Source: Burkholderia sp. BCC0322
Lineage (GTDB): Bacteria; Pseudomonadota; Gammaproteobacteria; Burkholderiales; Burkholderiaceae
NCBI RefSeq assembly: GCF_902833045.1
Contig: NZ_CADFDU010000002.1
Location: 248,001 to 312,000, forward strand
DNA: 64,000 nt
Direction of reading: 5' to 3'
Shown piece after piece: positions 1-64,000 of the stretch. Numbering within the stretch: the first letter of the stretch is position 1; each line of letters starts with the position of its first letter. The position numbers and the translations under genes were made by a program. The notes below the pieces were generated by a model. That model was given only the letters and a program-made list of their open reading frames with translations. It was not told where the DNA came from and did not search any database.

Positions 1-360
1 AGCGCCCAGATGACGATCGACGTCGCGAGCTATGACCTCGGCGACAAGATGTACAACGACCAGGTCGCCGGCAAGGACTGGTTCGACGCGAAGACGTACC
101 CGCAGGCCACCTTCGTGTCGTCGGCGATCGCGCCGGCGGGCGGCAACAAGTACAACGTGACCGGCAAGCTGACGATCAAGGGCAAGTCCGAGAACGTCAC
201 GGTGCCCGTCACGGTCACGCAGAGCGGCGCGACGCAGACCTTCGACGGCGTGCTGCCGATCAAGCGTTCGACGTTCAACGTCGGCACCGGCGAGTGGAAG
301 GACACGTCGGTCGTCGCGGACGAAGTGCAGATCAAGTTCCATCTCGTCGCCACCAAGTAA
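1..360 (+). CDS. YceI-family protein, 5' truncated by the window edge
   Basis: The reading frame is open from base 1 and ends at TAA 358-360, so the N-terminus lies outside the window. The visible 119 residues are the C-terminal part of a YceI lipocalin-like beta-barrel: the stretch [15 protein letters not shown], then a GKLTIKG strand and a C-terminal [10 protein letters not shown]. YceI proteins are periplasmic and bind polyisoprenoid-type lipids; the physiological role of most is unknown. A second YceI gene starts 65 bases downstream on the same strand, so the two are probably co-transcribed tandem paralogues. The usual neighbour in related genomes, a cytochrome b561, would lie upstream and cannot be seen here. 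Family assignment is firm, function is not. Confidence 0.85.
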
Positions 361-425
361 GCGGCGGGCTGTCGCCTCACCTGAATGCCGCGCGAGGGCG
401 CGGCGCCGTTCCAAGGAGAAAGAGT

Positions 426-1007
426 TTGAAAAAGCAACTGATGATCGCCGCAGGCGCGCTGGCAGCGTCGCTGTCGTTCTCGGCCTTCGCCGAAAGCGTG
501 ACGTACCAGTTCGACCCGAGCCACACGTACCCTAGCTTCGAGGCTGACCACATGGGTGGCCTGTCGGTCTGGCGCGGCAAGTTCGACAAGTCGAGCGGCA
601 CCGTGACGCTGGACCGCGCGGCGAAGACGGGCACGGTCGACGTGACGACCGACATCGCATCGATCCACACCGGCAGCGCGAAGCTCGACGAGCATCTGCA
701 AACGGCCGAGTTCTTCGACGCGGCCAAGTTCCCGCAGGCGAACTACAAGGGCGCGATCAAGTTCGACGGCGACAAGCCGGTGTCGGTGGTCGGCAACCTG
801 ACGCTGCATGGCGTCACGAAGCCGGTGACGCTGAAGATCGATTCGTTCAAGTGCATGCCGCACCCGATGCTCAAGCGCGAAGTGTGCGGCGTCGACGCCG
901 TCGGCGAATTCGACCGCAGCGATTTCGGCCTCGACTACGGCAAGCAGTACGGCTTCAAGATGAAGACGAAGCTGCTGATCACGGCCGAAGCGCTCAAGCA
1001 GCAGTAA
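426..1007 (+). CDS. YceI-family periplasmic protein with TTG start
   Basis: 193 residues. The start chosen is TTG 426, because AAGGAG lies at 414-419 just upstream and translation from there gives a clean Sec signal peptide ([22 protein letters not shown], cleavage before ESVTYQFD). No ATG fits as well. The mature part has the YceI hallmarks: [17 protein letters not shown] near the start, the [17 protein letters not shown] strand, and a C-terminal [19 protein letters not shown]. The product should be a secreted lipocalin-like beta-barrel of the isoprenoid-binding YceI family. It follows another YceI gene by 65 bases and is closed by a terminator at 1053-1089. Substrate unknown. Confidence 0.88.
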
Positions 1008-1052
1008 GCCCGCCGGCCGGGCCGGCCTTCGCGCCGGCCCGCCGCGAGCCCG

Positions 1053-1089
1053 CCGCCGCGTTCCCGTCAGGGGGCGCGGCGGTTTTTTT
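1053..1089 (+). terminator. Intrinsic terminator after the YceI pair
   Basis: CCGCCGCG (1053-1060) pairs with CGCGGCGG (1075-1082) and is followed by seven T residues (1083-1089). Confidence 0.8.
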
Positions 1090-1096
1090 ACGCGCC

Positions 1097-1102
1097 TATA
1101 AT
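1097..1102 (+). promoter_or_regulatory. -10 element ahead of the MHS transporter
   Basis: A perfect TATAAT lies 87 bases before the start codon at 1189 and directly after the YceI terminator. I see no convincing -35 hexamer at the right spacing, so this is a partial promoter call. Confidence 0.45.
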
Positions 1103-1188
1103 CGCCCGAGCGTCGTGCGCGGCGCCGGGCAGGCCGACGGCGCGTGCGGCCGCCTCGAACAGAACGTACAACGACAAGGAGATCGCCG

Positions 1189-2466
1189 ATGCATGCCGTC
1201 ACGCAGTCCCGTTCCATTGCTTCGTCGCCGCGCGTGTGGCGCGCGGTGGTCGCCGCGTCGATCGGCAATGCGCTCGAGTGGTTCGATCTCGTCGTCTATG
1301 GCTTCTTCGCGGTGACGATTTCCAGGCTGTTCTTTCCGGCGGGCAACGATACCGTGTCGCTGCTGCTCACGCTCGGCACGTTCGGCGTGTCGTTCTTCAT
1401 GCGCCCGCTCGGCGCGATCGTGCTCGGTGCGTATGCCGACCGCGCGGGCCGCAAGGCCGCGCTCACGCTGTCGATCCTGCTGATGATGGCCGGCACGCTG
1501 ATCATCGCGGTGCTGCCGACCTACGAGACGATCGGCGTCGCCGCGCCGGTGATCCTCGTCGCCGCGCGGCTGATGCAGGGTTTCTCGGCCGGCGGCGAGT
1601 TCGGCAGCGCGACCGCGTTCCTCGCCGAGCACGTGCCGGGCCGGCGCGGCTTCTTCGCGAGCTGGCAGGTCGCGAGCCAGGGGCTCACGACGCTGCTTGC
1701 GGCTGGCTTCGGCACCGTGCTGAACGCGCAGCTCACGGCCGCGCAGATGGCTGCCTGGGGCTGGCGCGTGCCGTTCTTCTTCGGCCTGCTGCTCGGGCCG
1801 GTCGCGTACTACATCCGCACGAAGGTCGACGAGACCCCCGAATTCCTCGCGGCGGAAGGCACCGCGAACCCGCTGCGCGATACGTTCGCGACGCACAAGG
1901 CGCGTCTCGTCGCCGCGATGGGCGTGGTCGTGCTCGGTACCGTCGCGACCTATCTCGTGCTGTTCATGCCGACCTACGGCGTGAAGCAGCTCGGCCTCGC
2001 GCCGTCGGCCGCGTTCGCGGCGATCCTCGTCGTCGGCGTGATCCAGATGGCGTTCGCGCCGCTCGTCGGCCACTGGTCGGACACCTACGGCCGCGTGCGC
2101 GTGATGATCGCGCCGGCCGTCGGCATTCTCGTGCTGATCTACCCGGCATTCGCGTACCTGGTCGCCCATCCGGGCTTCGGCACGCTGATCGCGCTGCAGG
2201 TGCTGCTCGCGTTCCTGATGACGGGCTACTTCGCGGCGCTGCCGGGTTTGTTGTCCGAAGTGTTTCCGGTGCAGACGCGCACGACCGGGATGTCGCTCGC
2301 GTATAACGTCGCGGTGACGATCTTCGGCGGCTTCGGGCCGTTCATCATCGCGTGGCTGATCAAGGCGACCGGCTTGAAGACCGCGCCGAGCTTCTACCTG
2401 ATGTTCGCGGCCGTGCTGAGCCTCGCGGCGCTGGTCGTGCTGCGCAAGCGGTTCGGCTTCCGGTGA
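1189..2466 (+). CDS. MFS transporter, metabolite:H+ symporter (MHS) subfamily
   Basis: 425 residues from ATG 1189, preceded by AAGGAG (1175-1180). The protein is an even series of hydrophobic segments consistent with 12 membrane helices. It has the MHS signatures SIGNALEWFDLVVYGFFA in helix 1, the loop GAYADRAGRKAALT after helix 2, and RLMQGFSAGGEFGSAT in helix 4. This subfamily includes the alpha-ketoglutarate permease KgtP and the proline/betaine transporter ProP, which import organic acids or zwitterions with protons across the inner membrane. The sequence alone does not fix the substrate; a dicarboxylate or similar organic acid is most likely. It stands alone between a terminator and a convergent protease gene. 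Confidence 0.85.
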   Translation: MHAVTQSRSIASSPRVWRAVVAASIGNALEWFDLVVYGFFAVTISRLFFPAGNDTVSLLLTLGTFGVSFFMRPLGAIVLGAYADRAGRKAALTLSILLMMAGTLIIAVLPTYETIGVAAPVILVAARLMQGFSAGGEFGSATAFLAEHVPGRRGFFASWQVASQGLTTLLAAGFGTVLNAQLTAAQMAAWGWRVPFFFGLLLGPVAYYIRTKVDETPEFLAAEGTANPLRDTFATHKARLVAAMGVVVLGTVATYLVLFMPTYGVKQLGLAPSAAFAAILVVGVIQMAFAPLVGHWSDTYGRVRVMIAPAVGILVLIYPAFAYLVAHPGFGTLIALQVLLAFLMTGYFAALPGLLSEVFPVQTRTTGMSLAYNVAVTIFGGFGPFIIAWLIKATGLKTAPSFYLMFAAVLSLAALVVLRKRFGFR

Positions 2467-2484
2467 CAGGGCGGGCGGCGCGCG

Positions 2485-4029
2485 TCAGTTGCCGGTGCGC
2501 TCGCATACCGGCTGCGCGGGCATCAGTTGCGGTCGGGCCTCGACCGTCTGCACGGGGCGCCCGGCGAGCGCGGCCAGCGCCTGCCTGAGTTGCCAGTCGG
2601 TTGCCGTGCCGAACACGCGCTGCGGCAGCGCCGCGCTCTTCGCCGTATCGATCTTCGCGAGCGCTCGCTGCTCGCGCAGCTTCTGCCGTTCCTTGCGCAC
2701 CTTCGCGAACGGATCGGGCGCCAGCCGGTCCGCATACGGCGCGCGGGCGAGATCGGCTTCCCGGTACCACAGGAGTACGCCGTCGACGTCCGAGTCGCGG
2801 CGCGGCGGCACGAGCCAGTCCGGCACGACACCGTAGCCGTCCATCGGGCAGCCGTTCGGCCGCAGGTTGCGCGCGAACGTGAAATTCAGGCGCGTGCCGT
2901 CGATCAGGTCGACCCCCGTTTGCGCGAGCCCCTTCCCGTAGGTCGGCATGCCGAGCAGTTTCGCGCGGCCGAGATCCTTCAGTGCCGCCGCGGTCGCTTC
3001 GGCGGCCGACGCGCTCTGTCCGTCGACGAGCACGACGAGCGGCACGGTGCGCCACCAGCCGTCGGCCTGCAGTGGCGCGAGCGGATCCTGTCCATGCATG
3101 ACCGGCAATTCGTAATCGGGCCAGTTGGTCGTGTAGCGGCGGCGGTTGGCGTCGCCGCGCTCGACCGTCACCATCGCGGTGCGGTCGCGGCCGGCGAACA
3201 GCGCGGTGATGCCGATCGCCGCGTTGAGCGCGCCGCCGCCGTTGATGCGCAGGTCGAGAATCACGCCTTTCACCGGCGGCCCCGCGCGGCGCGCGGCCTG
3301 CACCGCGTCGACGTAGTCGCCGACCGCCGGTTCGGGGAAGCTCGACAGCCGCGTGTACAGGATGTCGCCGTCGAGCCGTTTCGCGGTCGCGGGATGCGGT
3401 TTGAGGATCGTCCGCACGGGCGCGAAGCTCAGCACCGCGTGCGACGGGCCGCGCTGGACCGTGAGCTTCAGCGGCACGCCCGCGTCGCCCTTGGCGAGCC
3501 GGGTCAGGTCGGCGGCGTCGATGCCGACGACGCTCGTATCGTTCATCGCGACGACGAGATCGTCGGGGCGCACGCCGGCCTTTTCCGCGGGCGCGTCGGG
3601 AATCACGTCGACGATGTGCAGCCCGTCGGGTCGCGTCTCGAACACGATGCCGATGCCGGGCGTGCCGTCGCGCACGCGCCGTTCGTCTTCGCGCCGCTCC
3701 TGCTCCTCCTTCGCGTCGAAGAAGCGCGCGTACGGTAGCGTCTTGATGCCCGCGTGGGTCGTTGCGTCGAGCAGCGCGCCGATGTCGACGTCGGTCAGAT
3801 GCTGCCGCTTCAGGACTTCAACCGCTGCCTTGAGCTCGCAGATCTGCGGCTCCCAGTCGGGCGGGCAGGGCGACGGCGGCCGGGCGGTGGCGGGTGAGGA
3901 AGCGGGTGCAGAAGCGGGCGGGGCGGACGCCGGCTGTTGGGCACCGACGGACGACGCACACGGCAGGAGCGCGGCCGCGACGGTTGCGCAAGCGGCAAGG
4001 CGGAAAACGACACGCGTGGGAGGCATCAT
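2485..4029 (-). CDS. S41 family (C-terminal processing) peptidase, secreted
   Basis: 514 residues. An N-terminal signal peptide (RLAACATVAAALLPCASSVGAQQ) is followed by a Pro/Ala-rich linker, then a PDZ domain around residues 120-215 (GIGIVFETRPDGLHIVDVIPDAPAEKAGV) and the S41 catalytic domain. The catalytic region shows VLVDGQSASAAEATAAAL and MPTYGKGLAQTG. By comparison with E. coli Prc the nucleophile should be Ser341 and the general base Lys366. Ctp-type proteases cleave periplasmic proteins near their C-termini. The gene stands alone, convergent with the transporter at 1189. A terminator (4168-4196) separates it from secF upstream. Its substrate is not evident, and the protein lacks the long C-terminal region of Prc itself. 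Confidence 0.85.
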   Translation of the reverse strand: MMPPTRVVFRLAACATVAAALLPCASSVGAQQPASAPPASAPASSPATARPPSPCPPDWEPQICELKAAVEVLKRQHLTDVDIGALLDATTHAGIKTLPYARFFDAKEEQERREDERRVRDGTPGIGIVFETRPDGLHIVDVIPDAPAEKAGVRPDDLVVAMNDTSVVGIDAADLTRLAKGDAGVPLKLTVQRGPSHAVLSFAPVRTILKPHPATAKRLDGDILYTRLSSFPEPAVGDYVDAVQAARRAGPPVKGVILDLRINGGGALNAAIGITALFAGRDRTAMVTVERGDANRRRYTTNWPDYELPVMHGQDPLAPLQADGWWRTVPLVVLVDGQSASAAEATAAALKDLGRAKLLGMPTYGKGLAQTGVDLIDGTRLNFTFARNLRPNGCPMDGYGVVPDWLVPPRRDSDVDGVLLWYREADLARAPYADRLAPDPFAKVRKERQKLREQRALAKIDTAKSAALPQRVFGTATDWQLRQALAALAGRPVQTVEARPQLMPAQPVCERTGN

Positions 4030-4167
4030 CGGGACCGCACGTTTGAACGGAGGGCGAAGGTGCTTTAGCCGCCAGGCGGCGCGGCGGGACGGTCACGATT
4101 GTAGCCGACGCGCGTGACGGGGCAGGACGAGCGGGCTGCGCGAGGTCGGTCGAGTGGCGCAGGCATG

Positions 4168-4196
4168 AAAAAGCCGGCCCAACCGGGCCGGCTTTT
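4168..4196 (-). terminator. Terminator of the yajC-secD-secF operon
   Basis: AAAAAGCCGGCCC (4168-4180) and GGGCCGGCTTTT (4185-4196) form a strong stem with an AACC loop. Read on the minus strand it ends in TTTTT just after secF, so it closes the sec operon. Confidence 0.85.
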
Positions 4197-4221
4197 CGTC
4201 GGTGCCGAAGCAGCGTGGCGC

Positions 4222-5172
4222 TTAAACCTGCGCGCCCGCGTTCGGATCGTCCGGATCGTGCGCGCTCTTCTTTTCCTTGATCAGGTCTTCGCGCTTGATG
4301 CCGAGCCACATCGCGAGCGAGCCCGCGACGAACACCGACGAGTAAATGCCGAACATGATGCCGACCGTCAGCGCGAGTGCGAAGTAGTGCAGCGTCGGGC
4401 CGCCGAAGAAGAACATCGACAGCACCATCATTTCGGTCGACGTGTGCGTGATGATCGTACGCGACATCGTGGTCGTGATCGCGTGGTTGATCACTTCCTG
4501 CACGCTCATCTTGCGTTCGCGGCGGAACGTCTCGCGGATCCGGTCGAAGATGACGACCGACTCGTTGACCGAGTAGCCGAGCACCGCGAGGATTGCCGCG
4601 AGCACCGCCAGCGAGAACTCCCACTGGAAGAACGCGAAGAAGCCGAGAATGATCACGACGTCGTGCAGGTTGGCGATGATGCCGGCCACTGCGTACTTCC
4701 ACTCGAAGCGGAACGACAGGTAGATCACGATGCCGATGACGACGCACGCGAGCGCGAGCAGGCCGTCGGTCGCGAGCTCCCGGCCCACCTGCGGGCCAAC
4801 GAACTCGACGCGCTGCAGCGTGACGTCCGGGCTCTGCGCCTTCAGCGCGCCCATCACCTGGTCGCTCTGCTGCGCGGACGTGAGGCCTTCCTTCAGCTGC
4901 AGGCGGATCAGCACGTTGCGCGACGTGCCGAAGTTCTGCACCTGCGCGTCGGCGTAGCCGAGCTTGCCGAGCGTCGCGCGCACGGGTTCGAGTTCAGCGG
5001 CCTGCTGGTACTGCACCTCGATCACCGTCCCGCCGGTGAATTCGACGGACAGGTGCAGCCCGCGGTGGAACAGGAAGAACACGGCGGCGAGGAACGTGAC
5101 CAGCGAGATCACGTTGAACACCAGCGCGTGCCGCATGAACGGAATGTCTTTACGGATGCGGAAAAATTCCAT
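4222..5172 (-). CDS. secF: Protein translocase subunit SecF
   Basis: 316 residues. SecF partners SecD and YajC at the SecYEG translocon, where the proton-motive force drives the late stage of protein export. Visible features are an N-terminal membrane segment (NVISLVTFLAAVFFLF), the periplasmic P4 domain with VEFTGGTVIEVQY, and five further membrane segments. The conserved cytoplasmic motif AVLGYSVNESVVIFDRIRE matches the SecD/SecF signature (YS-NDTVV-FDR-RE type). The gene starts 18 bases after the secD stop, so the two are translated together. The length is normal for a separate SecF. Confidence 0.97.
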   Translation of the reverse strand: MEFFRIRKDIPFMRHALVFNVISLVTFLAAVFFLFHRGLHLSVEFTGGTVIEVQYQQAAELEPVRATLGKLGYADAQVQNFGTSRNVLIRLQLKEGLTSAQQSDQVMGALKAQSPDVTLQRVEFVGPQVGRELATDGLLALACVVIGIVIYLSFRFEWKYAVAGIIANLHDVVIILGFFAFFQWEFSLAVLAAILAVLGYSVNESVVIFDRIRETFRRERKMSVQEVINHAITTTMSRTIITHTSTEMMVLSMFFFGGPTLHYFALALTVGIMFGIYSSVFVAGSLAMWLGIKREDLIKEKKSAHDPDDPNAGAQV

Positions 5173-5190
5173 GGTCTCGTCTCCGGGGCC

Positions 5191-7212
5191 TTATTGGGTC
5201 GAGCCCGGTTTCTTCGGCGACACGCCTTGCTGCGCGCGGTTGCGCAGCTGCGGCTTGCCGGTGCGCGGCGCGTTGCTCTTCGCGGGGGCGGCGAGCTTCG
5301 CGGCACGCGCGGTGTCGGTCGATTCGTCTGCGTCGGAGAACGATGCGCCCGCCGCGGCGCCTTCCGGCTTCCACACCTGGCCGATCGCGAGCGACTTCAG
5401 CTTCTTGCGGCCGCCGTACCAGAGGTTGACGATCCCGCGCGAGAAGAACACCGCGGAGAACATCGACGTCAGGATACCGAGGCAGTGCACGATCGCGAAC
5501 GCGCGAACCGGGCCCGAGCCGAACGCGAGCAGCGCGAGGCCGGCGATCAGCGTCGTGACGTTCGAGTCGAGAATCGTCGCCCATGCGTGCGCGTAGCCGG
5601 ACTGGATCGCGAGCTGCGGCGGCTGGCCGGCACGCAGTTCTTCACGCACCCGCTCGTTGATCAGCACGTTCGAGTCGATCGCCATACCGAGCGCGAGCGC
5701 GATTGCGGCGATACCGGGCAGCGTCAGCGTCGCCTGCATCAGCGACAGCACGGCGACGAGCAGCAGCAGGTTGACCGACAGGCCGATCACCGAGACCACG
5801 CCGAACAGCATGTAGTACGCGATCATGAACACGGCGATCGCGCAGAAGCCCCAGATCACCGAGTGGACGCCCATCTTGATGTTGTCGGCGCCGAGGCTCG
5901 GGCCGATCGTGCGTTCCTCGATGATGTCCATCGGCGCGGCGAGCGAACCGGCGCGCAGCAGCAGCGCGAGGTCGGCCGCGGCCTGCGGCGTCGGCTGGCC
6001 CGTGATCTGGAAGCGGTCGCCGAGTTCCGACTGGATCGTCGCGACCGTCAGCACTTCGCCCTTGCCCTTCTCGAACAGCACCATCGCCATCGGCTTGCCG
6101 ATGTTCTCGCGCGAGACCGCGCGCACCGAGCGGCCACCGGCCGAATCGAGGCGGATGTTGACCGACGGACGCTGGTGTTCGTCGAAGCCGGCCGACGCAT
6201 CGATGATGCGGTCGCCGGTGAAGATCACGTCCTTCTTCAGCAGCACCGGCGCCTGGTTGCCCTGCGTGAACAGCTCTTCACCCGGCGGCACCGGGTCGTT
6301 CGGGTTCGGGTGCGTGTTGATCGGGTCGGCGAGGCGCGCCTCGAGCGTCGCGGTGCGGCCGATGATGTCCTTCGCCTTCGCGGTGTCCTGCACGCCCGGC
6401 AGCTCGACGACGATGCGGTCGCTGCCCTGCTGTTGCAGGATCGGCTCCGACACGCCGAGTTCGTTCACGCGGTTGTGGAGCGTCGTCAGGTTCTGCTTGA
6501 GCGCGGCGTCCTCGACGGACTTCTGCACGGCCGGCGTGAACGTGCCGACGACCTGCGTGCCGCCGCCGCCGGGCTGGGTCGCCCATTGCAGTTCGGTGAT
6601 CGACAGCGCGAGCACCTTGCGGGCGTCTTCCGCCGTCTGCGCATCGCTGAAGTTGACGACCACGGACTGGTCGACGCGGCTCACGCCGCCGTCGCGGATG
6701 TTCTTGTCGCGCAGCAGCGTGCGCGCGTCGGACGCGTCGGAATCGAGCTTCTTCGTCAGCGCGCCCGTCATGTCGACCTGGAGCAGGAAGTGGACGCCGC
6801 CACGCAGGTCGAGGCCGAGATACATCGGCAGCGCGTGCAGGGCGGTGAGCCAGCGCGGCGACGCGCTCTGCAGGTTCAGGGCGACGACGTACTGCGGATC
6901 GTTCGGGTCGGTGTTCAGCGACTTCTGCAGCAGGTCCTTGACGCGCAGCTGCGTATCGGTGTCCTTCAGGCGCACGCGGATGTTCGCGTTGGTCGCCGTG
7001 TTCTCGAAGGTGACGTCGTCCGGCGTGATCTGCGCGGAGGCGAGCGCCGATTCGACCTGGGTCAGCGTGGTCGAGTCGAGCTTGACCGTGGCCTTGCCGC
7101 TCGACACCTGCACCGCCGGCGCTTCGCCGAAGAAGTTGGGCAATGTGTACAGAAGGCCGATGGCGAGCGCCACGACCATCACGACATATTTCCAGAGTGG
7201 ATAACGATTCAT
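5191..7212 (-). CDS. secD: Protein translocase subunit SecD
   Basis: 673 residues, slightly longer than E. coli SecD. An N-terminal membrane helix (YVVMVVALAIGLLYTLPNFFG) precedes the large periplasmic P1 domain, with LGLDLRGGVHFLLQVDM at about residue 130. The six-helix RND-type membrane region follows from about residue 430, with the motif AIALALGMAIDSNVLINERVREE. The C-terminal tail of about 60 residues is polar, Ala-rich and probably disordered. SecD works with SecF in the inner membrane to pull exported proteins out of SecYEG. The gene lies between yajC and secF in one transcription unit. Confidence 0.97.
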   Translation of the reverse strand: MNRYPLWKYVVMVVALAIGLLYTLPNFFGEAPAVQVSSGKATVKLDSTTLTQVESALASAQITPDDVTFENTATNANIRVRLKDTDTQLRVKDLLQKSLNTDPNDPQYVVALNLQSASPRWLTALHALPMYLGLDLRGGVHFLLQVDMTGALTKKLDSDASDARTLLRDKNIRDGGVSRVDQSVVVNFSDAQTAEDARKVLALSITELQWATQPGGGGTQVVGTFTPAVQKSVEDAALKQNLTTLHNRVNELGVSEPILQQQGSDRIVVELPGVQDTAKAKDIIGRTATLEARLADPINTHPNPNDPVPPGEELFTQGNQAPVLLKKDVIFTGDRIIDASAGFDEHQRPSVNIRLDSAGGRSVRAVSRENIGKPMAMVLFEKGKGEVLTVATIQSELGDRFQITGQPTPQAAADLALLLRAGSLAAPMDIIEERTIGPSLGADNIKMGVHSVIWGFCAIAVFMIAYYMLFGVVSVIGLSVNLLLLVAVLSLMQATLTLPGIAAIALALGMAIDSNVLINERVREELRAGQPPQLAIQSGYAHAWATILDSNVTTLIAGLALLAFGSGPVRAFAIVHCLGILTSMFSAVFFSRGIVNLWYGGRKKLKSLAIGQVWKPEGAAAGASFSDADESTDTARAAKLAAPAKSNAPRTGKPQLRNRAQQGVSPKKPGSTQ

Positions 7213-7318
7213 GAGGGAGCCGAACGGGTGGTTGGCGTGAAAGCGTCGCGTCCGGCGCCGCGGCGGCCCGCTCTCTCAGGCGGGCACGGCGCGGGGAGCC
7301 GGACGCTCGGTGAAGGGC

Positions 7319-7642
7319 TTACAGCGACTTGATCGTGCCCTTCGGCAGAATGGTCGTGACCGCAGCCTTCTGCACGGTGATTTCGGTGCCTTCGGCGATC
7401 TCGACGCCGATGTAGCCTTCGGTGACCTTCGTCACCTTGCCCACGAGGCCGCCGCTCGTGACGACTTCGTCGCCCTTGGCCATGGCCGCGAGCATGTTGC
7501 GGTGCTCCTTCTGACGCTTCATCTGCGGACGGATCATGATGAAGTAGAGCACGGCAAACATCAGGATGAGCGGCAGGAAGCTCATCAGGCTCGATTCGGC
7601 GCCACCGGCACCTTGGGCGAACGCGTTGGAAATGAACGGCAC
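7319..7642 (-). CDS. yajC: Preprotein translocase accessory subunit YajC
   Basis: 107 residues from GTG 7642, with GGAGAG a few bases upstream. The sequence has one membrane helix (LMSFLPLILMFAVLYFIMI) followed by the YajC signature RPQMKRQKEHRNMLAAMAKGDEVVTSGGLVGKV. YajC is the small partner of SecDF in the inner membrane. The gene heads the yajC-secD-secF operon and lies downstream of tgt, with a gap of 233 bases that shows no other gene. Confidence 0.95.
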   Translation of the reverse strand: MPFISNAFAQGAGGAESSLMSFLPLILMFAVLYFIMIRPQMKRQKEHRNMLAAMAKGDEVVTSGGLVGKVTKVTEGYIGVEIAEGTEITVQKAAVTTILPKGTIKSL

Positions 7643-7875
7643 GTTGGTCTCTCCGTAAAGGAAGATCGAAAAATAAGCCGGTTATTCTACCACCGGCCCC
7701 ATGCGCAAACGGATCGGCAAATGCGCTTTCGGATCAAGCTGTTAAAGCGCGAACCGGTACCGTTGCGACTTGTTTGGAAAGGTAATTGTAATGTTTAGCA
7801 GTCGGGTTCGACAGTTGGCACGCGTTATTTAGTACACGTCCCATGTGACGGGCCGCGGCGCGGGCGGCCGGTCCG

Positions 7876-9216
<1,341 letters not shown>

Positions 9217-10284
9217 TCAAACGCGCGGCGCCTCCGGCGCGTCGCGCCGCGTGAGCAGCATCGCATCGCCGTAGCTGAAGAAGCGGTAGCGTTGCTCGAT
9301 CGCATGCCGGTACGCGGCGCGGATCGTCTCGACGCCCGCGAACGCGGACACGAGCATCAGCAGCGTCGACTTCGGCAGGTGGAAGTTCGTGACGAGCCGG
9401 TCGACCACGCGGAAACGATAGCCGGGCGTGATGAAGATGTCGGTCTCGGCCTGCGTGGCCGTAAGCGGGCGGCCCGCTTCGTCGGCAGCGCGCGCGGCGG
9501 CTTCGAGCGCGCGCATCGACGTCGTGCCGACCGCGATCACGTTGCCGCCGCGCGCGCGGGTCGCGGCGATCTTGTCGACGAGCGACTGCGGCAGGTCGTA
9601 CCACTCGCTGTGCATCTTGTGCTCGGCGATGTTGTCGACGCGCACCGGCTGGAACGTGCCGGCGCCGACGTGCAGCGTCAGCGTCGCGCGCTCGACACCC
9701 ATCGCGTCGAGCCGGTCGAGCATCGGCTGGTCGAAGTGCAGCCCGGCCGTCGGTGCGGCGACCGCCCCCGGATTGCTCGCGTAGACGGTCTGGTAGCGCG
9801 TCTCGTCGGTCGCGTCCGGATCGTGCTCGATGTAGGGCGGCAGCGGTAGGCGGCCGTACTGTTCGATCAGGTCGAGGCACGGCTCGGGGAAGTTCAGCGT
9901 GAAGAACGGCTCGACGCGCTCGCCGACCGTCACGTCGAACGCATCGGCGAGGCGCAGCATCGTGCCGGCGCCCGGCGACTTGCTCGCGCGGATCTGCGCG
10001 AGCGCCGTGTGCGTACCGGTCACGCGCTCGATCAGCACCTCGATCCTGCCGCCGCTGGCCTTCTGGCCGAAGAAGCGCGCCTTCAGCACCTTGGTATCGT
10101 TGAAGACGAGCAGGTCGCCGGCCGAGATGCACGACGGCAGCCCGGTGAAATGGCGGTCGACCAGGCGCGCGGGCGCGACGGTGCCGTCGACCTCGAGCAG
10201 GCGGCTCGCGGTGCGATCGGGCAGCGCGGTTTGTGCAATCAGCTCGGGCGGCAGATTGAAATCGAAATCGGAAAGCGTGAACAT
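9217..10284 (-). CDS. queA: S-adenosylmethionine:tRNA ribosyltransferase-isomerase
   Basis: 355 residues from ATG 10284; the frame is open much further upstream, but [18 protein letters not shown] is the usual QueA N-terminus. QueA moves the ribosyl part of S-adenosylmethionine onto preQ1-modified tRNA to give epoxyqueuosine. Recognisable blocks are [38 protein letters not shown] and the C-terminal [17 protein letters not shown]. It is followed by tgt after 153 bases on the same strand and is divergent from recG, with 167 bases between the two starts. Confidence 0.96.
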
Positions 10285-10451
10285 GCGGGCTGGTTCGAAG
10301 CGGCCGGCGGGCGTCGCCGGCAGGGCGGAAACGCGTAAATGGGGCGCGCGAGCCGCTATGATGGCGGGATGCGCGGCCTGGCCGGCGTCGTTCGTTCGGA
10401 CGACGTGAAAGCCGCTATTGTACTTGCCTTGCGAAGCACCCAGACGATCCG

Positions 10452-12758
10452 ATGCCAGTGTCACCACGCCGTTCCCCCGCTGCCGTTGCCGATTCCGCCG
10501 ATCCGTTCGACGCGGAGGATGTCGCGCCGCCCGCGCCGGACGCGGCGGAGCGCACTGCGCCGCGCCGTGCCGGCCCGAAGCGCGGCGCCGACGGCAGGCT
10601 CGCGCAGCCGGCCGCCGCCGCGCCCGATGCCGACAGCGCCGCTGCAAGCGACGCAGCGGGCGCGAAGCGCAAGAAGAAGCCGGCCGCCGACAAGCCCGTG
10701 AAGACGGTCGACAAGCTCGCGAAGCTCGGCCTGACGCGCTCGATCGATCTGGTGCTGCATCTGCCGATGCGCTATGAGGACGAAACCACGCTCACGCCGA
10801 TCGGCGAGCTGCTGCCGGGCGGGATCGCGCAAACGGAAGGCGTCGTGTTCGACAACGAGGTCGCCTACCGGCCGCGCCGCCAGCTGGTCGTGAAGATCCA
10901 GGACGACGACGGCGAGCACCTCGTGCTGCGCTTCCTGAATTTCTACGGCTCGCAGGTCAAGCAGATGGCCGTCGGCCAGCGCCTGCGCGTGCGCGGCGAC
11001 GTGCGCGGCGGTTTCTTCGGGCTGGAGATGGTGCATCCGGCGGTGCGCGTCGTCGAAGCGGATGCGCCGCTGCCGCAGGTGCTCACGCCCGTCTATCCGA
11101 GCACGGCCGGCGTGTCGCAGGCCTATCTGCGCAAGGCGATCGAGAACGCGGTCGAGCGTACGCCGCTGCCCGAGCTGCTGCCGCCCGAGATCCAGCGCGA
11201 CTACCTGAAGCCGCTCGACGTGCCGACGCTCGAGCAGGCGGTGCGGATCCTGCACCACCCGCGTGTCGATTCCGACGAAGCCGCGCTGATGGATGGCTCG
11301 CATCCGGCGTGGACGCGCATCAAGTTCGAGGAACTGCTCGCGCAGCAGCTGTCGCTCAAGCGCGCGCACGAGGAGCGGCGTACGCGCGCGGCGCCCGCGA
11401 TGCCGCGCCGCGCGGCGAGCGATGCCGATGCGCTCACCACCCGGCTCTACGCGGCGCTGCCGTTCAAGCTGACCGGCGCGCAGGCGCGCGTCGTCGACGA
11501 GATCGCGCACGATCTCACGCTCGCGCACCCGATGCAGCGCCTGCTGCAGGGCGACGTCGGCAGCGGCAAGACCGTCGTCGCGGCACTGGCCGCCACGCAG
11601 GCGATCGACGCCGGCTACCAGGCCGCGCTGATGGCGCCCACCGAAATTCTTGCGGAACAGCACGCGCGCAAGCTGCGTGCGTGGCTCGAGCCGCTCGGCG
11701 TCACGGTGGCGTGGCTCGCGGGCAGCCTGAAGGCGAAGGAGAAGCGCGCGGCGATCGAGGCGGCCGCGCTCGGCACCGCGCAGCTCGTGATCGGCACGCA
11801 CGCGATCATCCAGGACACGGTCGAATTCGCTCGGCTCGGCCTCGTGATCGTCGACGAACAGCACCGTTTCGGCGTCGAGCAGCGGCTCGCGCTGCGTGCC
11901 AAGGCCGCGAACGCGGCCAACGGCGCGCGCGACTTCCAGCCGCACCAGCTGATGATGTCGGCCACGCCGATTCCGCGCACGCTCGCGATGACGTACTACG
12001 CGGATCTCGAGGTCTCGACGATCGACGAGCTGCCGCCTGGCCGCACGCCCGTGCTGACGCGCCTCGTCGGCGATGCGCGGCGCGAGGAAGTGATTGCCCG
12101 CGTGCGCGAGGCCGCGCTGACCGGGCGTCAGGTGTACTGGGTGTGCCCGTTGATCGAGGAGAGCGAGACGCTGCAGCTGCAGACGGCCGTCGAGACTTAC
12201 GAGACGCTGGCCGCCGCGCTCCCGGAGCTGAAGGTCGGGCTCGTGCACGGCCGGTTGTCGCCGGCCGACAAGGCGGCCGTGATGGAAGCGTTCACGCGCA
12301 ACGACGTGCAGCTGCTGGTCGCGACGACCGTGATCGAGGTCGGCGTCGACGTGCCGAACGCGTCGCTGATGGTGATCGAGCACGCGGAGCGCTTCGGCCT
12401 CGCGCAGCTGCACCAGTTGCGCGGCCGGGTGGGGCGCGGCACCGCGGCGTCGGTGTGCGTGCTGCTGTACACGGGGCCGCTGTCGATCACCGGTCGCGAG
12501 CGGCTGAAGACGATGCGCGAGACGACCGACGGCTTCGAGATCGCCCGGCGCGACCTCGAGATCCGCGGCCCCGGCGAATTCCTCGGCGCGCGCCAGTCGG
12601 GCGCGGCGATGCTGCGCTTTGCGAACCTCGAGACCGACGGCTGGCTGATCGAACCGGCCCGCGAAGCCGCGACGCGGCTGATTGCCGCGTATCCCGAGAT
12701 CGTCACGCAGCATCTCGCGCGCTGGCTCGGCGCGCGGGAGCAGTACCTGAAGGCCTGA
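10452..12758 (+). CDS. recG: ATP-dependent DNA helicase RecG
   Basis: 768 residues. RecG remodels stalled replication forks and Holliday junctions. The first 75 or so residues are a low-complexity Ala/Pro/Asp-rich extension absent from E. coli RecG. The wedge/OB domain follows ([15 protein letters not shown]). The helicase core shows Walker A GDVGSGKT, motif [13 protein letters not shown], motif [16 protein letters not shown], and motifs V and VI with [14 protein letters not shown] and QLRGRVGRG. The C-terminal [15 protein letters not shown] is typical of RecG. It is divergent from queA and upstream of oxyR on the same strand, an arrangement common in Burkholderia. Confidence 0.97.
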
Positions 12759-12815
12759 TCGCAGGCTGGGGCCGGATTTAAAACCGCCGTTTGAAGCATT
12801 TCGATGCCGAGAAAC

Positions 12816-12877
12816 TTGGCGAACCGGCGTCACAGGGTGTATAAATTAAACCTATCGCCCGTATATCTCTGATTGAC
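12816..12877 (+). promoter_or_regulatory. oxyR promoter with overlapping OxyR-type operator
   Basis: A promoter reads TTGGCG (12816-12821), an 18-base spacer and TATAAA (12840-12845). Starting at 12841 is a site fitting the OxyR pattern ATAGnTnnnAnCTAT-N7-ATAGnTnnnAnCTAT. The first half ATAAATTAAACCTAT (12841-12855) mismatches one fixed base. The second half, 12863-12877, keeps ATA, the T and the inner A but is degenerate at its 3' end. The site covers the -10 region and reaches to 5 bases before the oxyR start codon, which would suit autorepression. The operator call rests on match to the E. coli consensus. Confidence 0.65.
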
Positions 12878-12882
12878 CCACA

Positions 12883-13842
12883 ATGACGCTGACTGAATTG
12901 AAATACATCGTCGCGGTCGCGCGCGAACGGCATTTCGGCCGCGCGGCCGAAGCATGCTTCGTGAGCCAGCCGACGCTGTCGGTGGCGATCAAGAAGCTCG
13001 AAGACGAGCTCAACGTGCAGATTTTCGAACGCGGCGCGAGCGAAGTCAGCGTGACGCCGATCGGCGACCAGATCGTCACGCAGGCGCAGCGCGTGCTCGA
13101 GCAGACCTTCGCGATCAAGGAGATTGCGAAGCAGGGCAAGGATCCGCTGGTCGGCCCGTTCCGCCTTGGCGTGATCTACACGATCGGGCCCTACCTGCTG
13201 CCGACGCTCGTCAAGCAGATGATCCAGCGTGTCCCGCAGATGCCGCTGATGCTGCAGGAAAACTACACGCTCAAGCTGCTCGAACTGCTGAAGCAGGGCG
13301 AGATCGACGCCGCGATCATGGCGCTGCCGTTTCCGGAAACCGGCCTGATGGTGCGTCCGCTGTACGACGAACCGTTCGTCGTCGCGCTGCCCGCCGGCCA
13401 TCCGTGGGAAAAGCGCGAGGAAATCGACGCCGAGGACTTGAAGCAGGAAACCATGCTGCTGCTCGGCAACGGCCACTGCTTCCGCGATCACGTGCTCGGC
13501 GTGTGCCCGGAGCTGATGCGCTTCTCGCAAACGGCCGACGGCATCCAGAAAACCTTCGAGGGCTCGTCGCTCGAGACGATCCGCCACATGGTCGCAAGCG
13601 GCGTCGGCATCACCGTGCTGCCGCGAATGTCGGTCGCCGAGGTCGGCCCGCGCGCGAACGGCCCCGATGCCGAACTGCTGTCGTATGTGCCGTTCAACGA
13701 GCCGGTGCCCGATCGCCGCGTGGTGCTCGTTTGGCGCAAGAGCTTCACGCGGATGCCCGCGATCGACGCGATCAGCGATGCGATTTCCGCGTGTGAGCTG
13801 CCGGGCGTCGCGAAGCTCGACATGCCGGCGACGATGAACTGA
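12883..13842 (+). CDS. oxyR: Peroxide-sensing LysR-family regulator OxyR
   Basis: 319 residues. The N-terminal LysR helix-turn-helix is visible (ERHFGRAAEACFVSQPTLSVAIKKLEDEL). The effector domain carries GHCFRDHVLGVCPE, which places the two redox cysteines at Cys199 and Cys208, exactly the numbering of E. coli OxyR. Oxidation by H2O2 joins them in a disulfide and activates transcription. I see no good Shine-Dalgarno sequence before ATG 12883. The next gene of the block is katG, whose promoter region carries an OxyR-like site, so this gene is almost certainly its regulator. Confidence 0.96.
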   Translation: MTLTELKYIVAVARERHFGRAAEACFVSQPTLSVAIKKLEDELNVQIFERGASEVSVTPIGDQIVTQAQRVLEQTFAIKEIAKQGKDPLVGPFRLGVIYTIGPYLLPTLVKQMIQRVPQMPLMLQENYTLKLLELLKQGEIDAAIMALPFPETGLMVRPLYDEPFVVALPAGHPWEKREEIDAEDLKQETMLLLGNGHCFRDHVLGVCPELMRFSQTADGIQKTFEGSSLETIRHMVASGVGITVLPRMSVAEVGPRANGPDAELLSYVPFNEPVPDRRVVLVWRKSFTRMPAIDAISDAISACELPGVAKLDMPATMN

Positions 13843-13875
13843 GCACGCCGCATATGCGCGTGTGGCGGCACGATG

Positions 13876-13908
13876 AACGGGGTCTTGCGACCCCGTTTAT
13901 TTTTCTCT
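13876..13908 (+). terminator. oxyR terminator
   Basis: AACGGGGTC (13876-13884) pairs with GACCCCGTT (13889-13897) around a TTGC loop, followed by TATTTTT. It ends the oxyR transcript just before the katG promoter. Confidence 0.85.
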
Positions 13909-13913
13909 ATCGC

Positions 13914-13961
13914 ATAGATAACATTTATCAAATTCACGCCATCGATAGATGTCAATAGAAT
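13914..13961 (+). promoter_or_regulatory. Probable OxyR-activated katG promoter
   Basis: A sigma70-type promoter reads TTCACG (13933-13938), a 17-base spacer and TAGAAT (13956-13961). Immediately upstream and overlapping it is an OxyR half-site, ATAGATAACATTTAT (13914-13928), with one mismatch to ATAGnTnnnAnCTAT. The expected second half (13936-13950) is degenerate. Activator binding next to the -35 element is the arrangement expected for OxyR activation. Transcription would start near 13968, leaving a katG leader of about 520 nt that contains two small ORFs. Confidence 0.6.
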
Positions 13962-14031
13962 GATCTACATGGATCGGCTTGACGTCGACGACTGATCCGC
14001 ACGTTGAATGCAAGCGTCAAAGGAGGATGTC

Positions 14032-14169
14032 ATGATGCGGTCGGTATTGCAGCACGCGCAGCGGAACATCCCGTCGCGCGACGCGGTCGTACATCGCGCC
14101 AGGGCGGCGGTTCGCAGCCTGCGTCCGATTGCGTTCGCGTACCTGGCGGACCGTGTGTATGGTGGCTGA
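14032..14169 (+). CDS. Small ORF in the katG leader, 45 aa, unknown function
   Basis: ATG 14032 to TGA 14169 encodes 45 residues. It starts MMRSVLQHAQRNIPSRD and ends AFAYLADRVYGG. The ribosome-binding site AAAGGAGGAT (14019-14028) is nearly perfectly complementary to the 16S anti-Shine-Dalgarno tail and well spaced, the best such site I noticed in the window. The peptide is basic, with an amphipathic Arg/Ala-rich middle, and has no signal peptide or recognisable domain. It lies 64 nt downstream of the inferred transcription start of the katG promoter. It may be a real small protein made under peroxide stress or a leader peptide. I do not recognise it. Confidence 0.5.
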   Translation: MMRSVLQHAQRNIPSRDAVVHRARAAVRSLRPIAFAYLADRVYGG

Positions 14170-14235
14170 ACGCCGCCGCGCGCCGGTTCAGTGTTCCCCC
14201 GATTCACCTGCCGTCAAGCCATGAGGGAGCATCGC

Positions 14236-14364
14236 ATGTCCGAAAGCTGGAAGATCGCTCGCAGTGCCGGCACGACGCCTGCCGGCAGCCGGTTCTCCGA
14301 GCGTCCCGCCTGCGGCCCATCGCAGCAGGAGCGCGCGCCACGGGCCGCGCACGACATCCCGTAG
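14236..14364 (+). CDS. Second small ORF in the katG leader, 42 aa, unknown function
   Basis: ATG 14236 to TAG 14364 encodes 42 residues starting MSESWKIARSAGTTPAG, with no obvious domain, membrane segment or signal peptide. AGGGAG (14224-14229) sits six bases before the start codon, a good Shine-Dalgarno spacing. A further AGGAGG at 14371-14376 lies just after its stop but leads to no ATG- or GTG-started frame of useful length. The ORF lies between the 45-codon ORF and katG on the same inferred transcript. It could be a small protein, a translational spacer or chance; the composition (Ser/Arg/Pro/Ala-rich) gives little help. Confidence 0.35.
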   Translation: MSESWKIARSAGTTPAGSRFSERPACGPSQQERAPRAAHDIP

Positions 14365-14409
14365 TACGACAGGAGGACCAACCTGTTCCGTTTCCCATCC
14401 CCGCAATGA

Positions 14410-16671
<2,262 letters not shown>

Positions 16672-16708
16672 GCGTCGCCGGGCAGTCGTGCGGTGATGCA
16701 GTAACGGG

Positions 16709-16738
16709 AAACGGCCGGTCGGGCGACCGGCCGTTTCT
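16709..16738 (+). terminator. katG terminator
   Basis: AAACGGCCGGTC (16709-16720) and GACCGGCCGTTT (16725-16736) form a 12-bp perfect stem followed by a short pyrimidine tail, 37 bases after the katG stop. Confidence 0.75.
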
Positions 16739-16773
16739 TCCAGACCCTGGGTTTCGTTGAAGGAGTAACGATC

Positions 16774-16914
16774 ATGTCGCAAATGATGTCGAACATGCGC
16801 GCCGCACTGGCGTCGCCGGCCGAGATCGCGCGGTACGTAGTCGGATCCGCGATCGTCGTCGGCGGTGCGGCCGAACTCGTGTCGCAGGCGCTGCACGCGA
16901 TCGCGGCCGCCTGA
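16774..16914 (+). CDS. Small hydrophobic protein, 46 aa, between katG and dps
   Basis: ATG 16774 to TGA 16914 encodes 46 residues. AAGGAG (16760-16765) gives a good ribosome-binding site. A polar N-terminus (MSQMMSNMRAALASPAEIAR) leads into an uncharged stretch, YVVGSAIVVGGAAELVSQAL, long enough for one membrane helix or a strongly amphipathic helix, and the C-terminus is Ala-rich. It sits between the katG terminator and dps, so it may belong to the dps transcript. I do not recognise a family. Codon choice is GC-rich at third positions like its neighbours, which supports coding. Confidence 0.55.
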   Translation: MSQMMSNMRAALASPAEIARYVVGSAIVVGGAAELVSQALHAIAAA

Positions 16915-17034
16915 GCGCGGCGTTTCACGCGCCACGCATCGTGGTGAGCCGTGCGCGCGGGTGGTGCGGTGTCGACAGGCAGGTAGCCCGATTCGCTTTC
17001 ATTGCTCTGTTTCATTGAATAAGGAGTCCGGAAC

Positions 17035-17523
17035 ATGGTCAGGAAGACTCAAGCTGCCCGGATCAACATCGGCATCAGCGACAAGGACCGCAAGAAGATC
17101 GCGGAAGGCCTGTCGCGCCTGCTCGCCGATACGTTCACGCTGTACCTGAAGACCCACAATTTCCACTGGAACGTCACGGGCCCGATGTTCAACACGCTGC
17201 ACCTGATGTTCGAGGCGCAGTACAACGAGCTGTGGCTCGCGGTCGATTCGGTCGCCGAACGCATTCGTACGCTCGGCGTCGCCGCGCCAGGCACCTTCGG
17301 CGATTTCGCGAAACTGTCGTCGGTGCCGGAAGCGAACGGTGTGCCGGCGGCCGAAGAGATGATCCGCCAGCTTGTCGAAGGGCACGAGGCCGTCGTGCGC
17401 ACCGCGCGCGCGATCTTCCCGCTTGCCGATGCGGCCAGCGACGAGCCGACCGCCGACCTGCTGACGCAGCGCCTGCAAGTTCATGAAAAAACCGCGTGGA
17501 TGCTGCGGTCGCTGCTCGCATAG
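17035..17523 (+). CDS. dps: Dps-family DNA-binding/ferritin-like protein
   Basis: 162 residues from ATG 17035, with AAGGAG at 17021-17026. Dps assembles into a dodecamer that oxidises and stores iron using H2O2 and often coats DNA. The ferroxidase motif is in [42 protein letters not shown], with the His and Asp/Glu ligands shared between subunits. The N-terminus ([21 protein letters not shown]) is basic, as in DNA-binding members. It follows katG and oxyR, a peroxide-defence arrangement also known in other Burkholderia. Confidence 0.95.
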
Positions 17524-17800
17524 GCGTACGACGCGCGGCGGGCCGGTTTGACGCCTGCGCATACTGCGCTCCGGCCCTGATTGATCGGCACGCTTCGGGC
17601 CGGGCCCGGGCCGGTGCTACGAGCGGATCCGCGCGTGCGCTGGCTCTGTCCCTTGTTTGATGCGCGGTGTAGCTCGGCCAGGCGCGGCGGGCGGCAGCAG
17701 GGCGCCGGCATCCGGCCGCTGCCGCCCGCGCGCCGCGCCGACATGACGCGAAGCACCGCTCGGCTCTAAAATGCCGGGGTTATCTTCCCGGTGCTTCGCC

Positions 17801-18664
17801 ATGCTTGCCCGCTTTCCCCTGTATCTGCGGCTTGTCCGGATGGACAAGCCGATCGGCAGCCTGCTGCTGCTGTGGCCGACGCTCAACGCCCTGTGGATCG
17901 CGTCCGACGGCCATCCGCGCTGGCCGCTGCTCGTGATCTTCTCGCTCGGCACGCTGCTGATGCGCTCGGCCGGCTGCGCGATGAACGACTATGCCGATCG
18001 CGATTTCGACCGTCATGTGAAGCGCACGGCCGACCGGCCGCTGACTTCCGGGAAGATCCGCGCGTGGGAAGCGATTGCGATCGCCGTCGGGCTGGCTTTC
18101 ATCTCGTTCCTGCTGATCCTGCCGCTCAACACGCTGACGAAGCAATTGTCCGTCGTCGCGCTGTTCGTTGCGGGCTCGTATCCGTTCATGAAGCGCTTCT
18201 TCGCGATTCCGCAGGCGTATCTCGGCATCGCGTTCGGCTTCGGCATCCCGATGGCGTTCGCGGCCGTGCAGGACACCGTGCCGGCGATCGCGTGGGTGAT
18301 GCTGGTCGCGAACATTTTCTGGTCGGTCGCGTACGACACCGAATATGCGATGGTCGATCGCGACGACGACATCAAGATCGGGATCCGCACGTCCGCGCTG
18401 ACGTTCGGCCGCTTCGACGTCGCGGCCGTCATGCTGTGCTACGCGGTGACGCTCGGCATCTACGTGTGGATCGGCGTGACGCTCGGCTTCGGGCTTGCGT
18501 ACTGGGCCGGTTGGGCGGCGGCGGTCGGCTGCGCGCTGTATCACTACACGCTGATCAAGGGCCGCGAGCGGATGCCGTGCTTCGCGGCGTTCCGCCACAA
18601 CAACTGGCTCGGCGGCGTGCTGTTCGCCGGGATCGCCGTGCATTACCTGCTGGCGGGCAGCTGA
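17801..18664 (+). CDS. ubiA: 4-hydroxybenzoate octaprenyltransferase
   Basis: 287 residues from ATG 17801; the frame is open ten codons further, but [19 protein letters not shown] is the family N-terminus. UbiA attaches the polyprenyl tail to 4-hydroxybenzoate at the inner membrane in ubiquinone synthesis. The two prenyl-diphosphate/Mg2+ motifs are [15 protein letters not shown] (about residue 65) and [17 protein letters not shown] (about residue 180). Around these are roughly eight or nine membrane segments. A TAAAAT at 17767-17772 may be its -10 element. It is convergent with proC, and the two share a bidirectional terminator. Confidence 0.95.
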
Positions 18665-18695
18665 ACGACGGCGTGCGTCGGCGCGCACAGCCAAT

Positions 18696-18723
18696 AAAAA
18701 AGCGGCCTTGCGGCCGCTTTTTT
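18696..18723. terminator. Bidirectional terminator between ubiA and proC
   Basis: AAAAAAGCGGCC (18696-18707) and GGCCGCTTTTTT (18712-18723) form a 12-bp stem. It has T-runs on both strands, serving ubiA (plus) and proC (minus). Confidence 0.9.
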
Positions 18724-18762
18724 ATCGTCCGGTACCCAAAGCAGCAGGCACCGCCGGCGCGC

Positions 18763-19575
18763 TTACGCGCGACCGAGCTCGTCGCCCATTTCCTTCGCGC
18801 GCGCTTCGGCCGCAAGCGCGCCGCGCACGATCGCATCCTTCACGCCTTGCGCGTCGAACGACGCGAGTGCGGCGGCCGTCGTGCCGCCCTTCGATGTCAC
18901 GCGCTCGCGCAGGACGCTTGCCGGCTCGCCCGATTGCGCGGCGAGTTGCGCGGCGCCCGTGAACGTCGCGACCGCGAGTGCGCGGCCCTGTTCGTCGTTC
19001 ATGCCGAGTTGGCGCGCGGCTTCCTGCAGCGCTTCGATGAAATAGAACACGTACGCGGGACCGCTGCCCGAAATGGCCGTGACGGCGTCGAGCTTCGACT
19101 CGTCGTCGAACCACACGATCTCGCCGACCGCGCCGAGCACGTTCGATGCGAGTTCGCGGCCTGCCGCGTCGACGCCCGGCAGCGCGGCGAGGCCCGTCAC
19201 GCCCATGCCGACGAGTGCGGGCGTGTTCGGCATCGTGCGCACGACGCGTGCGTAGTCGCCGAGCCAGCGCGCGAGATCGCTGCCGCGGATGCCGGCCGCG
19301 ATACTGATCACGAGCTGCGACGTCAGATGCGGCGCGAGCGCCCGTGCGACGTCCTTCAGCACCTGCGGCTTCACCGCGAGCACGACCGCGTCGTAGTCGG
19401 CGAGCGTCGCGTCGACGGCTGCGCCGGTGCGCACGCCGAACTGCCGGGCGGTGCGCGCGCGCACCTCTTCGTTGACGTCGATGGCATACAGGCCGTCAGC
19501 GGCAACGCCGCGCTTGATCAGGCCGCCGATCAGGGCCGCGGCCATATTGCCGCCGCCGATGAATGCGATTTTCAT
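18763..19575 (-). CDS. proC: Pyrroline-5-carboxylate reductase
   Basis: 270 residues from ATG 19575, chosen because MKIAFIGGGNMAAALIGG starts the Rossmann fold. The enzyme makes L-proline from pyrroline-5-carboxylate with NAD(P)H. Also visible are VRTMPNTPALVGMGVTGL, the dimer and active-site segment DAVTAISGSGPAYVFYFIEAL, and a C-terminal TSKGGTTAAALASF. It starts 51 bases after yggS on the same strand, the common YggS-ProC pairing, and ends at a bidirectional terminator shared with ubiA. Confidence 0.96.
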   Translation of the reverse strand: MKIAFIGGGNMAAALIGGLIKRGVAADGLYAIDVNEEVRARTARQFGVRTGAAVDATLADYDAVVLAVKPQVLKDVARALAPHLTSQLVISIAAGIRGSDLARWLGDYARVVRTMPNTPALVGMGVTGLAALPGVDAAGRELASNVLGAVGEIVWFDDESKLDAVTAISGSGPAYVFYFIEALQEAARQLGMNDEQGRALAVATFTGAAQLAAQSGEPASVLRERVTSKGGTTAAALASFDAQGVKDAIVRGALAAEARAKEMGDELGRA

Positions 19576-19626
19576 GATGTTCGATTGAGCGAGTGAGTGA
19601 ACGGTAGGGCGGAAAGGGCGCGGCAT

Positions 19627-20325
19627 TCAGTGCGCGTAATCGCGCGCGCCGAAGATCGCGGTGCCGACGCGCACGATCGTCGCGCCTTCGAGCACGGCCG
19701 CGTCGAGATCGGCGGACATGCCCATCGACAACGTGTCGAGCGGCAAGCCGTCGGCACGCAACGTGTCGAACAGCGCACGCAGCGCACGATGCGGCACGCG
19801 TTGCGCGTCGGTATCGCCTGCCGGCTCGGGAATCGCCATCAGGCCGCGCAGCCGCAGCGACGGCAGCGCGGCGACCCCGCGCGCGACTTCGGCCACGTCG
19901 GCCGGCGCGACACCGCTCTTCGACGCCTCGCCGCTGATGTTCACCTGCACGCACACGTTGAGCGGCGGCAGGTGCGCGGGGCGCTGTTCCGACAGGCGCT
20001 GCGCGATCTTCAGCCGGTCGACCGAATGGACCCAGTCGAAGCGCTCGGCAACCGGGCGCGTCTTGTTCGATTGCAGCGGCCCGATGAAATGCCATTCGAG
20101 GTTCGCGCGCAGGTCGGCGAGCGCGTCGATCTTGTCGATCGATTCCTGCACGTAGTTTTCGCCGAATGCACGCTGTCCGGCCGCGTACGCGGCGCGCACG
20201 TCATCGGCGGGAAACGTCTTGGACACGGCGAGCAGCGACACGGTGGCGGGATCGCGGCCGGCCGCGCGGGCGGCGTCGGCGATGCGGCGATGGACGGATT
20301 CGAGACGGGCGGCGAGATCGGACAT
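19627..20325 (-). CDS. PLP homeostasis protein, YggS/PROSC family
   Basis: 232 residues from ATG 20325 ([20 protein letters not shown]); another ATG at 20358 would add 11 residues, and neither has a clear Shine-Dalgarno. The fold is a single-domain alanine-racemase-like TIM barrel that binds pyridoxal phosphate without catalysing a known reaction and buffers cellular PLP. The PLP lysine is in [14 protein letters not shown]; other family blocks are [33 protein letters not shown] and [13 protein letters not shown]. It lies upstream of proC, its frequent neighbour. Confidence 0.92.
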
Positions 20326-20456
20326 GACGGGCACGGAAGCAGGCACGGAAGCAGGCATGTAGCGGATGCGCCGCGGCGCGCGACGCATCGATCCGCCCAT
20401 TATACGGACGCCGCGCGCGAGGCCCAGCGCCCTCCCGTCATTCGCATGAGCAGTCG

Positions 20457-21683
20457 CTAGCCGTACAGCAGATGCTCGACGAGCTGGATCCAGTGGGCAA
20501 CCGGAATCTGCGTGCCGCTCTGCAGGTGCGCGATGCAGCCGATGTTGCCGGAGACGATCATCTGCGGTTCGAGCGCCTGCAGCTTCAGCAGCTTCTGCTT
20601 GCGCAACCGGTACGACAGCGACGGCTGCGTCAGCGAATAGGTGCCGGCCGACCCGCAGCACAGATGGCTGTCGGCCGGCAGCCGCACGTCGATGCCGAGC
20701 GTCTCGAGCAGGCGTTCGACCTTGCCGCGCGACTGCTGGCCGTGCTGCAGCGTGCACGGCGGGTGGTACGCGACCGTATGGATCGCGCGGCGCCGCGCGA
20801 GCGTCGCGAGCTCGGCCTCGAACGCGAGCAGCACGTCGGAGATGTCGCGCGTGAGCGACACGATGCGCTGCGCCTTCTCCGCGTAGGCCGGGTCGTCGCG
20901 CAGCAGGTGCGCGTATTCGAGCACCGTCGCGCCGCAGCCCGACGCGTTCATCACGATGGCCTCGACACCCTGTTCGACATGGGGCCACCACGCGTCGATG
21001 TTGCGGCGCGCGTCGTCGAGCGCTTCGTCGTGATAGTTCAGGTGCAGGCGGATCGCGCCGCAGCAGCCGGCATCGGGCGCGACGACCGTCTCGACGCCGA
21101 GCGCGTCGAGCACGCGCGCGGTCGCGATGTTGATGTTCGGCAGCATCGACGGCTGCACGCAGCCGCCGAGCATCAGCATCTTGCGCGGATGCGTACGGTG
21201 GGGCCATTCGAGCAGCCGCGTGCGCGGCGGCACCTTGTCGCGCAGCCGCTTCGGCAGCAGCGGCCGCACGTGCTGGCCGAGCCGCATCACCGGCGAGAAC
21301 AGCGCGGCGTTCGGGACGACGCTCGCGAGCATGCGACGCACGAGACGCTGCTGCACCGGGCGTTTCACCTGCGCCTCGACGTGCTTGCGGCCGATCTCGA
21401 CGAGCCGGCCGTACTGGACGCCTGACGGGCAGGTCGTCTCGCAGCTGCGGCACGTGAGGCAGCGGTCGAGGTGCTGCTGCGTGCTGCGCGTGACGGGCGC
21501 GCCTTCGACCATCTGCTTGATCAGGTAGATACGGCCGCGCGGGCCGTCGAGTTCGTCGCCGAGCAACTGGTAGGTCGGGCAGGTCGCGGTACAGAACCCG
21601 CAATGCACGCACTTGCGCAATATCGCGTCGGCCTCGTCGCCGTCGGGCGTATTGCGGATGAAATCGGCGAGGTTCGTTTGCAT
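20457..21683 (-). CDS. glcF: Glycolate oxidase iron-sulfur subunit
   Basis: 408 residues. GlcF passes electrons from the flavin subunits GlcD and GlcE of glycolate oxidase. Two [4Fe-4S] motifs are near the N-terminus: CVHCGFCTATCPTY (about residues 25-38) and CLTCRSCETTCPSGV (about 75-90). Two CCG domains follow (GGCVQPSMLPN, DAGCCGAIRLH, HPPCTLQHGQ, LCCGSAGTYS). The start codon at 21683 abuts an inverted-repeat element, and I see no Shine-Dalgarno in front of it. In other genomes glcE and glcF are close together; here they are 339 bases apart. Confidence 0.95.
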   Translation of the reverse strand: MQTNLADFIRNTPDGDEADAILRKCVHCGFCTATCPTYQLLGDELDGPRGRIYLIKQMVEGAPVTRSTQQHLDRCLTCRSCETTCPSGVQYGRLVEIGRKHVEAQVKRPVQQRLVRRMLASVVPNAALFSPVMRLGQHVRPLLPKRLRDKVPPRTRLLEWPHRTHPRKMLMLGGCVQPSMLPNINIATARVLDALGVETVVAPDAGCCGAIRLHLNYHDEALDDARRNIDAWWPHVEQGVEAIVMNASGCGATVLEYAHLLRDDPAYAEKAQRIVSLTRDISDVLLAFEAELATLARRRAIHTVAYHPPCTLQHGQQSRGKVERLLETLGIDVRLPADSHLCCGSAGTYSLTQPSLSYRLRKQKLLKLQALEPQMIVSGNIGCIAHLQSGTQIPVAHWIQLVEHLLYG

Positions 21684-22027
21684 TTAGGGTCTGTTTACCT
21701 GGGGAACGCGCATGCGTTGCCACGAGAAGCGCCGCTCGCGAGGCGCGCGACGTTGCGAATACTGGCGAACTTGCAAGGAGCGCAACGCGGCAAGCGGCCG
21801 TTCTCGTGGCAACCCCCAATTAAAGAAGACATGCCACGGGAATGCCCGCGGTCGTCCGTATGGCGGCGTCGCTCGTCGCTTGTCCCCCAAGGGGATGTCC
21901 AGCGGGGCGTTCGGCCCGGCCAAACGGCGCCCGTCATTTCCTGCCCTACGCCTCGCGGGAAGTCCGCTTGGGGGGCAAGCAATTTTGGGCATGCGCGTGT
22001 GCGTTCCATAGGCGAACAGGCCCTAAA
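21683..22027. mobile_element. Inverted-repeat (MITE-like) element between glcE and glcF
   Basis: The whole glcE-glcF gap is a 345-bp structure bounded by TTTAGGGTCTGTT (21683-21695) and its near-complement AACAGGCCCTAAA (22015-22027). The end repeats extend imperfectly for about 35 bases. Inside are further inverted repeats: GTTGCCACGAGAA (21716-21728) with TTCTCGTGGCAAC (21801-21813), CGTTGCG (21751-21757) with CGCAACG (21781-21787), and 21878-21891 with 21967-21980 (13 of 14). No transposase-like frame is present. TA next to the GGG ends could be a 2-bp target duplication. The right end supplies the glcE stop codon and the left end touches the glcF start. The name MITE is inference. Confidence 0.7.
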
Positions 22028-23111
22028 GATCCGGGTAGAGCCGGCCGCGGTTGAAGATGCGCGCGGGATCGAACGCGGCCTTCAGCCCGCGGTGGATTTT
22101 CATCATCGGGGCGGGGAGCGGCGTGAACACGCCCGCGCTGCGATCGTACGCGTCGCCCGCGCGGAACAGCGTCGCGTGGCCGCCGGCCTGCTTGGCGCTC
22201 ATCCGCACGGTCTGCGCGTCGGCGTCGGTGATCCACCAGCGCTGCGCACCGCCCCATTCCATCAGCTGGGTGCCGGGCAGGTGCATCGGTTCGGTGATCG
22301 ACGGCAGCGCGAGGCGCCACAGCGCATAGCCGGGCGGGATGCCGTTGAAGAACGGGTCGGTATGCTCGCGCAGGCCGGCCCAGAAGCGCTCGGCCTCCAC
22401 AGCGTCGACGACTTCGCCGCCGAGCAGCGTCTTCGCGGATTTCACGGCCGCTTCGGCGCCCGACAGGCGCAGCACGAGCGTACCGTTGCGCCACCCGCTC
22501 GCGCTGACGGGCAGCGGATGGCCGCCCCATTCGTTGAGCTTGCGCACCGCGTCGGTCGCGGTCATCTCGAACTTCAGCGTGACTTCGGCGACGGGCATCG
22601 GCAGCACCTTGATCGACAGGTCGAGCATCAGCCCGAGCGTGCCGAGCGCGCCGGCCATCAGTCGCGACACGTCGTATCCCGCGACGTTCTTCACGACCTG
22701 TCCGCCGAAACGCAGCATTTCGCCGCGGCCGTTCATCAGCGTGACGCCGAGCACGAAATCGCGCGGTGCGCCGCACGTGGCGCGCCGCGGCCCCGCGAGG
22801 CCGGCCGCGACGCAGCCGCCGACAGTGGCCGCGCGGCCGAAGTGCGGCGGCTCGAACGGCAGCATCTGGCCGCACTCGGCGAGGACGGTTTCAAGCTGCG
22901 CGAGCGGCGTGCCCGCGCGGACCGTGACGACGAGTTCGGCCGGGTCGTACGACACGACGCCCTGAAACGTGCGCGTGTCGAGTATTTCGCCCTCGAGCGC
23001 CTGGCCGTACCAGTCCTTGGTGCCGCCGCCGCGAATCCGCAGCGGCCGGCCGTCGGCACTGGCGGCGCGGATGCGCTCGGCCCATCCGGCGACGATGTCG
23101 TCCTCTTCCAT
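22023..23111 (-). CDS. glcE: Glycolate oxidase FAD-binding subunit
   Basis: 362 residues. GlcE is the second flavin-type subunit of glycolate oxidase, shorter than GlcD. The FAD-binding PCMH fold shows PLRIRGGGTKDWYG, VVSYDPAELVVTVRAGTPLAQLE, LPFEPPHFGRAATVGGCVAAGLAGPRRA and GGQVVKNVAGYDVSRLMAGALGTLGLM. The C-terminal AAFDPARIFNRGRLYPDL is typical. Its stop codon (TAG on the minus strand, 22023-22025) lies inside the terminal repeat of the element that separates it from glcF. The next upstream gene, glcD, ends 183 bases away. Confidence 0.95.
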   Translation of the reverse strand: MEEDDIVAGWAERIRAASADGRPLRIRGGGTKDWYGQALEGEILDTRTFQGVVSYDPAELVVTVRAGTPLAQLETVLAECGQMLPFEPPHFGRAATVGGCVAAGLAGPRRATCGAPRDFVLGVTLMNGRGEMLRFGGQVVKNVAGYDVSRLMAGALGTLGLMLDLSIKVLPMPVAEVTLKFEMTATDAVRKLNEWGGHPLPVSASGWRNGTLVLRLSGAEAAVKSAKTLLGGEVVDAVEAERFWAGLREHTDPFFNGIPPGYALWRLALPSITEPMHLPGTQLMEWGGAQRWWITDADAQTVRMSAKQAGGHATLFRAGDAYDRSAGVFTPLPAPMMKIHRGLKAAFDPARIFNRGRLYPDL

Positions 23112-23294
23112 GTTCTGTCGCTGCCTCGACTTGTTGTTCGGTCGATTGTACCGGGGTGGCGCGATTCCACATCGCGACTATCCCTAAGCCCCGTATTGCC
23201 GGCCGCATGCTTGCGCCGTCGCGCGAACGGCCGACGCGGGCGTCGCCGTCCGCCGCGGCCCGGCCGCCGGCACGGGCCGCGTAGCGCGCGATGC

Positions 23295-24788
23295 TCAGAA
23301 GCGCGGCAGGTCGGGGTGCGGCAGCAGCCCGCCGCGCACGTGCTGGCGACCGTACTCGGCGCAGCGCGCGCGGGTCGGGATGCCCTTGTCCGGGTTCAGC
23401 AGCCCCGCCGGATCGAACGCGCGCTTGACCGCGAAGAACGCGTCGCGCTCCTGCGGCGAGAACTGTACGCACATCGAATTGAGCTTTTCGATGCCGACGC
23501 CGTGCTCGCCCGTCACGCTGCCGCCGAATTCCACGCAGCATTCGAGGATTTCCGCGCCGAACTGCTCCGCGCGGTGCAGTTCGTCCGGATCGTTCGCGTT
23601 GTACAGGATCAGCGGATGCATGTTGCCGTCGCCCGCATGGAACACGTTGATGCAGCGCAGCCCGTAGCGCGTTTCGAGCTGCTCGATGCGCGCAAGCAAC
23701 GGGCCGATCGCGCGGCGCGGCACGGTGCCGTCCATGCAGTAGTAGTCGGCGGAAATCCGGCCTGCGGCCGGGAACGCGTTCTTGCGGCCCGACCAGTAGC
23801 GCAGCCGCTCCTGTTCGTTGCGCGATACCTGGATGCGCGTCGCGCCGTGTTCGCGCAGCACGGCCGTCATCCGCACGATCTCTTCCGCGACTTCCTCCGG
23901 CGTGCCGTCCGATTCGCACAGCAGGATCGCCTTCGCGTCGAGGTCGTAGCCCGCGTGCGTGAACGCCTCGACGGCCTGCGTGGCCGGCTTGTCCATCATC
24001 TCGAGCCCGGCCGGGATGATCCCCGACGCGATGATCGCCGCGACGGCCTCGCCGCCCTTGACGACGTCGTCGAAGCTCGCCATCACGAGCTGGGCCGTTT
24101 GCGGCTTCGGGATCAGCTTCACCGTGACCTCGGTGACGATCGCGAACATCCCTTCGCTGCCGATCATCACGGCGAGCAGGTCGAGGCCCGGCATGTCGAG
24201 CGCGAGCGAGCCGAATTCGACGATCTCGCCGTCGATCGTCACTGCGCGCACGCGCATCACGTTGTGCACGGTCAGCCCGTATTTCAGGCAGTGGACGCCG
24301 CCGGAATTTTCCGCGACGTTGCCGCCGATCGTGCACGCGATCTGCGACGACGGATCGGGCGCGTAATACAGGCCGTACGGCGCGGCGGCTTCCGAGATCG
24401 CGAGGTTGCGCACGCCGGGCTGCACGGTCGCCGTGCGCGCGTAAGGATCGACTTCGACGATGCGCGTGAAGCGCGCAAGCGACAGCACGACGCCGAGCGC
24501 GATCGGCAACGCGCCGCCCGACAGGCTCGTGCCCGCGCCGCGCGGCACGATCGGTACTTCCATGCGGCGGCAGATCTGCACGATCCGCTGCACCTGCGAT
24601 TCCGTTTCGGGCAACGCGACCGCGAGCGGCAGGCGGCGGTACGCCGACAGGCCGTCGCATTCGTACGGCGCCGTGTCTTCGTCGCGATACAGCAGGCAGT
24701 GCGTCGGCAGCACGGCCATCAGCGCCTGCACGACTTCACGCTGGCGCTGCGCGCGTGCCGCGCTCGACAGTTCGACGGGAGCGTTCAT
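23295..24788 (-). CDS. glcD: Glycolate oxidase subunit GlcD
   Basis: 497 residues from ATG 24788, with AGGAG a few bases upstream. GlcD is the catalytic FAD subunit that oxidises glycolate to glyoxylate. The PCMH domain carries VPIVPRGAGTSLSGGALP, YAPDPSSQIACTIGGNVAENSGG and GLDLLAVMIGSEGMFAIVTE. The FAD-oxidase C-terminal domain carries CINVFHAGDGNMHPLILY, GGSVTGEHGVGIEKL and AFDPAGLLNPDKGIPTRARC. It follows a related FAD-linked oxidase by 41 bases, so the series 26239-20457 is probably one transcription unit. The 183-base gap to glcE shows no other gene. Confidence 0.96.
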   Translation of the reverse strand: MNAPVELSSAARAQRQREVVQALMAVLPTHCLLYRDEDTAPYECDGLSAYRRLPLAVALPETESQVQRIVQICRRMEVPIVPRGAGTSLSGGALPIALGVVLSLARFTRIVEVDPYARTATVQPGVRNLAISEAAAPYGLYYAPDPSSQIACTIGGNVAENSGGVHCLKYGLTVHNVMRVRAVTIDGEIVEFGSLALDMPGLDLLAVMIGSEGMFAIVTEVTVKLIPKPQTAQLVMASFDDVVKGGEAVAAIIASGIIPAGLEMMDKPATQAVEAFTHAGYDLDAKAILLCESDGTPEEVAEEIVRMTAVLREHGATRIQVSRNEQERLRYWSGRKNAFPAAGRISADYYCMDGTVPRRAIGPLLARIEQLETRYGLRCINVFHAGDGNMHPLILYNANDPDELHRAEQFGAEILECCVEFGGSVTGEHGVGIEKLNSMCVQFSPQERDAFFAVKRAFDPAGLLNPDKGIPTRARCAEYGRQHVRGGLLPHPDLPRF

Positions 24789-24829
24789 GGGGTCTCCTGC
24801 AGCAGGCGGCATGGTGTCGCGCCGCCGTG

Positions 24830-26239
24830 TCAGCACGTGAAAATCTTGCCCGGATTCATCAGGTTGCGCGGATCGAGCGCGAGCTTGATCGCACGCATCG
24901 TGTCGATCGCGTTGTCGCCGTGCTCCTTGGGCAGGAAGCGCATCTTGTGCAGCCCGACGCCGTGCTCGCCCGTGCAGGTACCGCCCAGGCGCAGCGCGCG
25001 CTCGACGATCCGGTCGTTGATGTGCTCGGCTTCGGCGAGTTCCTCGGGCTTGTCGGGGTCGATCAGGATCGCGACGTGGAAATTGCCATCCCCGACGTGG
25101 CCGACGATCGGGCAGGGCAGCGATGACGCGCGCAGGTCGACTTCGGTTTCCTCGACACACGCGGCGAGCTGCGAGATCGGCACGCACACGTCGGTCGTCA
25201 CCGCACGGCAGCCGGGCTTCAACTGCAGCATCGCGAAATACGCATTGTGGCGGGCGGCCCAGAGCCGGCTGCGGTCTTCGGGGCGGGTTGCCCATTCGAA
25301 GCCCTGGCCGTCGTTCTGGCCGGCGAGCGCCTGCACGAGCTCGGCCTGTTCCTTGACACCGGCCTGGGTGCCGTGGAATTCGAAGAACAGCGTCGGCGCT
25401 TCGGTGAGCGTCAGGTTCGAATGGCGGTTGATCGAGCGCACGGCGAGCGCATCGACGAATTCGACGCGCGCGATCGGCACGCCGATCTGGATCGTCTCGA
25501 TCACGGTGCGCACCGCGTCGCCCATCGACGGGAACGTGCAGACCGCGGCGGATACGGCTTCGGGCAGCGGATGCAGGCGCAGCGTGATCTCGGTGATCAC
25601 GCCGAGCGTGCCTTCGGAGCCGACGAACAGGCGCGTGAGGTCGTAGCCGGCCGACGACTTGCGGGCGCGCGAGCCGGTTTTCACCACGCGGCCGTCGGCG
25701 AGCACGGCGGTCAGGCCGAGCACGTTCTCGCGCATCGTGCCGTAGCGCACGGCGTTGGTGCCCGATGCGCGCGTTGCGGTCATCCCACCGATGCTGGCGT
25801 CGGCGCCCGGGTCGATCGGGAAGAACAGGCCGGTGTCGCGCAGGGCTTCGTTGAGCGCCTTGCGCGTGATGCCCGGCTCGACCGTCACGGTCAGGTCTTC
25901 GGCGTTGATCGACAGCACGCGGTTCATTTCCGACAGGTCGAGCGATATGCCGCCGCGTACTGCGAGCAGGTGGCCTTCGAGCGACGAGCCGGCGCCGTAC
26001 GGGATCAGCGGGACGCTGTACAGCGAGCACAGCGACACGACTTCGCGCACGTCGTCCGCGCTGTGTGCGAACACGACGGCGTCGGGCAGTTGCGGGTCGA
26101 ACGGCGATTCGTCCCGGCCGTGGTGCGCGCGGACGGCTTCGGCCGTCGACACGCGCTCGCCGAAGGCGGCGCGCAGCGCATCGAGCATGGCGGGGGGGAC
26201 GGGGCGGCGCGTGGCGGCCGGCGGGGCAGGGTGATTCAC
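24830..26239 (-). CDS. FAD-linked oxidase, D-lactate/D-2-hydroxyacid dehydrogenase type
   Basis: 469 residues from GTG 26239, chosen because AAGGAG precedes it with good spacing (the frame stays open to 26398). It has the same two-domain architecture as GlcD: a PCMH domain with VPLIPYGAGSSLEGHLLAV, FFPIDPGADASIGGMTATRASGTNAVRYG and GYDLTRLFVGSEGTLGVITE, and a C-terminal domain with VGHVGDGNFHVAILIDPD, GGTCTGEHGVGLHKM and ALDPRNLMNPGKIF. It most resembles cytochrome-linked D-lactate dehydrogenases and their relatives that oxidise D-2-hydroxyacids. Position just before glcDEF suggests a joint role in hydroxyacid oxidation. The exact substrate cannot be read from the sequence. Confidence 0.88.
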   Translation of the reverse strand: MNHPAPPAATRRPVPPAMLDALRAAFGERVSTAEAVRAHHGRDESPFDPQLPDAVVFAHSADDVREVVSLCSLYSVPLIPYGAGSSLEGHLLAVRGGISLDLSEMNRVLSINAEDLTVTVEPGITRKALNEALRDTGLFFPIDPGADASIGGMTATRASGTNAVRYGTMRENVLGLTAVLADGRVVKTGSRARKSSAGYDLTRLFVGSEGTLGVITEITLRLHPLPEAVSAAVCTFPSMGDAVRTVIETIQIGVPIARVEFVDALAVRSINRHSNLTLTEAPTLFFEFHGTQAGVKEQAELVQALAGQNDGQGFEWATRPEDRSRLWAARHNAYFAMLQLKPGCRAVTTDVCVPISQLAACVEETEVDLRASSLPCPIVGHVGDGNFHVAILIDPDKPEELAEAEHINDRIVERALRLGGTCTGEHGVGLHKMRFLPKEHGDNAIDTMRAIKLALDPRNLMNPGKIFTC

Positions 26240-26412
26240 GTACGTCTCCTTGTCGATCCGGGTGAGCGTGTTGGCGCCGGCCCGGCTCCCGTGCTGCAGG
26301 GTTTCGGCCCATTCTACGCTGTAACGCCCGCTGCGCCCGCCGCTGCGGGCTGCGATAATCGCGTTCGAACGCAACCGGGCCGCGTCGCGGCCGCGCACGA
26401 GAGGACATTCGC

Positions 26413-26964
26413 ATGGGCAACCGCTTGAGCAAGATCGCCACGCGCACGGGCGACGATGGCACCACCGGACTCGGCGACGGCCGGCGCGTCGGCAAGGACG
26501 ACACGCGGATCGCCGCGATCGGCGACGTCGACGAACTGAACTCGAACCTCGGCGTGCTGCTCGCCGAGGCGCTGCCGGACGACATCCGCACGGCGCTCGT
26601 GACGATCCAGCACGACCTGTTCGATCTCGGCGGCGAATTGTGCATTCCCGGCCATGCCGTGCTCGACGACACGCATCTCGCGCGTCTCGACCGCTGGCTC
26701 GCCGACTACAACGCGACGCTGCCGCCGCTGAAGGAGTTCATCCTGCCGGCCGGTTCGCGCGCGGCGTCGCTCGCGCACGTGTGCCGGACCGTGTGCCGCC
26801 GCGCGGAGCGCTCGATCGTCGCGCTCGGGCGCACCGAGACGCTCAATGATGCGCCGCGGCGCTACGTGAACCGGCTGTCGGACCTGCTGTTCGTGCTGGC
26901 GCGCGTGCTGAACCGCACCGGCGGCGGATCGGACGTGCTGTGGGAGCGCGGCCGCGTCCGCTGA
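26413..26964 (+). CDS. Corrinoid adenosyltransferase, PduO type
   Basis: 183 residues. The enzyme transfers the adenosyl group of ATP to cob(I)alamin or cob(I)yrinic acid diamide, giving coenzyme B12. The N-terminal ATP-binding motif is TRTGDDGTTGLGDGRRVGKDD; the substrate face has GDVDELNSNLG, and the C-terminal half has RTVCRRAERSIVAL and YVNRLSDLLFVLARVLNR. Its length is typical of a single-domain PduO. It is divergent from the FAD-oxidase gene, with 173 bases between the starts, and 91 bases before hmp. Confidence 0.93.
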   Translation: MGNRLSKIATRTGDDGTTGLGDGRRVGKDDTRIAAIGDVDELNSNLGVLLAEALPDDIRTALVTIQHDLFDLGGELCIPGHAVLDDTHLARLDRWLADYNATLPPLKEFILPAGSRAASLAHVCRTVCRRAERSIVALGRTETLNDAPRRYVNRLSDLLFVLARVLNRTGGGSDVLWERGRVR

Positions 26965-27017
26965 CGTTTTGCCCTTTGCCGCACTGCGACAATTTGCCCG
27001 GGGAGCAGCGATTTTTT

Positions 27018-27041
27018 AAGATGTATTGTGCGTGCATGTTT
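27018..27041 (+). promoter_or_regulatory. NsrR-like operator upstream of hmp
   Basis: AAGATGTATT (27018-27027), a 5-base centre, then TGCATGTTTA resembles the NsrR palindrome AAGATGCATTT-N-AAATGCATCTT. The left half matches well, the right half less so. It ends 15 bases before the hmp start codon. NsrR, a nitric-oxide-sensing repressor, controls hmp in many proteobacteria, so the placement fits. No NsrR gene is in the window. Confidence 0.45.
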
Positions 27042-27055
27042 AACGGAGAACGAAC

Positions 27056-28264
27056 ATGACCCACATCACCGCTGACCAGATGGCTCGCGTGAAGGCCACT
27101 GCCCCTGTCCTCGCCGTGCACGGCGCGACGATCACGAAGCACTTCTACCAGCGCATGTTCGCGCGCCATCCGGAACTGAAAAACCTGTTCAACCAGACGC
27201 ACCAGAAGACGGGCAGCCAGCCGGAAACGCTCGCGAAGGCCGTCTACGCGTACGCGGCGAACATCGACAACCTCGGCGCACTCGGCGGTGCGGTGTCGCA
27301 CATCGCGCACAAGCACGCGAGCCTGAACATCCGCCCCGAGCATTACCCGATCGTCGGCGAGAACCTGCTGGCGTCGATCGTGGAAGTGCTGGGCGACGCG
27401 GTCGATGCCGACACGCTCGAGGCGTGGCGCGTCGCGTACGGCCAGCTCGCGCAGATCCTGATCGGTGCCGAGGCCGACCTGTACGCGGGTGCCGCGTGGA
27501 GCGGGTTCCGTCCGTTCAAGGTCGAGCGCAAGGTGCGCGAAAGCGACGAGATCACGTCGTTCTACCTGAGCCCGGCCGACGGCGGCGCGGCACCGACGTT
27601 CGAGCCCGGGCAGTACATCACGGTGAAGCGCTTCGTCGGCGACCTCGGCGTCGACCAGCCGCGTCAGTACAGCCTGTCCGACGCGCCGCACGGCAAGTGG
27701 CTGCGCATCTCGGTGAAGCGCGAGGCCGGCCAGCCGGAAGTCATTCCGGCCGGCAAGGTGTCGACGCTGATGCATGACGGCGTGGAAGAGGGGGCGATCG
27801 TGGAGGCGACCGCGCCGATGGGCGAATTCTCGCTGAAGCGTGGCGTCGAGACGCCGGTGGTGCTGATCTCCGGCGGCGTCGGCATTACGCCGATGATGTC
27901 GATGGCGTCGGCGCTGATCGCCGAGGGCAGCAAGCGCGAAGTGCGGTTCGTCCACGCTTGCCGCTCGGGCGCGGTGCACGCGTTTCGCGACTGGCTGAAC
28001 GATACGGTGCGCGACCATGCGAACGTCAAGCGCGCGGTGCTGTACGAGCGGGTCGGTCCGAACGATCGCGCCGGCATCGACCACGACCAGGAAGGGCGCC
28101 TCACGCCGCAACGCGTGCAGCAATACGCACTGGTGCCGGATGCCGACTATTACATCTGCGGCCCGATCGGGTTCATGAAGGCGCAGCGTGACGCGCTCGT
28201 CGCGCTCGGCGTCGCGCCGGAACGCGTGAATACCGAGATCTTCGGCTCGGGCGCGCTCGAGTGA
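27056..28264 (+). CDS. hmp: Flavohaemoglobin, nitric oxide dioxygenase
   Basis: 402 residues. The cytoplasmic enzyme oxidises NO to nitrate with O2 and NADPH. The globin domain (1-140) keeps the distal Tyr31 (TKHFYQRMF) and Gln55, and the proximal His87 (AHKHASL), each shifted by two from E. coli Hmp. The FAD domain has QPRQYSLSDAPHG and the NAD(P)H domain has VLISGGVGITPMMSM and DYYICGPIGFMKAQ. The start follows GGAG by seven bases. It is convergent with aroG across a bidirectional terminator, and a possible NsrR site lies just upstream. Confidence 0.96.
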   Translation: MTHITADQMARVKATAPVLAVHGATITKHFYQRMFARHPELKNLFNQTHQKTGSQPETLAKAVYAYAANIDNLGALGGAVSHIAHKHASLNIRPEHYPIVGENLLASIVEVLGDAVDADTLEAWRVAYGQLAQILIGAEADLYAGAAWSGFRPFKVERKVRESDEITSFYLSPADGGAAPTFEPGQYITVKRFVGDLGVDQPRQYSLSDAPHGKWLRISVKREAGQPEVIPAGKVSTLMHDGVEEGAIVEATAPMGEFSLKRGVETPVVLISGGVGITPMMSMASALIAEGSKREVRFVHACRSGAVHAFRDWLNDTVRDHANVKRAVLYERVGPNDRAGIDHDQEGRLTPQRVQQYALVPDADYYICGPIGFMKAQRDALVALGVAPERVNTEIFGSGALE

Positions 28265-28292
28265 TGCGTTGACGCGGATTCCCGAGGAACGG

Positions 28293-28319
28293 AAAAGCCC
28301 GGCGTGAACCGGGCTTTTT
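28293..28319. terminator. Bidirectional terminator between hmp and aroG
   Basis: AAAAGCCCGG (28293-28302) and CCGGGCTTTT (28309-28318) pair around a 6-base loop, with T-runs on both strands. It serves the convergent hmp and aroG genes. Confidence 0.88.
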
Positions 28320-28351
28320 CGTTTGTGCCTGCGCCGACAGGCGTCGCGGGG

Positions 28352-29425
28352 TCAGTTGCCGCTGCCGCGCGTGACGCGGCGCGCCTTCACCGATTCCGCA
28401 AGGCCTTCGAGCACCTTCACGCTGTCGTCCCATGCGATGCACGCATCGGTGATGCTCTGGCCGTAGGTCAGCGCGCAGCCTTCCTTCAGGTCCTGGCGCC
28501 CCTCGACGAGATGCGATTCGATCATCACGCCGACGATGCGGGCGTCGCCGGCCGCGATCTGGCGGCCGATGTCGGCACAGACGGGGATCTGGTTCTCGTG
28601 CTTCTTCGAGCTGTTCGCGTGGCTCGCGTCGATCATCAGGCGCGCGGCGAGGCCGGCCTTGCCGATGTCTGCGCACGCGGCGTTCACGCTGTCGGCGTCG
28701 TAGTTCGGCGCCTTGCCGCCGCGCAGGATCACGTGGCAGTCCTCGTTGCCGGCCGTCGACACGATCGCCGAATGGCCGCCCTTCGTCACCGACAGGAAAT
28801 GGTGCGGCTGCGATGCGGCCTTGATCGCGTCGACCGCGATCTTCACGTTGCCGTCGGTGCCGTTCTTGAAACCGACCGGGCACGACAGCCCCGACGCGAG
28901 CTCGCGGTGAACCTGCGATTCCGTCGTGCGCGCGCCGATCGCACCCCACGAGATCAGGTCGGCGATGTACTGCGGGCTGATCATGTCGAGGTATTCGGTT
29001 GCGGCCGGCAGCCCCATCTCGTTGATCTGGAGCAGCAGCTCGCGCGCGGTGCGCAGCCCTTCGTTGATCTTGAAGCTGTTGTCGAGGTGCGGATCGTTGA
29101 TGAGACCCTTCCAGCCGACCGTCGTGCGCGGCTTCTCGAAGTACACGCGCATCACGATTTCCAGTTCGCCCTTGAAGCGCTCGCGCTCCTTCACCAGCCG
29201 GCCCGCGTACTCGATCGCCGCCTTCGTGTCATGGATCGAGCACGGCCCGATCACGACGATCAGCCGGTCGTCCATCCCGTGCAGGATGCGGTGCATCGAC
29301 TGGCGCGAGTTGTAGATCAGCTCGGACGCGGCTTCGGAGCACGCGAATTCGCGGATCAGGTGGGCGGGCGGCGTCAGTTCCTTGAGTTCGCGAATGCGGA
29401 CGTCGTCGGTGTTGTGCGGGGGCAT
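28352..29425 (-). CDS. aroG: 3-deoxy-7-phosphoheptulonate (DAHP) synthase, class I
   Basis: 357 residues from ATG 29425, with AAGGAG upstream. The enzyme condenses phosphoenolpyruvate and erythrose-4-phosphate, the first step of aromatic amino-acid synthesis. Family blocks are VVIGPCSIHDTKAAIEYA, VMRVYFEKPRTTVGWKGLINDP, AATEYLDMISPQYIADLISWGAIGARTTESQ, HVILRGGKAPNYD and MIDASHANSSKKHENQ. The N-terminal extension of E. coli-type feedback-regulated isozymes is present, but I cannot tell whether Phe, Tyr or Trp inhibits it. The gene lies behind a 295-base leader with an aromatic-rich leader peptide and a terminator (29560-29755), which strongly suggests attenuation control. Confidence 0.95.
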   Translation of the reverse strand: MPPHNTDDVRIRELKELTPPAHLIREFACSEAASELIYNSRQSMHRILHGMDDRLIVVIGPCSIHDTKAAIEYAGRLVKERERFKGELEIVMRVYFEKPRTTVGWKGLINDPHLDNSFKINEGLRTARELLLQINEMGLPAATEYLDMISPQYIADLISWGAIGARTTESQVHRELASGLSCPVGFKNGTDGNVKIAVDAIKAASQPHHFLSVTKGGHSAIVSTAGNEDCHVILRGGKAPNYDADSVNAACADIGKAGLAARLMIDASHANSSKKHENQIPVCADIGRQIAAGDARIVGVMIESHLVEGRQDLKEGCALTYGQSITDACIAWDDSVKVLEGLAESVKARRVTRGSGN

Positions 29426-29559
29426 GCTGTTTCTCCTTGGTTCCGGGCGCCGTTCGGTCAGTGCGAGTGCGCGTGCGGCAGATTCATCAATTCAAGCGAT
29501 TCAGTGGTGTCGGTCGGGGCTGCGGAACCGCTGCGGCGGCGACCGGGTGGCGAAGGGCG

Positions 29560-29593
29560 AAAAAAAAACCGCCGGGTTCGCCGGCGGTTTTTT
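29560..29593 (-). terminator. Attenuator terminator in the aroG leader
   Basis: On the minus strand ACCGCCGG (plus coordinates 29588-29581) pairs with CCGGCGGT (29575-29568) around a 5-base loop and is followed by an uninterrupted U-tract, 29568-29560. It lies 30 nt after the stop codon of the aromatic leader peptide and 134 nt before aroG. An alternative pairing uses its first arm: 29637-29645 (CGCTGGCGG on the minus strand) can pair nine bases, one of them G-U, with 29579-29587 (CCGCCGGCG). That would break the terminator. The two structures are mutually exclusive, as in translational attenuators. Confidence 0.8.
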
Positions 29594-29622
29594 CGGGAAT
29601 TTCGGTTGCGCTCTACGCGCCA

Positions 29623-29688
29623 TCAACCCTCTCGATCCGCCAGCGGTCTGAGATACCAAAAAAAGTAAAAGTAAAACTTGGCGGACAT
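29623..29688 (-). CDS. Aromatic leader peptide of aroG, 21 aa
   Basis: ATG 29688 to TGA 29623 encodes 21 residues; residues 5-12 are FYFYFFWY, eight aromatic residues in a row (four Phe, three Tyr, one Trp), in a region that otherwise has GC-rich codons. The stop is 30 nt before an intrinsic terminator. A ribosome slowed on this run by shortage of charged aromatic tRNAs would leave 29637-29645 free to form the antiterminator. A ribosome reaching the stop would cover it and let the terminator form. I see no strong Shine-Dalgarno before the ATG; an in-frame TTG at 29709 is an alternative start. The role is inferred, but the signal is very unlikely to be chance. Confidence 0.85.
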   Translation of the reverse strand: MSAKFYFYFFWYLRPLADREG

Positions 29689-29726
29689 GACGGAGATTCG
29701 GTTCGTCAAAAAAAGTTGATTCGGAA

Positions 29727-29755
29727 TTTATACCCCGTCGCCGGGCGGCTGGCAA
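29727..29755 (-). promoter_or_regulatory. aroG promoter
   Basis: On the minus strand TTGCCA (plus 29755-29750), a 17-base spacer and TATAAA (29732-29727) make a good sigma70 promoter. It lies after the tldD hairpin and 39 bases before the leader peptide start. Transcription from about 29720 would run through the leader peptide and attenuator into aroG. Confidence 0.7.
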
Positions 29756-29773
29756 CCGGGAAACGTCGAAAAT

Positions 29774-29817
29774 GCGGACATTCCGCGCGTTTTCTTCAAA
29801 ATGCGCGGAATGTCTGC
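29774..29817 (-). terminator. Long hairpin after tldD, probable terminator
   Basis: Two 20-base arms (29774-29793 and 29798-29817) around a CTTC tetraloop pair at 18 positions, with core GACATTCCGCGC and flanking TTTT/AAAA. It begins 12 bases after the tldD stop, and the minus-strand sequence continues ATTTTCG. It probably ends the yhdP-nit-tldD transcript. The stem is longer than a usual intrinsic terminator and the T-tail is short, so a role in mRNA 3'-end stability is also possible. Confidence 0.6.
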
Positions 29818-29829
29818 GCCGCGATGCGG

Positions 29830-31296
29830 TTATGCCGTACCGCCGACCGTCATCCGGTCGATCCGCAGGGTCGGCTGGCCGACGCCGACCGGCACGCTCT
29901 GGCCTTCCTTGCCGCATACGCCGACACCCGAGTCGAGCGACATGTCGTTGCCGATCATGCTCACGTCCTTCAGCGATTCGGGGCCGCTGCCGATCAGCGT
30001 CGCGCCCTTCACCGGGTAGGTGATCTTGCCGTTCTCGATCATGTACGCCTCCGACGCCGAGAACACGAACTTGCCGTTCGTGATGTCGACCTGGCCGCCG
30101 CCGAAGTTCACCGCGTACAGGCCGTTCTTCACCGACGCGATGATTTCCTGCGGATCCTTGTCGCCGTTCAGCATGTACGTGTTCGTCATGCGCGGCATCG
30201 GCAGCGCCGCGTACGACTCGCGGCGCGCGTTGCCGGTGACCGGCATCTTCATCAGGCGTGCGTTCAGCGTGTCCTGGATGTAGCCCTTCAGGATGCCGTC
30301 CTCGATCAGCGTCGTGCACTGCGTCGGGTTGCCTTCGTCGTCGATGTTCAGCGAGCCGCGGCGGTTCGGCAGCGTGCCGTCGTCGACGACGGTCACGCCC
30401 TTCGCGGCGACCCGCTCGCCGATCCGGCCAGCAAATGCCGACGAGCCCTTGCGGTTGAAGTCGCCCTCGAGACCGTGGCCGATCGCCTCGTGCAGCAGCA
30501 CGCCCGGCCAGCCCGGCCCGAGCACGACCGTCATCGCGCCGGCCGGCGCGGGGCGGGCGTCGAGGTTCACGAGCGCCGCATGCACGGCGTCGTCGACGTA
30601 GCGCGACAGCACTTCGTCGGTGAAGTAGCCGTAGTCGAAGCGGCCGCCGCCGCCGCCGGAGCCGATCTCGCGGCGGCCGTTCTGCTCGGCGATCACCGTG
30701 ACCGATACGCGCACGAGCGGGCGGATGTCGGCCGCGAGCGCGCCGTCGCTGCGCGCGACCAGCACGACGTCGTATTCGCCGGCGAGGCCCGCCATCACCT
30801 GCGTGATGCGCGGGTCGCGGCCGCGCGCCATCTGCTCGATGCGTTCGAGCAGCTTGACCTTGGCCGTCGCGTCGAGCGACGCGAGCGGATCGGACGGCAG
30901 GTACAGGTCGCGGCCCGAGATGCCCTTCAGCGACGTTGCCGCCTTGATCTTCTGGCGGCCGCCGCCGGCCGCCGCGATCGCCTTGGTCGCTGCGGCGGCT
31001 TGCGCGATGGCTTCCGGCGACAGGTCGTCGGAATACGCGAACGCGGTGCGGTCGCCCGCGACCGCGCGCACGCCGACGCCCTGGTCGATGCTGAAGCTGC
31101 CCGATTTGACGATGCCTTCCTCGAGGCTCCACGCTTCGCTGCGGGTCGCCTGGAAGTACAGGTCCGCGTAGTCGACGCGATGCGTGAAGATGTCGGCGAT
31201 CGTGCGCGTGAGCAGGCTTTCGTCGAGGCCGTACGGCGTGAGCAGGATGTCCTTCGCCAGCGCGAGGTTGCGGATGCCGGGTTCGATGATGTTCAT
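29830..31296 (-). CDS. tldD: Metalloprotease TldD
   Basis: 488 residues from ATG 31296 (MNIIEPGIRNLALAKDILL); an ATG seven codons upstream is less family-like. TldD and TldE (PmbA) form a cytoplasmic zinc protease complex that degrades unfolded peptides and matures some peptide antibiotics. The HExxxH metal motif is in GVLLHEAIGHGLEGDF at about residue 260. The C-terminal half has the TldD blocks MLNGDKDPQEIIASVKNGLY and VCGKEGQSVPVGVGQPTLRID. No partner pmbA is in the window. It follows the amidase gene by 85 bases and yhdP beyond it, an order also seen in enterobacteria (yhdP-tldD). Confidence 0.95.
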   Translation of the reverse strand: MNIIEPGIRNLALAKDILLTPYGLDESLLTRTIADIFTHRVDYADLYFQATRSEAWSLEEGIVKSGSFSIDQGVGVRAVAGDRTAFAYSDDLSPEAIAQAAAATKAIAAAGGGRQKIKAATSLKGISGRDLYLPSDPLASLDATAKVKLLERIEQMARGRDPRITQVMAGLAGEYDVVLVARSDGALAADIRPLVRVSVTVIAEQNGRREIGSGGGGGRFDYGYFTDEVLSRYVDDAVHAALVNLDARPAPAGAMTVVLGPGWPGVLLHEAIGHGLEGDFNRKGSSAFAGRIGERVAAKGVTVVDDGTLPNRRGSLNIDDEGNPTQCTTLIEDGILKGYIQDTLNARLMKMPVTGNARRESYAALPMPRMTNTYMLNGDKDPQEIIASVKNGLYAVNFGGGQVDITNGKFVFSASEAYMIENGKITYPVKGATLIGSGPESLKDVSMIGNDMSLDSGVGVCGKEGQSVPVGVGQPTLRIDRMTVGGTA

Positions 31297-31381
31297 GCGG
31301 ATATCGGGGTTTCTCAAAAAGTTGTCGGGTGCTTCTGGGCAGATGGGTTGGCCGCGCGGCGTTTCAAGCGGCGCGGCGGAT

Positions 31382-32209
31382 TCAGGTCAGCACGCGGTGC
31401 CGCCACGCGGGCAGGCTCTGACGCACGTCGGCGATGCGTTGCGGATCGATCGCGCCGAGCACGACGCTGGCGCCCACGTCGCGGACCGCGACGATCTCGC
31501 CCCACGGGTCGATCAGCATGCTGTGGCCCCAGGTGCGCCGGCCGTTCTCGTGCTTGCCGCCTTGCGCGGCCGCGAGCACGTAGCACTGGTTCTCGACGGC
31601 CCGCGCGCGCAGCAGCGTTTCCCAGTGCGCGCGGCCCGTCGTATACGTAAACGCCGACGGTACGACGATCAACGCGCAGTCGCCCATCCTGCGATACAGC
31701 TCCGGAAAGCGGAGATCGTAACAGACCGACAGGCCGACCCGCCCGAACGGCGCGTCGAACGAGACGACCGTATCGCCCGCGCGGATCGTGCGCGCCTCGT
31801 CGAACGACTCGTCGCCTTTCTCGAAGTTGAACAGGTGGATCTTGTCGTAGCGCGCGGCTTCGTTACCGGACGGATCGAACACGAGCGTCGTGTTGAGCAC
31901 GCGATCGGGCTCGGGCGCCTTCAGCGGCAGCGTGCCGCCGATTACCCAGACGCCGTGGCGACGCGCGGCGTCCGCGAGGAAGTGCTGGATCGGGCCGTCC
32001 CGGTAGGGTTCGGCGAGCGCGAGCTTGTCGGTGTCGCGGTGGCCCATGAAGCAGAAATACTCGGGCAGCAGCACGAGCTGCGCGCCTTCGCCGGCGGCCT
32101 CCGCGATCAGGCGGCGGGCTTCGGCGAGATTGCGCGCGACGTCCGGCGTGCTCACCATCTGCAGCGCGGCGACCTGGAAGGGCGTGGCGGAACGGGTGTG
32201 GTCGGTCAT
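31382..32209 (-). CDS. Carbon-nitrogen hydrolase, Nit1-type (deaminated glutathione amidase)
   Basis: 275 residues from ATG 32209 (MTDHTRSATPFQVAALQMVS). The nitrilase-superfamily Glu-Lys-Cys triad is visible: Glu in LVLLPEYFCFMG, Lys in RYDKIHLFNFEKGDESFDE, and Cys in VGLSVCYDLRFPELYRRMG. These blocks, particularly the last, are those of Nit1/NIT1 enzymes, which repair deaminated glutathione by hydrolysing its amide. It is placed between yhdP (46 bases upstream) and tldD, an arrangement common in beta-proteobacteria. Omega-amidase activity cannot be excluded from the sequence. Confidence 0.88.
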   Translation of the reverse strand: MTDHTRSATPFQVAALQMVSTPDVARNLAEARRLIAEAAGEGAQLVLLPEYFCFMGHRDTDKLALAEPYRDGPIQHFLADAARRHGVWVIGGTLPLKAPEPDRVLNTTLVFDPSGNEAARYDKIHLFNFEKGDESFDEARTIRAGDTVVSFDAPFGRVGLSVCYDLRFPELYRRMGDCALIVVPSAFTYTTGRAHWETLLRARAVENQCYVLAAAQGGKHENGRRTWGHSMLIDPWGEIVAVRDVGASVVLGAIDPQRIADVRQSLPAWRHRVLT

Positions 32210-32255
32210 CGCAGGATCGGTTGCGTCATAAATGGGGTGCGGCTCGGCGTGCGGC

Positions 32256-35200
32256 TCAATGGTTCGCCGCATCGGCCGGACCGTGATTCATCTTACCCTG
32301 ATCGCCCCGCACCCGCTCGATGTGCGGGTGCGCCCACGAGCCGGTGATTGCGTAGTCGAGCGCGAACGCGTGCGACAGCGTCTCCGACAGCGCGTAGTTC
32401 GCGGCCAGCACGCCGACGCCGAGCAGCGGGTTGATGATGGCCGCCCCGATTGCCGCCGCGCCCGCGCTGATTTTCGGCGCGACGTGCGCATGCAGGTCCT
32501 GCGTCTCGGTACCGAGATCGACCGCACCGCGCACAGTGACGTTCGCGGGCCCCGTCATCATCGAGAAGTCGTCGGTGCGGGCGATCCCGTTCGAGATCTG
32601 GCCGGTGCCGGTGATCTTGTCGAACGGCAGCCCCTTGCCGATCACGTCGCGGAAATTCAGCGTCAGGAAACGGGCGAGGCTCTGCAGGCTCAGCACGCCG
32701 AGCAGCTTCGCCGCGCCCGGATCGACCTTCAGGATCTGGCCGTGTTCGAGATCGAGCGCGATCTGGCCGCCGAGCGACGGGAAGTCGAGCGCGGTCGGGC
32801 CGCCGCGCCAGGCAACCTTGCCGGTCACCGAGCCATGGCCGTCCGCAAGCGTGCGCGGCAGGCCGACGCGGTCGAGCAGCGCGCCCGCGTTGCCGATGTC
32901 GAGCTTGAAGTCGAACACGGTGCGGCGCGGTGCGTCGTTCTCGTCGACGCCGCGGGCGAGCGCGCGGCGCGACGTGCGCCAGTTGCCGGTTGCCGTCAGC
33001 TTCGCGTCCGGGTTCGAGAGCTCCAGCTTGTCGAGCTGCCAGACCGGCGTGCCGGCTTCGTCGATATTGCGTGCATTGACGACGAGGCGGCCGATGTCGT
33101 GGTCGCGCGCGACGACCTGGTCGACGATCAGGTCGATCGACGGCATCGGGCGGTCGGTCGGCGTCGGCAGGTTCATCGCGCGGCCGACGAGATCGTGCTG
33201 CGCGCTGTCGGGCACCACGAGCTTCGCGAGCCGCGCGTTCAGCACGCCCGCGCCGTTGTGGCCGCCGCCCGGCGCCCACGACAGGTAGCCCGACACCTGG
33301 TTCGATGCGATGTTCGCCTGCCACAGCTCGTCGACGTGCGACGCGCCGACGATCACGTTTTCCCAGTTGCGCTTGAGCAGCTTCAGCGTGCCGAAATGGA
33401 ACGCGAAGCGCTTCGGCGCGAAGCTCGCGAAATCGACGCGCGGCGCGGCGGGCTGCGGCTCCTGCGCGCGCGGCGTGTCGGACTTCAGCGTATGGGCAAG
33501 CGCGAGCCACGCATCGGCGTCCAGTTCGTTGACGTCGACGGCCGCGCTCACGCCGTCCTGAGGCATGTCGGGCATCCGGTGGATGCCCATCGCGCCGCGC
33601 ACCGCGCGCAGCGGCTGGCCGCGCGTCGCGTCGAGCAGATAGGTCGCGGACACGGGGCCGAGCGTCAGGTCGGCATGTTCGAGGCGCTTGCCGTCCGCCT
33701 GCGGCGCCGGTTGCAGCGTGAAGCTGAACGGCATCGGCGTGCCGGCCGCCTTGGCGAACGGCGCGGGGAAGTTCAGCGCGACGCCGGTCAGGTCGGAATG
33801 CGCGCTGATGTCGGGCAGGCGGCCCGGCGCGCCGCGCACGGCGACCTTGTACGGTGCGTCGCCCACCACGTGCTCGAGCAGCGCGGCGGCCGGGCCGTGC
33901 AGGTTCAGGCCGCGCGCGGCGTCGAGCGCGAGCCGGCCGTCGACGTCCACCGAGTAGGGCCCGTGCGACTGGAAGTTGCCGTTCGCGCGCACCGGGCCGC
34001 CGAGGAAGCGCCCCGACAGGTCGTGCAGCGACGCGCCGGCCTCGGTGAACCGGACACTGCCGCGCAGCGCGGACAGCGGCGGCACGCCGCTGGTCGTCAG
34101 CGTGTTGCCGCCGAACGCGAGCGCGCCTTCGACGTGCGTGTGCGGATGCGCGACGTGCTGCGGAATCGTGATCTTGAGCGCGAGCGACGCGGGCCCCTGC
34201 GCCTCGATCCGCTGGCCGATGTGCCCGCTCATCGTGCCGAGCGAGCTGTTGTCCGCGTAGTCGATCAGGTCGGCCAGCGGCCCCTGCGCATGGCCGTCGA
34301 TGACGAGCGGCGAGTGGGTCGGGTTGCCCAGATCGTCGATGCGGCCGGTGACCTTCGTCAGCGCGACGCGCTTGTAGTGTGCGCGCTCGATGTCGAAGCG
34401 CAGCTTGTTCTGCGCGAGCTCGAGCACGCCGTCGATCCCCTCGAGTGCCGGCCAGACGCTCGGCGTGCCGTTCGCGAGCTTGCGCGGCGGGTACGGCGTC
34501 GGTTCGAAGCGGCCGCCGGTGAACGGCGCGACGATATGGAACACGCCGGCGTCGGGCTCGTGTTCGAACGGGAATTTCTCGAGCGGGCCGCGGGCGACGA
34601 TCGATGCGCCCTTGCTCACCTGGCCGTCCTGCAGCGCGTGGCCGAGATAGTCGCGCAGGTGTTCGGACATCCCGGTCGGCAGGTAGCGCGGAATGCGCGC
34701 CACCGACGCGCGGGCGAAATCGGCACGCAGGTCGAGCGAGCCGCGGCCGTGGCCGGGGTTCGTGTACGAGCCGGACACCGCGATCTCGGCATCGGGGTTC
34801 GAGACGAGCAGGTCGGGCAGCGTCACGTCGACGCGCGCGTGCTTGTCGCCGGCCACGGGCGTGATCACCCACTTGGCGTTGCCGCGCAACCGGTCGAACG
34901 TCAGGCGCGGCTCGTCGAATTCACCGGGAACCGTGACGGCCGCGTTGACCGTGTCGAAATGCGCGCTGCCGCCCGTCTCGTTCGCATCGACGCGGCCCCA
35001 CAGGTTTTCGACGCCCGGCCAGCCGGCGCGCGGGTGGCCGCGTGGCGACAGGCCCGGCGGCGGCTCTTGCGCGGCGAAGCTGATGCCCTGGAGATCGCCG
35101 AGGAAACGGTAGCGGACGATCGGCGCGGCGCCCGTGCGCCGCTCCTCGTCGGCAAGGTCGGCTCGCGCCGGCTTCGCGCGTTCGACCTCGATCTGATAGT

Positions 35201-36458
35201 TCGACACCATCCCGCGCGGGTCGATCTTGATCAGTTCGTTGCGCAGGCGCGCCGGCAGCGGCAGCCCGCGAATGAACTCGCTGAGGATGCCGAGATCGAC
35301 GCGGTCGCCGACGACGCTCAACAGCTGCCCCTGGCTCGCGGTCGGCACGCGGTAGCGGGCCGTCAGCGTCGACAGTGCCAGCGAGCGGGCGAGCGGCGTG
35401 CCGTCCGGCAACGGCGGCTGGCCGAGCTCCGCATTGAAGCGGGTCAGGTGCAGCGTGTAGTCGTGGCCGGCGGCGAGCTGCATGTCCCAGCCGAAGCCGA
35501 CCGTCGGCACGTCGAGCCGCGGCTGCGTCGGGCGCACGCGCAGCGCGACGTCCGCGCCCTGCAGGTCGCCGCCCGCCGAATGCAGATGGCCGTCGCCGAA
35601 GGTGGCCCAGATCGCGTTGTCGATCCGGCCCGCGTGGATCGTGAGCGGCATGTCGAGGTAGCGCGCCAGCGTCTGCAGGTCGACCGGGCCGGTCGACAGG
35701 TACGCGTCGCCCGTCCAGTTCGACGGCTTGCCGACCGGGGCGAGCGGCTTGTGCTTGAAGCGCGCGCGGAAATCGAGCGGGCCGAGCAGCAGCGTGCCGT
35801 TCGCGGGCGCCTGCAGCGCGGCCTTGTGCACGCGGCCGTCGTTGAGCACCGCGAGCCGGATGCCCGACAGCACGAGCTCCGGCGCGTCATGCTGCGCGTC
35901 GCGCCAGCGCAGCGTGCCGCCGCGCAGCACGATCGCCTCCTGCTTCAGCAGCCACGTGCCGAACGTGTCGTTGCCGCCATGGGTGGTCGCCACGCCGACG
36001 CCCGCGATGCTGAGCGAGCCGTCGGCCGCACGCGCGACAACCAGGTCGGGCTGGTCGACGATCAGGCTGGACAGCGCGGGCGACAGCCGCAGCAGCGACA
36101 TCCATGAAAGCGCGGCCGTCGCATGCGGCACCGACAGCGCAACCTTGCCGTCACGGCCGCGGATCGTCAGGTTCGTGAGTTCGACGCCCGGCTGCATGCC
36201 GGACCAGTTCGGGGAAAGCTTGCCGATCGAAAGCTGCGCGTGGAGCTTGTCGGACACCGCGCGCTCGATGCGCGGGCGGAATTCGTCGATGCGCGGCAGC
36301 AGGACATAGCGCAGCCCGAGGAATGCGCCGGACGCAACGAAGTAGGTGCCGATCCCGACTGCCAGCGTCACCCTGAACACGCGACGCAGGACCGGATGAT
36401 CGTGCTTCGGAGGTCCCGCTTCGGGCGCAGCTACGGCGGATTCCTGACGGTCGGACAT
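32256..36458 (-). CDS. yhdP: YhdP-family AsmA-like envelope protein
   Basis: 1400 residues, slightly longer than E. coli YhdP. A cytoplasmic N-terminus of about 25 residues leads to one membrane helix (VTLAVGIGTYFVASGAFLGLRYVLL). The remainder is a long periplasmic beta-rich region of the AsmA/VPS13-like bridge type, with the DUF3971-like part near residues 150-750 and the conserved C-terminal block DLEHGQILKVDPGAAKLLGVLSLQSLARFLTLNFRDVIGKG at about residues 1235-1275. In E. coli YhdP is one of three redundant proteins that carry phospholipid from the inner to the outer membrane. It heads the yhdP-nit-tldD unit and is divergent from glnE. Confidence 0.92.
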   Translation of the reverse strand: MSDRQESAVAAPEAGPPKHDHPVLRRVFRVTLAVGIGTYFVASGAFLGLRYVLLPRIDEFRPRIERAVSDKLHAQLSIGKLSPNWSGMQPGVELTNLTIRGRDGKVALSVPHATAALSWMSLLRLSPALSSLIVDQPDLVVARAADGSLSIAGVGVATTHGGNDTFGTWLLKQEAIVLRGGTLRWRDAQHDAPELVLSGIRLAVLNDGRVHKAALQAPANGTLLLGPLDFRARFKHKPLAPVGKPSNWTGDAYLSTGPVDLQTLARYLDMPLTIHAGRIDNAIWATFGDGHLHSAGGDLQGADVALRVRPTQPRLDVPTVGFGWDMQLAAGHDYTLHLTRFNAELGQPPLPDGTPLARSLALSTLTARYRVPTASQGQLLSVVGDRVDLGILSEFIRGLPLPARLRNELIKIDPRGMVSNYQIEVERAKPARADLADEERRTGAAPIVRYRFLGDLQGISFAAQEPPPGLSPRGHPRAGWPGVENLWGRVDANETGGSAHFDTVNAAVTVPGEFDEPRLTFDRLRGNAKWVITPVAGDKHARVDVTLPDLLVSNPDAEIAVSGSYTNPGHGRGSLDLRADFARASVARIPRYLPTGMSEHLRDYLGHALQDGQVSKGASIVARGPLEKFPFEHEPDAGVFHIVAPFTGGRFEPTPYPPRKLANGTPSVWPALEGIDGVLELAQNKLRFDIERAHYKRVALTKVTGRIDDLGNPTHSPLVIDGHAQGPLADLIDYADNSSLGTMSGHIGQRIEAQGPASLALKITIPQHVAHPHTHVEGALAFGGNTLTTSGVPPLSALRGSVRFTEAGASLHDLSGRFLGGPVRANGNFQSHGPYSVDVDGRLALDAARGLNLHGPAAALLEHVVGDAPYKVAVRGAPGRLPDISAHSDLTGVALNFPAPFAKAAGTPMPFSFTLQPAPQADGKRLEHADLTLGPVSATYLLDATRGQPLRAVRGAMGIHRMPDMPQDGVSAAVDVNELDADAWLALAHTLKSDTPRAQEPQPAAPRVDFASFAPKRFAFHFGTLKLLKRNWENVIVGASHVDELWQANIASNQVSGYLSWAPGGGHNGAGVLNARLAKLVVPDSAQHDLVGRAMNLPTPTDRPMPSIDLIVDQVVARDHDIGRLVVNARNIDEAGTPVWQLDKLELSNPDAKLTATGNWRTSRRALARGVDENDAPRRTVFDFKLDIGNAGALLDRVGLPRTLADGHGSVTGKVAWRGGPTALDFPSLGGQIALDLEHGQILKVDPGAAKLLGVLSLQSLARFLTLNFRDVIGKGLPFDKITGTGQISNGIARTDDFSMMTGPANVTVRGAVDLGTETQDLHAHVAPKISAGAAAIGAAIINPLLGVGVLAANYALSETLSHAFALDYAITGSWAHPHIERVRGDQGKMNHGPADAANH

Positions 36459-36684
36459 GCGGCGGACGGGCGGCGATATGGTAGTTTTGCAGACTGACGT
36501 TGAAATGTATCACACGGGTTCGTGCCGGCGGCCGTTGCGGCAGCGCGGCACGGGCTTTCCGGCGCGCGGTTTCGCGACGGGCGCACACGCCCCGCGACGC
36601 CGCGCCGAGTCCATGGGGCCGGTCGGGAACGGGGCGCGCACGCGTGTCCCGCGCCGCCGGCCTTTCCGCCAGGCCCGCTTCTCG

Positions 36685-39486
36685 ATGACCGACGCTTCCG
36701 CTCTGATCTGCACGTCCTATTCCCGTTACCTGGCCCGCGCGTCAGCCGCGCGACCCGCGCTCGCCGACCAGGTCGCCGCGTGGGCTGCCGCGCCGCTCGG
36801 TCGCGCGCAGCTCGACGCGCGCCTCACCGAATTGCTGGCGACTCAGGCCGGCACGGCCGCGCCGACCGAGGAGCAACTGAAGCGCGCGCTGCGGCAACTG
36901 CGGGCCGAGGCGTTCGGCGCGGTCGCGGAACGCGACCTGCGCGGGCTGGCGGACGTCGCCGAAGTGACGGGCGCGATGACCGATCTCGCGGAAGTGGCCG
37001 TGCAGCGCTCGCTCGCGCTACTGTCGGCCGAACTCGAGGCGCTGTACGGCGAGCCGCGCGGCGCCGACGGCCAGCGCGTCGTGCTCGGCGTGGTCGGGAT
37101 GGGCAAGCTCGGCGGCCGGGAACTGAACGTGTCGTCGGACATCGACCTGATCTTCGTCTACGAGGACGACGGCGAGACGACCGGCGGCGCGCGTTCGCCG
37201 CTGCCCACCCAGGAATACTTCACGCGGCTCGGCCGGAGACTGATCGGCGTGTTGTCGGAAGTCACCGCCGACGGCTACGTATTTCGCGTCGACATGCGGC
37301 TGCGTCCGAACGGCGATTCGGGGCCGCTCGTCTGCAGCCTCGGCATGCTCGAAGAGTATTTCTACGTGCAGGGCCGCGAGTGGGAGCGCTATGCGTGGAT
37401 CAAGGGGCGGCTCGTGTCGGAAGGCGACAGCGACGCGGCGCGGCGGCTGGAGTCGCAGCTCGAGTCGATCGTCAAGCCGTTCGTGTACCGCCGCTACCTC
37501 GACTTCGGCGTGATCGGCGCGATCCGCTCGCTGCACCAGCAGATCCGGCAGGAAGCCGCGCGTCGCGCGTCGATGCGGCCCGACAAGGCCGACGACATCA
37601 AGCTTGGGCGCGGCGGGATCCGCGAGATCGAGTTCAGTGCGCAGGTGTTCCAGTTGATCCGTGGTGGGCAGGATGCGGAATTCCGCGTGCGGCCGACGCT
37701 CGCGGTGCTGCGCCATGCGCAGGCGCGCGGGCTGATCGGCGAGGACGTGCGCGCGCGCCTGACCGATGCCTACAATTTCCTGCGCACGCTCGAGCACCGG
37801 CTGCAGTACCGCAACGACGCGCAGACGCATGCGATGCCGGTCGAGCCCGACGAACGCGCGGCGCTGGCCGCGTCGCTGGGCTTTGCCGACTACGCAGCGC
37901 TGATGACGGTGCTGGACGCGCACCGGAACTTCGTCGAGGCGCAGTTCGACCAGATCTTCGCCGACAAGGTGAACGGCGCGCCCTGCGGCGCGGGCGAAGA
38001 GACGGCCGCCGCGTGGATCTGGAGCAGTGCGCTCGCCGACGACGGCGAGGACGATGCGCTCGCGGCCCGTCTCGACGGCCTCGGCTTCGCCGATCCGGCG
38101 ACGGTGCTCGCGCGGCTGCGCGCGGTCTGGCAATCGTCGCGCTACACCGGCCTGCCGGAAAAGAGCCGGCATCGCTTCGACCGCGTCGCGCAGCGCGCGC
38201 TGGAGGCCGCGCCGCGGATCGACGCCGCGCGCCGCGACGAAACCATCATCCGCCTGTTCGACCTGCTCGAGACGGTCAGCCGGCGCGGTGTCTATCTCGC
38301 GTTGCTGACCGAATATCCGGCCGCGCTCGATCGCGTGCTGTCGGTGCTCGGTGCGACGCGCTGGGGGGGCGGCTACCTGATCCGCCATCCGCAGCTGCTC
38401 GACGAACTGCTCGACGACGAGGCGATCGCGAGCCCGTTCGACTGGCCCGCGTTCAAGGACGCATTGCGCGCGCGCCTCGCCGCGGCCGACGGCCCCGAGC
38501 AGCAGATGGACCTGCTGCGGCACGCACAGCACGCGGAGGTGTTCCGGATACTGCTGATCGATCTCGCCGGGCAACTGTCGGTCGAGCACGTGAGCGACCG
38601 GCTGTCCGAACTGGCCGACGCAGTGCTCGACGTGACGATCGAAGTGGTCTGGTCGCAGCTCGCGAAGCGCCATCGCGACGTGCCGAAGTTCGCGGTGATC
38701 GCGTACGGCAAGCTGGGCGGCAAGGAGCTCGGCTACGCATCGGATCTCGACCTGATCTTCCTGTACGACGACGCCGACGAGCGCTCGGCGGACGTCTACA
38801 CGACCTTCACGCGGCGGCTCATCACGTGGCTCACCACGGCGACCGGGGCGGGCGCGCTGTTCGACATCGACCTGCGGCTGCGGCCGAACGGCGAGGCCGG
38901 GCTGCTGGTCACCGATCTCGACGCGTTCCGCCGCTACCAGCTGCGCGAGGGCGACGCCGCGAACACTGCGTGGGTCTGGGAGCACCAGGCGCTGACGCGT
39001 GCCCGCTACAGCGCGGGCGACGCGCAGATCGGCGCGGACTTCGAGGCGATCCGCCAGCAGGTGCTGACGACGCCGCGCGACGGCGGCGTGCTCGCGAAGG
39101 AAATCGTCGACATGCGCGGCAAGGTGTTTGCCGGACACCCGAACCAGACCGAGCTGTTCGACCTGAAGCACGATCGCGGCGGGATGGTCGACATCGAGTT
39201 CATCGTCCAGTACTGGGTGTTGCTGCACGCGTCGAGCGACGCCGAGCTGATCCGCAACACCGGCAATATCGCGCTGCTGCGCGAGGTCGCGCGCTTCGGG
39301 CTGATGGGCGAGGACGAGGCCGAGCGGGTCGGGGCGGCGTACCGGAAGTACCGGAAGCTGCAGCACAAGCTGCGGCTCGACGGGATGGAGAAGGCGCGGG
39401 TCGATCCGGCCGTGGTGGCCGACGAGCGGGCGGCCGTGACGGCGCTGTGGACGCGCGTGTTCGGGGCGGTTGAAACGGATAGGTGA
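36685..39486 (+). CDS. glnE: Glutamine synthetase adenylyltransferase/deadenylase
   Basis: 933 residues from ATG 36685; the frame is open about 75 codons further upstream, but that part is low-complexity and MTDASALICTSYSRYLARA looks like a natural start. GlnE adds and removes AMP on glutamine synthetase in response to PII and glutamine. Two nucleotidyltransferase domains are visible: the N-terminal deadenylase with GMGKLGGRELNVSSDIDLIFVY (about residue 140) and the C-terminal adenylylase with AYGKLGGKELGYASDLDLIFLY (about residue 675). Each has the expected Asp pair. Helical GlnD_UR-like regions lie between and after them. It is convergent with recN. Confidence 0.97.
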   Translation: MTDASALICTSYSRYLARASAARPALADQVAAWAAAPLGRAQLDARLTELLATQAGTAAPTEEQLKRALRQLRAEAFGAVAERDLRGLADVAEVTGAMTDLAEVAVQRSLALLSAELEALYGEPRGADGQRVVLGVVGMGKLGGRELNVSSDIDLIFVYEDDGETTGGARSPLPTQEYFTRLGRRLIGVLSEVTADGYVFRVDMRLRPNGDSGPLVCSLGMLEEYFYVQGREWERYAWIKGRLVSEGDSDAARRLESQLESIVKPFVYRRYLDFGVIGAIRSLHQQIRQEAARRASMRPDKADDIKLGRGGIREIEFSAQVFQLIRGGQDAEFRVRPTLAVLRHAQARGLIGEDVRARLTDAYNFLRTLEHRLQYRNDAQTHAMPVEPDERAALAASLGFADYAALMTVLDAHRNFVEAQFDQIFADKVNGAPCGAGEETAAAWIWSSALADDGEDDALAARLDGLGFADPATVLARLRAVWQSSRYTGLPEKSRHRFDRVAQRALEAAPRIDAARRDETIIRLFDLLETVSRRGVYLALLTEYPAALDRVLSVLGATRWGGGYLIRHPQLLDELLDDEAIASPFDWPAFKDALRARLAAADGPEQQMDLLRHAQHAEVFRILLIDLAGQLSVEHVSDRLSELADAVLDVTIEVVWSQLAKRHRDVPKFAVIAYGKLGGKELGYASDLDLIFLYDDADERSADVYTTFTRRLITWLTTATGAGALFDIDLRLRPNGEAGLLVTDLDAFRRYQLREGDAANTAWVWEHQALTRARYSAGDAQIGADFEAIRQQVLTTPRDGGVLAKEIVDMRGKVFAGHPNQTELFDLKHDRGGMVDIEFIVQYWVLLHASSDAELIRNTGNIALLREVARFGLMGEDEAERVGAAYRKYRKLQHKLRLDGMEKARVDPAVVADERAAVTALWTRVFGAVETDR

Positions 39487-39541
39487 AACGACCGTTCGAT
39501 GCGGTGCGGCAGGGCGAGCGATCGCGCCGCCGTGCCCGAAA

Positions 39542-39565
39542 AAGACCGGCGCGTGCGCCGGTCTT
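39542..39565. terminator. Terminator between glnE and recN
   Basis: AAGACCGGCGC (39542-39552) and GCGCCGGTCTT (39555-39565) are perfect inverted repeats (the real loop must be larger than two bases). The minus-strand tail is TTTTTCG, so it serves recN best; on the plus strand the tail is only TGTT. Confidence 0.75.
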
Positions 39566-39600
39566 GTTGCATTCGATGAACGGCTAACGGGCGGCCGGCG

Positions 39601-41250
39601 TCAGGCGGCCAGCATTTCCTTCGCGTGCTTGCGCGTCGTGGCCGTGATCTCGAGCCCGCCGAGCATCCGCGCGACTTCCTCGATCCGGTTGGCGCGGTCG
39701 AGCGCGACCACGGTCGACACCGTGCCGCCGCGGTCGTCGGCGCCCTTTGCGACCTGGAAGTGGTGGTCGCCGCGCGCGGCGACCTGCGGCAGGTGCGTCA
39801 CGCACAGTACCTGGCGATCGCGCCCGAGCTGGTGCAGCAGGCGGCCGACCACTTCGGCGACGCCGCCGCCGATCCCCGTATCGACTTCGTCGAAGATCAG
39901 CGTCGGCGTCGGGCTTGCCGCGCTGGCGATCACGGCGAGCGCGAGGCTGATGCGTGCGAGCTCGCCGCCCGACGCAACCTTCGCGAGCGGCCGCAGCGGC
40001 ACGCCAGGGTGCCCGGCGACCCGGAATTCGACCTGCTCGAGCCCGTGCGGGCCGCCGTCGGCGAGCGGCACGAGCGCGACTTCGAAGCTCCCGCCCGCCA
40101 TCGACAGTTCCTGCATGCCGGCCGTGACGGCCGTGCCGAGCGCCTTGGCGGCCTGCGCGCGGGCCTTGGACAGGTGTTTCGCGTCGGCGAGATAGGCTTC
40201 CCGCGCCTTGGCCTGCACCGCCTCGAGCGCGCCGAGATCGGCGGCCGCGTCGAGCGCGGCGAGCTGCGCGCGGCGTGCCGCGTGTTCTTCGTGCAGCGTG
40301 TCGGGCGGCAAGCGGAACTTGCGGGCGGTCGAGTGCAGCGCATCGAGGCGCGTTTCGACCTGCGCGAGCCGCTCGGGATCGAGATCGATGCGCTGCGCGT
40401 AGTGCGACAGCGAGTAGACCGCTTCCTGCAGCTGGATCTCGGCCGGTTCGAGCGACGCGAGCGCGTCGCCGAGCGCGGTGTCGTAGTCGGCGAGGCTGCG
40501 CAGCTTCGACACGATCGCGCCGAGCTGCGCGAGCATCGCGTCGTCGGACTCGGACAGCGCGTTGAGCGCACCGCGCACGCCTTCGATCAGGTTCGCCGAA
40601 TGTGACAGGCGCTTGTGCTCGTTGCTGACTTCGTCCCATTCGCCGGGCTGAGGGGCGAGCTTGTCGAGCTCGGCGAGCTGCCAGGCGAGCTTTTCGCGTT
40701 CGAGCTGCAGCTCGCGCTCGTGCGCTTTTGCCGCGTCGATCGCCTGCGTCGCGTCGCGCCACACGCGCCATGCGCGTGCGACGTTCGCGGCGTCGGCAAC
40801 GAGCCCCGCGTGCGTATCGAACAGCTCGCGCTGCGCGTCGGGCCGCATGAGCAATTGGTGCGCATGCTGGCCGTGGATGTCGACGAGCATTTCGCCGAGC
40901 TCGCGCAGCTGCGCGAGCGTCGCGCTGGTGCCGTTGATGAATGCGCGCGACCGGCCGTTCGCATCGATCACGCGGCGCAGCATCACGGTGTCCTCGGTGT
41001 CGAACGCGTGTTCGTCGAGCCAGCGCGCGACGCGGTCATGCGGCGTGAATTCGGCGGTGATGTCGGCGCGGCCGCAACCGGTGCGCACGACGCTCGCGTC
41101 GGCGCGTTCGCCGAGCGCAAGGGCAAGGGCGTCGATCAGGATCGATTTCCCGGCGCCGGTTTCGCCGGAAAAGACGGAAAAGCCGCTGTCGAATTCGAGA
41201 TCGAGCGCGGCGACGATGACGAAGTCGCGGATCGAGAGGTGGCGGAGCAT
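39601..41250 (-). CDS. recN: DNA repair protein RecN
   Basis: 549 residues. RecN is an SMC-like ATPase that helps hold broken DNA together during double-strand-break repair. Walker A is FSGETGAGKSILIDALALALGERAD near residue 30. A central coiled-coil region runs from about residue 165 to 370. The C-terminal ATPase half has VASGGELARISLALAVI, the Walker B segment TLIFDEVDTGIGGGVAEVVGRLL and VLCVTHLPQVAARGDHHFQV. It starts 19 bases after nadK, so the two are co-transcribed. Confidence 0.96.
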   Translation of the reverse strand: MLRHLSIRDFVIVAALDLEFDSGFSVFSGETGAGKSILIDALALALGERADASVVRTGCGRADITAEFTPHDRVARWLDEHAFDTEDTVMLRRVIDANGRSRAFINGTSATLAQLRELGEMLVDIHGQHAHQLLMRPDAQRELFDTHAGLVADAANVARAWRVWRDATQAIDAAKAHERELQLEREKLAWQLAELDKLAPQPGEWDEVSNEHKRLSHSANLIEGVRGALNALSESDDAMLAQLGAIVSKLRSLADYDTALGDALASLEPAEIQLQEAVYSLSHYAQRIDLDPERLAQVETRLDALHSTARKFRLPPDTLHEEHAARRAQLAALDAAADLGALEAVQAKAREAYLADAKHLSKARAQAAKALGTAVTAGMQELSMAGGSFEVALVPLADGGPHGLEQVEFRVAGHPGVPLRPLAKVASGGELARISLALAVIASAASPTPTLIFDEVDTGIGGGVAEVVGRLLHQLGRDRQVLCVTHLPQVAARGDHHFQVAKGADDRGGTVSTVVALDRANRIEEVARMLGGLEITATTRKHAKEMLAA

Positions 41251-41269
41251 GGTGTCGGGCGGAGCGGCG

Positions 41270-42172
41270 TCAGGACGCGTTGTCGTCTTCGTTCGAGGCG
41301 TGTTCGTTCCAGTGCAGCTTCTTGCGCAGTGTCGCGTAATAGCTGTAGCCGATCGGGTGCAGGAACGGCACCGTGTGCTTCGAGCGGCGCACCTCGATCG
41401 TGTCGTTCAGCTCGAGCGCGGTGAACGACTGCATGTCGAAGTTCACGTTGACGTCGCGCCCGCCGACGATCTGGATCGCGATTTTCGAATCGTCGGGCAG
41501 CACGATCGGCCGGTTCGACAGCGCGTGCGGCGCGATCGGCACGAGCACGATACCCGCCAGCTGCGGATGGAGGATCGGGCCGGCCGACGACAGCGCGTAA
41601 GCGGTCGAGCCGGTCGGCGTGGCGACGATCAGGCCGTCCGAACGCTGGTTGTACATGTACCGGCCGTCGACCGACGCGCGCAGCTCGACCATCCCGGAGA
41701 AGCCGCTGCGGTTCACGACGACGTCGTTGAAAGCGATCGCATGGTAGATCGGTTCGCCGTCGCGCATGATCCGGGCCTCGAGCAGCGCGCGCTCCTCGCG
41801 TTCGAACTTGCCCGACAGGATCACCGGGACGAGCGCCTGCATGTCGGCTGCCGCGATATCGGTGATGAAGCCGAGCCGCCCGTGGTTGATCCCGATCAGC
41901 GGTGTCTTGTACGGCGCGAGCTGGCGGCCGATGCCGAGCATCGTCCCGTCGCCGCCCAGCACGACCGCCACGTCGGCGCGCGCCCCGATTTCGGCCGGGG
42001 TCAGCGCCGGGTAGCCGGTGATGCCGATCTCGCGCGCGGTCTCGGCTTCGAAGACGACCTCGAAGCCTTGCTTGGCGACGCAGGCGGCCAGCGTGGCGAG
42101 CGGCTCGGCGATGTTGGGCGTGTTGCTCCGGCCGACGAGCGCGACAGTGTTGAACTGATTACCGGTTTTCAT
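41270..42172 (-). CDS. nadK: NAD kinase
   Basis: 300 residues from ATG 42172 ([19 protein letters not shown]). The enzyme phosphorylates NAD to NADP. The signature [13 protein letters not shown] contains the catalytic aspartate, followed by [31 protein letters not shown] and [21 protein letters not shown]. It lies directly upstream of recN and is divergent from hrcA, with only 131 bases between the two start codons. The nadK-recN and hrcA-nadK adjacencies are widespread in proteobacteria. Confidence 0.96.
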
Positions 42173-42303
42173 GCCGGCATTACACCATAGCTCGTTGACG
42201 AAAAGAACCGGCTGTGAGCGGGCGGGGCCGGATCGGGCCAACCCGCGCAACGGTAGCCGACGCCACTCGCCGCGGTCGCGCGGTTGCGCTAAAATTTTCC
42301 ACC

Positions 42304-43326
42304 ATGCTAGATCCTCGCGCACGAACCCTCCTGAAAACCCTGATCGAACGGTATATCGCCGACGGTCAGCCAGTCGGATCGCGCACGTTGTCCCGTTACT
42401 CCGGGCTCGAGCTGAGCCCGGCGACGATCCGCAACGTGATGTCCGACCTGGAGGAGCTCGGCCTCGTGTCGAGCCCGCACACGTCGGCCGGCCGCGTGCC
42501 GACGCCGCGCGGCTACCGGCTGTTCGTCGACACCATGCTGACGGTCGAGGTGCCGATCGACGCCGATGCCGTCGCGCGGCAGGTGCAGAACACGTTGCAG
42601 GCCGGCGAGCCGCAGCAGCGGGTCGTGGCGGCCGCCGCGAGCGTGCTGTCGAACCTGTCGCAGTTCGCGGGCGTCGTGCTGACGCCGCGCCGCAGCCACG
42701 TGTTCAAGCAGATCGAGTTCATGCGCCTGTCGGACAAGCGCATCCTGCTGATCATCGTCACGCCCGAGGGCGACGTGCAGAACCGGATGCTCGCGACGCC
42801 GCGCGATTACTCGCCGTCGCAACTGACCGAGGCGTCCAATTACATCAACGCGCATTTCGCCGGACTGTCGTTCGACGAGGTGCGCCGCCGCCTGCGCGAC
42901 GAGATCGACCAGCTGCGCGGCGACATGACCGCGCTGATGCATGCGGCCGTGACGGCCAGCACCGAGGTGCCCGACACCGAGGACACCGTGCTGATTTCCG
43001 GCGAGCGCAACCTGCTCGAAGTGGCGGATCTCTCGTCCGACATGGCGCGGCTGCGCAAGCTGTTTGACGTATTCGACCAAAAGACGGGCCTCCTGCAACT
43101 GCTCGACGTGTCGAGCCACGCCCAGGGCGTGCAGATCTTCATCGGCGGCGAATCGACGCTCGTGCCGATCGAGGAAATGAGCGTCGTGACCGCGCCTTAC
43201 GAGGTGAACGGGAAGATCGTCGGCACGCTCGGCGTGATCGGCCCGACCCGCATGGCGTACAACCGCGTGATACCGATCGTCGACATCACCGCGCGCCTGC
43301 TGTCGCTCACGCTGAGCCAGCAGTAG
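42304..43326 (+). CDS. hrcA: Heat-inducible transcription repressor HrcA
   Basis: 340 residues from ATG 42304. HrcA is a winged-helix repressor that binds CIRCE operators at groE and sometimes dnaK promoters, its folding being helped by GroEL. The N-terminus [52 protein letters not shown] is the helix-turn-helix region. The C-terminal [48 protein letters not shown] is the family signature. No Shine-Dalgarno is visible, and a TAAAAT (42290-42295) ends eight bases before the ATG, so the mRNA may be nearly leaderless. I found no CIRCE sequence near grpE or dnaK, so its target is probably groE elsewhere. Confidence 0.95.
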
Positions 43327-43399
43327 CCTGCCGTCGCCGGCCCGATCCCGCCCCGTCATCTTGCCTCGGCACCGCGCGTGCCGGCAGTCGGCCGAACGA

Positions 43400-43652
43400 C
43401 AGGGCCGGTTCCGCTCATGACGGGCTTGCGAACGAGCGTTGCCGGTCGCCGTGCAGGAAGCAAGGCGCACCATTTGGCCGAGCCAAACAAGCGACGCGCG
43501 CCGCCGCAATGCGGCCGGCAACGCTCGCTCCCCTGATTGGAATCGATCTTTTGTCGGGCTGGCCGCCAGAAGCGCCGATCGCGGCGCCATGCGCGTTGCA
43601 GTCGGCCTTCTGGCGTCCGGCGCAAGCTCGTCATGAGCGGGAACAGGCCCTG
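43400..43652. mobile_element. Inverted-repeat (MITE-like) element between hrcA and hemH
   Basis: This 253-bp non-coding structure is bounded by imperfect inverted repeats of about 32 bases: 43400-43431 (begins CAGGGCCGGTTCCGCTCATG) and 43620-43652, whose complement begins CAGGGCCTGTTCCCGCTCAT. Inside are two perfect inverted repeats: CGAGCGTTGCCGG (43433-43445) with CCGGCAACGCTCG (43515-43527), and CGCCAGAAG (43564-43572) with CTTCTGGCG (43607-43615). The end core AGGGCCTGTT, the inner CGTTGCC and the nested-hairpin plan match the element at 21683-22027. I see no transposase frame. No clear target duplication remains. Confidence 0.65.
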
Positions 43653-43676
43653 GCCGACCGGCGCGGGGCGGCCCGC

Positions 43677-43682
43677 TATAAT
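43677..43682 (+). promoter_or_regulatory. -10 element of hemH
   Basis: A perfect TATAAT lies 41 bases before the hemH start and 24 bases after the end of the inverted-repeat element. The -35 position (about 43654-43659) is GC-rich and not consensus. If the element inserted here, it replaced the original sequence upstream of the promoter. Confidence 0.5.
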
Positions 43683-43723
43683 TGAGAGCCGTCCGGTCCC
43701 GTGCCCCGAGCACGTTATTGCCC

Positions 43724-44788
43724 ATGCGTTTCGATCTTGAGCCGTCTTCGAGCACCGCGGCTGCCCATCGCATCGGTGTGCTGCTGATCAATCTCGGCAC
43801 ACCCGACGCCCCGACGCCGCGCGCGGTGCGGCGCTACCTGGCCGAATTCCTGTCGGATCCACGGGTCGTCGAGATTCCGCAGGCCGTCTGGCAGGTGCTG
43901 CTGCGCACGCTGATCCTGCCGCTGCGCGGCCGCGCGTCCGCGAAGAAATACGCGGCCGTCTGGATGCCCGAGGGCTCGCCGCTGCGCGTGTACACCGAGC
44001 GCCAGACCGATGCCGTGCGGCACCTGCTCGCGTCGAACGGCTATCAGGTGCAGGTTGACTACGCGATGCGCTACGGCAGCCCGAACATTTCGCACGCGCT
44101 CGCGCAGTTCAAGCGTGCGGGCGTCGAGCGCGTGCTGCTGATGCCGATGTATCCGCAATACTCGGCGTCGACCACGGCCACGGCCTTCGACGCCGCGTTC
44201 AACGCGCTCGCGCGCATGCGCAACCAGCCGGAGGTGCGCACGGTGCGGCACTACGCCGACCATCCGGCCTATATCCATGCGCTGGCCGAGCAGGTGCGCC
44301 AGTATTGGGCGCAGCACGGCCGGCCCGACTTCGCGGCCGGCGACAAACTCGTGCTGAGCTTTCACGGCGTGCCGAAGCGCACGCTCGACCTCGGCGACCC
44401 CTACCACGACCAGTGCCAGCAGACGGGCGCGCTGCTGATGGCCGCGCTCGGGCTGTCGACGACCGAATGCCGCATCACCTTCCAGTCGCGGTTCGGCAAG
44501 GCCGAATGGCTGCAGCCCTACACCGCGCCTACGCTGCGCGAGTTCGGCGAGGCCGGCGTGCGGCGGGCCGACGTGTTCTGTCCCGGTTTCACGGCCGATT
44601 GCCTGGAGACGATCGAGGAGATCGGCATGGAGGTGCGCGACGAATTCCTCGCCGGCGGCGGCAAGGCGTTCCACCGGATTCCGTGCCTGAACGGCGCGCC
44701 CGCGTGGATCGGTGCGCTCGGCGAGATCGTCGCCGAGAATCTGCAGGGCTGGCCGGTCAGGGCCGCGCAGCCCGAAATGGTGAGTTAA
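43724..44788 (+). CDS. hemH: Ferrochelatase
   Basis: 354 residues from ATG 43724. HemH inserts Fe2+ into protoporphyrin IX, the last step of protohaem synthesis. Family blocks are [53 protein letters not shown], the catalytic-histidine segment [42 protein letters not shown] and the ligand segment [18 protein letters not shown]. hslR starts five bases after its stop, so the two are translated from one mRNA. Confidence 0.96.
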
Positions 44789-44793
44789 GCGCG

Positions 44794-45201
44794 ATGAATT
44801 ACAAGATCTCGACCGAACCGGGCGCGAAGCTGCGCATCGACAAATGGCTGTGGGCGGCGCGGTTCTTCAAGACGCGCTCGCTCGCGACCGATGCGGTCGA
44901 CAAGGGGCACGTGAAGATCGGTGGCGCGGCAGTCAAGCCGGCGAAGGAAGTGCGCGTGGGCGACGAAGTCGAGATTGCGATCGACGGCATCGTCTGGCAC
45001 ATTGCCGTGCTTGGCGTGTGCGACGTGCGCGGGCCGGCGAGCGTCGCGCAGACGCTTTACGAGGAAACGGGAGCGGGGCGGGCCGCGCGGCTCGCCGAAC
45101 TGGAGCGGCGTCGCACGTATCGCGAGCCGGCAGCCGAATTGCACGGCCGGCCGACGAAGCGCGACCGGCGCATCATCGACAGATTTTCTGGTGGGAGCTG
45201 A
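44794..45201 (+). CDS. hslR: S4-domain RNA-binding heat shock protein (Hsp15 family)
   Basis: 135 residues from ATG 44794. Hsp15 binds free 50S subunits carrying a stalled nascent chain, through a small S4 domain, and helps recycle them. The S4 fold is seen in LRIDKWLWAARFFKTRSLATDAVDKGHVKIGGAAVKPAKEVRVGDEVEI (residues 13-61). The tail is rich in Arg and Lys (ELERRRTYREP...GRPTKRDRRIIDRF), as in the E. coli protein. It follows hemH by five bases and lies in the heat-shock cluster before grpE. A small convergent ORF overlaps its last 29 bases. Confidence 0.9.
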   Translation: MNYKISTEPGAKLRIDKWLWAARFFKTRSLATDAVDKGHVKIGGAAVKPAKEVRVGDEVEIAIDGIVWHIAVLGVCDVRGPASVAQTLYEETGAGRAARLAELERRRTYREPAAELHGRPTKRDRRIIDRFSGGS

Positions 45202-45334
45202 ACATCTGGTCGAACGTCGCCCGCGCGCTTCCGTATTCGGTCGTGCGGTCGGTAACGGCTCCCGACAGGCAGATGGTGGTGGTGCCGGCAATGAGTACCA
45301 GCGCGACCACCGATATCGCAAAGGTCAGTTTCAC
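45173..45334 (-). CDS. Small membrane or secreted protein, 53 aa, unknown
   Basis: GTG 45334 to TGA 45173 on the minus strand encodes 53 residues. The start is preceded by AGGGGAG at a suitable distance. The N-terminus KLTFAISVVALVLIAGTTTI is a clear hydrophobic helix after one Lys, suggesting a signal peptide or membrane anchor. The cysteine that follows (TTIC) does not fit a strict lipobox. The C-terminal half is polar (DRTTEYGSARATFDQMFSSH). The 3' end overlaps hslR by 29 bases tail to tail. I do not recognise a family; the signal-like start plus ribosome-binding site make it a plausible gene. Confidence 0.5.
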   Translation of the reverse strand: MKLTFAISVVALVLIAGTTTICLSGAVTDRTTEYGSARATFDQMFSSHQKICR

Positions 45335-45579
45335 GGTACTCCCCTCGAGAAGACGGGTGAATGCGGCGCCAGGTGAATGTCAGGCGGCGGTCAGCTAGGG
45401 GTAAACACGCTTTTCCTACGCTTGAGTGCAGTGTAGTGCAGTGGGCCTGTGCCAAGCTAGTACCCGCCAGGTAAGCGTTGTTACAGCCCGTTTCGCCTGA
45501 TCTGACGGACCATGCGGGCGATGCCCCGGCGTGACGCGCGGTTGTTTCGCTGCATTGGAGAATGCCGGCGAATCACCCC

Positions 45580-45607
45580 CTTGAAATCGTCGTAATCACC
45601 CTTATTT
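45580..45607 (+). promoter_or_regulatory. Sigma32 (heat-shock) promoter of grpE
   Basis: CTTGAAA (45580-45586), a 12-base spacer and CCCTTATTT (45599-45607) fit the sigma32 pattern CTTGAAA-N11-16-CCCCATnT closely, 83 bases before grpE. The rest of the 355-base interval upstream of grpE holds only a 10-bp tandem duplication (AGTGCAGTG[T/G], 45425-45444) and no CIRCE operator. Confidence 0.75.
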
Positions 45608-45689
45608 GCACCAGCAATGTGCGGTGCCGCCGGATATACGGTCCGGTGGTTGCCGATTTGGCTTTAACCTCTAATCGACTTTCAGCGAC

Positions 45690-46235
45690 ATGGAAAACAC
45701 GCAAGAGAACCCGGCACCCCAATCGGCCGAAGATATCGGCAGCGAGAAGCCGGCGGCGCAAGGCGCCGCCCCCGCCGCCGAAGCAGCCGACGCGGCGCTC
45801 GCGGAGGCTCAAGCCAAGGTCGCCGAGCTGCAGGAGAGCTACCTGCGGGCGAAGGCCGAGACCGAGAACGTCCGCCGCCGCGCGCAGGACGACGTCTCGA
45901 AGGCGCACAAGTTCGCGATCGAGAGCTTCGCGGAGCACCTGCTGCCCGTGCTGGACAGCCTGGAAGCGGCCGTCAACGATACGTCCGGCGACATCGCGAA
46001 GGTGCGCGAAGGCGTCGAACTGACGCTGCGCCAGCTGACGAGCGCGCTCGAGAAGGGCCGCGTCGTCGCGATCAACCCGGTCGGCGAGAAGTTCGATCCG
46101 CACCAGCACCAGGCGATTTCGATGGTGCCGGCCGAGCAGGAGCCGAACACCGTCGTCACGGTGCTGCAAAAGGGCTACACGATCGCCGACCGCGTGCTGC
46201 GTCCGGCGCTCGTCACCGTCGCGCAGCCGAAGTAA
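45690..46235 (+). CDS. grpE: Nucleotide exchange factor GrpE
   Basis: 181 residues. GrpE releases ADP from DnaK. A low-complexity acidic/Ala-rich N-terminus of about 40 residues precedes the long dimerisation coiled coil ([33 protein letters not shown]). The C-terminal beta-wing domain has [50 protein letters not shown] heat-shock promoter lies upstream. It begins a plus-strand series with a thioredoxin-like gene (10 bases after its stop), dnaK and dnaJ. Confidence 0.96.
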
Positions 46236-46245
46236 GGCCGTCGCG

Positions 46246-46656
46246 ATGCTGCCTGCCGGCGTCGATCCGGCCGCGTTCGACGCGTTCGACATGCGGGCAC
46301 TGGACGCCGGCACGTTCGACGCGGCGATCGACGGCGCGGGCGATGCGCTCGCGGTGGTGTTCTTCTGGGGCGTCGACTGCTTCAACTGCGAGATCGCGAA
46401 GAAGGCGATGCTCGCCCAGCCCGATGCGATCCGCGCGCTGGACTTGAAGTGGTTCCATTGCAACGTGTACGAACACCACCAGCTGGGCCGCCGCTTCGGG
46501 CTGCACGGCGTGCCGACGTGGTTCTTTTTCCACCGCGGCAAGCGGCTGGGCCGCGCGACGGGCTGGCATGGCCTCGCGCAGTTCCAGGCAGCGGTGTCGG
46601 CGGCACGCGCGAAAATCGCCGCGGCAGGTGGCGATCCGCTAGCCGGCGGCGATTGA
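46246..46656 (+). CDS. Thioredoxin-fold protein between grpE and dnaK
   Basis: 136 residues. The thioredoxin fold is shown by VVFFWGVDCFNCEIAKKAM, whose CFNC is a CxxC active site at about residues 45-48, and by the cis-proline loop GLHGVPTWFFFHRGKRLGRATGW. There is no signal peptide, so it should act in the cytoplasm. The active-site dipeptide FN differs from the GP of thioredoxin and the PH of DsbA, so redox behaviour cannot be guessed. It starts 10 bases after grpE and ends 147 bases before dnaK, so it is probably co-expressed with the chaperones under heat shock. A role in redox control of folding is inference. Confidence 0.85.
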   Translation: MLPAGVDPAAFDAFDMRALDAGTFDAAIDGAGDALAVVFFWGVDCFNCEIAKKAMLAQPDAIRALDLKWFHCNVYEHHQLGRRFGLHGVPTWFFFHRGKRLGRATGWHGLAQFQAAVSAARAKIAAAGGDPLAGGD

Positions 46657-46687
46657 AAAAATTTAATATCCGCATCGCTCGTCGGGT

Positions 46688-46715
46688 CTTGAAAACGGAT
46701 CGGACGGACGCATTT
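46688..46715 (+). promoter_or_regulatory. Candidate sigma32 promoter of dnaK
   Basis: CTTGAAA (46688-46694) is a perfect sigma32 -35 box. After a 13-base spacer, ACGCATTT (46708-46715) matches CCCCATnT at six of eight positions. It lies 88 bases before dnaK and would let dnaK be transcribed apart from grpE. Confidence 0.6.
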
Positions 46716-46803
46716 CGGGAACAGAGTTGAATTCTGGCGCGCGAAACCGCCCCAAAACGCGGGGTTTTGCGCAGCAAACAAGCATTTCTGGAGATTAGGA
46801 AAA

Positions 46804-48756
46804 ATGGGAAAGATCATCGGTATTGACCTCGGCACCACGAACTCGTGCGTTGCCATCATGGAAGGCAACCAGGTCAAGGTCATCGAGAACTCGGAAGGCG
46901 CGCGCACCACGCCGTCGATCATCGCCTACATGGACGACAACGAAGTGCTGGTCGGCGCGCCGGCCAAGCGTCAGTCGGTGACCAACCCGAAGAACACGCT
47001 GTTCGCGGTGAAGCGCCTGATCGGCCGCCGCTTCGAAGAGAAGGAAGTCCAGAAGGACATCGGCCTGATGCCGTACACCATCATCAAGGCCGACAACGGC
47101 GATGCATGGGTTGAAGCACACGGCGAGAAGCTCGCGCCGCCGCAGGTGTCGGCGGAAGTGTTGCGCAAGATGAAGAAGACGGCCGAAGATTACCTCGGCG
47201 AGCCGGTCACGGAAGCCGTGATCACGGTGCCGGCGTACTTCAACGACAGCCAGCGCCAGGCAACCAAGGACGCCGGCCGCATCGCGGGCCTCGAAGTCAA
47301 GCGGATCATCAACGAGCCGACCGCAGCTGCACTCGCGTTCGGCCTCGACAAGGCCGAGAAGGGCGACCGCAAGATCGCCGTGTATGACCTCGGCGGCGGT
47401 ACGTTCGACGTGTCGATCATCGAAATCGCGGACGTCGACGGCGAAATGCAGTTCGAAGTGCTGTCGACCAACGGCGACACGTTCCTCGGCGGCGAAGACT
47501 TCGACCAGCGCATCATCGATTACATCATCGGCGAGTTCAAGAAGGAGCAGGGCGTCGACCTGTCGAAGGACGTGCTCGCGCTGCAGCGCCTGAAGGAAGC
47601 GGCTGAAAAGGCGAAGATCGAGCTGTCGTCGAGCCAGCAGACCGAAATCAACCTGCCGTACATCACGGCGGACGCGTCGGGCCCGAAGCACTTGAACCTG
47701 AAGATCACCCGCGCGAAGCTGGAAGCGCTGGTGGAAGACCTCGTCGAGCGCACGATCGAGCCGTGCCGTATCGCGATCAAGGACGCGGGCGTCAAGGTGT
47801 CGGACATCGACGACGTGATCCTGGTCGGCGGCCAGACGCGCATGCCGAAGGTGCTGGAGAAGGTGAAGGAATTCTTCGGCAAGGATCCGCGCCGTGACGT
47901 GAACCCGGACGAAGCCGTCGCAGTCGGCGCGGCGATCCAGGGCCAGGTCCTGTCGGGCGACCGCAAGGACGTGCTGCTGCTCGACGTGACCCCGCTGTCG
48001 CTCGGCATCGAGACGCTCGGCGGCGTGATGACGAAGATGATCAGCAAGAACACGACGATCCCGACGAAGCACGCCCAGGTGTACTCGACGGCGGACGACA
48101 ACCAGGGCGCCGTGACGATCAAGGTGTTCCAGGGCGAACGCGAAATGGCGGCAGGCAACAAGCTGCTCGGCGAGTTCAACCTCGAAGGCATCCCGCCGGC
48201 ACCGCGCGGCGTGCCGCAGATCGAAGTGACCTTCGACATCGACGCGAACGGCATCCTGCACGTCGGCGCGAAGGACAAGGCGACCGGCAAGGAAAACAAG
48301 ATCACGATCAAGGCCAACTCGGGTCTGTCCGAGGCTGAAATCGACCAGATGATCAAGGACGCGGAAGCAAACGCAGCGGAAGACCACAAGCTGCGCGAGC
48401 TGGCCGATTCGCGCAACCAGGGCGACGCGCTGGTCCACAGCACGAAGAAGGCGCTGACCGAGTACGGCGACAAGCTGGACGCGGGCGAGAAGGAAGCGAT
48501 CGAAGCGTCGCTGAAGTCGCTCGAGGACGTGCTGAAGGATACGTCGGCGGACAAGGCCGCGATCGACGCGAAGGTCGAGGAGCTCGGCAAGGTTTCGCAG
48601 AAGCTCGGCGAAAAGATGTATGCCGACATGCAGGCCCAGCAGGCGGGTGCGGCCGGCGCAGCGGGTGCGGCGGAAGGCGCGGCCCACGCGGGCGGTGCGC
48701 AACAGGCTGCCGACGATGTCGTCGACGCCGAGTTCAAGGAAGTGAAGAAGGACTAA
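46804..48756 (+). CDS. dnaK: Chaperone DnaK (Hsp70)
   Basis: 650 residues. The N-terminal ATPase has [41 protein letters not shown], the linker-proximal [18 protein letters not shown], and [13 protein letters not shown]. The substrate-binding domain begins after [20 protein letters not shown]. The lid ends in an Ala/Gly-rich stretch and the [13 protein letters not shown] tail, which is the conserved C-terminus. Codon use is noticeably more biased to single codons (AAG, GAA, CTG) than in the neighbours, as expected for a highly expressed gene. It lies between the thioredoxin-like gene and dnaJ. Confidence 0.99.
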
Positions 48757-49025
48757 GCCGGGTTGCCCCGGTGCCGCACGCCGCGCGCGCAACACGCGCG
48801 CGGCGCGGCTGACGGGTTGGCTGGCAAGCGGTCTGTCTTTCCTTCCGGATGGCCGGATCGACTCCACGCCTGGCGGGCTTCGCGGCCCTCCGGGCACATT
48901 TGTTTTTTGGCGGGTGCTGCACGCGCCGTCCGCGGACGGGCGCAGCGCCAGACGAGTCGAGAGACTTTACTGCGAGCGAAAGGAGCCGCCGCGCGCATGT
49001 GGTGCGGACGGCACAGTGAATCGAT

Positions 49026-50162
49026 ATGGCGAAACGGGATTACTACGAGGTTCTGGGCGTCGCGAAGAATGCGAGCGACGACGAAATCAAGAAGGCGTAT
49101 CGCAAGCTTGCGATGAAGTATCACCCTGACCGCAATCCGGACAGCAAGGATGCGGAAGAGCATTTCAAGGAGGCGAAGGAAGCCTATGAAATGCTGTCGG
49201 ACAGCCAGAAGCGGGCCGCTTACGACCAGTACGGCCATGCGGGCGTCGATCCGAACATGGGCGGTGCGGGGGCACAGGGCTTCGGCGGCTTCGCGGACGC
49301 ATTCGGCGACATCTTCGGCGACATCTTCGGCCAGGCGGCGGGCGGCGCCGCGCGCGGCGGCCGTGGCGGCCCGCAGGTGTATCGCGGCGCCGACCTGCGC
49401 TACAGCATGGAAATCACGCTCGAGCAGGCCGCGCACGGCTACGACACGCAGATCCGCGTGCCGAGCTGGGTGTCGTGCGAGGTGTGCCACGGGTCGGGCG
49501 CGAAGCCCGGCACGAAGCCGGAAACCTGCCCGACCTGTCACGGCCAGGGCACGGTGCGCATGTCGCAGGGCTTCTTCAGCATCCAGCAGACCTGTCCGAA
49601 GTGCCATGGCACGGGCACCTACATCCCCGAGCCGTGCGTGCACTGCCACGGGTCGGGCAAGGTGAAGGAAACCAAGACGCTCGAAGTGAAGATCCCGGCC
49701 GGGATCGACGACGGGATGCGGATCCGCTCGGCCGGCAACGGCGAGCCGGGCATCAACGGCGGGCCGCCGGGCGACCTGTATGTCGAGATCCACATCAAGC
49801 CGCACGCGGTGTTCGAGCGCGACGGCGACGATCTCCACTGCCAGATGCCGATCCCGTTCACGACCGCTGCGCTCGGCGGCGAGATCGAGGTGCCGACGCT
49901 GGCCGGCCGCGCGTCGTTCCCGGTGCCGGAAGGCACGCAGTCGGGCAAGACGTTCCGCCTGCGCGGCAAGGGCATCAAGGGGCTGCGTTCGAGCATCGCG
50001 GGCGATCTGTACGTCCACGTGCAGGTCGAGACGCCCGTGAAGCTGACCGACAACCAGCGCGACCTGCTCAAGCAGTTCGAGAAATCGCTGGCCGAGGGCG
50101 GCGCGCGTCACAGCCCGCAGAGCAAGAGCTGGTTCGACCGTGTGAAGAGCTTCTTCGAGTAA
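49026..50162 (+). CDS. dnaJ: Chaperone DnaJ (Hsp40)
   Basis: 378 residues. The J domain (1-70) has [30 protein letters not shown] with the HPD tripeptide. A Gly/Phe-rich region ([24 protein letters not shown]) follows. Four zinc-binding CxxCxGxG repeats are intact: [24 protein letters not shown] and CVHCHGSG (about residues 153-210). The C-terminal substrate-binding domains are complete. It is 269 bases from dnaK, a gap with GC-rich inverted repeats but no clear terminator and no other gene. I see no strong Shine-Dalgarno before the ATG. Confidence 0.98.
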
Positions 50163-50175
50163 CTCGAGTAACAGC

Positions 50176-52116
50176 ATGACTGAAGGCAGCGAGAGCGCGT
50201 CGTTCGCGCTCTTGGACGATTGCGACTCGACCGCGCTCGCGCGGTCGAGTCGTTTGTATTCGGGGTTCGTGCGCGAACGTGTGTGCACGGATCCGGCCCG
50301 GCTCGACGAGGTCGACGCGGCCGTGGCGCAGGATCTGCGCGACGGGCTGCATGCGGTCGTCGTCGGCGATTACGAATTCGGGCGCAACCTGCAACGAGCG
50401 CAGCCGGGCCATGCCCCGCTGCGCTTTTTGCTGTATGCGCGCTGCGAGCGCCTGTCGCGCGACGAAGTCGACGCGTGGCTCGCGCAGCAGGACGGCGGCG
50501 GTACGCCGTCGATCGCGGGCGTCGCGCATGTCGAGAAGAGCGTGTCGCGCGATGCGTTCGACGCGGCGATCGCCGCGGTGCACGACGCGCTGCGCGCGGG
50601 CGATTCGTATCAGGTCAACTACACGTACCGGCTGAACTTCGACGTGTTCGGCACGCCGCTCGCGCTTTACCGGCGGTTGCGTGCGCGCCAGCCCGTGCGC
50701 TACGGCGCGCTGATCGCGTTGCACGACGGTACGTGGGTCGTGTCGTGCTCGCCCGAACTGTTCGTCGAGAAGCACGCAGACGTGCTGCGTGCGCGGCCGA
50801 TGAAGGGCACGGCACCGCGTTTGGCCGACCCTCGCGACGATGCGGCGGCGGCCACGTTCCTCGCAAACGATCCGAAGAACCGAGCGGAAAACGTGATGAT
50901 CGTCGATCTGCTGCGCAACGACGTGTCGCGGATCGCGCGCACCGGGACGGTTCGCGTGCCGGCACTGTTCTCCGTCGAGCCGTATGCGTCGGTGTGGCAG
51001 ATGACGTCGACGGTCGAGGCCGGCTGGCGCGACGGCACGACGTTCGCGCAGATGCTGCGTGCGCTGTTTCCGTGCGGATCGATCACGGGCGCACCGAAGC
51101 ACAAGACGATGCAGCTGATCGATGCGATCGAGTCGACGCCGCGCGGGCTATATACGGGTGCGATCGGCTGGCTGGACGCTGCGAAGCAAGGCGCCGGTTC
51201 CGATGATGACGCGCCCGGCAATCGCTCGGCCGGTTGCGGCGATTTCTGCCTGTCGGTCGCGATCCGTACGCTGACGCTCGACGCAGCCGGCGAAGGCGCT
51301 GACCGCGAAGGTGCGGCCGGAGCCGATTCCGAAGCACACAATCCGGCAACGACAATCGCCGGCCGGCGCCGCGGCACGATGGGCGTCGGCGCGGGCATCG
51401 TGCTCGACAGTGTAGCGGCCGACGAATATGCGGAGTGCGAATTGAAAGCGCGATTCCTGACGGATGCCGATCCCGGCTTCCAGCTGTTCGAAACGACCGC
51501 CGCCACGCGTGCGGACGGCATCCGGCATCTCGATCGTCATCTCGCGCGGCTGCAGCGCAGCGCGGATGCGCTCGGCTTCCGGTTCGACGCGCAGGCGTTG
51601 CGTCGCGAGATCGACGCGCGCTGCGCGGCGCTCGACGGCGACGGCCCGTACCGGATGAAGCTCTCGCTCGCGAAGGACGGCACGATCGAGATCGTCGCGG
51701 CACCGCTGAAGCCGCTGCCGGCGGGGCCGGTCGGCGTGCTGCTGGCGTCCGCGCACGGCTTCGCACCGACCCGTGCGAGCGATGCGCTGCTGCTGCACAA
51801 GACCACACGCCGCGCCGAATACGACCGCGCGTGGCAGGCGGCCGAGGCGCTCGGCGGTTTCGACATGCTGTTCGTCAACGAGCGCGGCGAGGTGACGGAA
51901 GGCGGGCGCTCGAACCTGTTCGTGAAGCTCGATGGCCAGTGGGTGACGCCGCCGCTCGAGTCTGGCGTGCTGCCGGGCGTGATGCGCGGCGTACTGCTCG
52001 ACGATCGCGCGTTCGGCGCGACGGAGCGAATCGTGACCCGCGACGATCTTGCGCGTGCGCAGGCGCTGCTGCTGACCAATGCGCTGCGGGGAGCGATCGA
52101 CGCGGTGTTGAAGTGA
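50176..52116 (+). CDS. Fused aminodeoxychorismate synthase I / aminodeoxychorismate lyase (PabB-PabC)
   Basis: 646 residues carrying two enzymes of p-aminobenzoate (folate) synthesis. Residues 1-425 are the chorismate-binding PabB domain: DSYQVNYTYRLNF, RARPMKGTAPR, DLLRNDVSRIARTG and FPCGSITGAPKHKTMQLIDAIE. Residues 430-646 are a class IV aminotransferase-like PabC domain with FQLFETTAATR, the PLP lysine at Lys542 (LLHKTTRRAEYDRAW), FVNERGEVTEGGRSNLF and LESGVLPGVMRGVLL. Two low-complexity insertions interrupt the PabB core at about residues 336-356 and 370-398, on both sides of the conserved FCLSVAIRTLTLD strand. The amidotransferase PabA must be elsewhere. It starts 13 bases after dnaJ. 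Confidence 0.93.
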   Translation: MTEGSESASFALLDDCDSTALARSSRLYSGFVRERVCTDPARLDEVDAAVAQDLRDGLHAVVVGDYEFGRNLQRAQPGHAPLRFLLYARCERLSRDEVDAWLAQQDGGGTPSIAGVAHVEKSVSRDAFDAAIAAVHDALRAGDSYQVNYTYRLNFDVFGTPLALYRRLRARQPVRYGALIALHDGTWVVSCSPELFVEKHADVLRARPMKGTAPRLADPRDDAAAATFLANDPKNRAENVMIVDLLRNDVSRIARTGTVRVPALFSVEPYASVWQMTSTVEAGWRDGTTFAQMLRALFPCGSITGAPKHKTMQLIDAIESTPRGLYTGAIGWLDAAKQGAGSDDDAPGNRSAGCGDFCLSVAIRTLTLDAAGEGADREGAAGADSEAHNPATTIAGRRRGTMGVGAGIVLDSVAADEYAECELKARFLTDADPGFQLFETTAATRADGIRHLDRHLARLQRSADALGFRFDAQALRREIDARCAALDGDGPYRMKLSLAKDGTIEIVAAPLKPLPAGPVGVLLASAHGFAPTRASDALLLHKTTRRAEYDRAWQAAEALGGFDMLFVNERGEVTEGGRSNLFVKLDGQWVTPPLESGVLPGVMRGVLLDDRAFGATERIVTRDDLARAQALLLTNALRGAIDAVLK

Positions 52117-52196
52117 CTAGCACGCGACGAAGCGACGGCTCGGGCACCGCGCTCGCGCCGGTGTCGAGAAGTCGTGCGCCGATGCGGCGTGCCAAC

Positions 52197-52234
52197 AAAA
52201 AGCGCGGCGCCCTTTGCGGGGCGCCGCGCTTTTT
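52197..52234. terminator. Bidirectional terminator between pabBC and panB
   Basis: AAAAAGCGCGGCGCC (52197-52211) and GGCGCCGCGCTTTTT (52220-52234) form a 15-bp stem with T-runs on both strands. Confidence 0.92.
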
Positions 52235-52270
52235 CGCATCCGGGCTGGCGAACCGGCAGCCGGCGCTGCG

Positions 52271-53086
52271 TCAGAACGAATGTTCCGGGCCGGGGAACGT
52301 GCTGTCCTTCACCGCGCTCACGTAGGCCTCGACGGCTGCCTGAATATTCGGCTGCCCCTGCATGAAATCCTTCACGAAACGCGGCCGCTTGCCGGGGAAG
52401 ATGCCGAGCATGTCGTGCAGCACCAGCACCTGGCCCGAGCAGTCGACGCCCGCGCCGATGCCGATCGTCGGAATCTTCAGCATGTGCGTGACTTCGGACG
52501 CGACGAGCGTCGGCACCGCTTCGAGCACGACGAGCTGCGCGCCCGCGTCCTCGACCGCGCGCGCGTCGCGCAGCAATTGCGCGGCGCCGGCTTCGGTCTT
52601 GCCCTGCACCTTGAAGCCGCCGAACGCGTGCACCGATTGCGGCGTGAGGCCCACGTGCGCGCACACGGGCACCGCGCGCTCGACGAGGAAGCGGATCGTC
52701 TCGGCGAGCCATTCGCCGCCTTCGAGCTTGACCATCTGTGCGCCGGCGCGCATCAGCTTGACGCTGCTTTCGAATGCCTCGACCGGCGTGCCGTACGTGC
52801 CGAACGGCAGATCGGCGACGACGAGCGCGCGCGGCTGTGCGCGGGCGACACAGGCAGTGTGATAAGCGATGTCGTCGAGCGACACGGGCAGCGTGGTGGT
52901 GTGGCCTTGCAGCACGTTGCCGAGCGAATCGCCGATCAGCAGCACGTCGACGCCCGAACGGTCGAGCAGTGCGGAAAAGCTCGCGTCGTAGCAGGTGAGC
53001 ATCGCGATCTTCTCGCCGGCGTCGCGCATTGCCTGCAGCTTGGGCACCGTGACGGCAGGCCGGCTCGATTCCTGGAGATAGGTCAT
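52271..53086 (-). CDS. panB: 3-methyl-2-oxobutanoate hydroxymethyltransferase
   Basis: 271 residues. PanB makes ketopantoate from alpha-ketoisovalerate and methylene-tetrahydrofolate, the first committed step of pantothenate synthesis. Motifs: [29 protein letters not shown] (metal-binding Asp), [46 protein letters not shown] and [23 protein letters not shown]. It follows the kinase and folK genes; folate and pantothenate genes often cluster because PanB consumes a folate cofactor. It ends at a shared terminator. Confidence 0.97.
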
Positions 53087-53131
53087 GGGAAATCCGGTTC
53101 GAATGGGTGAGGAACGACAGGCGAGGACGCG

Positions 53132-53818
53132 TCAGCGCGTCGTCTCGCCCTTGACGAAGAATTCCTTGCGGCCGCGCATCGTCTCGATGCGCTCGACCAG
53201 CAGAGCGAGATCTTCGGGGGAATCCAGCGGGTTCAGGTGTTCCGCGGCGACCGTCAGCACCGGCGTGCGGTCGTAGTGGTAGAAGAATTCGTTGTACGCG
53301 TCGACGAGCGAGCGCAGGTACGCATCGCTGATCTGCAGCTCCATCGGCAGCCCGCGCTTCTGGATGCGCGAGAACAGCACTTCCGGGCTCGCCTGCAGGT
53401 AGACGACGAGGTCGGGCGACGGCGCCTGCGGCACGTCCACGTGCGTCGCGACCGAGCGATAGAGCTGCCACTCGTCTTCCGGCAGGTTCAGCCGCGCGAA
53501 GATGTCGTTCTTCTGCGGCATGAAATCGGCGATCACCGGGCGGCCCGTTTCGAGCGCACCGATCAGCTCGCGCGCCTGCTGCGCGCGCTGCAGCGCGAAC
53601 GACAGCTGCACGGGCAGCGCGTAGCGCGCGGTGTCGCGATAGAAGCGTTCGAGGAACGGGTTGTCCTGCGGGCGTTCGAGCAGCGTCTGCATCGACCAGC
53701 GTTCCGCGAGCAGGCGCGCAAGCGTCGTCTTGCCGACGCCGATCGGGCCTTCGATCACGAGATAGCGGTGCGGGGCGCGCAGGTCGGGTGCGGTGACGGT
53801 GAGGGGAGTCGGGGTCAT
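53132..53818 (-). CDS. Deoxynucleoside kinase-family protein
   Basis: 228 residues from ATG 53818. Its start overlaps the folK stop (ATGA), so the two are translationally coupled. The P-loop is HRYLVIEGPIGVGKTTLARLLAERW. Other features of the deoxynucleoside kinase family are LLERPQDNPFLERFYRDTARYALPVQLSFALQRAQQ, the DFMPQKNDIFARLNL segment (DRS-like region replaced by DFM), PDLVVYLQASPEVLFSRIQKRG and LVDAYNEFFYHYDRTPVLTV. In related bacteria this gene sits between folK and panB. Substrate (deoxyadenosine, deoxyguanosine or another) cannot be told. Confidence 0.88.
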   Translation of the reverse strand: MTPTPLTVTAPDLRAPHRYLVIEGPIGVGKTTLARLLAERWSMQTLLERPQDNPFLERFYRDTARYALPVQLSFALQRAQQARELIGALETGRPVIADFMPQKNDIFARLNLPEDEWQLYRSVATHVDVPQAPSPDLVVYLQASPEVLFSRIQKRGLPMELQISDAYLRSLVDAYNEFFYHYDRTPVLTVAAEHLNPLDSPEDLALLVERIETMRGRKEFFVKGETTR

Positions 53819-54357
53819 CGGCAGCGGCTCTTGTCGGCGTCTTCGCTGGCAGCGAGCGCCTTCTGCATCGGGCACTGGCAGGTCTGCACCCTCTCGACAC
53901 GCTGATCCGCGACGGCGGCGAGAAAGGCTTCGGCTCGGCCGCGCGCGGGGATGTCGAGTGCCGGCTCGATCTCGACGAGCGGCACGAGCGCGAACGCACG
54001 GTCGGTGAGGCGCGGGTGCGGGACGATCAGGTCGGGCTCGTCGATCGAATCGGCGCCGAACAGCAGGATGTCGAGGTCGAGCGTGCGCGGCGCATTGCGA
54101 TACGGGCGCTCGCGGCCGAAATGATGTTCGATCTTCTGGCAGAGCGCGAGCAGTTCGCGCGCCGACAGCGTCGTGTCGAGCTTGACGACACAGTTGTAGT
54201 AGTCGTCGCCGCCCGCTTCGAAAGGCGCCGTGCGATACAGGCTCGATTTGCCGAGGATCGAGATGGTGCGCTGCTGCGCGAGGCACACCACCGCGTCCTT
54301 CAGGGTCTGGCGCGCATCGCCGAGATTCGCCCCCAGTCCGATATATGCAACCGTCAT
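53815..54357 (-). CDS. folK: 6-hydroxymethyl-7,8-dihydropterin pyrophosphokinase
   Basis: 180 residues. FolK transfers pyrophosphate from ATP to hydroxymethyl-dihydropterin in folate synthesis. The N-terminus VAYIGLGANLGDARQTLKDAV and the signature FGRERPYRNAPRTLDLDILLFG (with the two metal-binding aspartates), then LIVPHPRLTDRAFALVPL, are diagnostic. The tail of about 25 residues (VERVQTCQCPMQKALAAS) is longer than in E. coli. The gene follows pcnB by 35 bases, a very common pcnB-folK pairing, and overlaps the kinase gene by four bases. Confidence 0.96.
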   Translation of the reverse strand: MTVAYIGLGANLGDARQTLKDAVVCLAQQRTISILGKSSLYRTAPFEAGGDDYYNCVVKLDTTLSARELLALCQKIEHHFGRERPYRNAPRTLDLDILLFGADSIDEPDLIVPHPRLTDRAFALVPLVEIEPALDIPARGRAEAFLAAVADQRVERVQTCQCPMQKALAASEDADKSRCR

Positions 54358-54392
54358 GGCATCACTTCCTACGTCGTTCGCCGGCGAGCGCG

Positions 54393-55934
54393 TCAGTCGT
54401 CGGAACCGCCCGAGGTGTCCGGTGCCTGCTCGGCGGCACCTTCACCCGGCTTGCGGTTTCGCACGCCGCCGCGGCGGCGCCGCTTGCGGGGCGATTTTTC
54501 CTTCGAGCCGCCCTGCGTGAGCAATGCCTCGCGAGCGGCCGCGTCGCCTTCGATGAAATCCGTCCACCACTGTCCGACTTCCGCATCGAGCTCGCCGGAT
54601 TCGCAGCGTAACAGGAGGAAATCATACCCCGCTCTAAACCTTTGGTGTTCCAGCAGCCGCATCGCGCTGCGGCCCGAGCGTTTCTCGAGGCGCAGCTGCA
54701 GGCCCCAGATCTCGCGCATGTCGGCCGAATAACGCTTGTGGATCGCGAGTTTCTCGGTCTGCATGTCGAGCACGTCGTCCATCGCGCGATGGAGCGCCGG
54801 CACCGGGATTTCGCCTTCGGCCGTGTATTGCTCGAAGCGCTGACGCATGTCGTGCCACAGCAGCGTCGCGAACAGGAAGCCCGGCGAGACCGGCTTGCCG
54901 GCGCGCACACGGGCATCGGTATTGTTCAGCGCGAGCGTGATGAACTTCTCGCCTTGCGGCTGTTCGAGCACGACGTCGAGCAGCGGCAGCAGCCCGTGGT
55001 GCAGGCCTTCCTTGCGCAGCCGCTGCAGGCACGCGAGTGCGTGGCCCGACAGCAGCAGCTTCAGCATTTCGTCGAACAGGCGTGCGGCCGGCACGTTGTT
55101 GATCAGGTCGGCGAGTGCGTTGATCGGTTCGCGCGTATGCGGCTCGATCTCGAAGCCGAGCTTGGCCGCAAAGCGCACGACGCGCAGCATCCGCACCGGA
55201 TCCTCGCGGAAGCGCGTGGCCGGGTCGCCGATCATCCGCAGCAGGCGGGCGCGCACGTCGGCCATGCCTTCGTGGTAGTCGAGCACCGTCTGCGTCGACG
55301 GGTCGTAGTACATCGCGTTGATCGTGAAGTCGCGGCGCGCGGCGTCCTCGTGCTGATCGCCCCACACGTTGTCGCGCAGCACGCGGCCGCTCGCGTCGAC
55401 CGCGTGCGTGCGGCGATCGAGTTCGTCGCGCTTCAGGCGCCTCGGCGGCTCGGCCGACGCGGCGGCCTCGGCCGGCGCGTCGACCAGCGCGCGGAACGTC
55501 GATACCTCGATCAGTTCCTGGCCGAACTGCACGTGGACGATCTGGAAGCGGCGGCCGATCAGGCGCGCGCGGCGGAACAGGCGCTGCACCTCGGTCGGCG
55601 TCGCGTCGGTCGCGACGTCGAAGTCCTTCGGCGCGATGCCGAGCAGCAGGTCGCGAACCGCGCCGCCGACGATGAACGCGCGAAAGCCTGCCTGCTGCAG
55701 CGTGTCGGTCACGCGCACGGCATTCCTGGAGATCAGCGACGGATCGATCTGGTGCACGCTGGCCGGCACGACGGTCGGCTCATGGTTGCTGCGCGGTTTC
55801 TTCGCGCCGTTGCCGCGGGTGTCTTTTGCGGTGCGCGGGGCAGCAGGGGCCGCTTCGTCGGCCGGAGCCGCTTCAGTGGGCGTTTGCTGGGCTTCGTCCT
55901 GGCCGAGCAGCTTGCGGATGAATTTTTTGATCAC
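54393..55934 (-). CDS. pcnB: Poly(A) polymerase I
   Basis: 513 residues. PcnB adds A tails to RNA 3' ends, marking them for decay. The nucleotidyltransferase core is AFIVGGAVRDLLLGIAPKDFDVATDATPTEVQRLFRRARLIGRRFQIVHV, with the catalytic Asp pair FDVATD. This is followed by DALDRRT-type segments (RDFTINAMYYDPSTQTVLDYHEGMADVRARLLRMIGDPATRFREDPVRMLRVVRFAAKLGF). The C-terminus is strongly basic (KEKSPRKRRRRGGVRNRK), as in PcnB rather than CCA-adding enzymes. The N-terminal 45 residues are low-complexity and Ala-rich. It is upstream of folK and five bases from the HAD phosphatase gene. Confidence 0.95.
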   Translation of the reverse strand: MIKKFIRKLLGQDEAQQTPTEAAPADEAAPAAPRTAKDTRGNGAKKPRSNHEPTVVPASVHQIDPSLISRNAVRVTDTLQQAGFRAFIVGGAVRDLLLGIAPKDFDVATDATPTEVQRLFRRARLIGRRFQIVHVQFGQELIEVSTFRALVDAPAEAAASAEPPRRLKRDELDRRTHAVDASGRVLRDNVWGDQHEDAARRDFTINAMYYDPSTQTVLDYHEGMADVRARLLRMIGDPATRFREDPVRMLRVVRFAAKLGFEIEPHTREPINALADLINNVPAARLFDEMLKLLLSGHALACLQRLRKEGLHHGLLPLLDVVLEQPQGEKFITLALNNTDARVRAGKPVSPGFLFATLLWHDMRQRFEQYTAEGEIPVPALHRAMDDVLDMQTEKLAIHKRYSADMREIWGLQLRLEKRSGRSAMRLLEHQRFRAGYDFLLLRCESGELDAEVGQWWTDFIEGDAAAREALLTQGGSKEKSPRKRRRRGGVRNRKPGEGAAEQAPDTSGGSDD

Positions 55935-55939
55935 GACGT

Positions 55940-56617
55940 TCAGAATAAATCGAGGATACGCCAGCCGCGGTTGCTTGCATGCGCACGCAGCGTGTCGTCA
56001 GGGTTGGTCGCGATCGGGTCGGTGACTTTCTCGAGCAGCGGGATGTCGTTGTGCGAGTCGCTGTAGAAGTAGCTGTGCGCGAAATCGTCCCAGTGCTTGC
56101 CGCGCGACGCGAGCCATGCTTCGGTCCGCACGATCTTGCCTTCGCGATAGCTCGGCGTGCCGGTCGGCCGGCCCGTGTACGGCGAATCGGGATGCCCGTC
56201 GGTCGTTTCGACCTCGCACGCGATCAGCGTATCGACGCCGAACGCGGTCGCGATCGGGCGCGTGATGAATTCGTTGGTGGCCGTCACGACGCAGCACAGG
56301 TCGCCCGCATCGAGGTGCTTGCGCACGAGCTCGAGCGCGGCGGGTGTCATGGCGGGCCGGATCACCTCGTGCATGTACTGATCGTGCCATTGCGCGAGCT
56401 GCGCGCGTGAATACTTCGCGAGCGGCGTGAGCATCGCCGTGAGGTACGCGTGGATGTCGAGCTTGCCGGCCTTGTAGTCGGCGAAGAACTGATCGTTCTG
56501 ACGCGAGAAGCTTTCCGCGTCGACGATGCCGAGTTTCACCATGAAGCGGCCCCATTCGTGGTCGCTATCGGTCGGAATCAGCGTGTGATCGAGGTCAAAG
56601 AGTGCCAGATTAGTCAT
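55940..56617 (-). CDS. HAD-superfamily hydrolase, subfamily IB (SerB-like)
   Basis: 225 residues. The HAD phosphatase motif I is FDLDHTLIPTDSD (nucleophile Asp8, acid Asp10), with a helical cap after it. Motif II is in CCVVTATNEFITRPIA and motifs III/IV in KHWDDFAHSYFYSDSHNDIPLLEKVTDPIATNPDD. This group resembles phosphoserine phosphatase and is often annotated so; the residues shown do not establish the substrate. It lies between hda and pcnB on the same strand, with gaps of 11 and 5 bases, so it belongs to the same operon. Confidence 0.88.
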   Translation of the reverse strand: MTNLALFDLDHTLIPTDSDHEWGRFMVKLGIVDAESFSRQNDQFFADYKAGKLDIHAYLTAMLTPLAKYSRAQLAQWHDQYMHEVIRPAMTPAALELVRKHLDAGDLCCVVTATNEFITRPIATAFGVDTLIACEVETTDGHPDSPYTGRPTGTPSYREGKIVRTEAWLASRGKHWDDFAHSYFYSDSHNDIPLLEKVTDPIATNPDDTLRAHASNRGWRILDLF

Positions 56618-56628
56618 GGAGGGGCATT

Positions 56629-57372
56629 TTACTCGAAGCGGTTCGGGCCCGTGCCCGGTGGTGTGATGTCATCGCCGGGACGCGCGAGCATCCGGCGCAG
56701 CAGCGGCAGCGTGACGGCGCGTTTCTGCTCGAGCGAAAAGCGGTCGAGCGCGTCGAGCAGCGCCATCAGGCTCGGCATGTCGCGGCGGAAATGGGTCAGC
56801 AGGTAGGCGGCGATGTCGTCGGTGAGCGCGATCCCGCGCTCCTTCGCCGCGAGCTTGAGCACGGCGATCTTGCCGGCGTCGGACGGCGGCGACAGGTGGA
56901 ACACGAGCCCCCAGCCGAGGCGCGTGCGGAGATCCTCGCGCACGTCGAGCGCGAGCGGCGCCGCGGGGCCCGCCGCGACGAACGCGCTCGACGGGTGCGC
57001 GCGCACTTCGTTGAACAGGTTGAACAGCGCGACCTGCTGGGTATCGCTCATCTTGTCGCAGTCGTCGATCGCGTAGATGCCGATGCGCGGGTCGAACGTG
57101 AACGCGCCGAGCGGGCTCTGCGGCGTCAGGTAGCGCGCATAGCCGTACGACGCGTCGCTCACGAGCGCCTGCAGCAGATGGGTGCGGCCGCAGCCGGGCT
57201 CGCCCCAGATGTAGAACGACCGATCCGGCACGGGGCCCGCCGCGAGGGCGAGGTCGAGCTTCTGCAGGCGCGAGATGAGCTCGTCGTTCTCCTCGTTCAT
57301 GATGAAGTTGTCGAACGTGGCGGGCGGCGGCGTGCCGAGATCGAGCGTCAGTTGACGGGACACAACAGTCAC
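56629..57372 (-). CDS. hda: DnaA regulatory inactivator Hda
   Basis: 247 residues if GTG 57372 is used (VTVVSRQLTLDLGTPPPATFDNFI); a second GTG at 57363 is possible, and neither has a clear Shine-Dalgarno. Hda is a DnaA-like AAA+ protein that, with the beta clamp, stimulates ATP hydrolysis by DnaA after initiation. The clamp-binding motif QLTLDL is at the N-terminus, as expected. The AAA+ core has SFYIWGEPGCGRTHLLQALV (Walker A variant GEPGCGRTH) and IGIYAIDDCDKMSDTQQVALFNLFN. It is divergent from purM across 241 bases and leads the hda-HAD-pcnB-folK-kinase-panB series. Confidence 0.94.
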   Translation of the reverse strand: MTVVSRQLTLDLGTPPPATFDNFIMNEENDELISRLQKLDLALAAGPVPDRSFYIWGEPGCGRTHLLQALVSDASYGYARYLTPQSPLGAFTFDPRIGIYAIDDCDKMSDTQQVALFNLFNEVRAHPSSAFVAAGPAAPLALDVREDLRTRLGWGLVFHLSPPSDAGKIAVLKLAAKERGIALTDDIAAYLLTHFRRDMPSLMALLDALDRFSLEQKRAVTLPLLRRMLARPGDDITPPGTGPNRFE

Positions 57373-57575
57373 AATGCGGGTCGGTTGAAAATACGCGTGC
57401 CGTACGCCGGGCACGCGCCGGGAACTGCGTCTTCACGGGCTTCACGCGCGACCGCACGCACGACGCCACGCCGGTTTCGGCGCGTCTCGCTCGGCGATGA
57501 AAACGGGGACGTGTTGACCAAGATGCAATCCCTGACGATTCGGTGCTGGGAATTCCGGCCAACGGGCCGGCTTCG

Positions 57576-57594
57576 GGTAAAATCGCATTTTACC
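57576..57594. promoter_or_regulatory. Palindrome with a -10-like hexamer on both strands, hda/purM interval
   Basis: GGTAAAAT (57576-57583), CGC, ATTTTACC (57587-57594) is a perfect 8-bp inverted repeat, 19 bases before purM. Each arm contains TAAAAT, a plausible -10 element, one facing purM and one facing hda. It could be a shared operator or back-to-back promoters. Confidence 0.5.
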
Positions 57595-57613
57595 GACCTT
57601 CTCGCATTCCCCC

Positions 57614-58669
57614 ATGAATCCTCCGAAATCCGCTCCCGACGCTCAGGGTCTGTCCTATCGTGACGCAGGCGTCGACATCGACGCAGGCGACGCGCTCATC
57701 GACAAGATCAAGCCTTTTGCGAAGAAAACCCTGCGCGACGGCGTGCTCGGCGGCATCGGCGGGTTCGGCGCGCTGTTCGAAGTGCCGAAGAAGTACAAGG
57801 AACCCGTGCTCGTGTCGGGCACCGACGGCGTGGGCACCAAGCTCAAGCTGGCGTTTCATCTGAACAAACACGACACGGTCGGCCAGGATCTCGTCGCGAT
57901 GAGCGTGAATGACATCCTCGTGCAGGGCGCCGAGCCGCTGTTCTTCCTCGACTACTTCGCGTGCGGCAAGCTCGACGTCGACACCGCTGCAACGGTCGTC
58001 AAGGGCATCGCGCAGGGTTGCGAACTGTCGGGCTGCGCGCTGATCGGCGGCGAAACGGCCGAAATGCCGGGCATGTACCCGGACGGCGAATACGACCTGG
58101 CCGGCTTCGCGGTCGGCGCGGTCGAGAAGAGCAAGATCATCGACGGCAGCACGATCGCCGAAGGCGACGTGGTGCTGGGCCTCGCGTCGAGCGGCATCCA
58201 CTCGAACGGCTTCTCGCTCGTGCGCAAGATCATCGAGCGCGCGAACCCCGACCTGTCGGCCGATTTCCATGGCCGCTCGCTGGCCGACGCGCTGATGGCG
58301 CCGACCCGCATCTACGTGAAGCCGCTGCTCGCGCTGATGCAGAAGCTGTCGGTGAAGGGCATGGCGCACATCACGGGCGGCGGCCTCGTCGAGAACATTC
58401 CGCGCGTGCTGCGCGAAGGCCTCACCGCCGAGCTCGACCAGAACGCGTGGCCGCTGCCGCCGCTGTTCAAGTGGCTGCAGGAGCACGGCGGTGTCGCCGA
58501 TGCGGAAATGCACCGCGTGTTCAACTGCGGCATCGGCATGGCCGTGATCGTTTCGGCGGCCGATGCCGACGCCGCGATCGCCGATCTGACCGCCGCCGGC
58601 GAACAGGTGTGGAAGATCGGCACCGTGCGAGCGACCCGCGAAGGCGAGGCGCAGACGGTCGTGGTCTGA
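57614..58669 (+). CDS. purM: Phosphoribosylformylglycinamidine cyclo-ligase (AIR synthetase)
   Basis: 351 residues. PurM closes the imidazole ring in purine synthesis, using ATP. Family blocks: [126 protein letters not shown] and [12 protein letters not shown]. The length is normal. It is divergent from hda and followed by a strong terminator. Confidence 0.98.
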
Positions 58670-58701
58670 CGCACTGCCTGCAGCAGACGCAGCAAGGAAA
58701 G

Positions 58702-58732
58702 CCGCCCGGAGTCGATCCGGGCGGTTTTTTTT
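58702..58732 (+). terminator. purM terminator
   Basis: CCGCCCGGA (58702-58710) pairs with TCCGGGCGG (58716-58724), followed by eight T residues. Confidence 0.9.
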
Positions 58733-58780
58733 CGGGCGTTGCGCGGCATGTGGACGTGCGCGGATGAAGAAGGGGCGGCG

Positions 58781-58903
58781 ATGACCGAGGACGAACGCGC
58801 GATCCGCACGCTTGCGATCTTCCGCAAGGCCGACGTCCGCCGGCAGCTCGTGCGCGACGCGAATCTCGTGACGCTCGCGCATGGAATCCGGCGGTGGGCG
58901 TGA
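58781..58903 (+). CDS. Short ORF after purM, 40 aa, possibly a gene remnant
   Basis: ATG 58781 to TGA 58903 encodes 40 residues starting MTEDERAIRTLAIFRKADVR. AAGGGG lies about 10 bases before the ATG. The peptide is charged and predicted helical with no recognisable domain. It fills the gap between the purM terminator and the convergent tetA-like gene. It may be a small gene, a decayed N-terminal fragment of a longer one, or chance in high-GC sequence. Confidence 0.25.
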   Translation: MTEDERAIRTLAIFRKADVRRQLVRDANLVTLAHGIRRWA

Positions 58904-58919
58904 CTGTACCTGCTGGCGC

Positions 58920-60113
58920 TCATGCGGATGGCCGTGTCGCGCCCACTGGCCGCGCACCGGCCAGCAACGGCGGTACGAGCAGATAAAGCAGCGCGGCGGC
59001 AGCCCAGACGAGCCCCGGCCACGTCGCGCGGGTCGCCGCATAGGTCGCGGTGACGACCAGCGGCCCCGCGACGCCGATCAGGCTCGCCACGCTCGCGAGC
59101 GCGCCTTGCAGTTCGCCCTGGCGCGCATCGTCGACCTGCCGCGCGAGCATCGCCTGCAGCGCCGGCAGCGTCATGCCGCCCGCCGCGAACAGCGGCAGCA
59201 GCGCGAACGGCACCCACGCGGCGGTCGCGAACGCAATCGCGGCAAGCCCGAGCGCGTCGCCCGCGAGGCCCAGCGCCAGCGCGCGGCGCTCGCCGAGCCG
59301 CGCGATCAGCGGCCCGATCGCGAACGCCTGCGCGAGTGCATGACACGCGCCGTAGCCCGCCAGCGACAGCCCCGCAATCGGCGTCGACCAGCCGAAATGC
59401 TCCTGGCCGTACAGGATCCACAGCGTCGCGGGTGCCTGCGACACCAGCGCCACGATCACGTAAATGCCGATCAGCGGCACGAGCGCCGATGCGCCGCTCA
59501 GCCGGCGCAGGCTGGCGAACGGGTTGAGCGCGCCGACCGCATGGCGTTCGCGGGCCGAATCCGGCCGCGATTCCGGAAGCGCGCGCCAGACGAGCGCGAG
59601 GTTGAGCGCGTTGAGCACGGCGGCCGCGACGAACGGCGCGCGCACATGCAGCGCGCCGAGCAGGCCGCCGATCAACGGGCCCGCGATGAAGCCGATGCCC
59701 ATCATCGCGCCAAGCTGGCCGAAGCGTCGTGCGCGATCGGGTTCGGCGGTGACGTCGGTGACATAGGCAGTCGCGACCGCGACGTTCGCACCGGTGATGC
59801 CCGCGATCAGCCTCCCCGCGTAAAGCCAGGCGAGTGTCGGCGCGAGCGCCATCAGCAAGTAGTCGAGCGCGGCGCCCGCGAGCGACACGAGCAGGACAGG
59901 CCGGCGGCCGAAGCGATCGCTCAGCGCACCGAGCAGCGGTGCGCACAGGAACTGCGCGAACGCGTACAGCGCGAGCAGTATCCCGTAATGGGTGTCGGTG
60001 CTGCCTGCATCGGCGAGCGCGCGCAGCAACCCGGGCAGGATCGGCATCACGATCCCGACGCCGATCGCGTCGAGCAGGACCGTGGCCAGGATGGCAATCA
60101 GGGACGGATTCAA
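58920..60113 (-). CDS. Tetracycline-efflux-type MFS transporter, TetA(A)-like
   Basis: 397 residues from TTG 60113; no ATG fits. The protein has 12 hydrophobic segments and follows the TetA pattern closely: ATVLLDAIGVGIVMPILPGLLR in helix 1, THYGILLALYAFAQFLCAPLLGALSDRFGRRPVLLVSLAGA (motif A), GRLIAGITGANVAVATAYVTD, and PALQAMLARQVDDARQGELQGALASVASL in the C-half. By recollection it resembles class A TetA, which exports a tetracycline-Mg2+ complex in exchange for a proton. It is divergent from a TetR gene with two tet-type operators between them. GC and codon use match the chromosome. Drug specificity is unproven. Confidence 0.85.
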   Translation of the reverse strand: MNPSLIAILATVLLDAIGVGIVMPILPGLLRALADAGSTDTHYGILLALYAFAQFLCAPLLGALSDRFGRRPVLLVSLAGAALDYLLMALAPTLAWLYAGRLIAGITGANVAVATAYVTDVTAEPDRARRFGQLGAMMGIGFIAGPLIGGLLGALHVRAPFVAAAVLNALNLALVWRALPESRPDSARERHAVGALNPFASLRRLSGASALVPLIGIYVIVALVSQAPATLWILYGQEHFGWSTPIAGLSLAGYGACHALAQAFAIGPLIARLGERRALALGLAGDALGLAAIAFATAAWVPFALLPLFAAGGMTLPALQAMLARQVDDARQGELQGALASVASLIGVAGPLVVTATYAATRATWPGLVWAAAALLYLLVPPLLAGARPVGATRPSA

Positions 60114-60120
60114 GAGGGTG

Positions 60121-60139
60121 ACTCTATCGGTGATAGAGT
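60121..60139. promoter_or_regulatory. tetO1-like operator
   Basis: ACTCTATCGGTGATAGAGT differs from the Tn10 tetO1 sequence ACTCTATCATTGATAGAGT only at two central bases. It lies eight bases upstream of the tetA-like start codon, in position to block that gene's transcription or translation start. Confidence 0.9.
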
Positions 60140-60157
60140 GACGATTATTCCACAGCT

Positions 60158-60176
60158 TCCCTATCGGTGATAGAGA
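60158..60176. promoter_or_regulatory. tetO2-like operator
   Basis: TCCCTATCGGTGATAGAGA differs from Tn10 tetO2 at one base. Its last base is the A of the TetR start codon (60176), so repressor bound here would sit over the tetR ribosome-binding site. The two operators are 37 bp centre to centre, compared with 30 bp in Tn10. Confidence 0.9.
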
Positions 60177-60808
60177 TGAAGGACACAGGGGCGCGGCTGA
60201 CGCGCGACACGGTATTGCGCGCGGCGCTCGACCTGCTCGACGAAGTCGGCATCGATGGGCTGTCGACGCGGCGGCTCGCCGAGCGGCTCGGCGTGCAGTC
60301 GCCGACGCTTTACTGGCATTTCCGGAACAAGGGCGAACTGCTCGATGCGATGGCCGAGGCGATCATGCTCGAGCGTCACGATGCGTCGCTGCCGCGGCCG
60401 GGTGAGGCGTGGGATGCGTGGCTTCTGGACAACGCGCGCAGTTTCCGCCGGGCGCTGCTGGCTTATCGCGACGGCGCGCGCCTGCATGCCGGCACACGGC
60501 CGCGCGCGCTGCATTTCGGCTCGATCGAACGCAAGGTCGCGCTGCTCGGCGACGCGGGTTTCGCGCCGGACGAGGCGGTCGACGTGATGTATGCGCTGGG
60601 CCGCTTCGTGGTTGGATGGGTGCTGGAAGAGCAGGCGGAGCCGGACGGCGAAGCCGATGCGCCGCTGCCGGACGCGGCCGAGTTTCCGTTGCTCGCGAAA
60701 GGTTGGGCTGCGCTGCGCGCGCGCGGCGGCGACGAAGCGTTCGAGCATGGTGTCGCGCTGATCGTCGATGGCGCCCGCGCGCATCTGGCGGCGCGCCAGC
60801 GCGGCTGA
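60176..60808 (+). CDS. tetR: TetR-type tetracycline-responsive repressor
   Basis: 210 residues from ATG 60176; a GTG three codons earlier is possible. The helix-turn-helix (about 26-48) reads IDGLSTRRLAERLGVQSPTLYWH, nearly the Tn10 TetR recognition helix (QPTLYWH there, SPTLYWH here). The ligand core keeps DNARSFRRALLAYRDGARLHAGTRP, matching the Asn82, Phe86, His100 and Arg104 drug contacts of TetR. The residue aligned with His64 appears to be Asp (LERHDAS), with a one-residue length difference before it. A C-terminal helix follows. It should repress itself and the divergent efflux gene through the two operators. Inducer unproven. Confidence 0.88.
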   Translation: MKDTGARLTRDTVLRAALDLLDEVGIDGLSTRRLAERLGVQSPTLYWHFRNKGELLDAMAEAIMLERHDASLPRPGEAWDAWLLDNARSFRRALLAYRDGARLHAGTRPRALHFGSIERKVALLGDAGFAPDEAVDVMYALGRFVVGWVLEEQAEPDGEADAPLPDAAEFPLLAKGWAALRARGGDEAFEHGVALIVDGARAHLAARQRG

Positions 60809-60818
60809 CGCGGCCCGT

Positions 60819-61793
60819 TCAGCCCGGCATGCGGCCGTCGAGCACGCGTTCGAGCGCGTCGAGTGCGCGGGCCGTCGAGTCCGGCGCGATGCAGTCGACG
60901 ACGATCCGCTCCGGCATCGCGCGCAGCCAGGTGATCTGGCGCTTGCAGAGCTGGCGCGTCGCGAAGATACCCTTGTCGCGCATCGTCCGGTAGTCGGTGT
61001 CGCCGTCGAGGAACTCCCACGCCTGCCGGTAGCCGACGCAGCGCATCGACGGCAGGTCGGGATGGAGGTCTTCGCGACGGCGCAGCCGCTCGACTTCGTC
61101 GATGAAGCCTGCGTCGAGCATCGCGTCGAAGCGCTGCGCGATCCGTTTGTGCAATACCGCGCGATCCGACGGTTCGAGCGCGACCGGCACGAAGCGGTAA
61201 GCGGCGGCCGCATCGTCCGTGCGCCGCGGCGCGGCGAGCAGCACCGACATCGGCTGCCCGCTCAGCATGAACACTTCGAGCGCACGCTGGATCCGCTGCG
61301 AATCGTTCGGCGCGAGCCGTGCGGCCGTGTCGGGATCGACTTGCGCGAGCCGCGCGTGCAGCGCGGGCCAGCCATCGCGCTCGGCTTCGGCATCGAGTGC
61401 CGCGCGCACGTCCGGATCGGCGCCCGGCAGGTCGTTGAGCCCCTGCGTCAGCGCCTTGTAGTACAGCATCGTGCCGCCCGCGAGCAGCGGCGTGCGGCCG
61501 CGCGCGGCGATCTCGCCGATCAGGCGCAGCGTGTCCGCGCGGAAGCTCGCGGCCGAATACGCGTCGGCCGGATCGATGATGTCGATCAGGTGATGCGGCA
61601 CGCTCGCGCGTTCTTCGCGCGACGGCTTCGCGGTGCCGATATCCATGTCGCGATAGACGAGCGCCGAATCGACGCTGACGATCTCGATCGGGCGGCGCGC
61701 GGCGAGCGCCAGCGCCGCGGCCGTCTTGCCCGATGCGGTGGGGCCGAGCAGGCAGGCGATCGTCGTCGGGTTGGCGTGCGGTGCCGCGCTCAT
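60819..61793 (-). CDS. miaA: tRNA dimethylallyltransferase
   Basis: 324 residues from ATG 61793; its start overlaps the mutL stop (ATGA). MiaA adds a dimethylallyl group to A37 of tRNAs reading U-initial codons. The P-loop is [18 protein letters not shown], followed by [56 protein letters not shown], the [11 protein letters not shown] block and [13 protein letters not shown]. The mutL-miaA pair is conserved in proteobacteria. It is convergent with tetR, with only ten bases between the stops. Confidence 0.96.
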
Positions 61794-63775
61794 TGGCCGC
61801 GCATGAAGAGGCGGTCGAGATCGTTCAGCGTGAGCTGATACCACGTCGGCCGGCCGTGATTGCACTGATCCGCACGTTCGGTCGCTTCCATCTGCCGCAG
61901 CAGCGCGTTCATCTCGTCGAGCGTCAGGCGCCGGTTCGCGCGCACCGCGTGGTGACAGGCAAGCGTGCCGAGCAGTTCGTGCTGGCGCTCGGTGAGCACA
62001 CGCGAGCCGCCGAATGCATGCAGGTCGGCGAGCACCGCGCGCGCGAGCGACTGCAGGTCGGCATCCTTCAGCAGCGCCGGCACCGCGCGGATCGCGAGCG
62101 TCGTCGGCGACAGTACCGCCAGGTCGAAGCCGAGCGATTCGAGCGTGTCGCGTTCCTCCTCGACCGTGCCGATCTCGACCGGCGTGGCCGTCATCGAGAT
62201 CGGCAGCAGCAGCGCCTGCACGGCGACCGAGCGGTCGGCAAGCGCGTTCTTGAACTGCTCGTACAGGATCCGCTCGTGCGCCGCGTGCATGTCGACGATC
62301 ACGAGCCCGTGCGCGTTCTGCGCGAGCACGTAGATGCCGTGGATCTGCCCGAGCGCGAAGCCGAGCGGCTGCTCGTCGTGCGCGGTGGCGGCGATCGGCG
62401 AAACCGGAAAGCCCGGCAGAGGCGCGACCGGCGCGTCGACCGAATCGCGGGCGATGGTCGTCGTGCCGTCCGGCGTGCCCGCGCCCGTGTCCTTGCGGCC
62501 GAACAGCGCGTCATAGAGCGCGAGCGGCTGCGCGACGGGCAGCGTGCCCTGGGTCATCCGCGCCTGGCGCATCCAGGTGTTGCCTGACGATGAGGACGAC
62601 GGCGCCGAGAAGCCGCTGCCGCCGATCGCGTTGCCCGGCTGGCTCTGGCCGAGCGGTGTATCCAGGAACGATGCGGGCCCGCGCGACGCCGGTGAGAGTT
62701 GCGCGGCATGGCCGCCCGCGGTGGTTTCCGGAGACGCGCCCGCGTGGCGCGCCAGCGCGCGCTGGACCGCATGGAACACGTACTGGTGGATCGAGCGCGA
62801 ATCGCGGAAGCGCACCTCGATCTTCGACGGGTGCACGTTCACGTCGACGGCTTCGGGCGGCAGGTCGAGGAACAGCACGTACGACGGGTAGCGGTCACCG
62901 TGCAGCACGTCCTCGTAGGCCGCGCGCACCGCATGCGTCAGCAGCTTGTCGCGCACGAAGCGGCCGTTGACGAAGAAGTATTGCTGGTCGGCGCGCCCGC
63001 GGCTCGCGGTCGGCAGCCCTGCGCAACCGTAGACCGCAAGCGGGCCGGCCTGCTCGTCGAGCGGCAGGTGCGCGGTCGCGAAGCTGTCGCCGAGGATCTT
63101 CGCGACGCGCTGCGCGGGTTCGGTCGCATTCCAGTGCTCGACCGCCTTGCCGTTGTGCAGCACCGAGATCGCGACGTCCGGCCGCGCGAGCGCCGCGCGG
63201 CGGATCATTTCCAGGCAATGGCCGAACTCGGTCTGCTCGCTCTTCAGGAACTTGCGGCGCGCGGGCGTGTTGAAGTACAGCTCGCGGACCTCGATCGTCG
63301 TGCCGGTCGCGCCGGCGGCGGGCGACAGCACGCCTGTCTGCGCGTCGATCTTCATCGCATGCGCGGCATCGGCCGTCCGGCTCGTGATCGACATCTCGGC
63401 GACCGACGCGATCGACGCGAGCGCTTCGCCGCGGAACCCGAGCGTGGCGACCGCCTCGAGCTCCTCGAGCGAGCGGATCTTGCTGGTGGCATGGCGCATC
63501 AGCGCGAGCGCCAGCTCGTCCGGCGGAATCCCGCAACCGTCGTCGGTGATCGAGATGCGCTTCACGCCGCCTTCTTCCAGCACGATGCGCAGCGTGCTGG
63601 CGCCGGCGTCCATCGCGTTCTCGAGCAGTTCCTTGACGACCGACGCCGGGCGTTCGACGACCTCGCCGGCGGCGATCTGGCTGATCAGCTGGTCGGGCAG
63701 GGGCTGGATCGCGCGCAGCGGGCGCGGAGCGGGGGCGGGCGCGGCGCCCGCGGCCGTTTCGGTGATATCGGACAT
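61790..63775 (-). CDS. mutL: DNA mismatch repair protein MutL
   Basis: 661 residues from ATG 63775 ([10 protein letters not shown]). MutL links MutS recognition to downstream repair. The GHKL ATPase half has [77 protein letters not shown] and [14 protein letters not shown] disordered linker (about 340-460) precedes the dimerisation half. This contains [12 protein letters not shown], corresponding to the DQHA(X)2E(X)4E endonuclease motif with Met for Gln, so this MutL probably nicks DNA itself, unlike that of E. coli. The gene overlaps miaA by four bases. Confidence 0.96.
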
Positions 63776-63948
63776 GGCCGAATTATAGCGAGGCGGCGAA
63801 TGCATGCCGGGGCGACCGGCGGTTACGTTTTTTCACGGAGCCTTAAGGTAGTTTCGGTATCATGGGTTCGTAACACGCCCGGCCTTGACCGGCGGGCGCT
63901 TCCGCTATATTTGGCCGTTCCGGCCCTTTCGCCTTCGAGGAATCGCAT

Positions 63949-64000
63949 TTGGATACGCTGCTTCATTTCGTCAATCTTGTCCTGCATATCGACGCATTCC
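63949..64000 (+). CDS. DedA-family membrane protein, 3' part outside the window
   Basis: Only the first 17 codons are visible, from TTG 63949 (LDTLLHFVNLVLHIDAF), with GAGGA at 63936-63940 as ribosome-binding site. The sequence matches the start of DedA/SNARE-associated (VTT) family proteins as I remember them (M-TLLHFINLVLHID). These are inner-membrane proteins implicated in lipid carrier flipping and membrane-potential maintenance. The start codon and family both rest on a short stretch, so this is tentative. The 173-base gap to mutL has no other gene. Confidence 0.55.
   Translation, partial: MDTLLHFVNLVLHIDAF

What the first reader, a model, noticed from the sequence alone, without database searches (positions are those of the whole stretch)
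29560..29755. Aromatic-rich leader peptide and attenuator controlling aroG
A minus-strand ORF of 21 codons has FYFYFFWY at residues 5-12, followed 30 nt later by an intrinsic terminator with nine U residues, then aroG (DAHP synthase). A good sigma70 promoter (TTGCCA-N17-TATAAA) lies just upstream. The segment right after the aromatic codons (29637-29645) can pair with the first arm of the terminator (29579-29587, nine pairs including one G-U), giving an antiterminator exclusive of the terminator. All parts needed for ribosome-stalling attenuation by Phe/Tyr/Trp are present in the right order. DAHP synthases are better known for repressor and allosteric control, so a mixed Phe-Tyr-Trp leader is unusual.
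Basis: partly seen in the sequence, partly recalled or inferred. Interest (0 to 1): 0.92.

Follow-up and report, generated by a model that had tools for sequence, protein, structure and literature searches.

The report
Aromatic leader-peptide attenuator controlling aroG
A tiny gene rich in phenylalanine and tyrosine codons sits before the first gene of aromatic amino-acid synthesis and very probably lets stalled ribosomes switch that gene on when these amino acids run short; relatives of this switch precede the same gene in many other Proteobacteria.

Summary
It is not chance: 1 of 335 ATG ORFs of 10-45 codons in the window has six or more aromatics in eight residues. The leader precedes 48 of 80 aroG relatives fetched blind to it; 109 of 115 full-length covariance-model matches in whole genomes have aroG downstream. 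In 119 non-redundant leaders, aromatics fill 51% of codons where a stalled ribosome leaves the antiterminator free and 3.3% of the others. Best reading: classical ribosome-mediated attenuation of DAHP synthase. Phe (119/119) and Tyr (112/119) are the core, Trp (63/119) optional. Tree-aware covariation supports the terminator; for the antiterminator it is not significant. There are no expression data. Rfam has no such family, and ten paper searches showed no proteobacterial description, but Corynebacterium aroR-aroF is a direct precedent. New member of a known kind, broad and apparently uncatalogued.

The parts
29750..29755 (-). -35 element TTGCCA
   Evidence: sequence; function inferred
29727..29732 (-). 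-10 element TATAAA, 17 nt after the -35; ends 38 nt before the leader ATG
   Evidence: TATAAA at 36-47 nt before the ATG in ten other Burkholderia-like loci inspected; not reported by the generic scan
29623..29688 (-). leader ORF MSAKFYFYFFWYLRPLADREG with stop codon
   Evidence: conserved in relatives
29653..29676 (-). aromatic codon run FYFYFFWY, codons 5-12
29679..29685 (-). segment 1 TCCGCCA, can pair with segment 2; restricted to some clades
29637..29645 (-). segment 2 CGCTGGCGG, 5' strand of the antiterminator
29579..29587 (-). segment 3 CCGCCGGCG: 3' strand of the antiterminator; its first seven bases are the 5' arm of the terminator
29569..29575 (-). segment 4 CCGGCGG, 3' arm of the terminator
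29560..29568 (-). run of nine U of the terminator
29433..29438 (-). AAGGAG, likely Shine-Dalgarno of aroG
   Evidence: sequence; function inferred
28352..29425 (-). aroG, class I DAHP synthase, the controlled gene
   Evidence: Pfam PF00793; best PDB sequence matches are DAHP synthases, among them the Phe-sensitive enzyme

Best explanation
A ribosome-mediated transcription attenuator. RNA polymerase starts near 29720 and a ribosome follows on the leader ORF. If charged tRNA-Phe or tRNA-Tyr (perhaps tRNA-Trp) is scarce, the ribosome stalls within codons 5-12 and leaves segment 2 free; segment 2 pairs with segment 3 as it emerges, the terminator cannot form and aroG is transcribed. If the aromatic tRNAs are charged, the ribosome runs on towards the stop codon and covers segment 2; segments 3 and 4 then form the terminator and transcription ends about 135 nt before aroG. 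Shown: the elements, their order and spacing, conservation before aroG, complementarity beyond chance, and covariation (tree-aware for the terminator only). Inferred: promoter use, translation, stalling, read-through, and which amino acids act.
For: Unique aromatic ORF in the window. 48 of 80 aroG relatives fetched by AroG protein alone carry a leader. 109 of 115 full-length model matches have aroG downstream on the same strand, and three of the six others are Rfam Phe leaders. 2:3 duplex mean -16.6 against -11.5 kcal/mol shuffled, 75 of 119 at or below 5 of 100 shuffles. Covariation 0.112 against 0.075 for 2:3 and 0.204 against 0.101 for 3:4, 0 of 300 shuffles each. In a ribosome model of the window, 2:3 forms (0.97-1.00) with the A site at codons 1-11, 0.62 at Tyr12, 0.11 at codon 13, 0 from codon 14. 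Aromatics in 768 of 1498 permissive codons against 42 of 1284 others; the ORF reads past the segment 2 core in 119 of 119. The core lies in all three frames relative to the ORF (93, 14, 12), so RNA and not peptide is kept there. tldD lies upstream in only 31 of 82 loci with enough sequence.
Against: No expression, stalling or termination data. Tree-aware test of 2:3 not significant: 2.6 same, 0.2 opposite, 3.2 unchanged, median p 0.25. In one search the number of 2:3 pairs with two-sided change (4) was reached by 101 of 500 shuffles, and slid controls reach a covariation of 0.074. 44 of 119 leaders do not beat 5 of 100 shuffles for 2:3. Without a ribosome the model still gives 2:3 at 0.75 in the window, so the untranslated state is not clearly off. 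The window's leader has no obvious Shine-Dalgarno. L187 keeps the terminator with one aromatic residue.
Confidence: 0.88

Rival explanations
1. The same attenuator, but it answers to Phe only (or mainly); the Tyr and Trp codons slow the ribosome little or are passengers.
For: In C. glutamicum the aroR leader has Phe-Tyr-Phe yet responds to Phe and not Tyr limitation (PMC11802643 passage). Phe is in 119 of 119 runs.
Against: Tyr is in 112 of 119 runs, often alternating with Phe; both codons vary only at the wobble base in most of the Burkholderia-like leaders.
Confidence: 0.3
2. The terminator merely ends the upstream tldD transcript and the ORF is incidental.
For: tldD lies upstream on the same strand in the window (stop near 29830) and in 31 of 82 loci.
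Against: 51 of 82 loci keep leader and terminator without tldD upstream; the aromatic run, its spacing to segment 2 and 2:3 complementarity are unexplained.
Confidence: 0.03
3. Besides or instead of acting in cis, the released short RNA or the leader peptide acts in trans, as rnTrpL and peTrpL do in Sinorhizobium.
For: Precedent in PMC7298713 (passages); the attenuated RNA would be about 160 nt.
Against: Segment 2 is kept in all three frames and the C-terminal peptide differs between lineages, which argues against a conserved peptide function. No target was sought.
Confidence: 0.07
4. A metabolite-binding riboswitch or protein-bound leader works the same terminator, without translation.
For: A terminator and antiterminator pair alone would suit one.
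Against: No Rfam family reaches its gathering score in the window, and in 18 relatives only a small SRP RNA away from the leader does; the aromatic run lies where ribosome stalling frees the antiterminator. No search for a new aptamer fold was made.
Confidence: 0.02

Closest known systems
Corynebacterium glutamicum aroR leader before aroF (Neshat et al. 2014; paper not seen, known through passages of PMC11802643 and PMC4046766)
   Same: Short leader with Phe and Tyr codons before a DAHP synthase gene; attenuation by ribosome stalling.
   Different: Other phylum; Phe-Tyr-Phe instead of eight aromatics with Trp; reported to answer to Phe and not Tyr. Homology was not tested.
Phe leader, Rfam RF01859 (pheA, pheST)
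   Same: Phe-rich leader ORF followed by terminator and antiterminator; the model R1 picks up three of them.
   Different: Controls pheA or pheST, Phe alone; RF01859 does not match the window or 18 relatives at gathering score.
uORFC-13-1 motif before aroF in Acholeplasma (PMC8632094, passage)
   Same: uORF with Phe codon(s) and terminator before a DAHP synthase gene.
   Different: Restricted to Acholeplasma and environmental sequences; other sequence and structure as described; no run of aromatic codons named in the passage.
Sinorhizobium meliloti trpL attenuator (PMC7298713, passages)
   Same: Ribosome-dependent attenuator; leaderless ORF, like the predicted starts of a part of the aroG leaders.
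   Different: Trp codons and trpE target; the window's own leader has a predicted 5' UTR of about 30 nt.

Membership tests
Ribosome-mediated amino-acid attenuators (trp/phe/his leader kind) | Short ORF rich in codons for the pathway's products | tested here: met
   FYFYFFWY before DAHP synthase; unique in the window
Ribosome-mediated amino-acid attenuators (trp/phe/his leader kind) | Intrinsic terminator between leader ORF and structural gene | tested here: met
   3:4 paired in 96.8% of cells over 119 leaders; tree-aware 6 of 6, p 0.031
Ribosome-mediated amino-acid attenuators (trp/phe/his leader kind) | Antiterminator that excludes the terminator | tested here: met
   Complementarity beyond shuffles in 75 of 119 and covariation against shuffles; the tree-aware test was inconclusive
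Ribosome-mediated amino-acid attenuators (trp/phe/his leader kind) | Cognate codons placed so that a stall frees the antiterminator and read-through of the ORF blocks it | tested here: met
   (footprint size recalled, not from a call)
Ribosome-mediated amino-acid attenuators (trp/phe/his leader kind) | Read-through responds to charged-tRNA supply | not testable with these tools
   Needs an experiment
Phe_leader (Rfam RF01859) | Match to the family's covariance model | tested here: not met
   No match in 28000-31500 up to E 5, none at gathering score in the window or in 18 relatives
Phe_leader (Rfam RF01859) | Downstream gene pheA or pheST (recalled definition) | tested here: not met
   Downstream gene is DAHP synthase
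C. glutamicum aroR leader | Common descent with the Corynebacterium leader | not tested
   Its sequence was not fetched

The most novel reading that the evidence does not exclude
One inherited attenuator, a Phe/Tyr(/Trp)-reading leader with a CTGGCGG...CCGCCAG...CTGGCGG switch, was already on the aroG of an ancestor of Alpha- and Betaproteobacteria and Xanthomonadales and is the default control of the shikimate entry step there, in part as a leaderless ORF; it was lost in lineages such as Enterobacteria and Vibrionaceae, where repressors such as TyrR took over.
Probability: 0.5. Interest if true: 0.65.

Novelty: new member of a known kind. Interest (0 to 1): 0.55.

Why it matters
Control of the entry step of aromatic synthesis is taught from E. 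coli, where repressors and feedback inhibition act. Here a translated leader would let the cell read Phe and Tyr supply directly on aroG in many Proteobacteria. It gives an RNA family ready for annotation (absent from Rfam 15), a testable case of one leader reading two or three amino acids, a case of regulatory turnover on one gene, and a target for engineering aromatic overproduction.

Tried and rejected
Rfam gave only sub-threshold matches near the leader, at the terminator. The generic promoter/terminator scan missed both elements. Most weak R1 matches are terminator-only partial matches and were not counted; that list was cut off by the tool, and two weaker full-length matches in it (G192, G106, E about 4e-4) were not fetched. 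Of the six fetched full-length matches not before aroG, three are Phe leaders, one looks like a chance terminator (L120), and two (L192, L193) are aromatic ORFs before an unidentified protein. Termination of tldD was considered and rejected. A general segment 1:2 protector is not supported family-wide: 26 of 119 at or below 5% of shuffles, 6 expected, mostly Burkholderia-like and some alphaproteobacterial leaders. In one search, 21 of 167 ORF-bearing loci were dropped because my terminator finder found no stem or one too far off, or the wrong ORF was picked; I judge 17 of the 21 to be real leaders by eye (9 printed, L015), so 119 undercounts. The 2:3 covariation test on the tree was not significant. 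The two paralogous DAHP synthases of the nearest genome G001 have no aromatic leader in 450 nt upstream. The ten paper searches listed no proteobacterial aroG aromatic leader; they cover open-licence papers only. Two papers likely to matter, Panina 2001 and Vitreschak 2004, were seen only as references in PMC1262725 and not read.

Full report
What is there. The minus strand of window 29560-29755 holds, in order, TTGCCA-N17-TATAAA, an ATG ORF of 21 codons with eight aromatic codons in a row, an intrinsic terminator with nine U, and 134 nt further on aroG, a class I DAHP synthase. Only this ORF among 335 ATG ORFs of 10-45 codons in the window has six or more aromatics in eight residues. The window's own assembly is not held. 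The nearest records by AroG are named Burkholderia (99% identity); I take the genus to be Burkholderia, the species is undetermined.

Relatives fetched by AroG alone. A scan of genome contigs with the AroG protein kept the best 80 of at least 591 relatives. In 48 of these 80 an aromatic leader lies upstream with a terminator (peptides judged by eye). 32 show none; L065 among them holds only 55 nt upstream and cannot tell, L074 has an aromatic ORF but no terminator found, and L052 has an aromatic ORF with an unrelated hairpin. Carriers include Burkholderia, Paraburkholderia, Caballeronia, Trinickia, Cupriavidus, Oxalobacteraceae, Bordetella, Xanthomonas, Dyella and Devosia records. Non-carriers include Enterobacteriaceae, Vibrionaceae, Methylotenera, Chromobacterium and several Rhodocyclaceae records.

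Whole genomes. A covariance model of 45 leaders was run over three overlapping samples. Order of the nearest genome: 79 of 300 genomes have a full-length match at E up to 2.4e-5, 77 of them before aroG. Class: 8 of 321 at 1e-5, 7 before aroG. Phylum: 55 of 398 at 1e-5, of which 3 have only partial matches, 4 lie elsewhere, and 48 are full-length before aroG. The 115 full-length matches listed at these levels were fetched or already held; 109 have aroG downstream on the same strand, within 80-450 nt except that L087, cut short, was not measured by that script. One search prints 116 of 122 because it includes 7, genomes chosen for their aroG. The six exceptions are two pheA leaders and one pheST leader (all matching Rfam Phe_leader), two aromatic ORFs before an unidentified protein, and one apparent chance terminator. 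Of the 116, 114 have an ORF with at least 4 of 8 aromatics. On that quick tree of 170 proteins the leader label needs 10 changes (at least 6 forced by starred branches) against 31.4 for shuffled labels. The leader is thus mostly inherited with aroG, with repeated gains or losses; the tree cannot tell which.

Pairings. In 45 leaders the 2:3 helix forms in 80.2% of cells (slid controls at most 56.0%), covariation 0.106 against 0.067 shuffled, 0 of 500; but its number of pairs with two-sided change, 4, was reached by 101 of 500 shuffles. The terminator forms in 95.6%, 0.196 against 0.089, 0 of 500. In 119 non-redundant leaders the figures are 77.4% and 0.112 against 0.075 for 2:3 (slid controls up to 0.074) and 96.8% and 0.204 against 0.101 for 3:4 (slid up to 0.107), 0 of 300 shuffles each. 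One position changes in concert over segments 2, 3 and 4: T-A-T in 67 leaders, C-G-C in 16, with 3 T-G-C and other mixtures. Counting only independent changes on the tree, 3:4 is supported (6 of 6, p 0.031) and 2:3 is not (2.6 same, 0.2 opposite, 3.2 unchanged, median p 0.25). Duplex strength of 2:3 exceeds shuffles (mean -16.6 against -11.5 kcal/mol; 75 of 119 at or below 5 of 100 shuffles). The 2:3 core hardly varies, so it has little room to covary.

Geometry. With a ribosome covering 15 nt on either side of the first P-site base (size recalled), 2:3 can form in the window while the A site is at codons 1-11, in part at codon 12 (0.62), hardly at 13 (0.11) and not from 14. Over 119 leaders the segment 2 core is free in 107 when the A site is at the last aromatic codon of the run and in 45 one codon later. 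Aromatic residues fill 768 of 1498 permissive codons and 42 of 1284 others. The leaders were chosen for an aromatic run, not for its place relative to segment 2. The ORF reads past the core in all 119, and the core lies in each of the three frames (93, 14, 12), so the RNA is kept there and not the peptide. Phe occurs in 119, Tyr in 112 and Trp in 63 of the runs. Trp11 of the window is Ser, Ala or Gly in L013, L014 and L087. A mixed Phe-Tyr signal is well founded by sequence; Trp is optional.

Promoters. In ten other Burkholderia-like loci inspected TATAAA ends 36-47 nt before the ATG, and in twelve Oxalobacteraceae-like loci TATAGT ends 22-39 nt before it. In 36 of 118 loci a TANNNT ends 6-9 nt before the ATG, against 1-17 in fourteen other bins of the same width. 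These are Bordetella and many unnamed Burkholderiales. Xanthomonas loci (TATCAAT) and the f238/f242 loci (GTGACA, then CTATAT) show similar sequences there by eye. This predicts leaderless leader mRNAs in those lineages, as reported for Sinorhizobium trpL (PMC7298713 passages).

Results against. There are no functional data. L187 keeps the terminator and segment 2 with one aromatic residue, and its relative L190 has scattered ones. Candidatus Burkholderia humilis (L012) has a leader whose frame shifts after FYFYF. Segment 1 is clade-restricted and weaker than 2:3 (-14.5 against -20.2 kcal/mol), and without a ribosome the model gives 2:3 at 0.75, so untranslated RNA might read through. No Shine-Dalgarno is evident before the leader ATG.

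What is known. Passages of PMC11802643 and PMC4046766 describe the C. glutamicum aroR leader (Phe-Tyr-Phe) before aroF; a passage of PMC8632094 describes an Acholeplasma uORF motif before aroF and says that attenuation of E. coli aroF had been hypothesised; a table passage of PMC1173090 lists predicted attenuators before aroAIalpha_Y-tyrA in Vibrio; a passage of PMC2659441 lists predicted Shewanella aroF and aroH elements. In PMC2965389 the words DAHP and aromatic do not occur in the held text. The passages seen of PMC5343134 describe TyrR and TrpR control and no aroG leader. Rfam has no matching family. By mechanism this is a classical attenuator; it meets each sequence-testable feature of that kind, with the antiterminator's tree-aware test open, and is not a member of Rfam's Phe_leader.

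Verdict. The feature belongs to a broad, apparently uncatalogued family of aroG attenuators.

Noticed in passing
L192 and L193 (genomes G118 and G254, family f28), from about base 151 in match orientation: Aromatic leader-like ORFs (MVTFSVVYNVYFYWYRSSGGAKGC and MITFSAVFNAYFYWYRSSRRLQGASLD) with a terminator precede an unidentified protein of about 205 residues without a Pfam match; aroG lies elsewhere in both genomes without such a leader.
   Followed up: partly
L020, L030, L041, L101, L173 and other loci, just before the leader ATG: A -10-like TANNNT ends 6-9 nt before the leader ATG in 36 of 118 loci, which predicts leaderless leader-peptide mRNAs.
   Followed up: partly
window 29706-29714 (minus strand): A U-rich tract lies in the predicted 5' UTR before a start codon without Shine-Dalgarno; similar tracts stand at the same place in Paraburkholderia and Caballeronia loci. 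A role in ribosome binding is a guess.
   Followed up: no
L012 (Candidatus Burkholderia humilis): The leader's frame shifts after FYFYF in this symbiont, as if the switch were decaying.
   Followed up: no
L144 and L145 (genome G979, in which the Devosia MAG locus L064 lies): Two model matches, each before an aroG, in one genome.
   Followed up: no
L052 (Chloroflexota MAG), 191 nt before aroG: An aromatic ORF MSRYFSFFSWYGYFAAG is followed by a long hairpin of unrelated sequence; possibly a convergent leader.
   Followed up: no
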